Source: Bdellovibrio sp. ZAP7
GTDB taxonomy: Bacteria > Bdellovibrionota > Bdellovibrionia > Bdellovibrionales > Bdellovibrionaceae
Reading direction: 5' to 3'
Assembly: GCF_006874645.1 (NCBI RefSeq)
Contig: NZ_CP030082.1
Span: 1,736,001 to 1,800,000 of the forward strand
DNA length: 64,000 bases
The position numbers and the translations under genes were made by a program. Below the pieces are notes generated by a model. It saw only the letters and a list, made by a program, of their open reading frames with translations. It made no database searches and was not told where the DNA came from. Position 1 is the stretch's first letter; each line of letters begins with the position of its first letter. This document shows, one piece after another, positions 1 through 64,000 of this stretch.

Positions 1-1
1 G

Positions 2-223
2 ATCAAAAATTTCGGTATGGTAGTGACAGCGATTATCACTTTCTCTTTAGTGATCATGGCTTGGTACGGGGTGAATTTCGTTCTTGGTGCGGGGCTTCAT
101 TCTTACGGCTTCGGTGCTGGAGGTATCGAGTATGTGTCTGCTTTTGTGGCTGCACACATGCTGATGGTGCTTTATGTGTGGGTTATCCGTCAGGGTCGCA
201 CAAAAAAATCTGCAAAATCGTAG
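2..223 (+). CDS. ccsA: Cytochrome c assembly protein, CcsA/ResC type, C-terminal fragment
   Basis: This is the 3' end of a gene that begins before the window. About 73 residues are visible, with a hydrophobic stretch and the phrase VNFVLGAGLHSYGFG, which resembles the conserved end of CcsA/ResC-type cytochrome c biogenesis membrane proteins (usual form VN-L-SGLHSY), followed by one more membrane segment and a basic tail. CcsA works with CcsB/ResB to carry haem to the periplasmic side and attach it to CXXCH motifs. That fits the neighbourhood: the next operon encodes a pentahaem and a monohaem cytochrome. The gene is closed by a terminator at 288-318. The family call rests on a short fragment. 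Confidence 0.65.
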   Translation: MKNFGMVVTAIITFSLVIMAWYGVNFVLGAGLHSYGFGAGGIEYVSAFVAAHMLMVLYVWVIRQGRTKKSAKS

Positions 224-287
224 CAGATTCTTTGCGTAGGAAGTAGCGTCGCTATGCTCCGAGGCGAAAAGCTTTTGCACAAAAAGT

Positions 288-318
288 AAGCGAAAGGGTT
301 AAAACTCTTTCGCTTTTT
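288..318 (+). terminator. Rho-independent terminator after ccsA-type gene
   Basis: A 9-bp perfect stem (AAGCGAAAG / CTTTCGCTT) with a 10-nt loop is followed by a run of T. It separates the ccsA-type gene from the act operon. Confidence 0.85.
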
Positions 319-453
319 CAATATGCTTGCAAAAAGAATATGGACAACTGGACTTTTAAGTCATTAAATAAGGGCAAAATAAATATAGGACAGCGTTGTT
401 GGCCTCAATCCTCAATGTCATTAAGAGGATACGAGTTTGGCAAAAGGATGATT

Positions 454-996
454 ATGCATCGGGTATTTAGAAGTACGACGGCGGGCGTGTTAGCTTGTTT
501 GAGCGCGCTCATGATTTTTTCAACACTTCTCACGGGTTGTAAATTCCAAACCGGTTGGGGATACAACAAAGGCTACGCTCCAGAGCAACCAATTGCCTTT
601 GATCACCAATTGCATGCGGGAACCAACAAAATTCAGTGTCAATACTGCCACAATCAAGTGGAAAGAACGAAACACTCGAATATTCCGGCTCTCTCAACTT
701 GCATGAATTGTCACTTGCAAGTAGCGACAGATAAACCAGGTATTCAAAAACTGCGTGATGCATACGACAGCGGCGGCTCAATTGAGTGGGTTCGCGTTCA
801 TATGCTTCCAGATTTTGTTCACTTCAACCACAACGCTCACATTGCGAAAGGCGTGAACTGTCAAACGTGTCACGGACCTATCGAAACGATGACGCGCGTG
901 GAGCAATTCTCTGACCTTTCCATGGGCTGGTGTGTGAACTGTCACCGCCAACCAGAGAACAAAGCTCCTCTTAACTGCTCAACTTGTCACTACTAA
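454..996 (+). CDS. actA: Alternative complex III subunit ActA, pentahaem cytochrome c
   Basis: ActA is the multihaem cytochrome c of alternative complex III and passes electrons from quinol oxidation towards ActE or a terminal acceptor. Five CXXCH motifs are visible (CQYCH, CMNCH, CQTCH, CVNCH, CSTCH), as known for the pentahaem ActA. The N-terminus has a hydrophobic segment ending in a lipobox-like LLTGC, so the protein may be lipid-anchored, or kept as an uncleaved anchor, on the periplasmic face. I chose the ATG at 454 because AAAGG at 443-447 is well spaced for it; the ATG at 448 is possible, and the open frame upstream to 340 looks non-coding. actB begins 17 nt after the stop. Confidence 0.92.
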   Translation: MHRVFRSTTAGVLACLSALMIFSTLLTGCKFQTGWGYNKGYAPEQPIAFDHQLHAGTNKIQCQYCHNQVERTKHSNIPALSTCMNCHLQVATDKPGIQKLRDAYDSGGSIEWVRVHMLPDFVHFNHNAHIAKGVNCQTCHGPIETMTRVEQFSDLSMGWCVNCHRQPENKAPLNCSTCHY

Positions 997-1013
997 GGGT
1001 TTCGGAAGGTATT

Positions 1014-4000
1014 ATGTCTGAAATGCATACTGATAATGAATTAGAGATGAAAAAAGCGTTGCGCCCGAAGATCGTGCGCGACACGAAATTCTGGGAAACG
1101 ATCGAAGAAAAGATCGGTGATGCTGAATTTCAAAAAATGGCAGAGACAGAGTTTAAATCTTCTCCTCTTCGTGAAAGCGACGGGGAAGACGGTTGGGCAC
1201 GTCGTGAGTTCTTGAAACTTATGGGTGCATCTTTGGCTATGGCGACAGCTTCTTGCGTACGTCGTCCCGTGCAAAAGATCGTTCCATACAACAAAATGCC
1301 TGAAGAGGTTACTCTTGGTCAGGCGAACTACTATTCATCTGCTTTCTTTGATGGTAACGATGCGATGGGCTTGCTTGTTAAAACTCGCGAAGGCCGTCCT
1401 ATTCATATCGAATCAAATCCTTCTCATCCGTTCAGCGCGGGTGGTTTGAGCGCTCGTTCTCAAGCGATTTTGATGTCCCTATACGATCCAGAAAGATTGC
1501 AAGGACCGAAACGCAACTTGTTCAATGAGAAAAAATCAAACTCTCAATTGATCGACGTTAAATGGGAAGAGCTAGATAAAAAAGTATCTGAGCAATTGGT
1601 AAAAGGCGGCGTTGTTGTCCTTTCTGCACCAATCTCTTCTCCTTCAACTCGCGCCGTGATCTCTGACTTCGCTCAAGGCTTCAAAGCTAAGACTGTGGTT
1701 TGGGATGCTTTCGCTCACGAAGAAATCCGTGACGGTCAAAAAGCTTCTTACGGTGAAGAAGTTGTCCCTCAGTACTGGTTCGATAAAGCGAAAATGATCG
1801 TTTCAATCGATGCAGACTTCTTGGGTACTTGGTTGAATCCGACTGCTTACACGCATCAGTTCACGCAAGGCCGTAAAGACATCAAAAACATGAGCCGTAT
1901 GGTTTCCTTCGATTCCAACTACTCATTGACGGGTGCAAATGCGGATATCCGTTTCAAAATCAAACCTTCACAACAACTTGATGTGGTGATGGGTCTTCTT
2001 CACGAAATCATCGTGAAAAAAGGCCAATCTTCATACGCTGGTAACAGTGCTGTGAAATCTGCTCTGGAGCCATTCGCTAATACAGCTGCGAAGTTGGGTC
2101 TTGATGCTGAAATGTTCGCAAAAGTAGCTTCTGATCTTTGGGCAAACAAAGGGACATCACTGGTTGTTGCTGGTGGTATCACGACTTTGACAAACAAAGC
2201 GACGGAACTGCAAATTGCTGTGAACATGTTGAACTCTGTTTTAGATAACGACGGTAAAACTGTTGATGCTAAAGCGGGTAACGTTGCATTGTCTGCTTCA
2301 TACGCTGAAATGGCGCAATTGATTCAAGATATGAAAGACGGCAAAGTTCAAACTCTTATCATGCACAAAGTGAACCCAGGTTACTCTTTGCCAGCAGCGA
2401 TGGGATTTGCTGAAGCTGTAAAAAAAGTTAAAATGGTTATCTACACAGGTGACCGTGTTGACGAAACGGGTGTTTTCGCGGACTTCATCACTCCGGATAA
2501 CCACGCGTTGGAATCTTGGAATGATTTGGAAGTTGGTAAAGGCGTGATCTCTATCTGCCAACCAGCAATTCGTCCTATGTACGACACGCGTTCGTTCCAG
2601 TTATCTTTGATGACTTGGGCGTTCATGGCGAAACAAGGTCCAGCACGTCTTCGTGATTACGAAACATTCTATGACTACTTGAGAGTTTACTGGAAATCAG
2701 ACATCCACCCGAAATACGGTAAAGGCGCAGCCTTTGAAGATTTCTGGTTGGAAGGTCTGCAAAAAGGTTATGTTGGTGAATTGAGCCGCGGTTCTTCTGC
2801 GCGTTCATTCAAAACTGACGCCTTCACTAATATCAAACCTGCGAAAGCCCAAGAAGGTATGGAACTTGTTCTTTACCCTAAAGTGGCGATCATGGATGGG
2901 TCATTGGCGAACGTGGCTTGGTTGCAGGAGCTTCCAGATCCAGTAACAAAATTGACTTGGGATAACTATGCGATGGTTTCTATCGGCACAGCCGAGAAAA
3001 ATCATATGAAAACGGGCTCTATGATCACTCTTAAAGTGGGTGATAAGTCTGTTGATCTTCCTGTTTACATCCAACCAGGTCTTCATGACGATGTTGTGGC
3101 AGTAGCTGTAGGTTACGGTCGCACTCGCGCTGGTAAAGTGGCAAACGGCGTTGGTAAAAACATGACTGAGTTCGTGTCAGTTGATAAAGCAGGCAAAGCA
3201 ATCTTTGCTGGCCAAATAGCGACATTCACTAAGCTTGGCAAACACTACGATCTAGCTGGTACGTCTGGTAACTTCTCTATGGAAGGCCGTCAAATCGCTG
3301 CTGAAGCGACTTTGAAAGACTACGTAAAAAATAAATCTGCGGGTATCCACAGACACGAGACTTGGTCTATTTGGTCAGGTCACGAATATTCTGGTCACAA
3401 ATGGGGTATGGCTGTTGATCTTCACACTTGCACAGGCTGCTCGGCTTGCGTGATTGCGTGCCAATCTGAAAACAACATCACTGTTGTTGGTAAGAAGTAC
3501 GTTCTTGAAGGTCGTATCATGCACTGGTTGCGTATCGACCGTTACTATCAAGGTGATATCGCAAATGCAGAAGCGGTTTTCCAACCGGTTATGTGTCAAC
3601 ACTGTGACAACGCTCCTTGCGAAACTGTTTGTCCGGTATTGGCGACAACTCACTCAGATGAAGGTCTGAATGACATGGTTTACAACCGTTGCGTTGGTAC
3701 TCGTTACTGTGCGAATAACTGCCCGTACAAAGTACGTCGCTTCAACTGGTTCAACTATGCGAAGTTGATTGAAAAACCAATGCACATGGCTTTGAACCCA
3801 TCTGTTGGAGTTCGTACTCGCGGGGTGATGGAGAAATGTTCATTCTGCGTACAAAGAATCCAGGATGCTAAAACTGTGGCTCGTAACGAAAAACGCCAGT
3901 TGAAAGACGGCGACGTTAAAGTAGCTTGCCAAACTGCGTGCCCAGCCGGCGGTATCGTGTTCGGTGATCTTAATGATCCAAACAGTGAAGTAGCTAAGAT

Positions 4001-4153
4001 TTGGAAAGCGGAAGAGAAAGAGCGTGGTTACGCATTGCTTGAAGAATGGCATGCAAAACCATCTGTTCGCTACCTATCCAAAATCCGTAACAATGATAAA
4101 GAATCAACTGGTGGCCACGATGGTCACGGTACTGCAAAACAAGGTGAGCACTC

Positions 4154-4157
<4 letters not shown>
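1014..4157 (+). CDS. actB: Alternative complex III subunit ActB, molybdopterin-oxidoreductase-like plus iron-sulfur domain
   Basis: ActB is the large peripheral iron-sulfur subunit of alternative complex III. The N-terminus (around residues 61-81) carries a twin-arginine signal [14 protein letters not shown], implying folded export. Residues of about 90-780 match the CISM molybdopterin-enzyme fold, which in ActB is known to lack the cofactor. The C-terminal part (about 800-1000) is a DmsB/NrfC-like ferredoxin domain with cysteine groups [29 protein letters not shown] and KCSFC; the family is described as holding three [4Fe-4S] and one [3Fe-4S] cluster. The start at 1014 has GGAAGG 4 nt upstream. 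The end overlaps actC by 4 nt (ATGA), so translation is coupled. Confidence 0.95.
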
Positions 4158-5514
<1,357 letters not shown>

Positions 5515-5515
<1 letters not shown>

Positions 5516-6039
5516 TGGCTGCTCAATATACTAAAGGTATTGCTGGTATCTGGCTTGAAGAATCAAAAATTCTTAAAGCCGCTACAAAAATGCGTGAATC
5601 TGGTTCTGATAAATTTGAAGCCATTTCTGCATACCCAATTCACGGTATGGAAGAAGCTTGCGGTATCAAACGCTCTTGGATTCCTTACGTAACTTTCGTT
5701 GCGGGTGTTGTAGGTTTGTCTGCTGGTTTGGGTCTGACTTATTGGACTTCAGCAGTCGACTGGGCAGTGAACGTAGGTGGTAAACCATTCTTCTCACTTC
5801 CAGCTTTCGTACCTATCATGTTCGAATTGACTGTCTTGTTTGCAGCTCTTTCTTCTGTAGGTGCTTTGTTCTATGCGTGCAAAATGCCACGTATCGACCC
5901 ACCGGTTATCGATCCAGATTTAAGCTGCCATAAGTTCGCAATCTTCGTTCCTCACAATGACAATATCTATGATGAGACGAAACTGACGAACATGTTCAAA
6001 GAACTTGGCGCAGTTGAAGTGAAGAAGACGGAGTACTAG
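5515..6039 (+). CDS. actD: Alternative complex III subunit ActD (DUF3341)
   Basis: The 174-residue protein fits DUF3341 in size and position. It has a soluble N-terminal part containing YPIHGMEEACGI, two membrane helices (about residues 58-82 and 95-120), and a C-terminal soluble ferredoxin-like part. ActD is a structural membrane subunit of alternative complex III without known cofactor. The start codon overlaps the actC stop (TAATG), with GGAGG 11 nt before it, and actE follows after 2 nt. Confidence 0.92.
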
Positions 6040-6041
6040 AA

Positions 6042-6623
6042 ATGAAACATCTTGTGAAAATTACTCTAGGTGTAGCAGCAGCAGGCTTGGTGGCGTCAGC
6101 GCTAACAAGCTGTGGTCCTCGCGGCAACAATCCTAACGTTGAGATCATTCAAGATATGATGGAATCTCCGGCGATCAAAGCTCAGGAGTATGATGAATCC
6201 TCTCCTCACCACAGCGGCATGCGCGTACCTCCGGAACATACAGTTCCTCAAGGTTTCGAGCCATATCGTTATGCAACGGATGTTGAAGGTGCTGCAAAGA
6301 ACCTTAAAAATCCACTTGCTGGTAAAATGGATGATGAGACTCTTTTGACGGGTCAAAAATACTACGAAACAAACTGCGCAGTTTGCCACGGCTATAAAGG
6401 CGAAGGCGGCGAGAAGTCTGGTGTACCGGTGTCTACTAAAATGGCATTGAAGCCACCTGCACTTTTGACTGACAAAGTTAAAGGCTGGCCAGATGGTCAC
6501 TTGTACCACGTGATCACGATGGGACAAGGTGTGATGGGCCCTTATGCTTCTCACATTCCGCAAAAATACCGTTGGCAGGTTGTTAACTACATTCGTTTCC
6601 TTGAGAAACGGGATGGTAAATAG
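6042..6623 (+). CDS. actE: Alternative complex III subunit ActE, monohaem cytochrome c lipoprotein
   Basis: The 193-residue protein begins with a signal peptide and a lipobox-like ALTSC, so it is a probable lipoprotein on the periplasmic face. One haem motif, CAVCHGYKGEGG, sits in a class I cytochrome c fold, and a candidate Met axial ligand is present in the ITMGQGVMGPYA region. ActE is the likely exit point of electrons from alternative complex III to a terminal oxidase or a soluble carrier. It lies between actD and actF with gaps of 2 nt each. Confidence 0.92.
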   Translation: MKHLVKITLGVAAAGLVASALTSCGPRGNNPNVEIIQDMMESPAIKAQEYDESSPHHSGMRVPPEHTVPQGFEPYRYATDVEGAAKNLKNPLAGKMDDETLLTGQKYYETNCAVCHGYKGEGGEKSGVPVSTKMALKPPALLTDKVKGWPDGHLYHVITMGQGVMGPYASHIPQKYRWQVVNYIRFLEKRDGK

Positions 6624-6625
6624 AT

Positions 6626-7825
6626 ATGGGCGAACATAAACACGTAGATCTACATTTGGGTAAATTCGAAGCACCTCAGTGGATGAAAACATTGAGCTTC
6701 GTTTTGATGGCGATCGGTTTGATCACATTCGCAGTGGGCTTGATCAAAAATCAAGACCGCTTGTGGACTTCATACTTGGTTTCTTTCTTTTTCTTCTCTT
6801 GCTTGGGCTTGAGCGGTCTTTTTTGGGTTGCTTTGAACAACGTTGCGAAAGCAGGTTGGTCAGTTTCTATCCGCCGTTTTGCTGAAGCGACGACGGCATT
6901 CATTCCATTCATCCTGGTATTTGGTTTGATCTTGTTGTTCGGTTTCAAAAAACTTTTCATCTGGGCAGATCCAAAAATCATCGCTGAAAATCCAGTGATC
7001 GCGGCAAAAACTGCTTACTTGAATCCGACATTCTTCGTGATTCGTTTGTTGGTTTTCGTTGTGGGTTGCATGATCTTTAAATGGGTGATGGTTGGTAACT
7101 CTTTGAAACAAGATAAATCAGGTGATGACAACTTGACTCACAAAAACGTGGGGCCGGCAGTAGGCTTCATCGCGTTCTTCGCGTTGTTGTTCTCGTTTTT
7201 CTCTGTGGATTTGATCATGTCATTGCTTCCAACTTGGTACTCTACAATCTTCGGGATCTATTGCTTCTCTGGATTGTTCCAAGCAGGTCTTGCGTTCTTG
7301 GCGATCACGATCGTGTTCATGAGACGCTCTGGTTTGGTCAAAGGCTATGTTACTGTTGAACATCAACATGACGTGGTAAAATACCTTAAAGGTTTCTCGA
7401 TCTTCTGGGCTTACATCGCATTCTCTCAATTCATGTTGATGTGGTACGCGAATTTGCCAGAGGAAACTGAGTACTACATCATGAGATCTTTGGGCGGCTG
7501 GATGCAAATCTCCGTAGCTCTTTTGGTCTTCCGCTTCGTAGTTCCTTTCTTGGCTTTGCTTCCTCGTGATGCAAAAAGAAATGATGCGAACGTGTTGTTG
7601 ATCTCTACAATCGTATTGATCATGCAATATGTAGATATCTACTGGATGGTGTATCCAAACTTTAACGATGGGGCGATCGTATTCGGTTTCTGGGAAATCG
7701 GTATCTTCGCGGGCTTCGCTGGTTTATTCCTTCTTTGCATCATGAACTTCTGGAGCAAAAACAACTTGGTTCCAGTTAAGGATCCACGCATGCACGAGGC
7801 ACTAAACCACCACGTTGCGTACTAA
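6626..7825 (+). CDS. actF: Alternative complex III subunit ActF, integral membrane protein
   Basis: The 399-residue polytopic membrane protein (about ten hydrophobic segments) is a shorter relative of ActC/NrfD and closes the operon in the canonical position after actE. Acidic and histidine residues within helices are a known feature of this subunit and have been proposed to take part in proton movement; that role is not settled. No actG or cytochrome oxidase gene follows; a terminator at 7885-7913 ends the transcript. Confidence 0.92.
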   Translation: MGEHKHVDLHLGKFEAPQWMKTLSFVLMAIGLITFAVGLIKNQDRLWTSYLVSFFFFSCLGLSGLFWVALNNVAKAGWSVSIRRFAEATTAFIPFILVFGLILLFGFKKLFIWADPKIIAENPVIAAKTAYLNPTFFVIRLLVFVVGCMIFKWVMVGNSLKQDKSGDDNLTHKNVGPAVGFIAFFALLFSFFSVDLIMSLLPTWYSTIFGIYCFSGLFQAGLAFLAITIVFMRRSGLVKGYVTVEHQHDVVKYLKGFSIFWAYIAFSQFMLMWYANLPEETEYYIMRSLGGWMQISVALLVFRFVVPFLALLPRDAKRNDANVLLISTIVLIMQYVDIYWMVYPNFNDGAIVFGFWEIGIFAGFAGLFLLCIMNFWSKNNLVPVKDPRMHEALNHHVAY

Positions 7826-7884
7826 AATTCGGAACGGAATTTTAAATAAGAGAGTGACAATGCGTTAATAACGCTGGACTCTTA

Positions 7885-7913
7885 ACAAAAGCCACCCCAA
7901 AGGTGGCTTTTGT
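7885..7913 (+). terminator. Terminator of the act operon
   Basis: A 12-bp stem (ACAAAAGCCACC / GGTGGCTTTTGT) with a short loop ends in a T-rich tail. A weaker hairpin (AAAATTC / GAATTTT) lies just after the actF stop near 7824. Confidence 0.8.
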
Positions 7914-7972
7914 CGTTTAGACTATGATTAGATCTTTCATCTATCCTGGTGATGGGTGAGTTGGGGAGTCTT

Positions 7973-8518
7973 ATGAGATTTCTATTGGGAACAATGATGG
8001 CAGCAACGGTACTTTCGGGCTGCGATTTTAAATTTGATTCTTTGGAAGCAACCAAAGAAGTAAAGGCCGTCAAAGCAGAGATGGCCTTTCTAAACAATCT
8101 TCAAGAGCCACAAACGGCGATAGTATATTCTTTGGATCCCACTCAAAAGGGTGACGGTGCTACAGACTTTCACGGCTTTAAAGTTTTGGGGGAGATCAAG
8201 TTGAATCCTGAGGACGTGACTGAAGCTGCTTTGGAGTTTAAAGACGCTGCTGAATCTTTTAAAGATGGATTGGCGCTGCCAGGTTGTTTCAATCCACGTT
8301 ACGGTATTCGCGTAACGAAAGGCGGAAAAACTTACGACTATGCTTTAAGTTATGAGTGTAATCACTTGCGTGGTTACGACGGTGGTAAAGTGTATGATTT
8401 TGATGCCGCCGGAAATCCTCGTGTTCTGAAAGATTTATTCACGAACGCAAATATCCCTCAATCGACTCCACCAGCGACGACTCCAACACCAACGTCTAGC
8501 ATAACTGAGGCGAAATAG
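7973..8518 (+). CDS. Predicted lipoprotein of unknown function
   Basis: The 181-residue product starts MRFLLGTMMAATVLSGC, a classic lipoprotein signal with lipobox VLSGC. The ATG at 7973 is preferred over the ATG at 7949 because GGGGAG lies 4 nt upstream of it and the lipobox then falls at residue 17. The mature part has an acidic, mixed alpha/beta composition, two further cysteines (PGCFNP and YECNHL) that could form a disulfide, and a Thr/Pro-rich tail. I do not recognise a family. It probably sits in the inner or outer membrane facing the periplasm. Confidence 0.75.
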   Translation: MRFLLGTMMAATVLSGCDFKFDSLEATKEVKAVKAEMAFLNNLQEPQTAIVYSLDPTQKGDGATDFHGFKVLGEIKLNPEDVTEAALEFKDAAESFKDGLALPGCFNPRYGIRVTKGGKTYDYALSYECNHLRGYDGGKVYDFDAAGNPRVLKDLFTNANIPQSTPPATTPTPTSSITEAK

Positions 8519-8575
8519 CTGCTGAGTTATTCGTTAGACTGACTTTTCCTCTCAAATGGAAACTCATTGTGACCG

Positions 8576-10834
8576 ATGAGTTTCCTGATGATCCTGCTTA
8601 AATTTCTGATTTCATTTTATATTTTCGTACACGCCACACTTGTGAGTGCAGGCCCGCTGGAAGCTTTGTCAGAGAAAGCCTTTAAGATCACGGGTCATAC
8701 TTGCGAGCCTACGGCGACGAAGAGCGGACCGGCAGAAGCTTGCAATCCAAACGATTCAGAACTTCAGCGCAACAGCAAAGATGTTAAGAAAATTGCAGAG
8801 ATAGCAGGACAATCTGAAGAAGATCGTTACTTTGCATTATTAGGGCAACAGCAAGTGCGTGAGCTTCAGTGTGCCAGTGATTTTGCACGAGATATCGTCG
8901 CACAAAATACCAAAGATTTTGCCAATTCAGATCTCAAGCAGAAGTTAACTCTTGCACGCCAAGTGCGCGCAAAGACCTCGGAACTCGCGAAAAAAATCGT
9001 TTCCGATCCGATGCTTGCGACGCCGGTTTGTCCGACGACTTTTGAAGCGCTTGAACAACAAGTCAAAGGCTTTAAAAAGAATGCTCGATATAATTCCTGC
9101 AAGAAGCTGATCTCTCTTCAGAATTCATACAAAGTGATTCTTAGTGCGATTCCTTTATCCGGCGCCCCGGAAGTGAAATCAGTCATCGAAAAGTATTCCA
9201 CTAGTTCCACCGAAATTTCTGACCAGGACCTCAGCGGAAAGTTGAACGAAGCTTATTCCCAAACGCAAAAAGCGCTGGATGAGACTCGCAGCAATCTGAC
9301 CCAAGCTTTGGTTGGTCAAGGTGGGACCGGTCTTGATCGAACGGCTCGCCATGATTTATTGGCGGACCCGGGATTAAGTGCGTCGGTGGTTCAAAGCGAA
9401 CCGAAACTGGGTGAAGTGGCGTGCCTCGCAAACGCTCGCTATGGTTTGGGAGCTGACAACTTAAATAACGGTGTGATGATTGGTTCTTTGTTTTTAGGGG
9501 CGGGTGCTTCCGTTGTTGGTAAAGTCGGAGCTTTCACGGCCAAGGCCTTTTCAACGGCTCAATCCGCAAGAACATTGGGAATGGTTTCCTACAATGCCAT
9601 GAACATGATGAAGTATGCGGTGATGGCCACAGACTTTGCAAGTATGGCAGCCGTGACCGATCAAGCTTGTTTCAAAACTAAAATCGCAGACTTAAAAACC
9701 AGTGGCGCGTGTGTGAGTGCGCCCACGGCGGAACGAATTGAGCAGGATAACTGTATCATGGCGGCGTCTTTGACGGCCCTGGGAGTGGTCCCGCAAAAAG
9801 CCCTCTCTGCAGTGACCGCCAAAGTTAAGAAAGCAATCAAAGAAGAAAACGCCAGTCAGGCACGCAGAATTGCTGATGCCGATGCCTTCATGGATACCAA
9901 AGCTTCCATTAAAAGGAATAACACGGCTTCGACGACAGCAGTTTCACCAGCTTCGAATGGCTTAAGACCCGGGGCCACGGCTTCTTCCGTTGCTATTGAA
10001 AAGAAGTTGGCAGAAGGAAATATCGTTTCTGAAAAAAGAGTCGGGCAAGGGGTTTATGGCGCCAGATTCGTTCGCTATGAAGATGGCTCCGAAGGCGTGT
10101 GGAAGCCAAGAACGACAATCGATGAAATCGACACGGCAAAAAGCGAAGTGGCCGCTTATAATATCGATAAATACCTGGGGCTTAATTCAGTGCCGGTCAC
10201 CGTAATGAAAGAATACAAAGGCGAAGTCGGAACAGTTCAATACCGAGTGAAAAACTTAAAAGATCAAGCGCCGAACGAAGTTTTCGCAGATGATCCGGAT
10301 CAACTTGGATTCTTTGATTATCTGGTCGCCAACGGGGACCGCCACGGTTTCAATTACCTGCAAAAAGAAGACGGAAAACTGGTGGCTATCGATCACGGGT
10401 TGTCATTTGGCGGTGGCAGAGGAAAAGACCCTTTTGTCACATTTCAGGGAAATGTGGGCGCTCTGGATAAGAACTTACGGGCCCAAGAAAAAATGACTAA
10501 GTCCATCCAAGCTGGCGGTCGTAATATCACTTCAATGAAAGAGCAACTGGCAGAACTCAAACGTCAGGAATCAGCATTGCAATCAGCTATCAAGGCCTTT
10601 GCTCCCCAGAAGGAAGTTGTCGAGAAATTAAAATCTACGGCTTTCGAAGACTGGAAAAAAGTGACTGACGGCAAATTAACAGATTATCAAATTCAAGATA
10701 TGCAAAAGCGCCAGGAGACACTTTTACGCGCGATTGAAATGGCCGAGAAAAAAGTCGGTGCAGAAAGACTTTACCCAAGTGGTGATTCCTCACCACTCAT
10801 CAAAAAAAACCGCCTGCAGTTTTATTCAGAGTAA
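8576..10834 (+). CDS. Secreted protein with FAM20/PI3K-like kinase domain
   Basis: This 752-residue protein has an N-terminal signal peptide (about residues 1-25). The next 450 residues hold helical, Cys-containing sequence with two long hydrophobic stretches (near 300-325 and 340-360). Residues of about 480-620 resemble the secreted FAM20/PI3-4-kinase-like fold: a glycine-rich VGQGVYGARF, a candidate ATP-binding lysine in VWKP, an alpha-C-like KSEVAAYNIDKYLGL, a catalytic-loop-like FDYLVANGDRHGFNYL, and a metal-binding-like AIDHGLSFG. The C-terminus is a probable coiled coil (about 640-735). The kinase-like residues all look intact. It stands alone, between a lipoprotein gene and a Cys-rich secreted protein. 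Function is inferred from motifs only; a HipA-like or lipid-kinase-like activity is possible. Confidence 0.7.
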   Translation: MSFLMILLKFLISFYIFVHATLVSAGPLEALSEKAFKITGHTCEPTATKSGPAEACNPNDSELQRNSKDVKKIAEIAGQSEEDRYFALLGQQQVRELQCASDFARDIVAQNTKDFANSDLKQKLTLARQVRAKTSELAKKIVSDPMLATPVCPTTFEALEQQVKGFKKNARYNSCKKLISLQNSYKVILSAIPLSGAPEVKSVIEKYSTSSTEISDQDLSGKLNEAYSQTQKALDETRSNLTQALVGQGGTGLDRTARHDLLADPGLSASVVQSEPKLGEVACLANARYGLGADNLNNGVMIGSLFLGAGASVVGKVGAFTAKAFSTAQSARTLGMVSYNAMNMMKYAVMATDFASMAAVTDQACFKTKIADLKTSGACVSAPTAERIEQDNCIMAASLTALGVVPQKALSAVTAKVKKAIKEENASQARRIADADAFMDTKASIKRNNTASTTAVSPASNGLRPGATASSVAIEKKLAEGNIVSEKRVGQGVYGARFVRYEDGSEGVWKPRTTIDEIDTAKSEVAAYNIDKYLGLNSVPVTVMKEYKGEVGTVQYRVKNLKDQAPNEVFADDPDQLGFFDYLVANGDRHGFNYLQKEDGKLVAIDHGLSFGGGRGKDPFVTFQGNVGALDKNLRAQEKMTKSIQAGGRNITSMKEQLAELKRQESALQSAIKAFAPQKEVVEKLKSTAFEDWKKVTDGKLTDYQIQDMQKRQETLLRAIEMAEKKVGAERLYPSGDSSPLIKKNRLQFYSE

Positions 10835-10912
10835 TTGGTTTTTGCCAAATTCATAAGCCCCAGTTTGTGAGTCCTCGCCCCCTCTGTTGAAATAGAATCC
10901 TAGGGGGAAGCG

Positions 10913-11491
10913 ATGACTTTGATCAAGGCAGCGGCACTTGTTCTCGTTTTTGTTTTTGGTGGAGGCCCGCAATTCGCAACAGCCTCTGATGCAGACAGCA
11001 GACCTATTCAAGCGAATTATCAAAAATTGCAACTCTATGAGCAGATCCTGCGGGGGGAGCTTCCTCCACCGTTGCCTTTACCCGATGAACCAGGTGATGG
11101 TCCGCAGGAACCAACTCAACCCGGTCCGCAACCGCAACCACCCAGTCATCCGCCACGTCCACCAAAGCCACCTTCCAGCTGCGATCTTCGTCAAAATATC
11201 GGCTGCGTTCGTGCCGTCTGTGATCAGCTGCCAAACATGAATTGCAGTAGTGATCAAAAAGTGAAAGACATTGCCTGCCAGTGCGATGGTGTAAATGGAG
11301 AATGTGTTACGGCTGTTTGTAATCAACTGGATCGTTTCGATTGTGATGAAAAGCGTGAGCTTTTTGCGGTCACTAAAATGTGTCGGGGCGTGTATGATGC
11401 CAGATGTATTGATCGCATCTGTGGACAGCTGGGAAGATTTGAATGTGATGACATGAACGACATGAGAAGAGTGACTGAACTGTGTCGTTAA
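10913..11491 (+). CDS. Secreted Pro-rich, Cys-repeat protein of unknown function
   Basis: The 192-residue product has a signal peptide ending near AFATAS-like FATAS (residue about 25), then a proline-rich linker at about 50-85, then a Cys-rich C-terminal region with three similar units built on C-x-x-AVC-x-QL followed by a C and an acidic helix (around VRAVCDQLPNMNC, VTAVCNQLDRFDC, IDRICGQLGRFEC). The units probably form disulfide-bonded small helical modules in the periplasm or outside the cell. GGGGGAA lies just upstream of the ATG. No family is recognised. Confidence 0.75.
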   Translation: MTLIKAAALVLVFVFGGGPQFATASDADSRPIQANYQKLQLYEQILRGELPPPLPLPDEPGDGPQEPTQPGPQPQPPSHPPRPPKPPSSCDLRQNIGCVRAVCDQLPNMNCSSDQKVKDIACQCDGVNGECVTAVCNQLDRFDCDEKRELFAVTKMCRGVYDARCIDRICGQLGRFECDDMNDMRRVTELCR

Positions 11492-11660
11492 AAGCAATCC
11501 CGCATGTGCAATGCGTCATCGCCTGCGGGATCTCGCTCTGCGACCAAGAACACTTGACCCTCTCCAGCCGCAGGATTAGTAATAATGTGATGCAAAATTT
11601 CCCGTTTTATTCATCACTTATCTCTCTTAAAAATGGCTCGTTCACGAGCACGCAATCATA

Positions 11661-13625
11661 ATGTCACAAATTACAATTATTCTGCCGGATAACTCGACGA
11701 AGGTTTTTGACCATGAACCGACAGCGCTAGAAGTGGCGCAGTCTATTGGCCCTCGCTTGGCTAAAGAAACTCTTGGTGCAAAACTGAATGGTTCAACTGA
11801 AATTTCTGATCTTCGCACTGTTTTGAAAGATCAAACGAAAGTGGCGCTGGTCACCACCAAATCTCCTGAATCAGTTGAAGTGGTTCGTCACTCTTGCGCG
11901 CATATCATGGCGCAAGCGATTCAAGATATTTGGCCAGAAGTAAAAGTGACGATCGGTCCTGTGATCGACAATGGTTTTTACTACGACTTCGATTCTCCGT
12001 TTGCCTTCACTGAAGAGCACTTCGAGAAAATCGAAAAGAAAATGACTGAGATCGTTTCTAAAGATCTTGCGATTCACCGTGAAGACTGGCCGATTGCGAA
12101 AGCAATTGAGACATTCAAAGGAATGGGCGAGCGCTTTAAAGTTGAATTGATCGAAGACCTTGCGAAAAAAGGCGAGACAACTGTTGGTATCTACTTCAAT
12201 GGGACGAACTGGTTTGATCTTTGCCGTGGTCCACACATTCAGTCCACAGGTCAAATCAAAGCCTTTAAATTGCTGTCCGTAGCGGGTGCATACTGGAGAG
12301 GCGACGAGAAAAACGCTATGCTTCAGCGCGTGTACGCGACTGCGTTTAACGACAAGAAAGACTTGGATCTTTATCTGCACAATATCGAGGAAGCTAAAAA
12401 ACGCGACCATCGTAAATTGGGTAAAGAATTGGGCATGTTCTATTTCAATGAACTGGCTCCAGGTTCTCCATTCTTCACAGGTAAGGGCGCAACGGTTTAC
12501 AACTCTTTGCAAACATACCTTCGTGAATTGTATTTCGAAACAGGTTACCAAGAAGTGATCACACCGCAAATCTTTGACGTGAACCTGTTCCATACTTCTG
12601 GTCACTATCAGAACTACAAAGAAAACATGTTCTTCACAAAAGTGGACGAGCGTGATTTTGCTTCTAAACCCATGAACTGTCCTTCTCACTGTTTGCTTTA
12701 TAACTCCGAGAAATATTCTTACCGTGATCTACCAATCAAAATGGCGGATTTCGGTCGCCTGCATCGCTATGAGAAATCAGGTGCAATGCACGGTTTGACT
12801 CGTGTTCGTACCTTTTGTCAGGACGATGCGCACATCTTCTGCCGTATGGATCAGTTGCAAGAAGAGATCGCAAAATTCATGGGCTTGCTTAACCGCGTTT
12901 ACGACAAACTGGGCATGAGCAATTACAAAATCTTCCTTTCCACTCGTCCGGATAACAGAATGGGCAGTGAAGAGTACTGGGATATGGCCGAAGGTGCTTT
13001 GGCCGAAGCCTTGAAATCTCTGAATTTGCCGTTTGAATTGAACCCTGGCGATGGTGCGTTCTATGGACCAAAGTTAGATATCATGTTTGTCGATGCTTTG
13101 AATCGTCCATGGCAATTGGGGACACTTCAAGTGGATCCGAACCTGCCAACAGCGTTCGATTTGAAGTACACAGGTGAAGACAACAAGGAGCATCGCCCCG
13201 TGATGCTTCATCGTGCGATCTTGGGCTCATTAGAGCGTTTCATCGGTGTTTATTTGGAGCACACGGCGGGCCATTTGCCGCCGTGGATGATGCCGGTCCA
13301 GGTAGCGATCCTAAACGTTACCGACCGTGTAAATACGTTCTGCGAGGAATTGATGAAATCCCTCAAAGATCAAAAGGTGCGCGTGGAGTTTGACCGCCGC
13401 AACGAAAAATTGAATTATAAAATCCGTGAGGCTCAACTTCAAAAAATCCCATACATGATTATCGTGGGGGATAAAGAGGCGGAAAGCCGTACGGTTTCAT
13501 TGCGTTTGAGAGACGGGTCTGAACATAAAGGGATGACTGTGGATCAAGTAATGAATTTGATTACGACAGATATTAGTACAAGAAGTTTGCAGAGCTCTCT
13601 TGCGAAGTCTGCAACAGTAAACTAG
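11661..13625 (+). CDS. thrS: Threonine--tRNA ligase
   Basis: Threonyl-tRNA synthetase charges tRNA-Thr and edits mischarged Ser-tRNA. The 654-residue protein shows the full class II layout: an N-terminal TGS domain (about 1-62), the editing domain with HSCAHIMAQA, the catalytic core with PMNCPSHC (zinc ligand Cys), motif 2 around RVRTFCQDDAHIF and motif 3 around HRAILGSLERFIG, then an anticodon-binding domain. The ATG at 11661 lacks a clear Shine-Dalgarno; a small hairpin (GCTCG / CGAGC, 11636-11649) lies directly upstream. infC follows after 50 nt, as in the enterobacterial thrS-infC pair. Confidence 0.97.
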   Translation: MSQITIILPDNSTKVFDHEPTALEVAQSIGPRLAKETLGAKLNGSTEISDLRTVLKDQTKVALVTTKSPESVEVVRHSCAHIMAQAIQDIWPEVKVTIGPVIDNGFYYDFDSPFAFTEEHFEKIEKKMTEIVSKDLAIHREDWPIAKAIETFKGMGERFKVELIEDLAKKGETTVGIYFNGTNWFDLCRGPHIQSTGQIKAFKLLSVAGAYWRGDEKNAMLQRVYATAFNDKKDLDLYLHNIEEAKKRDHRKLGKELGMFYFNELAPGSPFFTGKGATVYNSLQTYLRELYFETGYQEVITPQIFDVNLFHTSGHYQNYKENMFFTKVDERDFASKPMNCPSHCLLYNSEKYSYRDLPIKMADFGRLHRYEKSGAMHGLTRVRTFCQDDAHIFCRMDQLQEEIAKFMGLLNRVYDKLGMSNYKIFLSTRPDNRMGSEEYWDMAEGALAEALKSLNLPFELNPGDGAFYGPKLDIMFVDALNRPWQLGTLQVDPNLPTAFDLKYTGEDNKEHRPVMLHRAILGSLERFIGVYLEHTAGHLPPWMMPVQVAILNVTDRVNTFCEELMKSLKDQKVRVEFDRRNEKLNYKIREAQLQKIPYMIIVGDKEAESRTVSLRLRDGSEHKGMTVDQVMNLITTDISTRSLQSSLAKSATVN

Positions 13626-13664
13626 CCGTCACACTTACGTGACGCTGGTATTTAACGAAACCCC

Positions 13665-13678
13665 GGAGGTTTACCATT
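13665..13678 (+). promoter_or_regulatory. infC ribosome binding site with AUU start codon
   Basis: A strong GGAGG and a 6-nt spacer lead to ATT AGC AAG. The good Shine-Dalgarno paired with a discriminated start codon is the arrangement that lets IF-3 repress its own synthesis. Confidence 0.88.
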
Positions 13679-14347
13679 AGCAAGTTTTCAGGAAATTTTG
13701 GAGGCGGTGGCGGTCGCTTTGATCGCAACAAGAAGGACTCTAAAGACTCATTGAGAGTGAATCGTGAGATTCGCGCCCAGCAAATTCGCGTTATCGACGA
13801 TGAAGGCAACATGTTGGGTGTCATGACTGTACCTGAGGCAGTTCGTATTGCAGAAGAACGTGGATTGGATCTACTTGAGATTGCTCCAACAGCAACTCCT
13901 CCTACTTGTAAAATCATGGATTACGGCAAGTGGAAGTACGAGAAAAAGAAACAAGCAACGGCAGCTCGTAAAAAGCAAACTGTTGTGACGATCAAAGAGG
14001 TGCAAATGCGCCCTCGTACGGATCAACATGACTTTGAAACTAAGATGAATCACGCTCGTCGTTTCTTGCTGGATGGCGATAAAGTGAAAGTATCTTTGCG
14101 CTTTATGGGTCGTGAATTGGCCCATCAAGAAATCGGTATGGATGTTATCAAGAAAGCCATCGCTTTCGTTGACGATTTGGCAATGGTCGAATCTCAACCG
14201 AAAATGGAAGGTAAGCAAATGTTCTTGATGCTGGCTCCAGATCCTTTGAAAATCAAAGAGTATCAAAAAGCACATCCGAACAAGTCTAAGCAAGACTCTA
14301 AAGAGCTCGATGAGCTTAAAGAAGTCGAAACAGACGACGAAGACTAA
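13676..14347 (+). CDS. infC: Translation initiation factor IF-3, AUU start
   Basis: IF-3 binds the 30S subunit, prevents premature 50S joining and checks start-codon fidelity. I start the gene at the AUU at 13676 because GGAGG (13665-13669) sits 6 nt upstream, the frame is open from there into the clear IF-3 sequence, and no ATG is available before 13751, which would cut into the conserved N-terminal LRVNREIRAQQIRVID region. The 223-residue product has a glycine-rich N-terminus, the N domain, a lysine-rich linker and the C domain, then an acidic tail (VETDDED). AUU starts are a known device for IF-3 autoregulation. rpmI and rplT, its usual partners, are 12.4 kb away. Confidence 0.95.
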   Translation: MSKFSGNFGGGGGRFDRNKKDSKDSLRVNREIRAQQIRVIDDEGNMLGVMTVPEAVRIAEERGLDLLEIAPTATPPTCKIMDYGKWKYEKKKQATAARKKQTVVTIKEVQMRPRTDQHDFETKMNHARRFLLDGDKVKVSLRFMGRELAHQEIGMDVIKKAIAFVDDLAMVESQPKMEGKQMFLMLAPDPLKIKEYQKAHPNKSKQDSKELDELKEVETDDED

Positions 14348-14360
14348 AATCTTCCGAAAT

Positions 14361-14390
14361 AAAAAGGCAGCTTACGAGCTGCCTTTTTAT
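14361..14390 (+). terminator. Terminator after infC
   Basis: A 12-bp stem AAAAAGGCAGCT / AGCTGCCTTTTT with a 4-nt loop is followed by a T-rich tail. Confidence 0.9.
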
Positions 14391-14429
14391 TTTCTGAACC
14401 GGGTAAAAGGTGCCTGCCGGTTTTTTGGA

Positions 14430-14455
14430 ATGCGGTGCGGAACCGTTGTGGAAAT
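14430..14455. repeat. Dispersed 26-bp repeat, copy 1
   Basis: The sequence ATGCGGTGCGGAACCG plus ten more bases is shared, with 4 mismatches in 26, with 32662-32687. Both copies lie in short intergenic gaps near the 3' side of translation or isoprenoid operons. Confidence 0.5.
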
Positions 14456-14479
14456 TTTGTTGCTGGTCTGAAGGGTGAA

Positions 14480-15046
14480 TTGGTGGCTCAAGCTTTAGCG
14501 TTTAACTCGGTTAAAAATTCTTGGGATGTTTTTATGCTGTTCGCGGTGCCGATTGGTGGGGGCATTCCTGCGGGGGTGGTCTTAGCGAAAAGTCGCGGCA
14601 TTGGTTGGCTTGCGATGTCTCTGCTTTATCTTGTTTCTGATCTGCTGCTGGCAATCGTGTTTGAGCCGATGATGTTTGTGATCTTGTGGATTGCAAGGCA
14701 TTTGCCTTTTCTGCAAAGAACGATCGATATATCTCGGGATATCACTGCGAAAACCATAGCTCGTTATGGAGCTAAGCCGGGGCCCATCGTTTTGATCATG
14801 ATTGCTTTTGGTGTGGATCCTATGACGGGGAGAGCGGCGGCTTTATCTCAGGGGCATGGTTTTTTTGGAGGCTGGGCCATTGCCATTGCTGGGGACATGC
14901 TTTTCTTTTGGGTCGTGATGTCTTCGACATTGTTTCTTAATAACTTATTGGGCGATGGCACTTGGGCTGCGGTGATCATTATGGTCTTGATGATTTTAAT
15001 ACCAACGCTTGTTCGAAAATGGAAAGACAGGAATCAAACTGTTTAA
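14480..15046 (+). CDS. Small integral membrane protein, unknown function
   Basis: The protein (about 189 residues from 14480) has four to five hydrophobic segments. Visible features are a glycine-rich VPIGGGIPAGVVLA near the start, a mid-protein loop with RTIDISRDITAK, and DPMTGRAAALSQGHGFFGG before another pair of helices. The frame is open from a GTG at 14435, but a TTG (14480) or GTG (14483) preceded by GAAGGG at 14470-14475 is a better start. I do not assign a family; a small transporter-like protein is possible. It is bounded by terminators on both sides, so it is a single-gene unit. Confidence 0.7.
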   Translation: MVAQALAFNSVKNSWDVFMLFAVPIGGGIPAGVVLAKSRGIGWLAMSLLYLVSDLLLAIVFEPMMFVILWIARHLPFLQRTIDISRDITAKTIARYGAKPGPIVLIMIAFGVDPMTGRAAALSQGHGFFGGWAIAIAGDMLFFWVVMSSTLFLNNLLGDGTWAAVIIMVLMILIPTLVRKWKDRNQTV

Positions 15047-15052
15047 TATGGA

Positions 15053-15081
15053 AAAGGCAGCTAAAAGGCTGCCTTTCTGGT
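15053..15081 (+). terminator. Terminator after small membrane protein gene
   Basis: A 9-bp stem AAAGGCAGC / GCTGCCTTT is followed by a moderately T-rich stretch. Confidence 0.75.
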
Positions 15082-15141
15082 TTTAGGACGCCTGTGTCGT
15101 TGTTGTAAGCGCCTGTAAATACTGTTGTTTATCGTCACTTT

Positions 15142-15203
15142 TATTAAGGATAAAAAATGTCTGGAATAAGCCCTATTAAGGATATATTATATCCTTAATA
15201 GGG
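15142..15203 (+). promoter_or_regulatory. Palindromic operator upstream of CMD/Rrf2 pair
   Basis: A perfect 15-bp inverted repeat (15171-15185 and 15189-15203, core CCCTATTAAGGATAT) has a 3-nt centre, and a third half-site TATTAAGGATA lies at 15142-15152. The right arm runs into the GGGAGG ribosome binding site of the first gene. Position and symmetry make it the likely binding site of the Rrf2 protein encoded second in the operon, giving autoregulation. Confidence 0.75.
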
Positions 15204-15213
15204 AGGTTCACTT

Positions 15214-15693
15214 ATGAGCCAAAGAGTTAACTACAACCAACAATCACCTGAAATCGTTCACAGTCTAATGGAAATCTCCAAACAGCTTTCTAAAAGCGAA
15301 ATCAGCCAAACTTTGCGTGATATGGTTAATATTCGCGCGTCTCAGATAAACGGCTGTGCCTTTTGCATCGATATGCACGTGAAAGAAGCCCGTATTCACG
15401 GGGAGCGCGATCTGCGAGTGCACCACGTTCAAGTGTGGCGTGAATCTACATTGTTTAATGCACAAGAGCGTGCGGCGCTAGAATGGACGGAGGCTGTGAC
15501 AAAGTTGACAGCGGAAGGAATCTCCGATGAGATTTATAACCGTGTGAAAGAGCATTTCTCTGAAAAACAAATGTCAGATTTAACTTTGGCAATTGGTCTG
15601 ATCAATCAGTGGAACCGCTTAAGTATCGCATTTCGTGCGGTCCCAGGATCCGCGGATAAATTTTTCGGCCTTGATAAGGCAGGAATGAACTAA
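15214..15693 (+). CDS. Carboxymuconolactone decarboxylase / AhpD-like protein
   Basis: The 159-residue protein matches the CMD/AhpD-like family: the helix with the redox pair in NGCAFCIDMHVKEAR (CxxC followed by a conserved His), then HHVQVWRES and ALEWTEAVTKL. These proteins act as thiol-dependent peroxidases or related redox enzymes in the cytosol. GGGAGG (15201-15206) precedes the ATG. It is the first gene of a two-gene operon with an Rrf2 regulator one nucleotide downstream, so a role in sensing or removing peroxide, nitric oxide or similar stress is likely but not proven. Confidence 0.88.
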   Translation: MSQRVNYNQQSPEIVHSLMEISKQLSKSEISQTLRDMVNIRASQINGCAFCIDMHVKEARIHGERDLRVHHVQVWRESTLFNAQERAALEWTEAVTKLTAEGISDEIYNRVKEHFSEKQMSDLTLAIGLINQWNRLSIAFRAVPGSADKFFGLDKAGMN

Positions 15694-15694
15694 A

Positions 15695-16180
15695 ATGATT
15701 TTAAGAAACCAGGTCGAGTGGGCTTTGCATTGTTGTAGTATTCTTTCGGCGTTGCCGGAGGGGGTCTATCTTGCAACCAAAGATCTGGCCGAGTTTCATG
15801 GCGTGCCGAAAGAGTATCTTTCAAAAGCTCTGCAGGCACTTTCCAATGCGGGCTTGGTTGATGCGACGCTAGGGCCTCGCGGTGGTTACCGTCTGGCTCG
15901 CGCTGCTGATAAAATCACGTTTTTAGATATCGTGGAAGCAGTGGAGGGGAAGACCTCCACTTTTGAATGTTCAGAAATTCGTAAAAATGGTCCCTGCAAG
16001 CAAGAAAAAAACGCTTTTAAAAAGCCTTGTCAGATTGCTCGCGTGATGTGGAAAGCAGACGAGGCTTGGCGTAAGGAATTGCGTGGCATCACTTTGAAAG
16101 ACCTGGGGGATCAGCTTCTTCGAGAACTTCCTAAGGAAGTCCTCGAAGAAAATATGAACTGGCTTCTGTCCCGGTCTTAG
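15695..16180 (+). CDS. Rrf2-family transcriptional regulator
   Basis: The 161-residue protein has the Rrf2 winged helix (about residues 1-75, with GVPKEYLSKALQALSNAGLV as recognition region and the wing GPRGGYRLAR). Three cysteines in the C-terminal half (ECSE, GPCK, KPCQ) sit where IscR/NsrR carry cluster ligands, but the spacing (8 and 10 residues) is wider than in IscR, so iron-sulfur binding is uncertain. The gene follows the CMD gene after one base and probably represses the operon through the palindrome at 15171-15203. Its stop overlaps the stop of the converging gene by 3 bases. Confidence 0.9.
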   Translation: MILRNQVEWALHCCSILSALPEGVYLATKDLAEFHGVPKEYLSKALQALSNAGLVDATLGPRGGYRLARAADKITFLDIVEAVEGKTSTFECSEIRKNGPCKQEKNAFKKPCQIARVMWKADEAWRKELRGITLKDLGDQLLRELPKEVLEENMNWLLSRS

Positions 16181-17166
16181 TCAGCGATGCAAGGGCCTTC
16201 ACGATCAGGTCCCGTCACATCACGGTGAGTGATGATTGCGGAATACACCGATTGTGAGCTGCTGTTTAAGATATCCATTTGAATAGTATAGTTGGTTGCA
16301 TTCATAGTGCTACGCACAGTTCGGTGCCCAGGTCTTGTCGTTGTGATCACTTCGCAGCGTTCGCGATTGTAGTCGTCATGGTGATCACGATCGCCTTTAT
16401 GGTCGTGTGGACCTCTGTCATCATGATGATCGTAATCACGATAGTCGTACTCAGGACGACGGCATTCGCGAGCGGAGTATTCAACTGTGCAAGATTGGCT
16501 GTGTTCATAATTATATGAAGGTTCTGATTTCACTTCCATGACACGGAATTTAATTCCCAAGTTTTGACCAGAAGAATTTTGCAGGATTTGAATCTGTGGA
16601 AAGTCTTTGGAATCACGGATCTGTTCGACGGGGCTTGCAATTCTAAAGGCAGCCTGTTTCCCCTGACTCGTGTGCGCGATCAGGTAATTGCCTTTTTTCT
16701 TATCCAATGAAAAGGACAGACGATCGATTTCTGCACTCACGGTTTTTGACGGTTTCTGACCAACCAAGGCCATACCCAGACTTTGCAAAGACTCCATAAA
16801 AATTTCGCAGCGTGGAGTTTTGCGAATCAGAGCGATTTCACGACTCGTAAGTTCACGTCGTTCAATTTCAATTTGGCTTGCGATCGTCAGGATGTCTACT
16901 TGGCGTCTAAGTGAAGGTTGCCCAGATCGGCAAAGGCTTTGATCCGCTCCTGATGCTTCCGGTAGATACTTCAAATAGTTGATAACTACAGGTGAGCTGA
17001 ATTGAATGCGGCTACCATCAGTGGCGGTGAGCGCAAAGGATGCGTGAACTTGAGCTTCCTCGATAATTTCGTCACTGATATAAGGAATGCGTTTCCCCAT
17101 CGCGTGAGATTGATGTGCGAAACACAAAGTTATAAAAGAAAGAGAAAATAAAATAACAGATTTCAT
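16177..17166 (-). CDS. Secreted protein with His/Asp-rich tail region
   Basis: The 329-residue product has a signal peptide ending near SHAMG (residue about 23). The body (about 40-230) shows no family I recognise. Residues of about 239-267 form a strongly His/Asp-rich, tyrosine-containing stretch (e.g. YDHHDDRGPHDHKGD), flanked by cysteines (SCTVEY, RECRRPEY, RERCEV, EGPCIAD). Such a region could bind divalent metal ions in the periplasm. Transcribed alone; stop codon shared with the end of the Rrf2 gene on the other strand. Confidence 0.75.
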   Translation of the reverse strand: MKSVILFSLSFITLCFAHQSHAMGKRIPYISDEIIEEAQVHASFALTATDGSRIQFSSPVVINYLKYLPEASGADQSLCRSGQPSLRRQVDILTIASQIEIERRELTSREIALIRKTPRCEIFMESLQSLGMALVGQKPSKTVSAEIDRLSFSLDKKKGNYLIAHTSQGKQAAFRIASPVEQIRDSKDFPQIQILQNSSGQNLGIKFRVMEVKSEPSYNYEHSQSCTVEYSARECRRPEYDYRDYDHHDDRGPHDHKGDRDHHDDYNRERCEVITTTRPGHRTVRSTMNATNYTIQMDILNSSSQSVYSAIITHRDVTGPDREGPCIAD

Positions 17167-17169
17167 GGT

Positions 17170-17239
17170 TAGGCCCCTCCCCAGTGGCGAGTTGGGCCTA
17201 TTGCAAGCACTTTGCCAAGACTAAATGGTCATCTTGGCA
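17170..17239. other. Two hairpins between convergent/tandem minus-strand genes
   Basis: TAGGCCC / GGGCCTA (17170-17200) and TGCCAAGA / TCTTGGCA (17213-17239) are perfect short inverted repeats in the 100-bp gap. Neither has a clean T-run, so they may be weak terminators or a control site for the gene ending at 16177. Confidence 0.4.
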
Positions 17240-17266
17240 CCGTGAAAAAACTAGATGTTGCGAGAA

Positions 17267-17806
17267 TTAGCAACGCTTGTATTTGCCGTCGTGCAAAGCA
17301 ATCAATCCTGCCGCGTTCATTTCTGTGATCAGCAAGCCAGGGTCAGGGAAAATTTCCTGCAGAAGCTCCTTAAGATCATTGGGAGAGTAGGATTTGTTCG
17401 TAGCCAAGTTTTCTGAAACACGAGCCAAAACCCATTCGCGTTTCATTTTCTGCGAAGGCACTTTTACCAGTTTGCCATATTTAAAGAAGGATTTTAGCAC
17501 CTTCTCTTTATACTGCTCTTCGACTTTGTCTTGTTCCTTCAGTTTTATGCCCGCGCCTAAAACCAACTCGCGCAGACTGACTTCTGCAACATCAGGAACG
17601 GCAAAGTAAATCGTGTAGTATTGATCCTTTTTGCTGGAAACAAGACCGGCCTCCACCAACTTCTTTAAATGAAAAGAAACAGTGGAGGGGGCCAGTTTCA
17701 AGCGCTCTGAAATCACCTCGATATAAGCGTCCCGCTCCAGTAAAAGGCGGAAGATGTTTAATCTTGATTCATCGGAAAGAGCTTTCAGGATCGTGAGGCT
17801 TTGCAT
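17267..17806 (-). CDS. ArsR-type HTH regulator with DUF2087 domain
   Basis: The 179-residue protein has an ArsR-like winged helix at the N-terminus (KALSDESRLNIFRLLLER, then LKLAPSTVSFHLKKLVEAGLV as the recognition helix) and a C-terminal DUF2087 region (FFKYGKLVKVPSQKMKREWV). DUF2087 proteins are one-component regulators with unknown ligands. It is the second gene of an operon, 2 nt after the 132-residue protein, and the palindromes upstream of that gene are good candidates for its own binding site. Confidence 0.88.
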   Translation of the reverse strand: MQSLTILKALSDESRLNIFRLLLERDAYIEVISERLKLAPSTVSFHLKKLVEAGLVSSKKDQYYTIYFAVPDVAEVSLRELVLGAGIKLKEQDKVEEQYKEKVLKSFFKYGKLVKVPSQKMKREWVLARVSENLATNKSYSPNDLKELLQEIFPDPGLLITEMNAAGLIALHDGKYKRC

Positions 17807-17808
17807 AA

Positions 17809-18192
17809 TTAATTACTCGCTTCATGCAAATTACGTCGCATGCTATCCAGGAAAGCGATTTGAATTTTGCCGATTTCGACTTCCTTGGTAAGATCGTGTT
17901 TCACGCTGTTAACAAGTTTCAAAGTGAAATCAAGCTCCATGCGTTCAATCAAATCTTGTAAAGCATAAACCATCTGATGTTCTTTGGGTTTTCCTGTAAC
18001 TGCGCGCAAAACAGGGAAGTCGCTGCCATCATTGACTGCCTGTTCGTATTTATCTGCCATTGTCAGATAGATACCTGATAGTTCACTGATGATTTTGTTT
18101 TCGATCGTTGGTTCCAGCTTGCCACGGGATGCGGCCTGCATAGCGCTTTGAGTTTTCATAACTCGTTCTTTAAATACATCCTTATTGTACAT
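17809..18192 (-). CDS. Small helical protein of unknown function, paired with ArsR-DUF2087 regulator
   Basis: The product is 127 residues from the ATG at 18192 (MYNKDVFK), or 132 from the ATG at 18207. I prefer 18192 because GGAG lies 9 nt upstream and because the earlier ATG sits inside the inverted repeat 18204-18239. It is predicted to be all-helical, soluble and charged, with no signal peptide. It lacks a recognised domain. Co-transcription with a one-component regulator suggests it is the regulated function, or a partner of it. Confidence 0.7.
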   Translation of the reverse strand: MYNKDVFKERVMKTQSAMQAASRGKLEPTIENKIISELSGIYLTMADKYEQAVNDGSDFPVLRAVTGKPKEHQMVYALQDLIERMELDFTLKLVNSVKHDLTKEVEIGKIQIAFLDSMRRNLHEASN

Positions 18193-18203
18193 AATAAGAT
18201 ACT

Positions 18204-18239
18204 CCATTTCTGATTTGATGAGTATCGAATCAGAAATGG
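18204..18239 (-). promoter_or_regulatory. Inverted repeat, probable operator of the ArsR-DUF2087 operon
   Basis: A perfect 12-bp inverted repeat (CCATTTCTGATT, 18204-18215; AATCAGAAATGG, 18228-18239) with a 12-nt spacer overlaps the translation start region. The spacer contains TATCGAAT, also found in the palindrome at 18256. Confidence 0.65.
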
Positions 18240-18255
18240 GGAGTCAATAGGAAAT

Positions 18256-18275
18256 AATTCGATATATATCGAATT
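18256..18275. promoter_or_regulatory. Perfect 20-bp palindrome in promoter region
   Basis: AATTCGATATATATCGAATT is self-complementary over all 20 bases and lies between the amine oxidase 3' end and the ArsR-DUF2087 operon start. It repeats the ATCGAAT word seen in the neighbouring inverted repeat, as expected for a second operator half of a dimeric regulator. Confidence 0.65.
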
Positions 18276-18286
18276 GAAAACGCGCG

Positions 18287-19567
18287 TCAGAGTTTAATTC
18301 TCAGAATTTGCCGGGCGGCCCGCTCCCCGGAGGCCATTGCTCCTTGAATTGTACCGATCATGGATCCCACAGATGTTCCTTCTCCAGCAAGGACGATTCT
18401 TTTATGAAAGACCTTGCGAAGATTTCTATATTCACCATTCTTCTGAACACCCACATAAGTGTAAGCACCCAATGAGTAGGGATCCTGGCTCCAGTTATGT
18501 TCGTGTGAACGGAGGCAATGCCTTTTTAAGAAGGCAGGGCTTCGGCCCGTTATCAGACTTAACGTTTTAAAAGCGTGATGGACCCGTTCCTCTTTTGTCC
18601 AAAATGAAATTTCGTAAGCTTTCGGGCCCCCTTGCCACGCAATCAGAATGTTCGAGCGATGGGGAGCTTGGGTCCACCAAGTGGGATAATAATATTCTGG
18701 GCTTGCGTGCAAAAATGCCACAGGCCGCTTTGAGAGATTTTCCCAAAAGCGATGTGAAAATTCAAATGAAGTGCGCAATGCGTGTCCCATGTGTACGGAT
18801 TCTAGGGCCTCTGCGAGTTTGGGGATTTCAGGAGTGAAAAAGTTTTTGGATCTTAAAACTCCGATGGGCAAGGTGACGACAGCAAAGTCTGCTTCCAAAG
18901 CTTTGCGCTTGTTATTGCAATAAACTCGAATCTTTTTATCGGTCCATTCAATTTCGCTCACTTCATGACGAAGTAAAATATCTGATTTACTTAAACCCGA
19001 TGATTTGTACAGTTCCTCAATAAAATGACTATGGCCCAAGGAAGGACGAAACTGACTTTGCCCATTTAGTTCCGGTTCTTCAGCTTTTTCAGCTGCGGCT
19101 AATCCTCGTTCTCCCACTAAATCGGGATCTGCAGCATCAAAACCTTCAATAAAGGATTTAAAGATTCCCACATCGAGTTGGGGGAGGCTTCTTCGATGAG
19201 TTTTTAAAAATTCAGTAAGAGAGCGGTCTTCTTTGCGATCAGCTTTAAGGCGAGAGCTGATACGTTCGATCTTTTGCCAAAAGTCCCGAGTCTCATGAAG
19301 TTTGTTATTTTCGAAAAAAAGATGATTGTCGCATAGATCAGTAAAGGAAATTTTTCGATCGTTTAAGAGATCCATCATCGGAGCATAGGCTCCGTGAATG
19401 AATTCGGCCCCCAATTCGATAGCTGGAAAGGTGTTTTGAACCGACAGGGCTCGGCCGCCTATACGGTTGCGAGCTTCCAGAAGGGTGCATTTGATTCCGG
19501 CTTGAATCAGATGTTTTGCGCAAGTTAAGCCCGCGGCTCCGGCGCCAATGATGATTACACGTTTCAC
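18287..19567 (-). CDS. Flavin-containing amine oxidase
   Basis: The 426-residue protein matches the FAD-dependent monoamine oxidase family: an N-terminal dinucleotide fold VIIIGAGAAGLTCAKHL followed by LLEARNRIGGRA, a central substrate domain with ELGAEFIHG, and the C-terminal FAD contact VLAGEGTSVGSMIGTIQGA. The family oxidises amines or polyamines with release of aldehyde, ammonia and peroxide; the substrate here is unknown. No signal peptide, so cytosolic. The start is a GTG at 19567 with GGGAGG 5 nt upstream, and that ribosome binding site lies within a hairpin. Confidence 0.9.
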   Translation of the reverse strand: MKRVIIIGAGAAGLTCAKHLIQAGIKCTLLEARNRIGGRALSVQNTFPAIELGAEFIHGAYAPMMDLLNDRKISFTDLCDNHLFFENNKLHETRDFWQKIERISSRLKADRKEDRSLTEFLKTHRRSLPQLDVGIFKSFIEGFDAADPDLVGERGLAAAEKAEEPELNGQSQFRPSLGHSHFIEELYKSSGLSKSDILLRHEVSEIEWTDKKIRVYCNNKRKALEADFAVVTLPIGVLRSKNFFTPEIPKLAEALESVHMGHALRTSFEFSHRFWENLSKRPVAFLHASPEYYYPTWWTQAPHRSNILIAWQGGPKAYEISFWTKEERVHHAFKTLSLITGRSPAFLKRHCLRSHEHNWSQDPYSLGAYTYVGVQKNGEYRNLRKVFHKRIVLAGEGTSVGSMIGTIQGAMASGERAARQILRIKL

Positions 19568-19569
19568 AG

Positions 19570-19593
19570 CAACCTCCCATATGAAAGGTTGCC
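19570..19593 (-). promoter_or_regulatory. Hairpin overlapping the amine oxidase ribosome binding site
   Basis: GCAACCT (19587-19593 on the minus strand) pairs with AGGTTGC (19570-19576), and the loop plus 3' arm contain GGGAGG, the likely Shine-Dalgarno of the GTG-start amine oxidase gene. Folding would partly hide the ribosome binding site. Confidence 0.45.
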
Positions 19594-19658
19594 GTTAATT
19601 CAAAACGTCATGCACGAATGACGGAAAGAAATGTAGAAAGACATGCAAAAGAAGCCTA

Positions 19659-20618
19659 TCACCACAAGGCGTCTTGGGGTTTCTTGCCTTGTAGAACTTG
19701 TTCGATATTTTCCAAAGCACGGAATCCCATGGCATCCCGAGTTTCCCGAGTGGCACTGCCCATATGCGGTGTCAAAAAGACATTGTGAAATTCTTTAAGT
19801 CGTAAATCGTAAGCAGGTTCATTTTCGAAAACATCCAAACCTGCCGCAAATATTTTTCCGGATTGCAGGGCGCGAATCAGCGCCTCTTCCTGAACTAAGC
19901 TTCCACGAGCTACATTCACCAAGACTGCATCATCGGGCAAAAGCGCCAAGGTCTGGTCATTTATGATATGTCTTGTGTCAGCAGTTCCGGGCGCATTTAA
20001 AGAAAGAATCTGGCAATGCGGAAGCATATCTTCCAGTTTTGCAAAGTATGAAGCACCTTTTTCCAGTTCTGGGGAAAGACGGCGACGATTGCAATACACG
20101 ATCTTCATTCCAAAGCCACGTGCGCGATCAGCCACGGCTTGACCGATACGTCCCATGCCATAAATTCCCAAAGTTTTTCCGCTGACTTTGATTCCCAGCA
20201 TTTCGGATTGGCTGAAGGGTTTTCTCCAGCCCGCTTCCATGATCTCCAGATACTCGCGTCCGCGGCGGCAGGCGTTTAAAAGTAAAAGCATCGCAATGTC
20301 GGCGGTGCATTCTGTTAAAACGTCAGGAGTGTTTGTCAGTTGAATGCCACGTTCTTTCGCTGCCGCAATATCCAGATGGTCAAAGCCGACACTCGAGGTT
20401 GCGATGACTTTTACGCTGTTAGGAAGTTTTGCGATAATATCTTTTGTGAACTTTTGTTTTGGCACAACAATCATTCCCTGAGGTTTTTTCTCGTTCGCCA
20501 GCTGCACGATCTCGTCAGTCGTCATTTCATGGTCTGAAACAAAAGCATCAAATTTTTCTTTTGCGAGGGTCGCCACATTTTTGGGAGCAATGTAGGGAAG
20601 AAGGATCGTGTTTTTCAT
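19659..20618 (-). CDS. D-isomer-specific 2-hydroxyacid dehydrogenase
   Basis: The 319-residue protein belongs to the D-2-hydroxyacid dehydrogenase family (glyoxylate/hydroxypyruvate reductase, D-glycerate dehydrogenase or similar). Visible are the NAD(P)-binding motif GKTLGIYGMGRIGQAVADRA, followed by a CNRRR stretch that may favour NADPH, the catalytic Arg in VNVARGSLVQEEAL, the Glu in FAAGLDVFENEP, and the His in TPHMGSATRETR. I use the ATG at 20618; the frame is open to 20702, but those extra 28 residues look unlike the family N-terminus. The exact substrate cannot be read from sequence. Confidence 0.9.
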   Translation of the reverse strand: MKNTILLPYIAPKNVATLAKEKFDAFVSDHEMTTDEIVQLANEKKPQGMIVVPKQKFTKDIIAKLPNSVKVIATSSVGFDHLDIAAAKERGIQLTNTPDVLTECTADIAMLLLLNACRRGREYLEIMEAGWRKPFSQSEMLGIKVSGKTLGIYGMGRIGQAVADRARGFGMKIVYCNRRRLSPELEKGASYFAKLEDMLPHCQILSLNAPGTADTRHIINDQTLALLPDDAVLVNVARGSLVQEEALIRALQSGKIFAAGLDVFENEPAYDLRLKEFHNVFLTPHMGSATRETRDAMGFRALENIEQVLQGKKPQDALW

Positions 20619-20823
20619 AAAGACAGTTTTATCCTTTGTGTTTTGAGTCGCAAGAAATTTTAGGCTTTTCTCAGATGATAGATTGTGAGATGCTAGAGTC
20701 ATCTAAGCACGCTATGTTCACTCCAACTTCGTCGGAGTAGGGTGCATCTGGGATATAAAAGTCTCCCGCCAGTAACGACTTAATAAAAAATTGAATAGGT
20801 TTTCCTAGTAAAGGTGCTGAGTT

Positions 20824-21150
20824 ATGACAACTACAACAGCTTGGATTTTATTGGTTATTGCAGGAGTTCTGGAGTTTATCTGGGCCACAGGCCTTAAATA
20901 TTCTGAAGGCTTCACGAAATTAGTGCCGTCCGTTTTTACTTTGGTCACCATGGGGATCAGTTTTTACTTACTTTCCCTCAGTATGCGGGTTTTGCCAGTC
21001 GGTGTGTCGTACACAGTATGGACGGGGATCGGCGCGGTTGGTGCCGTCATCGTTGGTACTTTGGTATTCAAAGAGCCCCTGTCGTTGATGAAGCTTCTGT
21101 TTTTGGGAATGATCATTGCGGGCATACTTGGCCTAAAGTTCGTAGAATAG
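20824..21150 (+). CDS. gdx: SMR-family exporter, Gdx/SugE type
   Basis: The 108-residue, four-helix protein is a small multidrug resistance family member. The conserved glutamate (residue 17) lies in AGVLEFIWATGLKYSEGF, and the third-helix signature TVWTGIGAVGAVIVGTLVFKE is that of the Gdx (SugE) subgroup, which exports guanidinium in exchange for protons, rather than of the EmrE drug-export subgroup. It acts as an antiparallel dimer in the inner membrane. The upstream 120 bp do not show a guanidine riboswitch that I can recognise. Single gene. Confidence 0.9.
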   Translation: MTTTTAWILLVIAGVLEFIWATGLKYSEGFTKLVPSVFTLVTMGISFYLLSLSMRVLPVGVSYTVWTGIGAVGAVIVGTLVFKEPLSLMKLLFLGMIIAGILGLKFVE

Positions 21151-21204
21151 TCCTCTGTCGGGAAATCATTGGAAAATAATCCCAAGGCACGCCATTCTTA
21201 AAGC

Positions 21205-22131
21205 ATGCGTTTCAGTGCTGTTTTCCTATCCTCACTGTTCTTAAGTGCTCCCTCAGCTTTTGCGGTTATGCCGCTCAAAATTCCGCGTGGTATCGCGAGT
21301 ATCGGTGCCAGCGCCGTTCAGTGTTTAACCGCAAAGAAAATGGAAGTACACGGTCATCGTGGGATGAATGGTTATCCTGATAATACAATTGCTTCATTCA
21401 AGGCCGCATTCGATGCGGGTGTGGATGTTGTCGAGTTGGATTTACAAGTCACAGACGATAATCATCTGTTGGTCGCTCATGATGCTGTTCCGAATGTGGG
21501 GACTGAAAGATGCGGTGTTGATCACAAATCCTTACTAAAAGCAGCGCTGCGCGACCTGGATTTCACGACCGAACAAAAAGTTCGTTGTGGGATTAAAAAG
21601 TTTGATGAAGAAAAGCTTGAACCCATCCCCGAGCTGAAACAAGTTTTTGCAGAATTCAAAGATCGTAAGACGGCAGCTGGTAAGCCTGCGCGCTTAAACA
21701 TCGAAGTGAAATACTTCATGGATCAAATCCAGTTTTATCCACCTGAAAACGAATACATCGACCTGATCATAAAAGTCATTCGCGAGAGTGGCTGGGCGAC
21801 GGATCGTTTCTTTGTTCAGTCCTTCAATGTCGAGTTCCTAATGAAATTCAAAGCCAAAGCCCCGGATATCGAAGTGGTTCCATTAGTGGGTGATGCGCGT
21901 GCTGCAGAAAAGACGGCTCTGGAATTAGGATCTAAAAAAGTGACTCCCGGCTTTTGGCATGTGAACCCTGAATTGGTGTTCAATATGCAAAAGCAAGGAA
22001 TTAAAGTCATCGTGTGGACGCCGAATCTTGAGGGCGAGATCCGCCAGGTCATTGAATCCGGTGCCGATGGTATCATCACGGACTATCCTGAATTGTTTTA
22101 CAAAATCCGCGACGAGCTTTGCGGGATTTAA
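21205..22131 (+). CDS. Secreted glycerophosphodiester phosphodiesterase
   Basis: The 308-residue protein has a signal peptide (about residues 1-20) and the GDPD TIM-barrel motifs: GHRGMNGYPDNTIASF, then VVELDLQVTDDNHLLVAHD (metal-binding Glu, Asp and the catalytic His), a central NIEVKYF, and the closing GADGIITDYPE. It hydrolyses glycerophosphodiesters to glycerol 3-phosphate and an alcohol in the periplasm, a way to salvage phospholipid head groups. It ends 3 nt before the stop of the converging CoA-transferase gene. Confidence 0.92.
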   Translation: MRFSAVFLSSLFLSAPSAFAVMPLKIPRGIASIGASAVQCLTAKKMEVHGHRGMNGYPDNTIASFKAAFDAGVDVVELDLQVTDDNHLLVAHDAVPNVGTERCGVDHKSLLKAALRDLDFTTEQKVRCGIKKFDEEKLEPIPELKQVFAEFKDRKTAAGKPARLNIEVKYFMDQIQFYPPENEYIDLIIKVIRESGWATDRFFVQSFNVEFLMKFKAKAPDIEVVPLVGDARAAEKTALELGSKKVTPGFWHVNPELVFNMQKQGIKVIVWTPNLEGEIRQVIESGADGIITDYPELFYKIRDELCGI

Positions 22132-22134
22132 GCC

Positions 22135-23622
22135 TTAGAACTTCATAGTCCCGCGTTCATTAAAGTTCTGATGCCAGGAAAACGCACGCTCAATGATGTG
22201 CGGAGTGTGCCCACCGCGGGCGACAGCGTCTTTATAGTAAGACTTTAGTTGATCGCGATATTCGGGATGGCAGCAGTTCTCAATCACTCGCAAAGCACGT
22301 TCGCGAGGTGCTAAACCCCGCAAATCCGCAAGTCCCTGATCTGTGACCAAGATATCCACGTCATGTTCATTGCTATCCACGTGAGTGACCATTGGAACCA
22401 CATGCGAGATGCTGTTATTCTTAGATGCTGACTGAGTGACGAAAATGCTTAAGTAGGAATTTCGGGCGAAATCTCCGGAGCCACCAATACCATTCATCAT
22501 TTTGTTGCCGCCAATATGCGTGCTATTGACGTTACCGTACAGATCAAACTCGATGGCCGTATTAATAGCGATCACACCCAGGCGACGAATGACTTCAGGC
22601 GAGTTGCTGATTTTTTCCGGGCGTAAAAGAATTTTCCCGCGATAGTGATCCAGGTTGTTGAAGAATCTTTCATAGCAGGCTTCCGTCACCGCAAAAGAGC
22701 AGGCTGAAGCAAAGGCCATTTTTCCTGTATCAATCAGATCAAAGGTGCTGTCCTGTAAAACCTCAGAATACATTTTAAGATTTTCAAAGGGACCTTTTTG
22801 AAAGCCGCTGAAAACGGCATTGGCAATATTTCCGATTCCAGTTTGCAGGGGAGGAAGGTTTGCCGTCAGACGGCCTTTTTTGACTTCGTAATTAAAAAAC
22901 TCCATCAGGTGATTCGAAATCGCCTGAGTCTTGTCATCCACAGCGCTGAGGTCCACTGGACTGTCTTTAATATCTGACAAAACCACGCCCACAACTTTTA
23001 AAGGATCAATGGGCATGGTCTCGGTTCCGATGCGAGTGCTGGCCTCGGTCACAGGGATAATTGAGCGCTGCGGAGAAATTCCGGTAGCGAAAATATCGTG
23101 AAAGCCCCGAATCTCGAGGGGAATCGTCGTGTTCACTTCCAAAATAATTTCTTTGGCATGACGAGCGTAAGTTAAGTTATTGCCAATTGAAGTCGTCGGC
23201 AACACAGATCCGTCGTCGTAAATCGCTGCTACTTCGATGACGGCAATATCGACCGCCGGTAAAAAGCCATAGGCAAGCAGCTCCGCCGTTTCCCCCAAAT
23301 GAGGATCGGTGAACATCACTTCACCGGTATTAATTTTTTTTCGCAAAGTCGCATCAGATTGAAAGGGCATGCGACGGGCAATAGCACCAGCTTCCGCCAG
23401 CAATCCATCCAGATTGTGTCCTAAAGAAGCTCCCGTCATTAGATTGATTTTCAGTGGATTCTTTTTGGCTTTCTCCGCCAGAGCTTTCAAAGTCGCTTTT
23501 GCATCGCCAGCTTTGGTAAAGCCACTGGCTCCGACGACCATGCCGTCTTTAATGAGTTCAGCAGCTTGTTCGGCGGAGATAATTTTAGAGCGAAATCTTT
23601 CTGCAATGCGATCTTGAGCCAT
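22135..23622 (-). CDS. Acetyl-CoA hydrolase / succinyl-CoA:acetate CoA-transferase family protein
   Basis: The 495-residue protein matches the Ach1/AarC/SCACT class I CoA-transferase family in length and motifs: VVGASGFTKAGDAKA near the N-terminus, GIGNIANAVFSGF, SEVLQDSTFDLIDTGK, and the C-terminal IGGSGDFARNSYLSIF. Family members move CoA between acetate and succinyl-CoA, or behave as acetyl-CoA hydrolases. The start is the ATG at 23622 with AGAGG 6 nt upstream; the open frame to 23676 would overlap the preceding gene. It lies 20 nt downstream of the esterase gene, probably in one operon. Confidence 0.92.
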   Translation of the reverse strand: MAQDRIAERFRSKIISAEQAAELIKDGMVVGASGFTKAGDAKATLKALAEKAKKNPLKINLMTGASLGHNLDGLLAEAGAIARRMPFQSDATLRKKINTGEVMFTDPHLGETAELLAYGFLPAVDIAVIEVAAIYDDGSVLPTTSIGNNLTYARHAKEIILEVNTTIPLEIRGFHDIFATGISPQRSIIPVTEASTRIGTETMPIDPLKVVGVVLSDIKDSPVDLSAVDDKTQAISNHLMEFFNYEVKKGRLTANLPPLQTGIGNIANAVFSGFQKGPFENLKMYSEVLQDSTFDLIDTGKMAFASACSFAVTEACYERFFNNLDHYRGKILLRPEKISNSPEVIRRLGVIAINTAIEFDLYGNVNSTHIGGNKMMNGIGGSGDFARNSYLSIFVTQSASKNNSISHVVPMVTHVDSNEHDVDILVTDQGLADLRGLAPRERALRVIENCCHPEYRDQLKSYYKDAVARGGHTPHIIERAFSWHQNFNERGTMKF

Positions 23623-23642
23623 GGAATCCTCTGGATAAGAAA

Positions 23643-24671
23643 CTATTTTCTCCAATAAGTCGTAAGCCACTTCCAAACTTCAGGGCGACGTTCGCCTATG
23701 TCAAAATGATTTCCGTCAAATTCGACATAGTCATGCGCAATGCCCATTGCCGTCAGCACTCCCGTGATTTGACGGGCACCGTACTGCAAGTGGAAGTTGT
23801 CTTTGGTGCCCACATCTAAATACAACGCGTGAAGATTGCGTAAAGCATCCTGACGTTTTGGCAAAAAGTGGACAGGATCTTTTTCCAGCCATTGCTGCCA
23901 AATTTCAACAATCTTGTTGCCCGTGCGCGGATCCAGTGGAAAATGAAAATCACCTGAGGAACCTTTTGGTGAATAGCATGCTGACATTCCAAAGGCGTTT
24001 AATAATGAATGCCAATTGCGAAACTTGGTCAGTTTGCCACTGCGGAGTTCTTCTAATACGCGTAATCCCGACTGGCCGTATTTTTCCCACACGGGTAGTG
24101 CCTGGTAAAGATCGTTGATGATGCTCGCATCAAAGAATGAATCCGGTGCAATCGCAGCACATAAACCGAAGATCTCTGGAAAAAGACTCGCCAGTTGTAA
24201 AGCTCCGTAGCCGCCACTGGAGCCACCCATCACACACCACTCTTTGGGATCTTTCGAAACCGGATAGTGTGAAAGTGCGGGAACGATTTCAGTCATAATA
24301 TAGTCTTGGTAGTTTCCGACAGCCGCTGAATTCAAAAACTGCGCTCCACCCCAAGTCGTTAATGCATCCACAAAAACATACAATGCTTCTGGAGCTTCGC
24401 CACGGGAGCACGCCTGATCAATCACTTGAACAGTATTTTGCTCATTGAATTTCGCATTGAAATAAAAAGGCGCATTCCCACTGAATCCGCCCAAGACCAA
24501 AACCACAGGCCAAGGTCCTTTGCTCTTCGGCAAAAGCAGGGGGTTAAAGCGAGTGGCAGAGTCTTTCAAAGGATTGTCTTTCAAACATTGACTGCGAATT
24601 TGCAGTGTCTCGATTTGAAAGTTATGGACTTCATAGGCGCGATAATTAGTGAGTGTGTCGAAGTGTTTCAT
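23643..24671 (-). CDS. Alpha/beta-hydrolase, putative esterase
   Basis: The 342-residue protein has an alpha/beta-hydrolase core of the esterase D/S-formylglutathione hydrolase-like type. The nucleophile elbow is GGSSGGYGAL (Ser near residue 154), with a candidate acid in DVGTKDNFHLQYG and a candidate His in FDGNHFDIGE. There is no signal peptide. It is first in an operon with the CoA-transferase gene, which suggests that the ester product feeds a carboxylic-acid route, but the substrate is unknown. Confidence 0.82.
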   Translation of the reverse strand: MKHFDTLTNYRAYEVHNFQIETLQIRSQCLKDNPLKDSATRFNPLLLPKSKGPWPVVLVLGGFSGNAPFYFNAKFNEQNTVQVIDQACSRGEAPEALYVFVDALTTWGGAQFLNSAAVGNYQDYIMTEIVPALSHYPVSKDPKEWCVMGGSSGGYGALQLASLFPEIFGLCAAIAPDSFFDASIINDLYQALPVWEKYGQSGLRVLEELRSGKLTKFRNWHSLLNAFGMSACYSPKGSSGDFHFPLDPRTGNKIVEIWQQWLEKDPVHFLPKRQDALRNLHALYLDVGTKDNFHLQYGARQITGVLTAMGIAHDYVEFDGNHFDIGERRPEVWKWLTTYWRK

Positions 24672-24820
24672 ATTGAGAATGCTATCAGGCCTTTTAGATT
24701 AAAGGCAATATTCTCGAATTAAGAAAGCAGCGTCATGATGTGGGACTTAAGTGTTAAATCTTCATGTCGCCCTTACAAAACTCTCTGAAAAATCCGAAAA
24801 TATAAGTATCGGGAGCACCA

Positions 24821-25279
24821 ATGAAACTTCATTTCTGTGGCCTTCTTATGGGGGCGTTTATTCCGTTGTTTTCAATGACTGCCAATGCAGCATTGGGCGA
24901 CCAACTTGTCACGACCTCATCAACAGCGACAGCACGCAAAGCCACATCATCTGGTTCCAGTTACTCCGTTTCTGAAGCCACAACGGACGACGGTGTGAAG
25001 GTTCGTCAGTACGCCGATTCCCAAGGACGCGTGTTTGGGATTTCTTGGAAGGGTGCAACTCTTCCGCCATTGAGTGAACTTTTGGGGACATATCTGCCAG
25101 AGTATAAAAAAGAAGTGAAAGCTCGTGGTCGTCAGTTTGGCCGCCGCTCTTTAAAAATTTCCACAGACAATATCGTGGTCGAAGGTTCCAGTCGTCAGAC
25201 GGATCAACGCGGTCGCGCGTATATTCCTGCAAACTTACCGCAGGGCTTTGACCTAAAGGAAATTAACTTCAATGAATAA
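24821..25279 (+). CDS. DUF2844 family secreted protein
   Basis: The 152-residue product has a signal peptide ending near ANAALGD. The remaining sequence fits DUF2844: a Tyr/Ser-rich start, YSVSEATTDDGVKVRQYADSQ-like residues where the family has its invariant REY/RQY stretch, VFGISWKGATLPPLSELLG and a Q/R-rich end. DUF2844 genes are often found next to DUF3443 genes, as here (overlap of 8 nt), so the two probably act together in the periplasm or at the surface. Function unknown. GGGAGC precedes the ATG. Confidence 0.85.
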   Translation: MKLHFCGLLMGAFIPLFSMTANAALGDQLVTTSSTATARKATSSGSSYSVSEATTDDGVKVRQYADSQGRVFGISWKGATLPPLSELLGTYLPEYKKEVKARGRQFGRRSLKISTDNIVVEGSSRQTDQRGRAYIPANLPQGFDLKEINFNE

Positions 25280-26570
25280 AATCAAAGCAGCTCTTATTCT
25301 GATCGGTGGACTCATTGGGAGTTTGAACCAGGTGGCCTGTACCGCCAGCGGCACAAGTTCGCGCTCGTTGGCGGCAGCCGTCTATTTTCCGACGACTCTG
25401 ACTGGCAATAATGTCGTTCCCATGTCTGTGGGGGCTTGTGGCGTCAATGGCTATGAAAACGAGCCATGTATTAGCATCACCCTTTGCACTCCAGGCACCA
25501 CGACTTGCCAGACGATTGATAACATCCTGGTCGATACGGGCAGTTATGGTTTGAAAGTATTTAAATCTTTAATCACAATTCCTCTGTCGCAAATTTCTGT
25601 CACTGGAGGAGGCTCTCTGGCAAGTTGTACCGGATACCTTGATGGTTCAGGTCACTGGGGTGAAGTCGTCCGAGCGGATGTGAAGCTGGGGGGCCTTAGC
25701 ACTCAAGCGACAGTCACTGCGGGGATTCCGATTGTGACTTTGAATGCGAGCTATGCGAATGCTTCGGGTTGCAGTGATGATCCTGATACGACTCCTGCTG
25801 TGGCAGGGTTTAACGGCATCATTGGTGTGGGCCCCTTCGTTGAAGATTGCAGTGTGAATGACACCGGCACAAATCCTTGCATAGTGGCTGCTAAATCACT
25901 TTATTGGAAGTGTACCGGTAACAACTGTCAGAAAACGGCGGTGCCAGCTTCTGATCAAGTGGCCAATCCCGTGGCTAAACTCGCGGCTCCGTATAATACC
26001 GGCGTCGTCTTAAAACTTCCTTCGGTCAGTTCGACAGGAGCGGGCGCAGCTTATGGCTATATGGTCCTGGGGATTGGCTCTGATTCCAATAACACGGCGA
26101 CGGGCACAACGATCTTTCCTGTGGAAAATGATGCGACCTTCGTGACGACCTATAACGGAACTTCGAATCCAAGTGGTGGATCCGACTATGATTATGCCTT
26201 TATCGATAGCGGAACGAACTTCAATGGTTTCCCTCGTCTGGGTGGCTCACCAACATTGTGTTCCGGTGGTTCAGGGTTTTATTGCCCGGCCTCTGAAATA
26301 AATGTCTACGCGATTATGAAATCCGGCTCAGTAACCCAGCAAGTTACCTTCAAAGTGGGGAACATGTTCACGCTGGCTTCGGCGGACCCACAAAGTAAGG
26401 TCTTCAATAATATCGCGTTCGACACTTCTAGTATGGGCAGCACCGTGGCTGATATCCCCTTTGACTGGGGATTGCCGTTTTTCCTAGGTCGCTCGGTCTA
26501 TGTGGGCATCAAAGGAACCTCGCCTACGATCAATGGATCTGCTACGGCGGGACCCTTCTGGGCATTCTAA
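25272..26570 (+). CDS. DUF3443 family protein, pepsin-like aspartic-protease signatures
   Basis: The 432-residue product starts with a signal peptide whose end (NQVACTA) could be a lipobox. The sequence CQTIDNILVDTGSYGLKV is the DUF3443 hallmark. A second motif, DYAFIDSGTNFNGFP, appears about 215 residues later. The DTGS and DSGT pair has the spacing of the two catalytic aspartates in bilobal pepsin-type (A1) aspartic peptidases, so a protease fold is plausible, though activity is not shown. Many cysteine pairs suggest a disulfide-rich exported protein. Co-transcribed with the DUF2844 gene. Confidence 0.82.
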   Translation: MNKIKAALILIGGLIGSLNQVACTASGTSSRSLAAAVYFPTTLTGNNVVPMSVGACGVNGYENEPCISITLCTPGTTTCQTIDNILVDTGSYGLKVFKSLITIPLSQISVTGGGSLASCTGYLDGSGHWGEVVRADVKLGGLSTQATVTAGIPIVTLNASYANASGCSDDPDTTPAVAGFNGIIGVGPFVEDCSVNDTGTNPCIVAAKSLYWKCTGNNCQKTAVPASDQVANPVAKLAAPYNTGVVLKLPSVSSTGAGAAYGYMVLGIGSDSNNTATGTTIFPVENDATFVTTYNGTSNPSGGSDYDYAFIDSGTNFNGFPRLGGSPTLCSGGSGFYCPASEINVYAIMKSGSVTQQVTFKVGNMFTLASADPQSKVFNNIAFDTSSMGSTVADIPFDWGLPFFLGRSVYVGIKGTSPTINGSATAGPFWAF

Positions 26571-26593
26571 GTTATTGAAATCATAAGATTATT

Positions 26594-26620
26594 AAAAGGA
26601 CGCCTGGGTGTCCTTTTTTC
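26594..26620 (+). terminator. Terminator after DUF2844/DUF3443 operon
   Basis: Stem AAAAGGAC / GTCCTTTT is followed by TTTTTT. Confidence 0.85.
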
Positions 26621-26759
26621 GTTTGAAAGTGCCCTTAAAGTGCTTGCTTTTCGTCAGTATTCGACCTAAAACCATGAGTCCGTATTTATGACTGACTAGG
26701 GCACTACTAAGAGTCTTCCCCATCGGGAGGAACGCCTTATCGGAGACAAGGGAATACCT
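26621..26759 (+). promoter_or_regulatory. Leader of the rpmI-rplT-mevalonate operon
   Basis: The 140-nt non-coding leader includes a small hairpin (TTCC 26716-26719 / GGAA 26729-26732) and an AAGGGA before the rpmI start. In other bacteria ribosomal protein L20 represses rpmI-rplT through such a leader; I can see structure potential but cannot confirm an L20 site by eye. Confidence 0.35.
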
Positions 26760-26951
26760 ATGAAAATGCGTACTCACTCAGGCGCTAAAAAACGCATGAA
26801 AGTTACAGCGAGCGGCAAAGTTAAGAAAAAAAGCACTCGCATGCGTCACTTGAACTCTCACATGAGCTCAAAAACAAAAAGACAACTTGGTAAAACATCT
26901 TACGTAGAAGACGCGAACATGCTTCAAGCACGTCGCTGCCTAGTATTCTAA
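26760..26951 (+). CDS. rpmI: 50S ribosomal protein bL35
   Basis: The 63-residue, very basic protein has the bL35 signature KMRTHSGAKKRMKVTASGKV and ends with RRCLVF. It is a structural protein of the large ribosomal subunit. rplT follows after 75 nt. infC, normally directly upstream, is 12.4 kb away in this genome. Confidence 0.97.
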   Translation: MKMRTHSGAKKRMKVTASGKVKKKSTRMRHLNSHMSSKTKRQLGKTSYVEDANMLQARRCLVF

Positions 26952-27026
26952 TTCGTTTTTAGTTAATTAAATTTTTCTCCTACGCCGTAATTAGAAAAAC
27001 TGGCAGTAGACAAATAGAGGTTCAAA

Positions 27027-27374
27027 ATGGCTCGTGTAAAATCTGGTAAAACAAATCGTGCTCGTCACAAAAAAGTTCTTAAAAGAGCAAAAGGTTACTA
27101 CAGCGCTGGTTCTCGCGCATACATCCACGCGGTAGAAAAAAATGACCGTGGTATGGCTTTCGCTTACCGCGATCGTAAAGCTAAAAAACGCAACTTCCGC
27201 ACTTTGTGGAATCAACGTATCAATGCAGCTGCTCGTGAAAACGGCACTACATACTCTCGTTTGATTGGTGGCTTGATTAAAGCTGGCATCCAAGTTGACC
27301 GTAAAGTTTTGGCTAACTTGGCTATCACTGACGCAGCAGGTTTCGCAGCACTTTGCAAACACGCTTTGGCGTAA
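27027..27374 (+). CDS. rplT: 50S ribosomal protein bL20
   Basis: The 115-residue protein has the bL20 layout: the long basic N-terminal extension MARVKSGKTNRARHKKVLKR, the RAYIHAVEKNDRGMAFAYRD-like helix region, and the globular C-terminal part with TYSRLIGGLIKAGIQVDRK. It is essential for early large-subunit assembly and in some bacteria represses its own operon. The isoprenoid genes follow after only 27 nt, so they probably share its transcript. Confidence 0.97.
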   Translation: MARVKSGKTNRARHKKVLKRAKGYYSAGSRAYIHAVEKNDRGMAFAYRDRKAKKRNFRTLWNQRINAAARENGTTYSRLIGGLIKAGIQVDRKVLANLAITDAAGFAALCKHALA

Positions 27375-27401
27375 GCTGATCTCCTCTAAGGAGCACCGGC
27401 A

Positions 27402-28457
27402 ATGAGCGAATCCAATACTCAGTTTGAAAATAGAAAGCGCGATCATATTAGAATCGCGCTGGACCCAAGGTCTCAGACTGAAGGGCAAACGGGATTGGAT
27501 TCGATCGAATTAATTCATGAGGCTCTGCCTGATTTGAATTTTAAAGAGGTCGATATTTCGACCTCTTTTTCTTTTTTTAAAGGGATGTCTTCTCAGGCAC
27601 TCTCTCTTTCTTCTCCGATTTTTATCTCATCGATGACTGCAGGCCATGAGCATGGTCGTGAAATCAATATGGCTTTGGCTCGCTTAAGCGATCGTCGCCA
27701 GATTTTGATGGGTGTCGGATCACAACGTCGTGAATTGAATGATACCAATGCTGCCGAGGAATGGACTCAGGTGCGCAAAGTCGCTCCCAAAGCCCGATTG
27801 CTGGGAAATATTGGTATTGCACAATTGATCAAAACACCTCTGGATGGCATCCGTCGCTTGGTTGATGCGACAGAAGCTGTTGCGTTGTTTGTCCATGTGA
27901 ACCCATTGCAAGAAGTCTTGCAGCCAGAGGGCACGACAGACTTTAAGAACTCCTTACAAGCCATTGAAAACCTCGTGAAATTCGCGGAGGTTCCTGTGAT
28001 AGTGAAGGAAGTTGGCTGTGGGTTTTCAACAAGTACTTTGAAGCGCTTAGAAGGCACTGGCATTGCCGCTGTCGACGTTGCGGGCAAAGGTGGAACTCAC
28101 TGGGGGCGTGTGGAAGGCTATCGTTCCGAAGAGACCGAAATGCTTTATCATGCAGCTCAAACTTACGCGAACTGGGGCATCAGCACGGTAGAGTCTTTAC
28201 TTAATGCTGAGCAAGCCAGAGTAAGTTACGAGGTTTGGGCGTCGGGCGGCGTGCGTACGGGCCTTGATGTCGCTAAACTGTGTGCGTTGGGTGCAAAAAA
28301 GGTCGGCATCGCAAAACCGTTTTTAGAAGCGGCTTTGCAAGGTGATGACGCCTTGGAGAGTTTACTCAACCGTTTGGAAACTGAACTTAAGATCGCGCTA
28401 TTTTGTACAGGCAGCAAGACAATCGCTGAGCTGGCAACGAAGAAGGTGATTCGATGA
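27402..28457 (+). CDS. fni: Type 2 isopentenyl-diphosphate Delta-isomerase
   Basis: The 351-residue protein is the FMN- and NADPH-dependent type 2 isomerase that interconverts isopentenyl and dimethylallyl diphosphate. Visible motifs are the N-terminal NRKRDHIRIAL, PIFISSMTAGH, the family hallmark MGVGSQRRE, and AAVDVAGKGGTHW with the C-terminal flavin-phosphate site ASGGVRTGLDVAK. It is unrelated to the type 1 enzyme. It starts 27 nt after rplT with AAGGAG upstream and overlaps the HMG-CoA reductase gene by 4 nt. Confidence 0.95.
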   Translation: MSESNTQFENRKRDHIRIALDPRSQTEGQTGLDSIELIHEALPDLNFKEVDISTSFSFFKGMSSQALSLSSPIFISSMTAGHEHGREINMALARLSDRRQILMGVGSQRRELNDTNAAEEWTQVRKVAPKARLLGNIGIAQLIKTPLDGIRRLVDATEAVALFVHVNPLQEVLQPEGTTDFKNSLQAIENLVKFAEVPVIVKEVGCGFSTSTLKRLEGTGIAAVDVAGKGGTHWGRVEGYRSEETEMLYHAAQTYANWGISTVESLLNAEQARVSYEVWASGGVRTGLDVAKLCALGAKKVGIAKPFLEAALQGDDALESLLNRLETELKIALFCTGSKTIAELATKKVIR

Positions 28458-29764
28458 AAAAACAACTGCAAGAGATCTTTAAAGGTTTCTCAAAACTCAC
28501 TCGCCAGGAACGTTTAGATTCTTTGGTGGAAGTTGGTGCTTTACAACAAGCAGACGTAGACTACATCTCTAAGGGTGGTTTGCGTGACACGACTCTGGGT
28601 GAGAAGTTCATTGAAAATGTGATCGGTTATTTCCAGATGCCATTGGGAGTTGCAACGAACTTCCGTATCGATGGTAAAGACTTTGTTATTCCTATGGCGG
28701 TGGAAGAAACTTCTATCGTAGCGGCTGTTTGTAAGTCGGCTAAATGGATCCGTGAGTCTGGCTCTATCACAACGGAAGTTGTGGGGGCTGAGATCATCGG
28801 TCAAATTCAAATCGCCAAAGTGAAAGACTTTGCGACTTTCGAAAAACAATTACTCGCTCAAAAAAACTACATGATCGAAATCTCTAACCGCGAAGTGGCT
28901 TTCGGGCTGGTTCGTCGCGGTGGTGGTGTTCGTGATATTCAAGTGCGCCGCGTTCCTCGTGGTGATGGCACTGATATGGCTGTGGTTCACGTTCTGATGG
29001 ATCCTTGTGATGCCATGGGTGCGAACATCATGAATCAAGTATGCGAATACTTAAAAGAGCCAATCGAACAATTCACGGGCGAAAAAGTGACGATGTGTAT
29101 CCTATCAAACCTGGTGGACACTAAAATCACTCGCGCCGTGGTTCATATCAAAGACATTGATCCTGCTTTGGCAGAAAAAATCGAAGAAGCTTCTTTGTTC
29201 GCGCAAATGGACCCGTACCGTGCGGCGACGAACAACAAGGGCGTCCTTAATGGTATCGACCCCGTGTTAGTGGCGACGGGTAATGACTGGCGTGCGGTGG
29301 AAGCGGGCATTCATGCTTACGCTTGCCGTGATGGTCAGTACCGCTCGATCACGAAATGGTACCGTGATAACGGTGGCCTAACGGGCGTATTCGAAGCTCC
29401 ATTGGTTGTCGGCACTGTGGGTGGGGTTACAACTCTGCATCCAACAGCGATGATGTGTATGAAAATGCTTGGCACTCAGTCGGCAAACGAGCTTTCTCGT
29501 GTGATTGCGGCTGTGGGCTTGGTGCAAAACTTGGGGGCTTTAAAGGCTCTAACGACTGTTGGAATCATCGAAGGTCACATGAAACTTCATACGAAAAATC
29601 TGGCATTGGGTGCCGGCGCTGAAGAGCGTGAGATCCCGGCTGTTCAGAAAAAGCTTGAAGAGATTTTGACCATCCGTAAGCGTATTTCCCTTAGCAATGC
29701 GATTGAAGTTCTTAAGGAACTTCGTGCGGGTCAGGCGACAAGCTCGACTCAGCACCCTCATTAG
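28454..29764 (+). CDS. mvaA: Hydroxymethylglutaryl-CoA reductase, class II
   Basis: The 436-residue enzyme reduces HMG-CoA to mevalonate, the committed step. It resembles the Pseudomonas mevalonii class II enzyme throughout: VEETSIVAA (catalytic Glu), GGGVRDIQV, DAMGANIMNQV (nucleotide-binding), TNNKGVLNGIDPVLVATGND (catalytic Lys and Asp), and GHMKLHTKN (catalytic His). Class II enzymes use NADH, NADPH or both; the preference here cannot be read by eye. Soluble, no membrane anchor. It is translationally coupled to fni by an ATGA overlap. Confidence 0.95.
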   Translation: MKKQLQEIFKGFSKLTRQERLDSLVEVGALQQADVDYISKGGLRDTTLGEKFIENVIGYFQMPLGVATNFRIDGKDFVIPMAVEETSIVAAVCKSAKWIRESGSITTEVVGAEIIGQIQIAKVKDFATFEKQLLAQKNYMIEISNREVAFGLVRRGGGVRDIQVRRVPRGDGTDMAVVHVLMDPCDAMGANIMNQVCEYLKEPIEQFTGEKVTMCILSNLVDTKITRAVVHIKDIDPALAEKIEEASLFAQMDPYRAATNNKGVLNGIDPVLVATGNDWRAVEAGIHAYACRDGQYRSITKWYRDNGGLTGVFEAPLVVGTVGGVTTLHPTAMMCMKMLGTQSANELSRVIAAVGLVQNLGALKALTTVGIIEGHMKLHTKNLALGAGAEEREIPAVQKKLEEILTIRKRISLSNAIEVLKELRAGQATSSTQHPH

Positions 29765-29775
29765 AGGAGGGCCTT

Positions 29776-30708
29776 TTGGCATTGTCGTGCACGATTCCTG
29801 GTAAGACTTTTTTGGTGGGCGAGTATTTAGCTCTCCATGGTGGGCCGACCTTGTCGGCTCTGACAAAGCCTTGCTTTGAATTGATCGCACACAAAGGCAG
29901 CGGATGTTTGGGGAGTATTCATCCTGAATCTCCCGCTGGAAAATTCATTTTAGATCACTCCGATTATTTTAAAAAATTCGACCTTCAGTTCTCCGATCCT
30001 TATCAGGGCATGGGTGGCTTTGGTGCATCGACAGCTCAGTTTTTGGGAGCCTATGCTCTTTGGATGTATCAAGAATCTCATCAGATCGGGATGGAAGCGC
30101 CCTTTGATTTCAAGCATTTGCTTACAGAGTACCAGAAATATGCTTGGAACGGTCAGGGCACTCCGCCAAGTGGCGCCGATCTGATTGCGCAAATGAAGGG
30201 GAGCATGTGCTTTTTTGAAAAGCGCAAAGGCTTGGTGTCGATTGCCGGTTGGCCGTTTGAAGATCTGGAATTCTATCTGATACATACGGGCAATAAGGTG
30301 GCGACCCATGAGCATCTGAAGAGCTTAAAAGAATTTGATTCCGGCACTTTGGAAAAAGCCGCTTATCAAGTTCAGGATGCCTTTGCGACAGCGGATTCGG
30401 CTGAATTGCTTGCAGGTGTAAAAGCTTATGCACAAGCTTTGCAGACTTTGGGATTCACCTGTGAACCGACGTTAAAACTTTTGGAGGGCATCCGTGCCGT
30501 GCCGGGAGTTTTAGCGGCTAAAGGTTGCGGCGCTTTGGGTGCTGATGTTTTGTTTGTCTTTACTGGGAAAAATAAATCTGCTGCCTTGGAACAATATTGT
30601 CAGACGGTGAATGTGAAGCTGGTAGCTTCTCACCGCAGTATTTCTCTGGGTCTTCAAGTTGCAGAACGCACGGACATAGTCGGTGTGGTTAAGGAAATTG
30701 AGTCATGA
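29776..30708 (+). CDS. GHMP kinase, probable phosphomevalonate kinase
   Basis: The 310-residue protein has the three GHMP kinase motifs: N-terminal IPGKTFLVGEYLALHGGP, the ATP loop GMGGFGASTAQFLGAY, and the C-terminal AKGCGALGADVLFVF. Since a clear mevalonate kinase and a clear decarboxylase lie in the same operon, phosphomevalonate kinase is the missing activity and the best assignment; SGADLIAQMKG also resembles that family. The start is a TTG at 29776 with AGGAGGG upstream, and the stop overlaps the next start (ATGA). Confidence 0.85.
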   Translation: MALSCTIPGKTFLVGEYLALHGGPTLSALTKPCFELIAHKGSGCLGSIHPESPAGKFILDHSDYFKKFDLQFSDPYQGMGGFGASTAQFLGAYALWMYQESHQIGMEAPFDFKHLLTEYQKYAWNGQGTPPSGADLIAQMKGSMCFFEKRKGLVSIAGWPFEDLEFYLIHTGNKVATHEHLKSLKEFDSGTLEKAAYQVQDAFATADSAELLAGVKAYAQALQTLGFTCEPTLKLLEGIRAVPGVLAAKGCGALGADVLFVFTGKNKSAALEQYCQTVNVKLVASHRSISLGLQVAERTDIVGVVKEIES

Positions 30709-31685
30709 ATCAAGTTTTAGTCTCTGCTCCATCAAATATCGCTCTTATCAAGTACATGGGTAAAATCGAAGGTACTGGCAATAAGCCAACGAATGCTTCT
30801 TTGTCTTATACTCTAGATAACTTGCGCACGTTTGTGCGTTTGACGGAAATCGATGGTGGGGCTGACCAATGGAAGCCTTTGATTCGTGAAGATCTTGAAA
30901 AAATCGATCTTTCTGAAAAAGGTCAGCAACGCTTTCTAAAACATTTTGCGAATTTGAAGGCAAAATGGGGAGTCACAAAAAACTTCCTGGTGGAATCGGC
31001 AAATAACTTTCCTTCTGACTGCGGCCTTGCCAGTTCTGCTTCTAGCTTTGCTGCTTTGACATTGGCAGCTGCTGAAATGTTTCAAAAACTAAATCCACAA
31101 CCGTGGGGAGCTGATCTGAAAACTTTGTCAGAGCTTTCCCGTCAGGGTTCTGGGTCTTCTTGTCGCTCTTTGTTTTCTCCCTGGGCTTTGTGGAAGCATG
31201 AATATGCGCAGCCGATGAATTTGCCTGTTAAAAACATGCATCACATCTGTGTCGTGGTAGAGGCTTCTAAGAAAGAAGTGTCTTCATCTGACGCTCACAA
31301 ACTGGTTACAACCAGCCCTCGTTTTGAAGGTCGTGTTGAGCGTGCCGAACTTCGCTTGGCAGATTTAAGTCAGGCCTTGCAGTCCACAGACTGGCACATG
31401 GCTCGTCAAATCGTGTGGGATGAGTTCATTGATATGCATCGCCTGTTTGAAACCAGTCAGCCAGCTTTTAGTTATATGACTGACGCTTCCAAACAAGTAT
31501 TGGAAGAGTGCCAAAAGCTTTGGAATCGTTGGCAAGATGGACCGCTGGTGACGATGGATGCGGGTGCCAATGTGCACATGCTTTTCCGTCACGATCAAAT
31601 CAAACGTTACTCTGAATACCGCGAGCATTTCGGTAAGCAGTTTAAGATTTTAGCTTTTGAAGGCGTCATTCCAGATGTCCACTAA
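30705..31685 (+). CDS. mvaD: Diphosphomevalonate decarboxylase
   Basis: The 326-residue enzyme converts mevalonate diphosphate to isopentenyl diphosphate with ATP. Family motifs are SAPSNIALIKYMGK with the catalytic-site Lys (the usual KYWGK is KYMGK here), NNFPSDCGLASSASSFAALT (phosphate loop), and TMDAGANVHML with the catalytic Asp. The gene overlaps its neighbours on both sides by a few bases. Confidence 0.94.
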   Translation: MNQVLVSAPSNIALIKYMGKIEGTGNKPTNASLSYTLDNLRTFVRLTEIDGGADQWKPLIREDLEKIDLSEKGQQRFLKHFANLKAKWGVTKNFLVESANNFPSDCGLASSASSFAALTLAAAEMFQKLNPQPWGADLKTLSELSRQGSGSSCRSLFSPWALWKHEYAQPMNLPVKNMHHICVVVEASKKEVSSSDAHKLVTTSPRFEGRVERAELRLADLSQALQSTDWHMARQIVWDEFIDMHRLFETSQPAFSYMTDASKQVLEECQKLWNRWQDGPLVTMDAGANVHMLFRHDQIKRYSEYREHFGKQFKILAFEGVIPDVH

Positions 31686-32562
31686 TTTTCAGTGCACAGC
31701 TTATGGTAAATGGATTTTAGCTGGCGAACACTCAGTGATTCGTGGCTATCCTTCATTGGTATTTCCGATTCCGTCACGTACTTTGGAATTGGAATACAAA
31801 GCGGGTGATCATGCTTTGCAATTAGAACTTCGTGGCGATCATGGTAAGGAACTGCAATTATTGATTTGGGGAGTTCTGGAAAGAGCTTTCCAGTTAAAAG
31901 GAATTGCTCGTCAGAATTTGACTGGCACTTTGTATATGGATTCATCGTTGCCTGTGGGTGCGGGCATGGGGGCTTCGGCTGCTTTGTGCGTCGCTTTGAC
32001 TCGTTGGTTGGGTCACCTGGGTTATGTGCAAGAGGCAGAGTATTTTGATTTCGCACGTAATCTGGAAGATCTTTTCCACGGTGAAAGCAGTGGGATTGAT
32101 ATCGCTGTTGCATTATCTGGCGAAGGTTTGCGTTTTGTTCGTAACGGGGAACGCAAGCAAATCACTCCGAAATGGAAACCTCGTTGGTATATTTCTTATT
32201 CTGGCAAACGTGGGGTGACTGTGGATGCCGTCAATAAGGTGAAAGACCTTTTGGCGAAGCAACCTCCGACGGGCCAGCAAATTGATTTGAACATGGCAAA
32301 AGCAGTCGAAACCGCTCAGCAGGCGTTGATGATGGACGAAGAACAAGGACGTAAGGTCTTGGTTCAAGCCATCGAAATGGGTGCAGAATGCTTTGAGCAA
32401 TGGGGCTTGAATGATGGAGCACCAGCGAACCACATTCAGTGGCTGCGTAATCAGGGCGCCATTGCCGTAAAACCCACCGGTTCAGGTGGTGGCGGCTATG
32501 TGATCTCTCTGTGGGACAGAGAGCCTTCAGCAGAAGCTCTCAAGGAATTAATTCCCTGTTAG
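31675..32562 (+). CDS. mvk: Mevalonate kinase
   Basis: The 295-residue GHMP kinase phosphorylates mevalonate. Motifs are YGKWILAGEHSVIRGYPSLV at the N-terminus, DSSLPVGAGMGASAALCVAL (phosphate loop), GESSGID (substrate side), and KPTGSGGGGYVISL at the C-terminus. The ATG at 31675 lies inside the end of mvaD. This is the last gene of the rpmI-rplT-isoprenoid operon. HMG-CoA synthase and acetoacetyl-CoA thiolase are not in the window. Confidence 0.93.
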   Translation: MSTNFQCTAYGKWILAGEHSVIRGYPSLVFPIPSRTLELEYKAGDHALQLELRGDHGKELQLLIWGVLERAFQLKGIARQNLTGTLYMDSSLPVGAGMGASAALCVALTRWLGHLGYVQEAEYFDFARNLEDLFHGESSGIDIAVALSGEGLRFVRNGERKQITPKWKPRWYISYSGKRGVTVDAVNKVKDLLAKQPPTGQQIDLNMAKAVETAQQALMMDEEQGRKVLVQAIEMGAECFEQWGLNDGAPANHIQWLRNQGAIAVKPTGSGGGGYVISLWDREPSAEALKELIPC

Positions 32563-32661
32563 TTTAAGAAGTTCTTTTGACGATATAACCTATTGGGATA
32601 TTTCTAAATAGCTTTTGGTAGTCAATATCCTCATCGGAGAGTGTTATTTGAAATTGGACGG

Positions 32662-32687
32662 ATGCAGTGCGGAACCGCAGCGGAAAT
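32662..32687. repeat. Dispersed 26-bp repeat, copy 2
   Basis: Shares 22 of 26 bases with 14430-14455, including the exact core GTGCGGAACCG. It lies in the gap between the mevalonate operon and its terminator. Confidence 0.5.
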
Positions 32688-32715
32688 GAAAATGACAACT
32701 TTGTCTGCGGTTTAA

Positions 32716-32752
32716 AAAAAAAGCCTCTCGTTTTGCGAGAGGCTTTTTAGTT
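32716..32752. terminator. Bidirectional terminator between mevalonate operon and lipoprotein gene
   Basis: A 13-bp stem AAAAAGCCTCTCG / CGAGAGGCTTTTT has T-runs on both strands and serves two converging genes. Confidence 0.92.
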
Positions 32753-32774
32753 TTAATGGGGAATGAGTTGTTGG

Positions 32775-33539
32775 TTATTTACAGATCGAGATGGCTTTGG
32801 TCGCCGCCACGATTTTTGCGTAAGGCGAATTTGTTGAGCGTAATACCGCCCAATAACGTGCGCCACCTTTCCAGCTGCCGCTGACTTGGCCAGCGATGCG
32901 CGCGTCTTTGCCCATCCAGCGATTCAAGATGCGAATACCGCAGCTCAAATTTTTGTAAGGGTCATGCAGATCATTCGTCGATTTCAAACCGCATCCATAG
33001 GCATTGCCGCTTTCAACAGAAAGTTGTAAAAGGCCGGCACTGATCACGTTGTTGCCTGAGCTGTCGTTAAAGTTTTCAGTGTAGTTCAGGTTCGTATTGA
33101 AACTGCTTTCGTACTTAGTCATCTGCGACAACAAGTAAACCCAGAAGTTTTTGCGCTGATCACGCGTCAGGCTATTGTACTTCGGACAGAATGTCGTGCC
33201 ATCTGCTGGGATTACGTCCAGAAGGTCGTCGCCCAGAACATCAAGTTGAGTCATCACGTGAGCAGTCCAGAGCTTGCCGTCAGATTTTGCAGCTTCCCAG
33301 ATGGGTGCTACAGCCAGGGCGCCAGGGCTTGGGCTTGTCGTCGGTGTCGGCGTTACCGTTGGTGACGGTGACGGTGAAGGGGTTGGTGTTGGATCAGGGG
33401 TCGAAATTCCGGAAGATGAATTGTCATCGCCGGTCGTGCTAGAAAGTTGACTGGAGCTGAGGGAACCATTGTTTCCGCAGGCAACCAGAAATCCCGAGAT
33501 CAAAATAAAAATTGTTGTTTTTAGTTTCAATCTTGCCAT
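32775..33539 (-). CDS. Lipoprotein with lytic-transglycosylase-like domain
   Basis: The 254-residue product starts MARLKLKTTIFILISGFLVACG, a lipoprotein signal with lipobox FLVAC. I start at 33539 because the open frame above adds 23 residues that would spoil the signal. A Pro/Thr/Ser-rich stalk (about 50-75) leads to a C-terminal domain with an SLT/lysozyme-like pattern: KYESSF (candidate catalytic Glu), SAGLLQLS, and NLSCGIRILNRWM. It may cleave peptidoglycan from a membrane-tethered position. A non-catalytic relative is possible. Confidence 0.8.
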   Translation of the reverse strand: MARLKLKTTIFILISGFLVACGNNGSLSSSQLSSTTGDDNSSSGISTPDPTPTPSPSPSPTVTPTPTTSPSPGALAVAPIWEAAKSDGKLWTAHVMTQLDVLGDDLLDVIPADGTTFCPKYNSLTRDQRKNFWVYLLSQMTKYESSFNTNLNYTENFNDSSGNNVISAGLLQLSVESGNAYGCGLKSTNDLHDPYKNLSCGIRILNRWMGKDARIAGQVSGSWKGGARYWAVLRSTNSPYAKIVAATKAISICK

Positions 33540-33698
33540 GACCAACAGATCGGTCGCGGCCCGGAAAACCTTTACAGTTGCGGAAACTGTAAAAAATGTG
33601 AACGGCAATGAATGGATTTTGAGACTAAAATTTAGACGCTAGTCGCGTGAAAAACACGACTGGCGCGGGCTTCATAGTGTTGACTCAGAGTGAATGCT

Positions 33699-34940
33699 CT
33701 AGTGAATATTTCGCAATGTCGAGTGAATATCCTGCCGGAAAAGTCTCCAGACGGGAGGAAGGCTTGCAATCATCACAGCGAAAACTGTGAAGGCTCCAGT
33801 AACTAATATCATCCACCACGGCCAATTGTTTGCCGTCGGAGCGGGCAAAGTGCTTCCTGCGGTCGAGAGAATAATCGGATTTAGTATAAATTCTAAAATG
33901 GCTGCGATGATGATGGCAGAGAAGCCCATCATCAGTCCTTCCAATATCAATAGAGCTGTTAAATCCTGACGAGAACGGCCCAATGCACGCAAAACTGCTA
34001 ATTCCACAGTGCGACCTTCTATGCGCGTGTAAAACACCGCCAGAACCGTCAGTGTGCTTAATAAAAGAAGAATACCCACAACTAAAAGTTGCAGTGTTTG
34101 ATTGGAACCAGCGAGCTCCTGAAGGCGAGTTTTTTCTTTTTCGACGAAGGCTATTTGTGAGACAGTTCGCTGATTGATGAGGCTCGCTAATGAATCCTGC
34201 CCATCGTTTTGAATGTTTAATATGAAATAACTTAGAACTCGAGGGCCCCAGATGGTTTGATATCCAGGGGTCGACGCAACCGCGGTCTGCGCCGTCGTCA
34301 AATTCGTAAATATTCCTTTGTCCCAGGATTTTCCGGTGGCTTTTAAAACACCCGTAATTTTTAATGGAAAAGCAGCACTCGAAATTTTAGATCCATAGAT
34401 TTCGGCATGTGTGTAGATGCTTTGTCCAACCGTGAGCGATTGGGACTCCGCCACTTGCGAGCCGATGACAGCTTCTCCAGGATTTTGCGGAAACTGCCCT
34501 TCTTGGAGTTGCGGAGCAGATTCAGTGGGAACCATCGAGAGCAAAGATTCATCAGTCCCGACTAATTTAAATTCTTTGTATTTACCAAAAAATAAAAGCG
34601 GTGTGATGTGAGACACCGTAAAGCTATTTTGAAATTTCGCTTGGTCTTCAAAGGAGATATCTTTTTTCGCCTTTAAAGTTTCGTAAAGATTTTGGGGGAT
34701 ATAATTTGGAAGCTCGCCCTCGAAGTTCAGGGCTCCCAAAAGAATATCAATCCCACCGGATTTTGCACCAACGATGGCATCACCTTGAGTTGCGAGAGTA
34801 TCAAAGCGTGAATGGGAAAGCACTTCTAGTTTTAAAAGGACCGTCACGGCGGCAATAGCAATGGCTAATGAAAACACGGTGATCGCCGTCGTCAGTAAGT
34901 GGCGTTTTAGATAAAGGTAGGAAAGTCGCAATAAACTCAT
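33699..34940 (-). CDS. ABC transporter permease, MacB/LolC-like
   Basis: The 413-residue protein has the FtsX-like permease layout: one N-terminal membrane helix (about residues 15-37), a periplasmic domain of about 220 residues, then three C-terminal helices with the conserved FYTRIEGRTVELAVLRALG coupling segment. Such permeases use ATP for mechanotransmission or lipoprotein or peptide extrusion rather than classical transport. The gene overlaps the ATPase gene by 4 nt. Confidence 0.9.
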   Translation of the reverse strand: MSLLRLSYLYLKRHLLTTAITVFSLAIAIAAVTVLLKLEVLSHSRFDTLATQGDAIVGAKSGGIDILLGALNFEGELPNYIPQNLYETLKAKKDISFEDQAKFQNSFTVSHITPLLFFGKYKEFKLVGTDESLLSMVPTESAPQLQEGQFPQNPGEAVIGSQVAESQSLTVGQSIYTHAEIYGSKISSAAFPLKITGVLKATGKSWDKGIFTNLTTAQTAVASTPGYQTIWGPRVLSYFILNIQNDGQDSLASLINQRTVSQIAFVEKEKTRLQELAGSNQTLQLLVVGILLLLSTLTVLAVFYTRIEGRTVELAVLRALGRSRQDLTALLILEGLMMGFSAIIIAAILEFILNPIILSTAGSTLPAPTANNWPWWMILVTGAFTVFAVMIASLPPVWRLFRQDIHSTLRNIH

Positions 34941-35542
34941 TTCGCGATCTCCTTCATATCTAGAATGCGGGTGAAGTATTTCTCCACGCGGTGATCGTGG
35001 CTGACCATGACTACGGAGGGATTGTGAGATCCCTCGATAAGAAGCTTCATCACTTGTTCTGAGTTTTTATCATCCAGACTGGAAGTGGGTTCATCTGCTA
35101 AGATAATCGATGGCATAAGTCCCAAAGCGCGGGCTACGGCTATTCTTTGCTGCTCCCCCAGGCTCATGCTTTGTGTGCGGCTAAAGGACTTGTCTTTCAA
35201 ACCTACGGCACTGAGCATTTCTTGTGCGGCATTTTTGTTTAAACCTACCAATTCCAAATTTTCTGTCGCTGTTAAATAGGGCAGCAGGTTTAGATTTTGA
35301 AAAACCAGCGACATGTTCTCTTTGCGAAGATGGCTGATTTTACTTTCCGAAAGTTTCGCTAGGGATTCTCCATCCCAAAAAACTTCGCCTGATTGGGGAG
35401 TGTAAAGTCCCGCAAGAAGATGCAAAAGTGTCGTCTTGCCTGTGCCACTGGGACCTTTAATTAAAACTCTCTCATGACTCGCAATAGTCAGTTCAGGCAG
35501 TTTAAAAAAAGGTGTGACGATGTTCTGCAGGCGAAGTTCCAT
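34937..35542 (-). CDS. ABC transporter ATP-binding protein, LolD/MacB-like
   Basis: The 201-residue ATPase has Walker A GPSGTGKTTLLHLL, Q-loop FQNLNLLPYL, signature MSLGEQQRIAVARAL (a variant of LSGGQ), Walker B IILADEPTSSLD and switch His in MVSHDHR. It pairs with the permease just downstream. The AlkD-like gene lies 20 nt upstream on the same strand, so all three may be co-transcribed. Confidence 0.93.
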   Translation of the reverse strand: MELRLQNIVTPFFKLPELTIASHERVLIKGPSGTGKTTLLHLLAGLYTPQSGEVFWDGESLAKLSESKISHLRKENMSLVFQNLNLLPYLTATENLELVGLNKNAAQEMLSAVGLKDKSFSRTQSMSLGEQQRIAVARALGLMPSIILADEPTSSLDDKNSEQVMKLLIEGSHNPSVVMVSHDHRVEKYFTRILDMKEIAK

Positions 35543-35562
35543 AGCCCTATGCTATGCGCGGG

Positions 35563-36273
35563 TTACTTCAAGTTCAAATAATACTTGCGCTCTTTCTCGG
35601 GGAATTTTTCGATAGCATAGCGAAGCATCGTGCGCGGCATTTGTGTCGCGTATTTGTCGAGGAATTTTCTCTCGGCTTTGGCGTCACGATTTCCCACTTC
35701 ACGAAGCATCCAGCCCACAGCTTTGTGAATCAGATCGTGCTTATCGTGCAAAAGAATTTCCGCAATTTTAAAAGTGTCGACAAAGTCTTTTTGGCGCAGG
35801 AAATAGAACGTCGACATGATCGCAATTCTTCGCTCCCACAGATTTTTTGATTTCGCGTATTTGAAAAGGATCGCGCGGTCTTTTTCATACAAGTAAGGCC
35901 CTAAAACCGCCGGGGCAATGGTGTCCACCAGATCCCAGTTGTTGATGCCTTTCCTATATTTAATTAAAAACTTAAAAATACGGGTTTGGCCGGTGGCATT
36001 TTCCTTAGGAAACCTCTGTGACAGAATTATTAAGGAAATGAGTCGTTCCTCATGAATGGGGGATTGGAGCAGGGTTGCAAGCTCTGTGAAAGGTAAGTCC
36101 TTGAAAGTCTTAGCAACCGCGCGGCTTTGACCCACGGTTAGCCCTAAAAAGACGTCGCCCTCCGCGTACTCGCCCGGGCCGGTTTTAAAGAATCTCTGTA
36201 ATACAGGAACCCGTGTTTTGCTTTGCAAACGCTTGATTTCTTTTTGAATTGTCATGAATTGATCATATTCCAT
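35563..36273 (-). CDS. DNA alkylation repair protein, AlkD-like
   Basis: The 236-residue all-helical protein matches the AlkD/AlkC HEAT-repeat glycosylase family: DLPFTELATLLQSPIHEERL, NNWDLVDTIAPAVLG (with the conserved Trp-Asp), WERRIAIMSTFYF and KAVGWMLREVGNRD. AlkD removes alkylated purines without flipping the base. I start at the ATG at 36273; the open frame extends to 36312. Confidence 0.9.
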   Translation of the reverse strand: MEYDQFMTIQKEIKRLQSKTRVPVLQRFFKTGPGEYAEGDVFLGLTVGQSRAVAKTFKDLPFTELATLLQSPIHEERLISLIILSQRFPKENATGQTRIFKFLIKYRKGINNWDLVDTIAPAVLGPYLYEKDRAILFKYAKSKNLWERRIAIMSTFYFLRQKDFVDTFKIAEILLHDKHDLIHKAVGWMLREVGNRDAKAERKFLDKYATQMPRTMLRYAIEKFPEKERKYYLNLK

Positions 36274-36393
36274 TTTAATCACCCGCGTCGACAGCATTTT
36301 GATAAACAACAACGCTTGATTGGAGTCATGGTCTTCATTAGGATGCGCCTCTATTCTTTAACAAATTTGAATACTAAAAAACAGGAGAACAAA

Positions 36394-37008
36394 ATGAAAA
36401 AGTTTATGATGATGCTTTTGTCTTTGAGCTTTGTTGGTACAACAGCAATGGCATTCGAAGGTGCATTCGTTCCAAACGAAGATGGCGCGACAGTTCAACC
36501 TTTGAGAGGCATTTGCCCGGCTAAACCAGTTAAAAATGGTAACTACTGCAAACCAGTTGGCAACTCTTGCCCATCTGGATACGACCAATTCGCAAAACTT
36601 TGCTGGGGTGGTTGGAAAAAAGGTTTCTACAAATGTGGTATCTCTTGTAAGCCTAAAGAACAATGCGGTTGGAATCCACACGGTGACTACCGTTGCGGCA
36701 ACCCAGGTTACGGTCCAAATCCAGGGCATCACTTTGCAGCCGTTGAAGGCGTGTTGAAATTGAATGTAGACGGCGCCGTTGAATTGAAAGCTGCTAAAAA
36801 CATCTGTGAAGTTCAAGGTTCTGTTGCTGGTGATAACGATCATTGGACAGTTTGCCGTCCCGCTGACGGTGTGAACTGTGCTCCTGGTTACAAACGCATG
36901 AACAAATATTGCATCGGTAGCTGGAAAAAACCTTTGTACCGTTGTGGTTATGTTTGCGAAAAATCTCGCAATGCTAACGACGATGGCAACGGTGGCGGCA
37001 TTAACTAG
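36394..37008 (+). CDS. Secreted Cys-rich protein, two-module paralogue 1
   Basis: The 204-residue product has a signal peptide ending at TAMAFEG. The mature protein holds two copies of a Cys module: a first unit with YCKPVGNSCPSGY, KLCWGGWKKGFYKCGISC and an added CGWNPHGDYRCGNPG, and a second with VCRPADGVNCAPGY and KYCIGSWKKPLYRCGYVC. The even number of cysteines and the signal peptide point to a disulfide-rich exported protein. AGGAG precedes the ATG. Two paralogues lie at 37067 and 40775. No known family recognised. Confidence 0.82.
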   Translation: MKKFMMMLLSLSFVGTTAMAFEGAFVPNEDGATVQPLRGICPAKPVKNGNYCKPVGNSCPSGYDQFAKLCWGGWKKGFYKCGISCKPKEQCGWNPHGDYRCGNPGYGPNPGHHFAAVEGVLKLNVDGAVELKAAKNICEVQGSVAGDNDHWTVCRPADGVNCAPGYKRMNKYCIGSWKKPLYRCGYVCEKSRNANDDGNGGGIN

Positions 37009-37023
37009 TTAGTTGGATTATTC

Positions 37024-37052
37024 AAGGCTCCCGTTCCGGGGACCTTTTTGTT
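37024..37052 (+). terminator. Terminator between the two Cys-rich paralogues
   Basis: A 10-bp stem with one mismatch (AAGGCTCCCG / CGGGGACCTT) is followed by a T-rich tail. Confidence 0.75.
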
Positions 37053-37066
37053 TTTTCGGAGAAGAT

Positions 37067-37642
37067 ATGAAAAAAATGATGATGATGATTTTGTCTTTGG
37101 GATTTGTCGGCACAACAGCAATGGCTTTTGAAGGTGCTTTTGTTCCAGCTCTTGATGGCAACGCTAGTGTTCAACCTTTGAAAGGTACTTGCTCTGCGGA
37201 ACCAACTCCAGGTGGCAACTATTGTAAGCCAGTTGGCAACTCTTGCCCTGCAGGTTACGACACTTTCGCAAAACTTTGCTGGGGTGGTTTGAAGAAGGGT
37301 TTCCACAAATGTGGTATCTCTTGTAAGCCAACATCTCAATGTTCATGGAACAACAGTGGTGATTACCGTTGCTCTGGCGATCACGCTCACAACTTGTCTG
37401 CAGTTTCAGGTGCTTTGCAATTGAATGCAGAAGGGGGCGTTGATCTTTTGAAAGCTAAAAAAACTTGTGAAGAGCTTGATCCAAGCCAAGCTTACCAAGG
37501 AAACACTTGTACTCCAGCTGATGGCAAAACTTGCTACGCTCCCTACAAGCGTATGGCTAAATACTGCTTCGGTGGTTGGAAACGTCCATTGTACAAATGC
37601 GGTATCGTTTGCTCGGTTCCTCGTGAACCAACTCAAAACTAA
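37067..37642 (+). CDS. Secreted Cys-rich protein, two-module paralogue 2
   Basis: The 191-residue product is a close paralogue of the preceding gene, from the signal peptide (SLGFVGTTAMAFEGAF) onward. The first module holds YCKPVGNSCPAGY, KLCWGGLKKGFHKCGISC and a shortened CSWNNSGDYRCSGD; the second has TCTPADGKTCYAPY and KYCFGGWKRPLYKCGIVC. A terminator separates it from its neighbour, so each copy may be expressed independently. It arose by tandem duplication. Confidence 0.82.
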   Translation: MKKMMMMILSLGFVGTTAMAFEGAFVPALDGNASVQPLKGTCSAEPTPGGNYCKPVGNSCPAGYDTFAKLCWGGLKKGFHKCGISCKPTSQCSWNNSGDYRCSGDHAHNLSAVSGALQLNAEGGVDLLKAKKTCEELDPSQAYQGNTCTPADGKTCYAPYKRMAKYCFGGWKRPLYKCGIVCSVPREPTQN

Positions 37643-37687
37643 GATCGTCTGATTTTAGATTGAAAGCTCCGGTCGCGGAGCCAAATG

Positions 37688-37720
37688 AAAAGCCTGTTCT
37701 GAGAAGAACGGGCTTTTTTA
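37688..37720. terminator. Bidirectional terminator
   Basis: A 13-bp stem AAAAGCCTGTTCT / AGAACGGGCTTTT with one G-U pair is followed by TTTTTATTTTT; it serves the Cys-rich gene and the converging DMT gene. Confidence 0.9.
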
Positions 37721-38638
37721 TTTTTCAACGGCCTTGGTGCCGTTTGAATTGTAACTCAATATCAAGATCGTGCAGATAATAAGAGTCGCACCAATCCAAT
37801 CCGACGTATCAAATTTTACGTCCATCCACAGAACTGCAACAAATGAGGCGGAGAGTGGCTCGGCACAGGCAAGGAGACTTGCCTTTGTGGGGCCGATGAA
37901 GCGAACGGCAGTTAAGTAGGCAAAGAAAGCAAATAAGCTTCCGATCAAAACGATAAATCCAATCGAGGCGATGCTGGTAAAGGTCCAAACAGCTTCCGAT
38001 GAAAACGGAGACTTGAATAGTGATATAATTATTCCACCGATTATCATGCCCCAACCCAAAACAACGGTTGAATCGTTATTTTTCAACAGGGGAACGGGGA
38101 TGATGGAGTAAATGGCGAGTGTCACCGCTGATGCCAGGCCAAGAATTAGCGCTTTGTTGCTGATCGCGAGGGTCTTGAGATCTCCATGTGTTACCAGGAG
38201 CGCGGTTCCTAACATGGCTAAAATCACCGCCGTGGCTTCAATTCGTGTTGGGAGTCGTTTGTATTTTGCAGCGTAATAGGCCGTGATAAAAAGCGGCCCC
38301 AGGTATTGCAAGATGGTTGCGGTCGCCGCATTCGATGCTGCAATCGCCGCAAGGTAAGTATATTGAACTCCCAACATGCCAATGACTCCGAACGTTCCCA
38401 GGCGGAGTGCAGTTCTGCGATCTTTCCAGAGTGCAAAGATTTTGCGACCGGAAATCTGTGAAAAGATCAAAAGTATTAATCCTGAAATCAGAAGGCGAAT
38501 GGTGACCAGCCATTCGAGATTCACGTTATAGCTTTCGAACACAAGCTGAGAAAAATTGCCGGAGACACCCCACGCCGTTGCCGCCAATATAGCAAGCAGA
38601 CTTCCGATAAGTGTTTCACGCTGTTTAGAACTATTCAT
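37718..38638 (-). CDS. EamA/DMT-family transporter
   Basis: The 306-residue protein has about ten membrane helices in two EamA halves, with the typical GSLLAILAATAWGVSG start and a C-terminal repeat ending SFVAVLWMDVKFDTSDWIG. The family exports amino acids or other small metabolites; the substrate is unknown. I start at the ATG at 38638; the frame extends to 38692. Confidence 0.88.
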   Translation of the reverse strand: MNSSKQRETLIGSLLAILAATAWGVSGNFSQLVFESYNVNLEWLVTIRLLISGLILLIFSQISGRKIFALWKDRRTALRLGTFGVIGMLGVQYTYLAAIAASNAATATILQYLGPLFITAYYAAKYKRLPTRIEATAVILAMLGTALLVTHGDLKTLAISNKALILGLASAVTLAIYSIIPVPLLKNNDSTVVLGWGMIIGGIIISLFKSPFSSEAVWTFTSIASIGFIVLIGSLFAFFAYLTAVRFIGPTKASLLACAEPLSASFVAVLWMDVKFDTSDWIGATLIICTILILSYNSNGTKAVEK

Positions 38639-38726
38639 AATGTGAAGATAGCCCGTTGCTAAAGTAAGTAAAGAATAAACTATATGGTTCATTTACAAAT
38701 CATCAGTCGTTAAATATCCTTATGTC

Positions 38727-39863
38727 ATGAAGAGTTCCACTTATATAAACCTTCTTTTAAATCCTCAGAGTCTCAATAAGGGAAAGTCTATCCTTACTGC
38801 GAGCGAGGTGGCGAGTGACGTCGGACTTCTGATTCAGGCTTTAGAGTACGCTTATCCGGCGAAATGGATCATGAGTTCCGATTCGTGGGCCGATGTTCTG
38901 CAAAAAATTAAAGCGGTTCATTTTGAAGAAAATGTTTCGAATGAAGTTTTCGGTTCTGCTTTGGCCGATATCTTGTGGCAGATCCCTGATGGTCATCTGG
39001 CGGTGAAGCTCGATGGAAAAGTATTGGGCGAATTCCTTCATATACAAACGAAAATGCCCTCTACCGGTCATAATCTGGTTAGTTCTGGATCAAATTTAGC
39101 TTGGAATGTTGAGCAGAGGAAAAGTGCGACTGGCGTAGTATCGATTGTCGCTATTTCTCATTTTCCTCCGTCTTCGGATCCTCAGTGGTTTGGTTTTTCG
39201 GAAGCGATTCGCGGCACCCTGGATTCATCAGCTGTGATCGTAGATTTACGGGGAAATGTTGGCGGGGACGACGCCAAAGGTATTGAGATGGTATCCATTC
39301 TTCTGGGGCGAGAGCTTGAGATGGATTGGGTTCAAGAGGTTGTCTGTGAGACAGCTGAATCGTTGGCTCTTCAAATCAATACTTACGAGCTCATAATTTG
39401 GAATCGCTATACTTCTAAAAATATAACACCACCTGCCGAGCTGACAGATCATCTTGATTCATTAAAAGGTAAAGCGAACGCACTTGCGCTTGGTGCGAAG
39501 GATGGTGGCAAGGTAGTCGTTGACCACGCGCCAAGGTCTGCAACCTCTGAGACGACGCTGGCTTTTAAGAATAAGATATTCGTTTTAGTTGATCCGGTGA
39601 CGGCCTCCAGTGGCGAGTGGGCCGCACTTTATTTAAAGCGACACCCCAATGCTGTGATTGTGGGTGAAAACACCCGCGGGATGATTCACTTTGGAAATTC
39701 GGGTTTGCTGTATTTGCCCCATAGCGGTCTTTGTATTACTCTTTGTATGAAAATTAATGATCTCACAGATGGCCGCTTTTTTGAAAGAACGGGAATTGTT
39801 CCCGATATGCGAATTGCGAACAGGGATTCTCTCGAATATGTTCTAAGTTTAGGTATTGAATAA
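38727..39863 (+). CDS. S41-family peptidase-like protein, no signal peptide
   Basis: The 378-residue protein matches the S41 (C-terminal processing/tricorn-like) peptidase core: VIVDLRGNVGGDD and FVLVDPVTASSGEWAALYL, where the Ser near residue 293 is the candidate nucleophile. There is no PDZ domain that I can see, and no obvious signal peptide, which is unusual because most S41 proteases are exported. The gene lies 2 nt upstream of a CPBP membrane protease gene in the same operon. Activity is inferred. Confidence 0.82.
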   Translation: MKSSTYINLLLNPQSLNKGKSILTASEVASDVGLLIQALEYAYPAKWIMSSDSWADVLQKIKAVHFEENVSNEVFGSALADILWQIPDGHLAVKLDGKVLGEFLHIQTKMPSTGHNLVSSGSNLAWNVEQRKSATGVVSIVAISHFPPSSDPQWFGFSEAIRGTLDSSAVIVDLRGNVGGDDAKGIEMVSILLGRELEMDWVQEVVCETAESLALQINTYELIIWNRYTSKNITPPAELTDHLDSLKGKANALALGAKDGGKVVVDHAPRSATSETTLAFKNKIFVLVDPVTASSGEWAALYLKRHPNAVIVGENTRGMIHFGNSGLLYLPHSGLCITLCMKINDLTDGRFFERTGIVPDMRIANRDSLEYVLSLGIE

Positions 39864-39865
39864 GA

Positions 39866-40627
39866 ATGAAAAACATCATTTATGGACTGTGGCTTATTGC
39901 CTATATCGTGCTTTCTTACTTCTTTTTTGTGGAAAGAGATTTTGCCACGGCTTTTTACAGTTGGTTGGGGTTGGTGATCGCAGTCGGTTTCGTTAAATCG
40001 CAGCGAGAACAATTGAAGCTTCTGATTTTGATCGGGGCATGTTTCACGGTTTTAAGAATCTTAGTGTATTCCAGTCCATTTTTAGAATGGCCAGTGGATT
40101 TTTATCTGGTGGCACTTTTTGGATACTTCCTTCTGCGCTTTGGTTTTCGCCAAAAGCCCGAAAAATTAAAGTGGTCTTTAAAGTTTTCAAAGCGGGAGTG
40201 GGCCTCAATATTTATCATTAATATTCCGGCCGTCGGTATTCTGCTTTGGTACTTTAAATTGCATCCCCAAGTCGCAGAGATGTTTCCGGAGCTGAATGTG
40301 CCGCTGTGGGGACTGCCTTTGGTGGTTTTGCTCCTGGCTGCCGTTAATGGTTTGCGTGAAGAGATCTTTTATCGAGGCCTGATACAGCCGGCTTCTTCGG
40401 TCAGCTCTCCTGCATGGTTCGTTGTTGGTTTACAGGCGGTGTTGTTCGGTTTTATGCATTACGCGAATTCGTTTCCCGAGGGTTGGTTGGGAGTTGTTAT
40501 GACCGCCGCATGGGGAGCTGCCATTGCCATTCAGTATCGTATGTTTAAATCCATTTCTTTGGCCTGGTTGACTCATACGATCGCTGATGCCGTGATGTTT
40601 GGAATTATTCTATTTGTGCGATCTTAA
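39866..40627 (+). CDS. CPBP-family intramembrane metalloprotease
   Basis: The 253-residue protein has about eight membrane helices and the CPBP/Abi motifs: LREEIFYRG (EExxxR), FGFMHYANSF and a final WLTHTIADAV. Family members include CAAX-prenyl-protease relatives and bacteriocin-immunity proteins. It is coupled to the S41 protease gene, so the pair may process the same substrate or protect the cell from a peptide. Confidence 0.88.
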   Translation: MKNIIYGLWLIAYIVLSYFFFVERDFATAFYSWLGLVIAVGFVKSQREQLKLLILIGACFTVLRILVYSSPFLEWPVDFYLVALFGYFLLRFGFRQKPEKLKWSLKFSKREWASIFIINIPAVGILLWYFKLHPQVAEMFPELNVPLWGLPLVVLLLAAVNGLREEIFYRGLIQPASSVSSPAWFVVGLQAVLFGFMHYANSFPEGWLGVVMTAAWGAAIAIQYRMFKSISLAWLTHTIADAVMFGIILFVRS

Positions 40628-40774
40628 TCAAGATTGTCGGGAATTTTTAGCGTGTTTTCATTAAGGGAACACTTTCGCTATTTGCGCTTGAATCATTACA
40701 GAATTTATCAGTGACAGGAATAGCTGTTCCGAATTTAGCTTAGTGCACTTCAATCAAAAAAATAAGGAGTCACT

Positions 40775-41140
40775 ATGAAGTTCTTGTCCACGCTTGTTCT
40801 TTTGTTCGCCTTCCTGGGGTCGGCAGCTCATGCCTACCAAGGCACTTTGGAGTTCACGCAAGACGGTTCTGTGGTTGTAAAGCCTTTGTCTGTGAAATGT
40901 ACGCCAGATATCGCGGATCAGGACAATGCGCCTAGTTCTTGCGTTCCAACCGGCAAAGACTGTCCTGAACACTACACTCACTCAAGAAAATACTGCTGGG
41001 GTGGCTGGAAACGTGGGTTCTATCACTGTGGATACGCTTGCAACCGTAAGGCGGAATGCAAATGGGGCCCTCACGGTGATTACAAATGCGGTAACCCAGG
41101 CAGCGGACACAATCACGGCAGCAACCCAGGTCACGGTTAA
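40775..41140 (+). CDS. Secreted Cys-rich protein, one-module paralogue 3
   Basis: The 121-residue product has a signal peptide ending at SAAHAYQ and one copy of the same module as the genes at 36394 and 37067: SCVPTGKDCPEHY, KYCWGGWKRGFYHCGYAC, and CKWGPHGDYKCGNPG, then a Gly/His/Asn-rich tail (HNHGSNPGHG) that could bind metal. AAGGAG is 7 nt upstream of the ATG. It sits 3.1 kb from the tandem pair. Confidence 0.82.
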   Translation: MKFLSTLVLLFAFLGSAAHAYQGTLEFTQDGSVVVKPLSVKCTPDIADQDNAPSSCVPTGKDCPEHYTHSRKYCWGGWKRGFYHCGYACNRKAECKWGPHGDYKCGNPGSGHNHGSNPGHG

Positions 41141-41153
41141 TTGAGATTTTTGT

Positions 41154-41184
41154 AAAGCCCGTTCAGAAATGAACAGGCTTTTTT
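41154..41184. terminator. Bidirectional terminator
   Basis: A 12-bp stem AAAGCCCGTTCA / TGAACAGGCTTT with one mismatch is followed by T6. It lies between the Cys-rich gene and the converging HEXXH gene. Confidence 0.88.
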
Positions 41185-41204
41185 CTTTCGGGGGAGACCG
41201 ACGA

Positions 41205-42245
41205 TTAAGGCTTTGTGAGCTCCATGCGTACCAAGTTGCGGCCGGCATAAATGTTTAATAATGCCATTTGAATCTTTTGATCCATTTCTTCGATAGCCGC
41301 GACCAGTTTTGCGAAGTCTTCTCCAGAAGCATTTTTTACGTCGATACGAGGCAAAAGATCCTGCGGCCGTTGCAGGTTTTTGACGATCCTTAAAAACATT
41401 TTATCGTTGAAGGCTTGAACCGTCACCTCTTTGGAGGGTCCAAAGATTCGTGTGAGTTGGTCTTGCGCCATCTTGTCAGCGCGGGCTGCGCGATAGCCGT
41501 CCGCCAGGATTTTCATATAGTTCAATCTGATAAAGATATCACCAGTGTAGTCACTCAGAGGCGGCAAGGCCGGGTAGTTGGTTAGCAGAATGCCATCGTA
41601 TGTTGTCAGCTTTGCTTGATATTCAGTGATATAATCATTTACGAAGCTATAGAGCTCTTTTTTGTTTTTGCTAAGACGTCTGAACATATCTGCTCGACCT
41701 GCAATCCCACCGAAATCAGTCTGCAAAGAACCCGGCTTGGCGTAGCCGTTCACAGCTAAATAAAATCCAGACTGCTGTTGCAGTGTCGTTGCCTGTTCCT
41801 CGTTAAACCCGATCAAATGAGAATACTCATGAATCATTAGCGACAACACCTGGGACTTAAAGTTATCCAGTTGAAGCTTCGTTTTAAGTGTCCACGTGCT
41901 GACGCAAATGCTGTTGCTTGGAGTGCTGTAAGCGGCAGCATCTTTGCTTTCGCCATTGGCATAGCAGGCGTCGTGGCCAATGACGTTGATTGGGGTGTTG
42001 ATTACCACCTGACGAAGTTTTTCCAATAATTCTGGCGTCAGAGGTGAATTTGCGGGATTCCACATCCAGCTGTGAATCAGAAATTGGGCATCTCTTTGGA
42101 TGTTGCGAAGAGTATCGACCAACAGGTCTTCGGGAACGTGTTCGCTTTGCTGGGAGTCGCCACCACTGCCAATACGTACGGTATTGGTCCATGCGGCAAA
42201 GGGAATAAGAGTGATATAGATCAGGCTTAAAATAAACTTCTTCAT
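41205..42245 (-). CDS. Secreted putative zinc metallopeptidase (HEXXH)
   Basis: The 346-residue product has a signal peptide (residues 1 to about 20) and a zincin motif HEYSHLIGFNEEQ near residue 137, where HExxH is followed by a Glu four residues after the second His. The C-terminal half is helical. A zinc-dependent peptidase in the periplasm or outside the cell is plausible; the family is not one I recognise. Its start overlaps the TIGR02147 regulator stop by 4 nt, so it is the second gene of that operon. Confidence 0.78.
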   Translation of the reverse strand: MKKFILSLIYITLIPFAAWTNTVRIGSGGDSQQSEHVPEDLLVDTLRNIQRDAQFLIHSWMWNPANSPLTPELLEKLRQVVINTPINVIGHDACYANGESKDAAAYSTPSNSICVSTWTLKTKLQLDNFKSQVLSLMIHEYSHLIGFNEEQATTLQQQSGFYLAVNGYAKPGSLQTDFGGIAGRADMFRRLSKNKKELYSFVNDYITEYQAKLTTYDGILLTNYPALPPLSDYTGDIFIRLNYMKILADGYRAARADKMAQDQLTRIFGPSKEVTVQAFNDKMFLRIVKNLQRPQDLLPRIDVKNASGEDFAKLVAAIEEMDQKIQMALLNIYAGRNLVRMELTKP

Positions 42246-43132
42246 ACTGGTAACTCCGTAAATGATTCCATTTTTTGCCCACTGTGAGACGTGTTTTCTT
42301 TTAAAACTTCGCTGGTCGCAAAGATGTTAAAATTCATTTGAAAAATGCGGGCGCCATTCAATTCTTTTGAAGTGTAACGAGCAGAAAGGGCATCAAAAAA
42401 CTCTTCCAGGTCGCGTTTTACGAGCGTGTACTCGTTGTCGTTCAAGGTCATCAGAAGGGTTCCAAAATGCCGAGTATTAATAGGAGCAGAGAGAGCATCC
42501 TGAGCTTCACCGAGGCTTTTATGATGAAAAGCCATCAGGGCCACATTCCCCAGTTCCGTTGGGATGTCCAAATCTTGCTCAGTCGCTTTCCAGCTATTTG
42601 ATTCATCATCGAAATAAGATAGTCCACAGGCTTCGATGCTTTCCAAAATTTCTAGTGCTTCTTTCTGGGGCAAATTAAAAGTATTGGCCACGTATTCCAC
42701 AGTACAAGTCAGTGACTTCAGACTCAGAAGTAAATGAACCCGGGGAGTTTTTGGATTGCGCAGAAAGTTGTAAACATCGGAAACTTTTTTTCCGCGCTGG
42801 TTTTTATTGAGCCTTAACATCTGCTGGAAATGATATTCTTTAATACGTATATTTGTGGCGTGGGTATATGCCACCAGATTTTCAAAGTATTCGCCATCAA
42901 TTTGGCTGAGCTTTAAAGATTGCAAGACCGGCGCAATTGAATCGAGCCCCAGGTTTCTTTTGCCGATGGAAACCTGTTGCAGGAAGCTGCGACTTTTAAA
43001 ACCGCATTGCAAAGTCCATGTACCAAAGGAGAATGTCGCTGATCGTTCCTTATTATACTGATACCACGCCTGCAAAAACTGCCGATAGTCGACGTAATCC
43101 ATGACTTGTGGTTTAGGTTTGCTCGTACTCAT
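42242..43132 (-). CDS. TIGR02147-family regulator-like protein
   Basis: The 296-residue protein matches the TIGR02147 family (DUF4423-like): DYVDYRQFLQAWYQYNKE at the N-terminus, an HTH-like region with FKSRSFLQQVSIGKRNLGLDS, then GEYFENLVAYTHATN. The family is abundant in Fibrobacter and Bdellovibrio relatives; a DNA-binding role is proposed from its HTH-like start, not proven. I start at the ATG at 43132 and treat the frame to 43201 as upstream sequence. It is coupled to the HEXXH gene and divergent from a small secreted protein gene. Confidence 0.82.
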   Translation of the reverse strand: MSTSKPKPQVMDYVDYRQFLQAWYQYNKERSATFSFGTWTLQCGFKSRSFLQQVSIGKRNLGLDSIAPVLQSLKLSQIDGEYFENLVAYTHATNIRIKEYHFQQMLRLNKNQRGKKVSDVYNFLRNPKTPRVHLLLSLKSLTCTVEYVANTFNLPQKEALEILESIEACGLSYFDDESNSWKATEQDLDIPTELGNVALMAFHHKSLGEAQDALSAPINTRHFGTLLMTLNDNEYTLVKRDLEEFFDALSARYTSKELNGARIFQMNFNIFATSEVLKENTSHSGQKMESFTELPV

Positions 43133-43151
43133 TTTCGTGTTCTCTTTCGAA

Positions 43152-43226
43152 ACCTTGAATACACTTAAAAATGAAATCAGGAAAGGATTGTGCATAACCA
43201 TATGAAATATTTGCTGTATTCAAGGT
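43152..43226. promoter_or_regulatory. Long-spaced inverted repeat in divergent promoter region
   Basis: ACCTTGAATACA (43152-43163) and TGTATTCAAGGT (43215-43226) form a perfect 12-bp inverted repeat with a 51-nt spacer, between the TIGR02147 gene and the oppositely oriented secreted protein gene. It looks like a paired operator for a regulator controlling both directions. Confidence 0.65.
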
Positions 43227-43337
43227 GGACTACGAATTGTAGTTTTGGATTCTCGTAAATTATTGAATTTTCAGTGTACGCCACGTAGTTTTCGCCAAAA
43301 CAAAAAAGCTGGTGTCAGCGAAAACAAGGAGAAACCA

Positions 43338-43754
43338 ATGAAACAAATTATTTTGACGATTCTGACGTCCCTTATGAGTGCATCTGCTTTTGCGGGAGGA
43401 GCCCTCATCCCACTAAAGGTTGAAGTGACACGCTATCAAGACGGCGCTATTCTTTGCTCAGTGACTAATTATGTAGGGACTGACGAAGAAACATTGTTCC
43501 GTTGCCCAGTGGCTTTGCAAATGAATGTTAACGCAAAGTTTACCTCTGCCCCAGGCGTGCGAATTGGTAACGGGGATGTTTATTTCTTCGCTGATTTGTC
43601 TGCGGCAATTCAATTGGATAATGGTGCTGTTGGGTATGAGTTCATTGGATTTAATGAACGAAATCAAAAGGCCGTGTTTCATGCCAACAGCAAGCAGGGT
43701 ATTGTGACCATCACCCTGACTCCTGATTATCGTCCGAAACAAATTGAACTTTAA
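43338..43754 (+). CDS. Small secreted protein of unknown function
   Basis: The 138-residue product has a signal peptide ending at ASAFAGG. Two cysteines (ILCSV, LFRCPV) may form a disulfide in a beta-rich domain. AAGGAGA lies 5 nt upstream of the ATG, which is why I do not use the open frame back to 43245. It is divergent from the TIGR02147/HEXXH operon and shares its inverted repeat, so it may be part of the same regulated function. Confidence 0.78.
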   Translation: MKQIILTILTSLMSASAFAGGALIPLKVEVTRYQDGAILCSVTNYVGTDEETLFRCPVALQMNVNAKFTSAPGVRIGNGDVYFFADLSAAIQLDNGAVGYEFIGFNERNQKAVFHANSKQGIVTITLTPDYRPKQIEL

Positions 43755-43784
43755 TAACCCCCGGGCATGGGTTAACTCCATCGC

Positions 43785-45116
43785 CTAAGACATTTTAAGA
43801 AGACGACTTTTTATTTCGTCTTCTTTGTCGCTGAGGTCTTCGCAAGTTTTTATATTCAGTTTGCACTCTCGTTCAAGGTTACCCAAGGTCTGCTTGAAAA
43901 GACTGTTGAGGGTGTCCATTTCTGAAAGTCTGGAGCTCAGGCTTTCTCCCGCACCCACTCGTGCCATTTCTATTTTTCCCACCACATGCAGCACTCCCAT
44001 ACCCGAAGTTACTTTGTTTAAAGTTTGGATGGAACTGAGCAGTGATTTACTGATGTGATTTAATTTCTCAGAGATTTCTCCCACCGATTGAATATTTTTG
44101 TTGATCAGATAGCGGATGGGTTCGCAGTTCAGTTGAAAAGATCTTTCAGTCTCAGCATCAAAGTCCTCCTTTTTTTGGCACGCCAACGAGGTTTCTTCTG
44201 CCAGCTGATTCATCATTTCAATTTGAAAACGAGAAATAGCCACCGCCACAAACATTTCAAAAACAGATTTTGAATAGTTTTTGAAAACGTCTTCGAAATG
44301 ACCGGAGCTGATGGCAATTTGCGAGGTGAGCTCTTGGAGGTTGGCAGCGACGGCACCCAGAGGTTTGCCCTCTTCTTTCAGGCGAGAGGCGGCGACCATC
44401 AGGTTGAGGGTCACAAATTTAACTTTGTGGCAGGTTTCAAGAATTTCTTCGCAATCTTTAAACAGGGGCGCGGTTTGCTCAAACAGTTGATACGCTTTGG
44501 AAAAGGTGAGGCGGGCGGCTTGCGTATTCATTGTGGAGTCGTGAATGAATTTTTCCAAGGCTTCTATTTGAAATTGTGATTTGATCTCGGTGATTTCGGC
44601 GGATTGCAGAAGGTGGTCGCGGCTGGACATTTCTTCCAGTAAAGCGCGGCACATAAAATCAGAATAGTCAGCAAAGCCCAAAGTTCGCAGGCGTTCTTCA
44701 ATCAAGGTGATTCCTTCGTCTAAAGGTAGACCCATGGTTTCCTGTGCTGTTAAGTCTTGATAGAGAGCCTGTACGATCGGAAAATATTTTGAACTGGGTT
44801 TTAAACGAATCGATAAAAATCCGTCTTCTAAGGGAAAGGCCATCGCAAAAACCCAATAGTACCGACCAGTTTTACTTTTGTTTTTTACATAGGCGGCGAT
44901 GGGTTTGTTCGCGTCGAGGTAATTCCAAAAGAGTTTAAAAACCGCGCGAGGAGTGTCGGGATGGCGAATGATATTGTGGGGGCGGTTTAATAGGTCTTCG
45001 CGCTCATACTCACTGACTCGGACAAAAACGGTGTTGCCAGATTGGATGATCCCTTTGCGGTTGGTTTTGGAAAAGAAGAGTTCGTGATACGAAAAGTCGG
45101 CTTCCTGCTTGCTCAT
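43785..45116 (-). CDS. PAS-domain protein with degenerate chemoreceptor-like signalling region
   Basis: The 443-residue protein has no membrane segment. Residues of about 15-115 are an Aer-like PAS domain (HNIIRHPDTPRAVFKLFW, GRYYWVFAMAFPL). The rest is long helical sequence, and KFVTLNLMVAASRLKEEGKP resembles the conserved hairpin of methyl-accepting chemotaxis proteins (ALNAAIEAARAGE), but with the key residues altered. It may sense a ligand or redox state and signal through helical bundles; coupling to CheA is uncertain because the tip is degenerate. Confidence 0.78.
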   Translation of the reverse strand: MSKQEADFSYHELFFSKTNRKGIIQSGNTVFVRVSEYEREDLLNRPHNIIRHPDTPRAVFKLFWNYLDANKPIAAYVKNKSKTGRYYWVFAMAFPLEDGFLSIRLKPSSKYFPIVQALYQDLTAQETMGLPLDEGITLIEERLRTLGFADYSDFMCRALLEEMSSRDHLLQSAEITEIKSQFQIEALEKFIHDSTMNTQAARLTFSKAYQLFEQTAPLFKDCEEILETCHKVKFVTLNLMVAASRLKEEGKPLGAVAANLQELTSQIAISSGHFEDVFKNYSKSVFEMFVAVAISRFQIEMMNQLAEETSLACQKKEDFDAETERSFQLNCEPIRYLINKNIQSVGEISEKLNHISKSLLSSIQTLNKVTSGMGVLHVVGKIEMARVGAGESLSSRLSEMDTLNSLFKQTLGNLERECKLNIKTCEDLSDKEDEIKSRLLKMS

Positions 45117-45309
45117 CTGAAACGTCCTTTAACAAGTTCTTAACAATATTATCGCGCGGATCTTTACAGAACTTTAACAACTTTTTACGGATCGTGTTTC
45201 ATAAGTAGTTAGAACGACTTGTTTTGCCCATTTAATGTGCAATTTTGCAGGCGAGATGCTGTTGTGAGAGTTTTAAAGGATTACTAAATCCGGGGTGGAT
45301 TTGCAGCGA

Positions 45310-45334
45310 GCAGTGACTCGAAATGAGTCACTGC
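45310..45334. other. Perfect hairpin after TrmH-family gene
   Basis: A 10-bp perfect stem GCAGTGACTC / GAGTCACTGC with a 5-nt loop lies 13 nt beyond the stop of the TrmH-type gene. There is no T-run, so it may protect the 3' end of the mRNA or act as a weak terminator. Confidence 0.5.
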
Positions 45335-45346
45335 ATTTCGCAGGCT

Positions 45347-46105
45347 TTAAGAATGCTTTTGTGCGTAAGTAAAGAGGGCGATGGACGCCGCCACGGTGGC
45401 GTTCAGGGACTCGACGCCTTCAGTAGGCACAGCCAAGCGATTCAAGCCCTTGATGCCACTAAAGCCGGGACCTTCTTCGCCAATCACTAGGCGTAAGTTC
45501 ATTGGCCAATTGAATTTAGCGACACTTTCGCCCTTCATATCCAAGGCATAGATATCGCCATGCGATTGGACGAATTCAGAAAACTTTCCAGCTTTTAAAA
45601 TTGGAAGCTTCAGTAACGCCCCTGCAGAGGCTTTGATGGCTTTCGGATGGTAAGGTGTGCAGCTTTCCTCGGTCAGGATGATTTTGCTGACTTTAAAGGC
45701 CACCGCAGAGCGCGCCAGGGCCCCTAGGTTTGAAGGGTCCCCTAGGGGAGCAATGACTTCTAATCCCTCTGCTTTCGCTGAAGGATTCAGTGCTGGGATT
45801 TCTTTGGGTTCAAGCACCAAAAGATTGAAATGCGTGCCGATGACGTCCACTTCGTTAAACATCGCTTTCGGAAGTTTATAGATAGGGATGCGCTGAGTTT
45901 TTGAAATCGGGTGAGTCAGAGTCACGGACTTTAAGTCTTCGTGAACGATCTCGGCTTTGATTTTATAATTCGGATTAGCTAGAAATTCCTGAATAAGCTT
46001 TTCACCCATCAAGATAAACTCGCCGTGTTTTTTAATACCGCGTGAAGATGCTAAATCTGTCCAGCGACGAAAGTGTTCGTTGGTTTTTGAAGAAATCTCG
46101 ATCAT
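45347..46105 (-). CDS. SpoU/TrmH-family RNA 2'-O-methyltransferase
   Basis: The 252-residue protein has an N-terminal substrate-binding domain (about 1-100) and the C-terminal SPOUT knot: PLGDPSNLGALARSAVAF (motif 1), LVIGEEGPGFSG (motif 2) and VPTEGVESLNATVAASIALF (motif 3). It transfers methyl from SAM to ribose in rRNA or tRNA; the target nucleotide is unknown. Its start overlaps the stop of the rsmG gene. Confidence 0.93.
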   Translation of the reverse strand: MIEISSKTNEHFRRWTDLASSRGIKKHGEFILMGEKLIQEFLANPNYKIKAEIVHEDLKSVTLTHPISKTQRIPIYKLPKAMFNEVDVIGTHFNLLVLEPKEIPALNPSAKAEGLEVIAPLGDPSNLGALARSAVAFKVSKIILTEESCTPYHPKAIKASAGALLKLPILKAGKFSEFVQSHGDIYALDMKGESVAKFNWPMNLRLVIGEEGPGFSGIKGLNRLAVPTEGVESLNATVAASIALFTYAQKHS

Positions 46106-46977
46106 TTGTAAGCCGCCCAGCGTTTTTTCTCTTCAGGAGAGAGTTCTTCAAAAAGCATTTCTTCGCCTTCATCGTATTCCGGCAAAGCCATGTGTTTGAT
46201 TTTTTCATAAACCACCATACGGCGTTCATGGGGAGTGTGAGGCAAAGAGTACGCTGTGTCTTCAACCAGTTTGAAATATTCAGACCAGTTTTCTTTCGCC
46301 ATTTTGATTTCAGGGTCCACACCTGGGCCCTTCATGAAATACACGCGGCCACCGATATTCAAGCAGTTGATAACATTGCCCAAAGTGTTGCCGATATCTT
46401 CCACGGCGCGGGTGATCGCACCATTCACAGGATACACGCAGTGCTTGTTGATGTTGCGGCCCAGGATATCCAGTTTTGGAAGTTTCATTTCCGTGCGCAC
46501 ATGCTTTAGGAATTCCACACGGCGTTGCACGCCCTCGCCCAAAAGAATTTGTTCGTTCGGGTACATGATTTTAAGAGGAATACCAGGGAAGCCCGGGCCG
46601 GTTCCGACGTCCAAAAGCGGGAATTGAAGTTTCGTGTGCTTCATGATGATGATGGAATCAATGAAGTGCTTAATCGCAATGTCTTTTAGTTTTAACAAAC
46701 GCGTGAAGTTTTCTTTTTCTTGGTTCAGCATCAAGAGACGGTAGAATTGCGCAAGCTGCATGCGCTGTTGATGATTGACCAAATCAAAATCGTGATTGCG
46801 AAAGATATCAGCCAAACGATCGTTGGCTTCGTTCACTTCGAAAATAGACTCTGGCTTTTTATGGCGTCCCTTTTGTTCGGAAGGAGCGGCGGCCGCAAAC
46901 TTCGCACCGATCGCTTGAGCGCGGGCTTCTTGGCGGGCTTTATAGGGACTGTAATTGGTTTTATTTTTATGTGCCAT
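46102..46977 (-). CDS. rsmG: 16S rRNA (guanine527-N7)-methyltransferase RsmG, N-terminally extended
   Basis: The 291-residue protein carries the SAM-binding core LLDVGTGPGFPGIPLKI near residue 125, and VEFLKHVRTEMKLPKLDI, as in RsmG/GidB. Typical RsmG proteins are about 200-240 residues, so about 50-80 residues at the N-terminus are extra; these are basic and Ala-rich (YSPYKARQEARAQAIGAKF) and might help RNA binding. Loss of RsmG in other bacteria gives low-level streptomycin resistance. Operon with the SPOUT methyltransferase. Confidence 0.88.
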   Translation of the reverse strand: MAHKNKTNYSPYKARQEARAQAIGAKFAAAAPSEQKGRHKKPESIFEVNEANDRLADIFRNHDFDLVNHQQRMQLAQFYRLLMLNQEKENFTRLLKLKDIAIKHFIDSIIIMKHTKLQFPLLDVGTGPGFPGIPLKIMYPNEQILLGEGVQRRVEFLKHVRTEMKLPKLDILGRNINKHCVYPVNGAITRAVEDIGNTLGNVINCLNIGGRVYFMKGPGVDPEIKMAKENWSEYFKLVEDTAYSLPHTPHERRMVVYEKIKHMALPEYDEGEEMLFEELSPEEKKRWAAYK

Positions 46978-47642
46978 GCAGGGTCGCAGTTATACCCCTT
47001 TTTCCCTGAAGATAGAAGGACTTAGCGGGTTTTTCAGGGAAATCGCCGGGAAGGGGAAAGCCGCCCTGTAAAAAGCCCCCGGCCTTGGAAGGATTTGTCG
47101 TCAAATTAGACACTGGTGAGGTTTTTTATCCTTTTTTTGGGGAGGGGGGCTTTCTGCTGATTTGGGATCGCGCTGGGATATCCATCTGTGAGACGGCTGC
47201 TTGCCGCCATCGTGGCGGTAAGAGGTTAGTTCTGAAACCGAGATCGTTCATGAGATTGGCTGCGATTTTCTTGCCGATTTTAGCGAATGAATGAATAGTT
47301 GATTTAGGGCGGAGCAAGTTCTTGGTCGTTTTTTGAATTCGTCCCAAATCAGTTGTCTGTTTAACTTTGAACACCAGAGGATATTTACTATTGTGAGCTG
47401 TTTTTTATTAACGACCATTAATGATTTTAGAATTTATTTTGTTGACGAGAAAAACGTGTGCTTTAGATGGTAGTGGTTCAACAAACAGAAAAGTTTTGCT
47501 TCGAAAAAGGAAATTCTGTTTTTCGCTCGTTAGAAGAGTCATTGGGAACTTATGGAAGGGATTCGCGTTGCATTAACGTTCTCCTGTGAAATCAGTCTGA
47601 AAAACCTGTGATAGATTGCCTTCTGAAATCAAGGAGGCACTT
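46978..47642. other. 665-bp gap with inverted repeats, no convincing gene
   Basis: The gap between rsmG and the HNH gene contains a perfect 10-bp inverted repeat TTTCCCTGAA / TTCAGGGAAA (47001-47010 and 47033-47042), and a hairpin TTGCCGCCA / TGGCGGTAA at 47201-47221. A short minus-strand frame (47126-47374, 82 codons) lacks a good ribosome binding site and matches nothing I know. The 3' half is AT-rich and probably holds the promoter of the HNH gene. Confidence 0.5.
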
Positions 47643-48641
47643 GTGAATTTGAAATATCTAAACCGAATTGAACTTGATCAAAGAATTAAATCTCTTTCGG
47701 CGAAAGAGCGTGACCTTTTGCATGAAGTGCTTTTGACAATCAAAGAGATTGATTCTCGCAGAACTTATTTGGATATGGGGTTTGGCAGCCTGTTTGATTA
47801 TCTTGTGAAAGGCGTCGGATATTCCGAGGGAAGCGCGCAGCGTAGAATTGACGCTGCAAGATTGATTCGGGAACTTCCGCAAGTGGCTGAGAAAATTCAG
47901 TCTGGTGAGTTGAAGTTGAATCAAATTTCTCTGGTGCAAAAAGCTTCCCGGGAAGTTTGGAAGTCTCAATCAAAACAAGTTACAGCAGAACAAAAAATGG
48001 AAGTGCTTGAAAGTTTGATTGCCAAGGGGCATTCCGAATCTCATCAGCAAGTGACAGCGTTTTTTGATTTGCCTGCTGTGCAAAATAGTTACCAAAAAGT
48101 GCAGGCCGACGAAAGCGTTCGCGTTGAATTCACATTGTCTAAAGAAGCCTTTGCCAAAGTAAAGATAGCCCAGGAGTTGCTATCGCACTCCCTGCCAACC
48201 CAAGATATTGGCGATTTTTTGGAGTACTTGGTCGACAAAGTGATCAAACAAAAATTAGGGCCTGCTAATAATTCGGCAGAGAAACACATGGCAGAATCGG
48301 GTAAGGCTGCGACCGAAGCAAGAGAGCAAGAACAAAAAAATCAGGAGGATTTTCGCAACCAAGCGGCGAAAATCGTGCCGTCAGAACAGATTACTGCCAC
48401 GATGGCGGCAAAATCGGCTCCTTCGCCGAAAGATATCAGAACATTAAAAGCCCAACAAAAATGCTGTCAGTTTAAAGATCCTGTCACTGGGAACAAATGC
48501 CAAAGTCGTTGGCTCTTGCAAGTTGACCATCAGCAAAGCCGCTGGGCGGGAGGAAAGCATGATCTCCCGAATCTGCAGCTGCTCTGTGCTAGTCACAATA
48601 AGCTAAAATATAAAAAAGAGACCGGAATCCGGTATCTCTAA
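47643..48641 (+). CDS. HNH endonuclease, DUF222-like N-terminal region
   Basis: The 332-residue protein has a helical N-terminal region of the type found in DUF222/13E12-like HNH proteins (YLDMGFGSLFDYLVKGVGYSEG, then SAQRRIDAARLI) and a C-terminal HNH nuclease: CCQFKDPVTGNKCQSRWLLQVDH, then LPNLQLLCASHNKLK. The start is a GTG at 47643 with AAGGAGG 5 nt upstream. Such genes are often multicopy in these genomes. Whether it is mobile or defensive cannot be told from one copy. Confidence 0.85.
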   Translation: MNLKYLNRIELDQRIKSLSAKERDLLHEVLLTIKEIDSRRTYLDMGFGSLFDYLVKGVGYSEGSAQRRIDAARLIRELPQVAEKIQSGELKLNQISLVQKASREVWKSQSKQVTAEQKMEVLESLIAKGHSESHQQVTAFFDLPAVQNSYQKVQADESVRVEFTLSKEAFAKVKIAQELLSHSLPTQDIGDFLEYLVDKVIKQKLGPANNSAEKHMAESGKAATEAREQEQKNQEDFRNQAAKIVPSEQITATMAAKSAPSPKDIRTLKAQQKCCQFKDPVTGNKCQSRWLLQVDHQQSRWAGGKHDLPNLQLLCASHNKLKYKKETGIRYL

Positions 48642-48808
48642 AATGAGATTGCGATCGGGGTAATATGAAGAACCGCGCTTATCCCGCCGTTGTTTTCGAG
48701 TGATTCCTCTGAGAGGCGGCAATCCATTTTTCGAATTATCAATAAATGCTACCCGGCCGACCATATAAAGTTCATGATAAAGTTATATATTTGAAGGGGA
48801 TTCTCATC

Positions 48809-50239
48809 ATGGCAAAGTCGGTCGGTACTTTTAAAACTAGTCATTTGGAAAGGCTCGCTTCTTCGGTTACGAATTGGGCTGAAAAATGGTTTCCGGATTC
48901 TTATATATTCGCGGTGCTTGCGATCATTGTTGTCAGTCTTGGGGCTTTCTTGGTAGGGGTTTCGCCTAAAGCGGTGGCAACTTCCTTCGGAGATGGGTAC
49001 TGGAGTTTGATTCCTTTCACGATGCAAATGGCGATTGTCACTATCTCGGGCTATATCGTGGCGTCATCTCCCCCGGCGGGGAAATTAATTAATTGGCTGG
49101 CGAAGTTGCCCAAGACCGAACGTCAGGCAGTGGCCTACGTGGCGTTCTTTACGATCTTGGCTTCCCTTTTAAATTGGGCCTTCAGTTTGGTGTTTGGTGG
49201 CTTGTATGTGCGAGCTATTGCTCGTCGCCAGGATTTGCGTGTCGATTATCGTGCAGCGGGTGCCGCAGGGTATTTGGGATTGGGTGCGACTTGGGCCTTG
49301 GGGCTTAGTTCTTCGGCAGCGCAGTTGCAAGCCAATGTGGATAGTATTCCGAAATCATTGTTACCGATCACAGGAGTGATTCCCTTTGCCGAGACGATCT
49401 TTTTGCCGCAGTCGTTGATTATGTTGGCCGTGTTGTTGATCGTCTCAGTAGTAATTGCTTATTTATCCGCTCCAACTCGTGAGCGCGCGGTGACCGCACA
49501 AGATCTGGGTATCGATGTTCAAGATGACGTAGAAAAATCCATAGCTCCACCGAGGCAGCCAGGGGAGTGGTTGGAGTATTCACCCATCCTTACGATCTTG
49601 GTTGTGGTCCTGGGCTTTTGGTGGCTGGCGCAGGAGTTCGCGAGTAAAAACGTGATCATGGCGATCTCGAATTTGAATACTTACAACTTTTTATTCCTGA
49701 TGATGGGGATGCTTTTGACCTGGAGGCCGAAACGCTTTTTGCATTCCGTTGCCAAGTCAGTTCCTTCGGTGGCGGGGATTTTGATTCAGTTCCCGCTGTA
49801 CGGAAGTATCGCTTATATCCTGACCAAGGCGCCGGGGGCTGATGGTCAGACGTTGTCCCATCATATTTCTAATTTCTTCGTTTCTATTTCCACGAAAGAT
49901 ACTTTCTCGGCATTGATGGGTGTGTACTCGGCGATCCTGGGATTCTTTGTGCCATCCGGTGGTGGTAAGTGGATTATTGAAGCGCCTTACCTGATGCAGG
50001 CGGCGAATGAACTTAAAGTCCATTTGGGTTGGACAGTGATGGTTTACAATGCGGCAGAGGCTTTGCCGAATTTGATCAATCCATTCTTTATGATGGCACT
50101 CCTTGGAGTGTTGGGATTAAAGGCGCGCGATATCGTGGGTTATACGGTGACTCAGTTGGTGGTGCATGCGCCGCTGGTGATATTCATGCTGTGGGCGCTC
50201 GGGGAGACGTTGACGTACCATCCTCCCGTCATACCGTAA
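48809..50239 (+). CDS. atoE: Short-chain fatty acid transporter, AtoE family
   Basis: The 476-residue membrane protein has about 12 hydrophobic segments and AtoE motifs: LASSVTNWAEKWFPDSYIFA, ASLLNWAFSLVFGG and FFVPSGGGKWIIEAPYL. The family is proposed to take up short-chain fatty acids or acetoacetate. The start at 48809 fits the family N-terminus; the frame is open to 48746. A bidirectional terminator follows. Confidence 0.9.
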   Translation: MAKSVGTFKTSHLERLASSVTNWAEKWFPDSYIFAVLAIIVVSLGAFLVGVSPKAVATSFGDGYWSLIPFTMQMAIVTISGYIVASSPPAGKLINWLAKLPKTERQAVAYVAFFTILASLLNWAFSLVFGGLYVRAIARRQDLRVDYRAAGAAGYLGLGATWALGLSSSAAQLQANVDSIPKSLLPITGVIPFAETIFLPQSLIMLAVLLIVSVVIAYLSAPTRERAVTAQDLGIDVQDDVEKSIAPPRQPGEWLEYSPILTILVVVLGFWWLAQEFASKNVIMAISNLNTYNFLFLMMGMLLTWRPKRFLHSVAKSVPSVAGILIQFPLYGSIAYILTKAPGADGQTLSHHISNFFVSISTKDTFSALMGVYSAILGFFVPSGGGKWIIEAPYLMQAANELKVHLGWTVMVYNAAEALPNLINPFFMMALLGVLGLKARDIVGYTVTQLVVHAPLVIFMLWALGETLTYHPPVIP

Positions 50240-50243
50240 AAAG

Positions 50244-50272
50244 AAAAAGGCAGCTCGAGGCTGCCTTTTTTT
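50244..50272. terminator. Bidirectional terminator after atoE
   Basis: Stem AAAAAGGCAG / CTGCCTTTTT with T/A-runs on both sides lies between converging genes. Confidence 0.9.
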
Positions 50273-50903
50273 ATTTCCCGTAAGGAGTTGATCCGCCTTC
50301 GGAGCTGACACCGCGGTAAACACGGCTGCCGTCCGCGCGGGCTCTTTCGTTATAGGATTCTTTTTGTTTCGCCTTGGCTGCGGCGTATGCGGCATCACGT
50401 TGCGCTTTCAAAGCTTGTTCTTTGGCTTCACGAGTCCACTTGGCGATGTTGTTGCCCTCTTCATTGAGGCGATCCAGCTCTTTCAAAGAAGCGTCTCTTT
50501 TAGCTCTGTATTCGCCAGCCACTTTTTTATAGTGTTCAGCTTCGGCTTTCGAGAATTCCATTTGTTTTTGCGCTTTAGCTTTGCGCTCTTCGTTCATTTT
50601 GATTTGGCGTTGATATTCTTTCACTTGCACCGTCAGCTGTTCTTTTTCAACACGTGTGCGTTGGGCTTCACGGGCGGCAGCGGCTTCCATGTTTTTTGCT
50701 TCTTGAGCAGACTTCAGAGCCTGTTGTTTCATTTGCTCTTTGCGGATCTTTTCGCGAGCCAAGAAGTTCTTTTGTTCTTGGGCGTCGATCTTGGCTTCTT
50801 CTGATTGTCCCATGGACATTTCAGCTTCGATGTCGGCATCAAGTTGTGCAAAACTTTGGTGTGAATATGTCATCATCGCAAGAGCGATCAACAAATATTT
50901 CAT
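50271..50903 (-). CDS. Periplasmic coiled-coil protein of unknown function
   Basis: The 210-residue product has a signal peptide ending at HQSFAQ. Almost all of the mature part (about 25-190) is Glu/Lys/Ala/Gln-rich helical sequence predicted to form a long coiled coil. The ATG at 50903 has GGGAG 6 nt upstream and gives a clean signal peptide, so I prefer it over the longer frame to 50972. A structural or scaffold role in the periplasm is possible. No family recognised. Confidence 0.78.
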   Translation of the reverse strand: MKYLLIALAMMTYSHQSFAQLDADIEAEMSMGQSEEAKIDAQEQKNFLAREKIRKEQMKQQALKSAQEAKNMEAAAAREAQRTRVEKEQLTVQVKEYQRQIKMNEERKAKAQKQMEFSKAEAEHYKKVAGEYRAKRDASLKELDRLNEEGNNIAKWTREAKEQALKAQRDAAYAAAKAKQKESYNERARADGSRVYRGVSSEGGSTPYGK

Positions 50904-51147
50904 AAGAACTCCCATAGGAGTCATATCGGCTTTGGGCGTATTCGACTGAACGTCCTGAAGTCTGTTTCTCATGCTACAAATGCTATTTTCCGAGGAGAAA
51001 TCTCAACTTGATACAGGCCTGGACGAGGTGTTTTCGGAGGAAATCCACGAGATTTGCTTAAAAGCTTAGCAGAGCGCCTTTGCTGCCATGAGCTAATTCG
51101 GGCCAAATCCTTGAATTTAGAGGGTTTTGGCGGGATATTTGGTCCCT

Positions 51148-52173
51148 ATGAGCACAAGCAAACTCGACTCCATTAAAGAAGCAGCTCTGGCAGCCTTCAA
51201 GGCAGCGCCAGGCTCGAAGGAACTTTACGATCTCAAGGTTCAATACCTTGGGAAAAGTGGTTCATTGACTGAAATCATGAAAGAAATGGCATCGCTCCCG
51301 AAAGAGGAAAAACCTCTTTTTGGTAAGAAGGTCAATGAAGTGAAAGCAGTTCTTGAAGCTGCTTACACGGAAGCTGAAGAGCAACTAAAAAAATCTGAGA
51401 TCGGTGCAAAGATGGCAGCTGAAGAGCTGGATCTGACTTTGCCAAGTGCTTCTCGCGCCAAAGGTTCGCAACATCCGGTGAACATGGTGATCGAAGAGAT
51501 CTTCACGATCATGTCGCGTTTGGGTTACTCTGTGCGCACAGGTCCGGTGATCGAAAAAGATTACTACAACTTTGAAGCCTTGAACATCCCGGCAGATCAC
51601 CCTGCGCGTGACATGCAAGATACTTTCTTTATCGACAAGACTCATGTGTTAAGAACTCACACCAGTCCCATCCAAATCCACACGATGGAAACTGAAAAGT
51701 TGCCGTTGCGTGTGATCGGGACGGGTCCTGTGTTCCGCTGCGATAGCGATATTTCGCATTTGCCGAACTTTCATCAAATCGAAGCATTGTGCGTGGATGA
51801 GAAAGTTTCCATGGCGGATCTTAAAGGCACGATCAGTTTCTTCGTTCGTGAATACTTCGGTCCGGGTTTGAAAACTCGTTTCCGTCCAAGCTTTTTCCCC
51901 TTCACAGAACCTTCTGCGGAAGTGGATTGCTCTTGCCCCATTTGTAAAGGCAAAGGCTGCAGCTTGTGTAAGCAAACTGGTTGGATTGAGATCGGTGGTT
52001 GCGGTCTAGTGAATCCTAAAGTTTTCCAAATGGCGAAAATTGAATATCCCAAATATCAAGGTTTCGCGTTCGGATTTGGTGTTGAGCGTATGGCCATCAT
52101 CAAGTACGGAATCGAAGACATCCGTTTGTTCCCTGAAAATGACGTTCGTTTCTTAAGGCAGTTTGTAAAATGA
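51148..52173 (+). CDS. pheS: Phenylalanine--tRNA ligase, alpha subunit
   Basis: The 341-residue catalytic alpha subunit has an N-terminal coiled coil (about 1-85), motif 1-2 sequences ([29 protein letters not shown]), and motif 3 ([19 protein letters not shown]). Between these sits a cysteine-rich loop [17 protein letters not shown], a zinc-knuckle-like insertion known in some bacterial PheS lineages and absent from the E. coli enzyme. pheT overlaps by 4 nt (ATGA). Confidence 0.97.
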
Positions 52174-54635
52174 AGATCAGTTTAAAATGGCTCCAAGAAT
52201 ATGTAGATGTGAAAGAGTTCTTCGCTAAGCCTGAAGAGCTTGCGGAAACGTTGACTCGCGCAGGTCTTGAGGTTGAAGAGATCACGAACCTTGCGAAAGA
52301 TTTCAATCACGTGGTGATTGGTCACATCCTTGAAAAAGACAAACATCCGAATGCTGACAAGCTTTCTTTGTGTCGCGTTTCCACTGGTGATGTTGTTCAC
52401 CAGATCGTGTGCGGTGCTCAAAATCATAAAGCGGGTGACCGTGTGATCGTGGCTTTGCCAGGCGCTGTTTTGCCGGGCAATTTCGCGATTAAAAAATCTG
52501 CGGTTCGTGGTGTGGATTCGGCCGGCATGCTTTGCTCTTTGAAGGAGCTGGGCCTGGCGAAAGAATCAGACGGCATTGAAATTTTGCCTGCTGATGCGCC
52601 GATTGGTAAGTCCTATGCTGAGTACGGCGGTTACGACGATATCACTTTCGAATTGAAGGTGACTCCGAACCGTGCAGACTGCTTGAGCCACTTTGGTTTG
52701 GCTCGTGAAGTGGCATGTTTGCTATCTAAAGAATTAAAATCTCCAAAAGCAGAACCTAAATTGGGTTCCAAGTCTTCTAAGAGCGAAATCGCTTTGGAAG
52801 TGAAAGCTTTTGATCTTTGCCCTCGTTACACGGCTCGTGTGATCAAAGGCGTAAAGGTCGGTCCATCTCCAGCTTGGTTGAAACACCGTTTGGAATCTGT
52901 GGGCATGAACTCGATCAATAACATCGTCGACGTGACAAACTTCGTGATGATGGAATTGGGTCAACCTCTGCATGCTTTCGATGCGAAATTCATCGGCGGC
53001 AAAAAAGTGATCGTGGATCGTGCAACAGCGGGAGAGAAATTCACTACACTGGATGGCACTGAGAAAACTTTGACGGGTGATGAGCTGACGATCCGTGATG
53101 CCTCTCATCCAATGTGTTTGGCGGGTGTTATCGGTGGTAAGAACTCTGGCGTTTCTGAAGTGACGACTGAAGTATTCTTGGAATCAGCTTACTTTGTGCC
53201 AATGAGTGCTCGTAAAACATCTCGCACTCATGGTGTGGATACAGATTCTGCTTACCGCTTTTCCCGCGGTGTGGATCCAGACGGGGCTTTGCGTGGGTTG
53301 AACCGTGCGACAGCTTTGATTTTGGAAGTGGCGGGTGGCGAAGCTTACGCTGATCATCATGATTTCTATCCAAATCCAGTTAAGAAAAATCCAATCTCGA
53401 TCACTGTGAAAACTGTGTCGGATCGCTTGGGTTACACAGCTGTTGAAGCGCAATTCGTGGATTACATGAAGCGCCTGGGCTGCGGAATTGAAAAAAATGG
53501 CGAGACTTTCAAAGTATTGCCTCCAACATTCCGTTTTGACCTAGAGCAAGACATGGACTTGGTTGAAGAGTATGCACGCTTGAATGGTTACGACCATATT
53601 CCTGAAGCGTTGCCAGTCTTCACAAATCCTCCAGCTCACCATGATAAAGGTTTCTTGCTAAATAAATCAGTAAGTGAACTGGTGCGAGCGGATGGCTTCC
53701 AACAGGCATTTAACTTTGCCTTTGTTGGTTCTAAAGCTGAAAAAGCTTTCTTGGGTGATGTATCAACTATGAAGGCTGCGGGCCTCAATGCCACGGCGAA
53801 AGAGATTCGCATCATGAATCCACTCAATGAAGAGATGGACGTGATGAGATCTTCTTTGAGCTTTGGTTTGTTCCGTAACCTTACGACGAACTTCCACTAT
53901 GGCAACATGATGGGTCGTTTGTTTGAAATCGGTTCGACATTCTTTACCGGTGATGATGGTTCTTACGGTGAAAACCCACGTTTGGGTTTTGCTTTGTGGG
54001 GCCGCAATGAAAACCTTTGGAATAAATCTTTGGATTATCCCATCGTGTTTGAATTGAAAGCGACGGTTGAGACTCTTTTGAAGTCATTAAATATTTCGTC
54101 CTACACGTGGGTGACTCCGGCAAACAGCGGTAAGTCTGGTGGCACCACAGGTGCCAACGAAGTTCCAGCTTTCATGCACTCGGGGCAATTTGCTCAGTTG
54201 TTGGTGGAAGGTAAGAAAGTGGGCTTTATCGGAACTCTTCATCCAGTTCTGTTGGATGATGCAAAAATCCGTGTACCTGCCGCAGTCGGTGAGTTCGACC
54301 TGGATCAATTGTACAAAGGTCAGCCTCGTCCATTCCGTATTCAAAGTGTTTCTAAGTTCCAGGTTGTTGAACGTGACTTTGCTTTCGTCATGCCAAAAAC
54401 ATTGAAAGTGGGCGACGTTCTGAAGGACATCCGCAAAGCTGCGGGTGCGCTTCTTGTGAATGTAGACGTGTTTGACTTGTATGAAGGCGACAAAATGGAA
54501 GCGGGTAAGAAATCCGTGGCCATCCGTTTGTGGCTTCAAGACAAAAATGGCACACTGCAGGAAGAGCAGATCTCAGGAGTGACAACGAAGGTTCTAGAGT
54601 CTTTGAAAAAGAATTTTGATCTTTCCGTGAGATAA
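52170..54635 (+). CDS. pheT: Phenylalanine--tRNA ligase, beta subunit
   Basis: The 821-residue beta subunit shows the N-terminal EMAP-like tRNA-binding domain ([30 protein letters not shown]), the B3/B4 editing region ([11 protein letters not shown]), the B5 domain, the catalytic-like core (with [15 protein letters not shown]), and a C-terminal FDX-ACB domain ([14 protein letters not shown]). Length is normal for the family. With pheS it forms the alpha2-beta2 enzyme. Confidence 0.97.
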
Positions 54636-54720
54636 ATTCTTGATTGTTTTCAGATGCTTGTTACGCTTTAGTTAATTAAGCCCGCGAAGATATTCGCGGC
54701 AGGAAAAGTGAAGGATCACA

Positions 54721-55086
54721 ATGGCTGGCCAAAACTTGGGAAAATCAACTGTGACGAAGGCCGATATCGTCGAAAACGTCTACCAGAAGATCGGCTTCTC
54801 TAAAAAGGAAGCTTCTGAATTGGTTGAATTGTGCTTCGATACCTTGAAGCATGTTTTGCAAAATGGCGATAAAGTTAAGATTTCTGGATTTGGAAATTTC
54901 GTCGTGCGTGGAAAAAACGAACGTATTGGTCGTAATCCACAAACGGGCGAACAAATCAAAATCTCTGCTCGTCGCGTTCTAACATTCCGTCCTTCTCAAG
55001 TGTTGAAGGCGATGTTGAATGGTGAAGAGTACGAACATCTCAAGGATGATGAAGATGACGATGACGACTACGGCGACGATGAATAG
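54721..55086 (+). CDS. ihfA: Integration host factor alpha-subunit-like DNA-bending protein
   Basis: The 121-residue protein is a member of the IHF/HU family: TKADIVENVYQKIGFSKKEA, VKISGFGNFVVR, then the beta-arm GRNPQTGEQIKISARRV with the DNA-intercalating Pro, and FRPSQVLKAML. Its place after pheT is that of ihfA. The tail KDDEDDDDDYGDDE is unusual: it adds about 15 acidic residues not found in the E. coli protein and overlaps the reading frame of the next gene. IHF bends DNA at specific sites. Confidence 0.93.
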   Translation: MAGQNLGKSTVTKADIVENVYQKIGFSKKEASELVELCFDTLKHVLQNGDKVKISGFGNFVVRGKNERIGRNPQTGEQIKISARRVLTFRPSQVLKAMLNGEEYEHLKDDEDDDDDYGDDE

Positions 55087-55681
55087 TCCTGAAGCGGATA
55101 CGACAACGGCATCACACAGTGAGCGTACAGAGTATCCGATGACTCCGATCGTGGATCAGTCCGACGATCAACAAATGAGCTTTGATAGTTCTGAGTTGTC
55201 TTTGGGGGATCAACATTTGGAATTCGTGGAAGCGGAAACCGCGGGAGTGGCTACAGGCGCTGTACAAACTCAACAAATCTCAATCCCTGCCATGCTTTGC
55301 GATGATAAGCTGATGGATGAGATTAAAGCGATTCCAAATAAAATGGCTTTTAAAATCGGCGATGTGGCCGAGATTTTGGGAATCAAACAATACGTTCTTC
55401 GTTACTGGGAAACTGAGTTTGATGTTCTAAAACCAAAAAAAGCTTCCAACAACCAACGCATGTACACGCGTAAAGATGTTGAGAATGCTCTTCTGATTCG
55501 CAAGCTTTTGCACCGTGATCGTTTCTCGATCGAAGGCGCCAGAAACGCGATGAAGGAATTGAAAGCTCATGTTCGTAAAGAAAAAGACATGAGTCAGGTC
55601 TATCACAAGCTCGACAATGTGAACGAAATGGTCGAGGGATTGTTGATGGATATCCGCAAACTCCGCGGAATGTTTATGTAA
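55079..55681 (+). CDS. MerR-family transcriptional regulator
   Basis: The 200-residue protein (from 55079) has a low-complexity N-terminal part (about 1-85) and a MerR winged helix FKIGDVAEILGIKQYVLRYWETEF, NNQRMYTRKDVENALLIRKLL, followed by a dimerisation helix. A MerR-like gene after ihfA is a conserved arrangement in many proteobacteria. The start is uncertain: the ATG at 55079 lies in the end of ihfA (ATGAATAG), while ATGs at 55046-55061 are near an AAGG. I choose 55079 for translational coupling. Confidence 0.88.
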   Translation: MNSPEADTTTASHSERTEYPMTPIVDQSDDQQMSFDSSELSLGDQHLEFVEAETAGVATGAVQTQQISIPAMLCDDKLMDEIKAIPNKMAFKIGDVAEILGIKQYVLRYWETEFDVLKPKKASNNQRMYTRKDVENALLIRKLLHRDRFSIEGARNAMKELKAHVRKEKDMSQVYHKLDNVNEMVEGLLMDIRKLRGMFM

Positions 55682-55685
55682 ACCT

Positions 55686-55716
55686 AAAAAGGGCTTCGGA
55701 AACGAAGTCCTTTTTA
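55686..55716 (+). terminator. Terminator after ihfA-merR
   Basis: Stem AAAAAGGGCTTCG / CGAAGTCCTTTTT with one mismatch and a GAAA-type loop is followed by a T-rich tail. Confidence 0.9.
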
Positions 55717-55754
55717 TTTTCTGAATGCGCACTTAAATCACACCCGGAGAGTTT

Positions 55755-56174
55755 GTGAATAACTGGCTTATATATGCAATGGGCTCTGCTGTATTTGCGG
55801 CACTAACGGCAATCTTGGGTAAGATCGGTGTCGAGGGCGTAAATTCAAATCTGGCGACTTTCATTCGTACAATTGTGATCTTGTTGGTTGCGGCAGCCCT
55901 GATCAGTTTTCGTGGAGAATGGCAACGGGCGGATTCTATTTCTACTAAGACTTATGTGTTCTTGATCTTATCTGGAATCGCAACCGGGCTTTCTTGGCTT
56001 TGTTATTATCGTGCTTTGCAATTAGGGCCAGCCTTGAAGGTTGCTCCGATAGATAAGCTCAGTGTGGTGTTTGTCATTATTCTGGCTTTGATTTTCTTGG
56101 GTGAAAAACTGACATTGAAAACAGCCGTAGGTGCCGGGATGATTGCTATAGGTTCTTTGGTTTTAGCTTTTTAA
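55755..56174 (+). CDS. Half-size EamA-family transporter
   Basis: The 139-residue protein has about five membrane helices and covers a single EamA repeat (KIGVEGVNSNLATFIRT, SWLCYYRALQLGPALKVAPIDKLS, then FLGEKLT). Full DMT transporters have two repeats, so this one probably works as a homodimer, a known arrangement for 140-residue EamA proteins. Start GTG at 55755 with CGGAGA upstream. Substrate unknown. Confidence 0.85.
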   Translation: MNNWLIYAMGSAVFAALTAILGKIGVEGVNSNLATFIRTIVILLVAAALISFRGEWQRADSISTKTYVFLILSGIATGLSWLCYYRALQLGPALKVAPIDKLSVVFVIILALIFLGEKLTLKTAVGAGMIAIGSLVLAF

Positions 56175-56224
56175 AACTGCCCCCTTATGATGTGCCGGGA
56201 TGAGCAGATCATCCTGGCTAGTTT

Positions 56225-56989
56225 TTACAGGTCGTGATCTTTGTATTTTAGGTTTATTTTTTGATAGTCGGTCGAAGCCTTCACTTTGTCGAGGGCTTTT
56301 TGCCAGCGCTGTATTTCCTGATCGGGAATGTCCAAACTTGCAGCGATATAAAGCGGAGAACTACTGATTTTTACGGAAGTTTTTTGCAAGGCGTCCGGCG
56401 GGAGGTTGGATTTTTTAAGCCAGTAAGCCACACCCCAAGAATCTTCTCCAATCGATAGGTCGCAGCGGCCGTGGATTGTTTTCAGATAGATCCCTTCAGG
56501 ATTTACTCCCACATCGAGATTTTTAAAGCCGGAACTTTTTAGAAAATTAAATACAAATCCTTGGTCACGGCAGCAAATTCGGCGGACTTTTTTTACGTCT
56601 TCCAAGGTTTCAATTATTATTGGATTGCCTTTCTTTTTGAAAAAATAAATGGATTGTTCTCCAAAGGGCCCGATCCATTTAAACTTGTGTTTACGGTCCG
56701 GAGTTTGGATGAAAGAAAAAAACATCACGTTGCTTCGATTCTCAAAGGTATTCATTCCACGGGTTGAAGGATATAGCTCGACGGCGTAATTGGTGTTGAG
56801 TTCTTTCTGAATCAGTTTTACGACTTCCGTAGCAAAGCCTTTAAGTTCACCTTTTTCGGTGTAGTTAAAGGGTGGCCATTCTTCAGTTAAAAGTGTTAAA
56901 GGTGGAGTCGTTACGGCACCAACTGCTGTTTCATGAATCAGAGACAGAGCAAATAAAATCAGCAGAAATGAAAAGTTGTTGAGCCGCAC
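56225..56989 (-). CDS. Periplasmic solute-binding protein, family 3 type
   Basis: The 254-residue product has a signal peptide ending near TAVGAV and a type 3 solute-binding fold: LTLLTEEWPPFNYTEKGELKG, FATEVVKLIQKELN, and GRCDLSIGEDSWGVAYWL. No transporter permease or ATPase gene lies next to it, so it may act as an orphan receptor or serve a transporter elsewhere. The ligand is probably an amino acid or related small molecule. Confidence 0.85.
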   Translation of the reverse strand: MRLNNFSFLLILFALSLIHETAVGAVTTPPLTLLTEEWPPFNYTEKGELKGFATEVVKLIQKELNTNYAVELYPSTRGMNTFENRSNVMFFSFIQTPDRKHKFKWIGPFGEQSIYFFKKKGNPIIIETLEDVKKVRRICCRDQGFVFNFLKSSGFKNLDVGVNPEGIYLKTIHGRCDLSIGEDSWGVAYWLKKSNLPPDALQKTSVKISSSPLYIAASLDIPDQEIQRWQKALDKVKASTDYQKINLKYKDHDL

Positions 56990-57310
56990 TTTATATCCTT
57001 CTTAGGGGGCGTTATAACACCGATCATTCGATCTTTGCAGGAACTGAATGTCAATGCCGAGAGTAATGATTAATTGTGTCCCTGAGTTTGCACAATAAAA
57101 GCAGCTTTTGTTTCAGTATAAGACGTCTAATTTGAGTGCACCGCTTATCCCCTGAGCGAATACTATTTTTTACCTGTGGCCTGGCTGGCTTAGGATGTTA
57201 GCTGGTCAAAAAACAGACAACTTCTTTTTCATGTTTGCGCCTTCATTTCAAAGGTGGTGTTCCCTGGGCGGTCCTAAAATTGCTTTAGTATTTTGATGGA
57301 GGGCTGCGGG
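56990..57310. other. 321-bp divergent intergenic region
   Basis: This gap separates the solute-binding protein gene (minus) from the PA14 lipoprotein gene (plus) and must hold both promoters. I see no long inverted repeat, RNA-like fold or good small ORF in it. Confidence 0.5.
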
Positions 57311-58033
57311 ATGAAAAAAATCAAATATATAGTCTTCAGTGGACTCCTGGTTTTGGGCTTTCAAAATTGTTCGCCACAGGGTTTTTCTCAAGTATCTCCG
57401 CAGGCGGCTGCGGGCATCGCGGATGCTGGTGATGGCGCACAGACTGTCTGCAATCCATTTTCAAATAGTCAAAGCTCGAACAGTTCAGATTGCTCGACGG
57501 GTGATGGGTTGTTGGGGAATGTTTACTATTTTCTAAAAGGCGTCGGCGTTCAGAACTATATCGATCTTGGAATTTTATTGCCGATTTACGTGCAGATGTC
57601 TGATCTAAATATTCCACAGCGTTCATGGGTGGATGGTTTCCCAGGGCCTAATGGTGTGAAACTAACCCAAGCGGATGGTACTGATTTGAACGAGTATTTC
57701 GCGTTGAATTTAAAGGGATATTTACAGTTGAATTCTAGCTATCCTTCGGGAGCTTATGAATTTGCTATTTCCTCGGATGATGGGGCTATTCTAAATATCG
57801 ATGGCCAAGAGATTGTAAATAACGACGGAACTCACAGTTTGGCTTGGGCTTGCTCAGGTCAGTCAGTTCAATTAACTCAAGGAACGAAACACAACATGCA
57901 GGTTCGCTATTATCAAGGACCTCGCATCTATATTGCTTTGCAGGTTTTTTGGCGACCCGCCTCTATGCATAATAAGCCTTGTGATTCCACAGGTGGCTGG
58001 TCGATCGTTCCTGCGGAACTCCTATCCCATTAA
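57311..58033 (+). CDS. Lipoprotein with PA14-like domain
   Basis: The 240-residue product starts MKKIKYIVFSGLLVLGFQNC; the Cys at residue 20 is the probable lipidation site, in an FQNC form that departs from the usual LxxC. After a Ser/Asn-rich linker (about 25-65), residues of about 75-225 match a PA14-like carbohydrate-binding beta-barrel, with YEFAISSDDGAILNIDGQEI, VNNDGTH and MQVRYYQGPRIYIAL. PA14 domains bind glycans or act in adhesins and toxins. GGAGGG lies 7 nt upstream of the ATG. Confidence 0.82.
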   Translation: MKKIKYIVFSGLLVLGFQNCSPQGFSQVSPQAAAGIADAGDGAQTVCNPFSNSQSSNSSDCSTGDGLLGNVYYFLKGVGVQNYIDLGILLPIYVQMSDLNIPQRSWVDGFPGPNGVKLTQADGTDLNEYFALNLKGYLQLNSSYPSGAYEFAISSDDGAILNIDGQEIVNNDGTHSLAWACSGQSVQLTQGTKHNMQVRYYQGPRIYIALQVFWRPASMHNKPCDSTGGWSIVPAELLSH

Positions 58034-58061
58034 ATCCCCATCCAGTTGATTAACAATTAGA

Positions 58062-58868
58062 TTGGACTTCCAGCGTCTCCAGGCGAATAATCTAGAGGTG
58101 CTTTACGGTAATGAATCTATTTCCCATTATACTCGCAGTAATATCCTGATTTGGATGCTGATGGCATTCCAAGCGGGTGTCCTTAATATGGGCGGCTTTT
58201 TAGCCTGTCATCGTTTTGTATCCCACGTAACGGGGTTTGCGACGTTCTTTGGATATGAGTTTACGCAGAAAGATCGCGGTCATGCCTGGGGGATGTTGAT
58301 TGTTCCTTTGTTTTTTCTGTTTGGAGCCATGGTCAGTGGTTATCTGGTCGACATTCGCGTAAAGCTTCGTAAAAAGCCTAAATACTATATTGCCTATGCC
58401 GTGATGCTGGTTTTGATTCTGGTTGCAACCCTGGGGGGTTGGTGGGGGTGGTTTGGCCCCTTTGGCGCGTCCCTCGAGGAATCGCGTAATGGTTATTTGC
58501 TTTTGATTTTGTTGTGCTTCACCTGCGGGGTTCAGAATGGCACGATCACCAGCGTTTCCCGGTCGGTGGTGCGTACGACTCACTTAACTGGTATCACCAC
58601 GGATCTTGGAATCGGTTTGGTGCGTATTTTCAATAAAAAAATTCTGGGTTTCGAACATACCGAACTTGTTGAAAATGAATACAAAGCGACTTCCATGCGC
58701 TTGGGAATCATCACGATGTTCGTGTTAGGTTCTGTCTTAGCCGGTTTCGTTTATCCAGTCGCGGGCTTTTTGGGTTTTTTGATTCCCGCATTCACGACAG
58801 GCGTTTTGCTTGTTTCGATGATTTATTTTCAGATCATCAATCCACGAAAAAAACAGGCCGCCGCATAG
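58062..58868 (+). CDS. YoaK/DUF1275 family membrane protein
   Basis: The 268-residue protein has about six membrane helices and resembles DUF1275 (YoaK): AFQAGVLNMGGFLACHRFVSHVTGF near the start and CFTCGVQNGTITSVSRSVVRTTHLTG in the middle. Function is unknown; a transporter-like role is suspected. The start is uncertain: TTG at 58062 or GTG at 58098; there is no early ATG. Confidence 0.85.
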   Translation: MDFQRLQANNLEVLYGNESISHYTRSNILIWMLMAFQAGVLNMGGFLACHRFVSHVTGFATFFGYEFTQKDRGHAWGMLIVPLFFLFGAMVSGYLVDIRVKLRKKPKYYIAYAVMLVLILVATLGGWWGWFGPFGASLEESRNGYLLLILLCFTCGVQNGTITSVSRSVVRTTHLTGITTDLGIGLVRIFNKKILGFEHTELVENEYKATSMRLGIITMFVLGSVLAGFVYPVAGFLGFLIPAFTTGVLLVSMIYFQIINPRKKQAAA

Positions 58869-58889
58869 GAAACCTGTTTCGGTGGTAAA

Positions 58890-59312
58890 CTACTCAACCG
58901 CGCATTTCATAGCGATATTTGTTGCAGACCCATTTTCGCAAGTTCTGTTTACAAAACCGGTAAAGACGCTTCCCTCTGGAAGTGCTGCCAACTGTTTTGG
59001 AAGAAACGGTGAATACCAGCACCAAGCATCCTCTAAGGCGCTAAAGCGTGTGTAGTCTTGATAGCGAGGGTTTTTAGAAGTGAAGCCGGTGTCTGGAGTC
59101 GAAACATCTGCAGAGGCCAAAACAGCGCCGGAAAGTTTTGCAGAAGCCAATTCGTTATTCGCAGAGACCGCCGCAGTCAAATGAGCGAAGTCATGAGTGG
59201 CAGATCCGGTCCATCCCTCAATTGCCTCGAAAGACTGACAAGTTAAAAATTTTGCTTCGCTGATCGATGCAAAAGACAAAGTGAATATGATAGCAGAAAT
59301 AAATGTTTTCAT
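58890..59312 (-). CDS. Small secreted protein of unknown function
   Basis: The 140-residue product has a signal peptide ending at SISEAK and four cysteines (LTCQSF, AWCWYS, RTCENG, MKCAVE) that could form two disulfides. AAGG lies 7 nt upstream of the ATG. It converges with the DUF1275 gene. No family recognised. Confidence 0.75.
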   Translation of the reverse strand: MKTFISAIIFTLSFASISEAKFLTCQSFEAIEGWTGSATHDFAHLTAAVSANNELASAKLSGAVLASADVSTPDTGFTSKNPRYQDYTRFSALEDAWCWYSPFLPKQLAALPEGSVFTGFVNRTCENGSATNIAMKCAVE

Positions 59313-59719
59313 AAGTGAACCTTTTTAAAGTTGAATGTGAATTTCGAATTCGTGGTCTTATAGGTAAATGAGACTGTGAAGTACAATAGGCACTTATCAA
59401 GTTACTATGCTCTTTTTGAATAGTATTTTCTTCACGAGCGGAAATTTTAAAAAGCAGAGGCGATTCTTCGCAGGAACGTTCGTTGGGAAAGTTAAACCAA
59501 GCCTGAGTGAAACATGTTGTGATTTCTTAACAACTTTATTAAGTGCGAAAATAAATTAAAAACCATGTTCACTGCAGCGATCAAATGACTCTTTTGTAAT
59601 TGACCGAGTGTGGTCAAAATCCTGCGTTAATCAATTAAGACCAAGTAATAATTCTGTTTTAGTTACATTTTTAAAATTGCCTAAGGTTAATTTAGGGTAT
59701 CGAAAATGAGGGGGCCACC
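59313..59719 (+). promoter_or_regulatory. 407-bp upstream region of the HAMP-array gene
   Basis: AT-rich region between divergent genes. It contains a short inverted repeat TTGACC / GGTCAA (59600-59617) that might be an operator, and CTTAA / TTAAG around 59526-59543. GAGGGGG before the GTG is the likely ribosome binding site. No small gene is evident. Confidence 0.4.
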
Positions 59720-62700
59720 GTGGCAAAAATCGATTCCGTCGTTGAACCAAAAGCAAAGTCTGCGAAGAAAATCGCACCAAAATTAAAGGCGTTTTCAGAG
59801 GGAAAGAAAGCTTTGAATAAAACGCGAGAGAAAAATCACAATGAGGCTGAAGTTGATTTTTCCGGAGACGGTTTGGTTTTTGACAGCAATGCCAAAGAGC
59901 AATTACGCCAGCTACTTTTTACAGTGAAGGCTGTGCGTCGCGGAGATTTTGCGGTCAGAATGCCCATCAATCAGGAAGGCATTATCGCCGAAATCGGCGA
60001 AGTATTAAACGATATCATTGAACTCAATGAGAACATGGCCGACGAGTTTGTCCGTGTTCGTGCGATCGTAGGTCAAGAAGGTAAGATGAACGAACGTGTG
60101 TCGATGGGTTCCGTAAAAGGCGCTTGGTCGACATCTGTAGATTCAGTGAACTTACTAATCGGTGATCTGGTTCAGCCCACTCAAGAAGTGGCCCGGGTCA
60201 TCACCTCGGTTGCCAAAGGGGACTTGTCACAAAAGATGTCGATGGAAATCGATGGTCGTCCGGTAAAAGGGGAATTCTTCCGTATTGGTACAACAGTAAA
60301 CTCGATGGTGGATCAATTAAACTCTTTTGCATCCGAGGTAACTCGTGTGGCAAAAGAGGTAGGTACAGAAGGAAAACTGGGTGGACAAGCAGATGTTCGC
60401 GGGGCTTCTGGTATTTGGAAAGACTTAACAGATAATGTAAATAGCTTGGCGGGAAATTTGACCGACCAGGTTCGTAATATCGCGAAGGTAACCACGGCAG
60501 TTGCCAAAGGCGACTTGTCACAGAAAATCACCGTGGATGCCAAAGGTGAGATCTTTGAACTGAAAAATACCATCAACGTCATGGTGGATCAGCTTTCTTC
60601 ATTCGCAGCCGAGGTAACTCGTGTGGCAAAAGAGGTGGGAACTGAAGGTCGTCTGGGTGGTCAGGCTGATGTAAAAGGCGTAAGTGGAACTTGGAAAGAC
60701 TTAACAGATAACGTAAATGGTCTCGCGAATAATCTGACGGCCCAAGTGCGTAACATCGCTAAAGTAACAACGGCCGTTGCCAATGGTGACTTGTCACAAA
60801 AAATCACGGTAGATGCTCGCGGAGAAATCTTTGAATTAAAAAATACAATCAACGTCATGGTGGATCAGCTTCGCTCATTTGCTGCCGAGGTTACACGTGT
60901 TGCGAAAGACGTAGGTACCGAAGGAAAACTGGGTGGTCAGGCCGACGTAAAAGGTGTAAGCGGAACATGGAAAGACCTAACCGATAACGTAAACGGTCTG
61001 GCGAATAATCTGACAGCCCAAGTACGTAACATCGCGAAAGTAACAACAGCGGTGGCTAACGGAGACTTGTCACAAAAGATCACGGTTGATGCCAAAGGCG
61101 AGATCTTGGAACTTAAAGATACTATCAATACGATGGTGGATACACTTCGCTCGTTTGCTGCCGAGGTTACTCGTGTTGCCAAAGAAGTAGGTACCGAAGG
61201 GAAGCTGGGCGGTCAGGCCGACGTAAAAGGTGTAAGCGGTACCTGGAAGGACCTAACCGACAACGTAAATGGTCTGGCGAATAATCTGACAGCCCAAGTA
61301 CGTAACATCGCGAAAGTAACCACGGCCGTGGCAAATGGAGACTTGTCACAAAAAATTACGGTTGATGCTCGTGGAGAAATCTTTGAATTAAAAAATACGA
61401 TTAACGTCATGGTGGATCAGTTGAACTCATTCGCGGCCGAGGTGACTCGTGTGGCGAAAGAGGTGGGAACTGAAGGTCGCCTGGGTGGTCAGGCCGACGT
61501 AAAAGGTGTGTCGGGCACATGGAAAGACTTAACAGACAACGTAAACAGCCTTGCCGGAAATCTTACTGCACAGGTTCGTAATATCGCAAAAGTTACCACC
61601 GCGGTTGCCAAAGGTGACTTGTCACAAAAAATCACCGTTGACGCCAAGGGTGAGATCTTTGAACTAAAAAATACAATCAACGTCATGGTGGATCAGCTGA
61701 ACTCGTTCGCGGCCGAGGTAACCCGTGTCGCCAAGGAAGTTGGTACCGAAGGGAAACTCGGCGGTCAGGCCGAAGTAACCGGAGTCTCTGGTACTTGGAA
61801 AGATTTGACCGACAACGTAAATGGTCTCGCAGGAAACTTAACAGCCCAAGTACGTAACATCGCAAAAGTAACAACGGCAGTTGCCAAAGGCGACTTGTCC
61901 CAAAAAATCACCGTTGATGCCAAGGGTGAGATCTTTGAACTAAAAAATACTATCAACGTCATGGTGGATCAGCTGAACTCGTTCGCAGCCGAGGTAACTC
62001 GTGTGGCAAAAGAGGTGGGTACTGAAGGAAAGCTAGGTGGTCAGGCTGACGTAAAAGGTGTGTCGGGGACCTGGAAAGACTTAACCGATAACGTGAATAG
62101 CTTGGCCGGAAATTTGACCGATCAAGTACGTAACATCGCGAAAGTAACCACCGCGGTTGCCAAAGGTGACTTGTCCCAAAAAATCACCGTTGATGCCAAG
62201 GGCGAAATCTTTGAACTAAAAAATACCATCAACGTCATGGTGGATCAGCTGAACTCGTTCGCAGCCGAGGTAACTCGTGTTGCCAAGGAGGTAGGTACCG
62301 AAGGAAAACTGGGTGGTCAGGCCGAAGTAAAAGGTGTTTCCGGTACCTGGAAAGACTTAACGGATAACGTAAATGGTCTTGCCGGAAATCTAACAGCCCA
62401 GGTTCGTAATATCGCGAAGGTAACCACTGCGGTGGCGAACGGGGACTTGTCACAAAAAATTACCGTCGATGCCCGAGGAGAAATCCTGGAGGTAAAAAAC
62501 ACTATCAACTCGATGGTGGATCAGCTGAATTCATTTGCAGCCGAGGTAACCCGTGTGGCGAAAGAGGTAGGTACCGAAGGAAAACTGGGTGGTCAGGCTG
62601 AAGTACGTGGAGTATCTGGTACTTGGAAAGACTTAACTGATAATGTAAATTTCATGGCGTCGAATTTGACGAAACAAGTACGTGGTATCGTGAAGGTCGT

Positions 62701-64000
62701 AACGGCCGTAGCCAACGGCGACTTGAATCAAAAATTCGTCCTGGAAGCAAAAGGGGAAGTTGCGGCCCTTGCGGAAACAATCAACTCGATGACCGATACC
62801 CTTAGAACCTTTGCCGATCAGGTAACGACAGTTGCCCGCGAAGTGGGTATCGAAGGAAAGCTGGGAGCGCAAGCCCGCGTGCCCGGTGTTGCCGGAACTT
62901 GGAAAGACTTAACCGACAACGTAAACTTCATGGCCTCCAATTTGACGACGCAAGTACGTGGTATCGTCAAAGTCGTAACCGCGGTTGCCAATGGGGACTT
63001 GGAACAAAAATTCGTTCTTGAAGCCAAAGGGGAAGTTGCGGCCCTTGCCGAAACAATTAACTCGATGACTGATACCTTAAGAACATTCGCTGATCAGGTA
63101 ACGACCGTGGCCCGTGAGGTGGGTATCGAAGGTAAGCTGGGTGGTCAGGCAAGCGTTCCGGGTGCTTCTGGTACTTGGAAAGACTTAACGGATAACGTGA
63201 ATCAGCTGGCCGGAAACTTAACAGCCCAGGTTCGTGCTATTGCGGAAGTATCCACAGCCGTAACCAAGGGAGACCTCACTCGTTCCATCTCGGTTGAGGC
63301 TGAGGGCGAGGTTGCAGCTCTGTCTGAAAATATCAATCAGATGATCTCAAATCTGAAAGACACGACTCAGAAAAATAACGAGCAGGACTGGTTGAAAACC
63401 AATCTCGCGAAGTTCTCAGGGATGATGCAAGGTCAAAGAAGTATCACGTCGGTCGCGCAATTGATCATGTCGGAGCTGACTCCGCTGGTTGACGCCCGCC
63501 AAGGAACGTTCTTTATGCTTGATAGCGAAAGTAACGAGCCGACTTTGAATCTGATCGCAAGTTATGCATTCACAGAACGCCGTACCGTTTCAAATAAATA
63601 TAAACTTAAAGAAGGCCTGATTGGTCAGTGTGCCTTTGAGAAAAAACGCATTCTTCTGACGAACCCGCCAGATGATTATGTCGTGATCAGCTCTAGCATC
63701 GTGGAAGAAAAACCAAGAAACATTATTGTACTTCCGGTTCTTTTTGAGGGCGAGTTGAAAGCTGTAATTGAATTGGCGTCATTGCAGCCGTTTACTCAGA
63801 ACTATATCAACTTCCTGGATCAATTGATGGACTCCATGGGAGTTATCTTGAACATGATCTCGTCAAGTATGAGAACGGAAGAACTTTTGCAAGAGCTGAA
63901 ACGTTCCAACGTGGAGCTAGAAGCCCAAGCAAAAGAACTCGAAGACAAAGCAAAACTTCTGGAAGTCAAAAACCAAGAGGTCGAGCTTGCCAGCCGTTCC
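59720..64000 (+). CDS. Cytosolic sensor with 13 HAMP-like units and GAF domain, 3' end missing
   Basis: An open frame of 1427 codons runs off the window. The start is a GTG at 59720 with GAGGGGG upstream. After a basic 35-residue start, HAMP-like units of 92 residues follow: the motif GDL/GDF recurs at nt 59945, 60221, 60512 and then every 276 bp to 63272, giving 13 copies. Each unit pairs a canonical HAMP with a HAMP-like linker ([34 protein letters not shown]). No membrane helix is seen. Residues of about 1235-1385 are a GAF domain ([16 protein letters not shown]), then a coiled coil. This layout matches group III/Nik1-type hybrid kinases; the kinase and receiver parts would lie beyond the window. 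Confidence 0.88.
59945..63300 (+). repeat. Tandem 276-bp coding repeats (HAMP array)
   Basis: The unit length is exactly 276 bp except for one longer unit of 291 bp between 60221 and 60512. The seven or so middle units are almost identical in protein and differ mostly at third codon positions, whereas the last three (after 62700) form a second subtype with [14 protein letters not shown]. The region also creates many antisense open frames that are shadows of the repeat. Confidence 0.9.

Follow-up and report, generated by a model that had tools for sequence, protein, structure and literature searches.

What are the three cysteine-rich genes that lie between alkD-like and trmH-like genes in Bdellovibrio sp. 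ZAP7, and what might a predator use them for? At the first reading of a Bdellovibrio genome, about a third of the genes lacked any homologue with a known function (PMC10482364). The window analysed here is a stretch of 64,000 nucleotides of contig NZ_CP030082.1, in which an earlier note, made from the sequence alone, had described genes at 36394, 37067 and 40775 encoding a signal peptide and a common module. Open reading frames begin at these positions, and the module counts are as claimed: two in P1, two in P2, and one in P3 followed by a His/Gly tail (Table 1).

Table 1. Features of the alkD-trmH interval, in window coordinates
Feature	Position	Strand	Description	Basis
alkD-like gene	35563..36276	-	DNA alkylation repair; conserved left border of array	Pfam PF08713 E 3e-62; synteny
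P1	36394..37008	+	signal peptide + two modules: first 8 Cys, second 6 Cys	
Terminator-like hairpin	37029..37052	+	between P1 and P2; P2 ribosome-binding site directly 3'	
P2	37067..37642	+	signal peptide + two modules: 8 Cys and 6 Cys	
Terminator-like hairpin	37687..37724	+	3' of P2	
P3	40775..41140	+	signal peptide + one 8-Cys module + His/Gly tail	
trmH-like gene	45347..46105	-	conserved right border of array	RNA methyltransferase by sequence; synteny

P1, P2 and P3 are predicted to be exported, as the earlier note had proposed. Ribosome-binding sites (AGGAG, GGAG and AAGGAG, respectively) lie just 5' of their starts, and each frame opens with what by eye is a signal peptide: an MKK or MKF start, a hydrophobic stretch and an AMA or AHA end. 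No lipobox was seen by eye in any of the three.

The five modules of the window are homologous by every pairwise comparison, scoring 12.6 to 46 SD above shuffled sequence. The first modules of P1 and P2 (P1a and P2a) are 76% identical, and these two and P3 carry the CxW-x3-GDY[RK]C tail that had been noticed on some modules. The module pattern written down in the earlier note fits the second modules only loosely (CRPADGVNCAPGY, CTPADGKTCYAPY). P1, P2 and P3 are the full set, with no fourth family gene in the whole 4,123,562-base genome; a genome scan with P1 alone as query gave no match. The original description of a family of three paralogues is thus complete for this genome but too narrow for the family, which extends across the genus.

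A four-cysteine core is the invariant part of the module. Its form, C-x10-C-x10-C-G-x2-C, was derived from 47 modules, 41 of which have a core of 27 residues and the others a shorter loop. Behind a signal peptide, the looser pattern C-x(8-12)-C-x(4-12)-C-G-x2-C covers 47 modules, all five of the window among them, so that the family numbers at least 47. Cysteines outside the core number zero or two on its N-terminal side and zero or two on its C-terminal side, never one, once signal-peptide cysteines (three members) and one member's more distant first cysteine are set aside. Seven small members carry an additional, fifth cysteine within the core. Gain and loss of flanking cysteines in pairs argues for disulfides, and we infer that the modules carry disulfide-bonded cysteine pairs. 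The earlier label of disulfide-rich also accords with the oxidation genes of the whole genome, which has one VKOR match and three DsbA-like matches; a DsbB match was sought there and was absent. A single 403-residue frame (L123, G000:C1:2009612-2010733) bears both VKOR and DsbA-like matches.

Structure prediction points to a beta-hairpin at the module core, bearing conserved lysine and aromatic residues. The AlphaFold2 model of P3, built from nine sequences, is of moderate confidence (pLDDT 71.7, pTM 0.55), fair from residue 1 to about 70 and disordered in the tail. The two-module model of P1 is poor (55.2), with the same two core strands recurring in its first module. Alignments for both models were shallow, drawing on window and L098 sequences only. 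Neither solved structures nor viral models gave a fold match, and model quality is too low to prove a new fold. The cores have a mean net charge of +3.3 and a mean of 5.2 aromatic residues in about 27, a composition suited to anionic envelope polymers; individual charges run from -2 to +7, which means that a cationic face is not universal.

The family is nearly restricted to Bdellovibrio. Of 24 Bdellovibrio genomes, each a species, 19 gave convincing members in a profile search with 29 modules (20 if a 29-residue frame in G016 is counted), as did a single genome, G035, from a sister genus. The other five Bdellovibrio species have no convincing member, nor does any other among 369 genomes of the phylum. 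Three more genera of the phylum gave weak matches (L095-L097), which were rejected: the frames have only 53-78 residues, and the two inspected lack a signal peptide. None of the 14 genus g3 genomes that were searched carries the family; one of them, of 2,657,893 bases, is presumably the epibiotic B. exovorus JSS. Three members occur in G006 (3,782,950 bases), which we take to be B. bacteriovorus HD100; they lie at 2686648-2687016 on the minus strand, at about 2380253-2380366 on the minus strand and at about 1208133-1208240 on the plus strand. A scan for K[YFL]CW[GA]GWx[RKH] in 84,980 species genomes yielded one confirmed locus, in Bdellovibrio; this motif misses divergent members and may omit near relatives, and so probes the range outside the phylum only lightly. 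Phages, plasmids and viral contigs gave no match, and mobile spread was dropped as an explanation. Such a range fits a role in predation without proving one. Convincing members are lacking from most of the other Bdellovibrionaceae genera, among which there are probably predators.

The genes sit at a conserved site with variable contents. Arrays lie between alkD and trmH in G022, G021, G011 and L098, and a single copy in G007; species have one to four module genes there, and the intervening genes vary too. Relative to G022, most flanking genes are 88-97% identical, whereas the genes for an S41 peptidase and a CAAX protease that separate P2 from P3 (38727-40627) are only 69% and 64% identical, possibly through replacement by recombination or through fast change. 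Between P3 and trmH (41205-45116) lie genes for a 346-residue exported protein, a DUF4423 protein, a small exported protein and a PAS protein; G022 lacks all four at this place, and G021 carries others instead. These differences make the interval appear a variable site. Across 20 regions, no recurrent partner gene was found beside the copies beyond orthologous synteny, and no adjacent immunity gene or dedicated export gene of the kind that marks toxin-immunity or bacteriocin loci; there is thus no sign of a toxin-immunity arrangement.

The two-module genes are best read as fusions of adjacent one-module genes in which the internal signal peptide was lost. L098 has four consecutive one-module genes, and P1 aligns in one frame across two of them (45% over 211 residues). 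In a module tree with few columns and many unresolved forks, the second modules of P1 and P2 (P1b and P2b) form a clade with the fourth L098 gene (support 100/99). Fission in L098 is the alternative to fusion and is compatible with the same data. In G011, one gene unites a P3-type module with a P2b-type module. In G021 the first modules of P1 and P2 cluster within the species, the pattern expected from gene conversion. Recent duplication, which the earlier note had inferred for the genes, suits the first modules, given their 76% identity; the second modules are older paralogues in the tree.

Codon usage suggests that P1 and P2 are made in bulk. Their codon adaptation (0.758 and 0.743) lies above both the mean of ribosomal proteins (0.708) and the median of the window (0.44). 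When each protein recoded with the average codons of the window serves as reference, P1 stands at +7.3 SD, P2 at +8.4 SD and P3 at +2.7 SD. The index behaves sensibly, with genes for the respiratory Alternative complex III among the other top scorers of the window; strong bias extends over 984-7825, which also holds a gene for a 399-residue neighbour without a Pfam match. High expression is not family-wide, since HD100 members have only average values (0.41-0.48). All three window genes are under purifying selection relative to G022, with dN/dS of 0.075 for P1, 0.227 for P2 and 0.062 for P3.

Signals around the genes bear on how they might be transcribed. P2 starts about 15 bases past the first terminator-like hairpin, which is retained with base changes in G022 and G021, and may therefore rely on read-through. 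Upstream of P3, a conserved block at 40695-40730 (ATTACA ... GTGACARG), common to G022 and G021 and in part to G011, is possibly a promoter or regulator site. No FliA-type promoter was seen by eye.

We tentatively favour an account in which P1, P2 and P3 are lineage-restricted, exported, disulfide-stapled proteins whose cationic-aromatic hairpin binds an envelope polymer during predation; this is possible, though short of probable. Each module is a four-cysteine core, predicted to fold as a hairpin, with one or two optional extra cysteine pairs; the VKOR and DsbA-like proteins would oxidise it in the periplasm. P1 and P2 would be abundant, and the cationic-aromatic face would bind an anionic polymer such as LPS or peptidoglycan on the predator surface or in the prey interior, two-module forms acting as bivalent binders. 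Counting for this account are the mean charge and aromatic content of the cores, the paired cysteines, lipobox-free signal peptides, P1 and P2 codon bias, dN/dS of 0.06-0.23, a range of Bdellovibrio plus a sister genus with absence from the 14 g3 genomes, and core strands in both models. Counting against it are the spread of core charge (-2 to +7), the lack of convincing members in five of the 24 species and in most of the other Bdellovibrionaceae genera, average codon bias in HD100, a model of moderate confidence and no fold match that hints at binding. It is a long shot that the module represents a small, novel fold which arose within the Bdellovibrio lineage and which, while the predator lives in the prey periplasm, coats or binds the prey or predator envelope in bulk.

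Other uses of the cysteine-rich module are less likely than envelope binding. Structural coat or matrix proteins, cross-linked into a layer on the predator or within the bdelloplast, would account for a codon bias in P1 and P2 like that of ribosomal proteins, as well as for two-module forms, and the odd fifth cysteine of one clade could give dimers. Even cysteine counts in most members nevertheless favour closed modules, five species do without the family and the HD100 members lack strong codon bias; a structural layer is unlikely. Metal binding, with cysteines and His/Gly tails holding copper, zinc or nickel in the periplasm, is doubtful, for while every core has four conserved cysteines and several members have strong tails (HD100_A, G019 and G020, for example), many lack the tail, the paired gain of flanking cysteines indicates disulfides and no metal-handling gene recurs nearby. 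Small, exported, disulfide-rich and sometimes two-headed proteins are a frequent layout for inhibitors, and the family shares it; that the modules shield the predator from its own released proteases is still more doubtful, given that no inhibitor matches in sequence or fold and no protease neighbour is conserved, the nearby S41 peptidase occurring only in the window and G022. Least supported, and very improbable, is antagonism of prey or competitors by antimicrobial peptides, to whose cationic, aromatic, disulfide-stapled hairpins the family hairpin may be likened in composition only, because no immunity or export partner recurs, and selection is strongly purifying rather than diversifying.

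The envelope-binding account concerns a family that is well bounded, small, modular and nearly genus-restricted, and that the window species, to judge by codon bias, seems to produce in large amounts. Because the genus to which epibiotic B. exovorus seems to belong lacks it, a link to life in the periplasm can be tested, and the three HD100 members bring deletion and localisation within easy reach.

Known systems resemble the family in kind more than in sequence. Searches of Pfam, NCBIfam, PHROGs, PADLOC and PDB sequences gave no match above chance, in keeping with the earlier note, which had named a significant Pfam match as its refuter. MXAN_6577-like proteins (NCBIfam NF041328) are likewise bacterial and cysteine-rich, with a weak local match to P3, and were rejected as relatives: one of 18 members matches, at E 0.017-0.026 and 15 bits against a cut-off of 100, where the best score across the whole genome is 12.5 bits. 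EGF_4 and EB modules (Pfam PF23427 and PF01683) are also extracellular, cysteine-rich and found in repeats; they too were set aside, one family member matching each (best E 0.043-0.051) at 13.5 and 7.2 bits against gathering cut-offs of 27 and 24.3. Closest in character is Bd0675 of B. bacteriovorus (CASP14 target T1074), a small exported predator protein of unassigned function with conserved disulfides (PMC8616854). Unlike the family, it is a 134-residue beta-roll with two disulfides and an (R/D)PGGX-CGX motif, found also in Halobacteriovorax (PMC8616854); compared by description, the core patterns differ, and no PDB sequence matched the family, the Bd0675 entry included if deposited. The family is real, well bounded and unnamed in the libraries searched, and its kind, the small exported disulfide-rich protein, is a familiar one.
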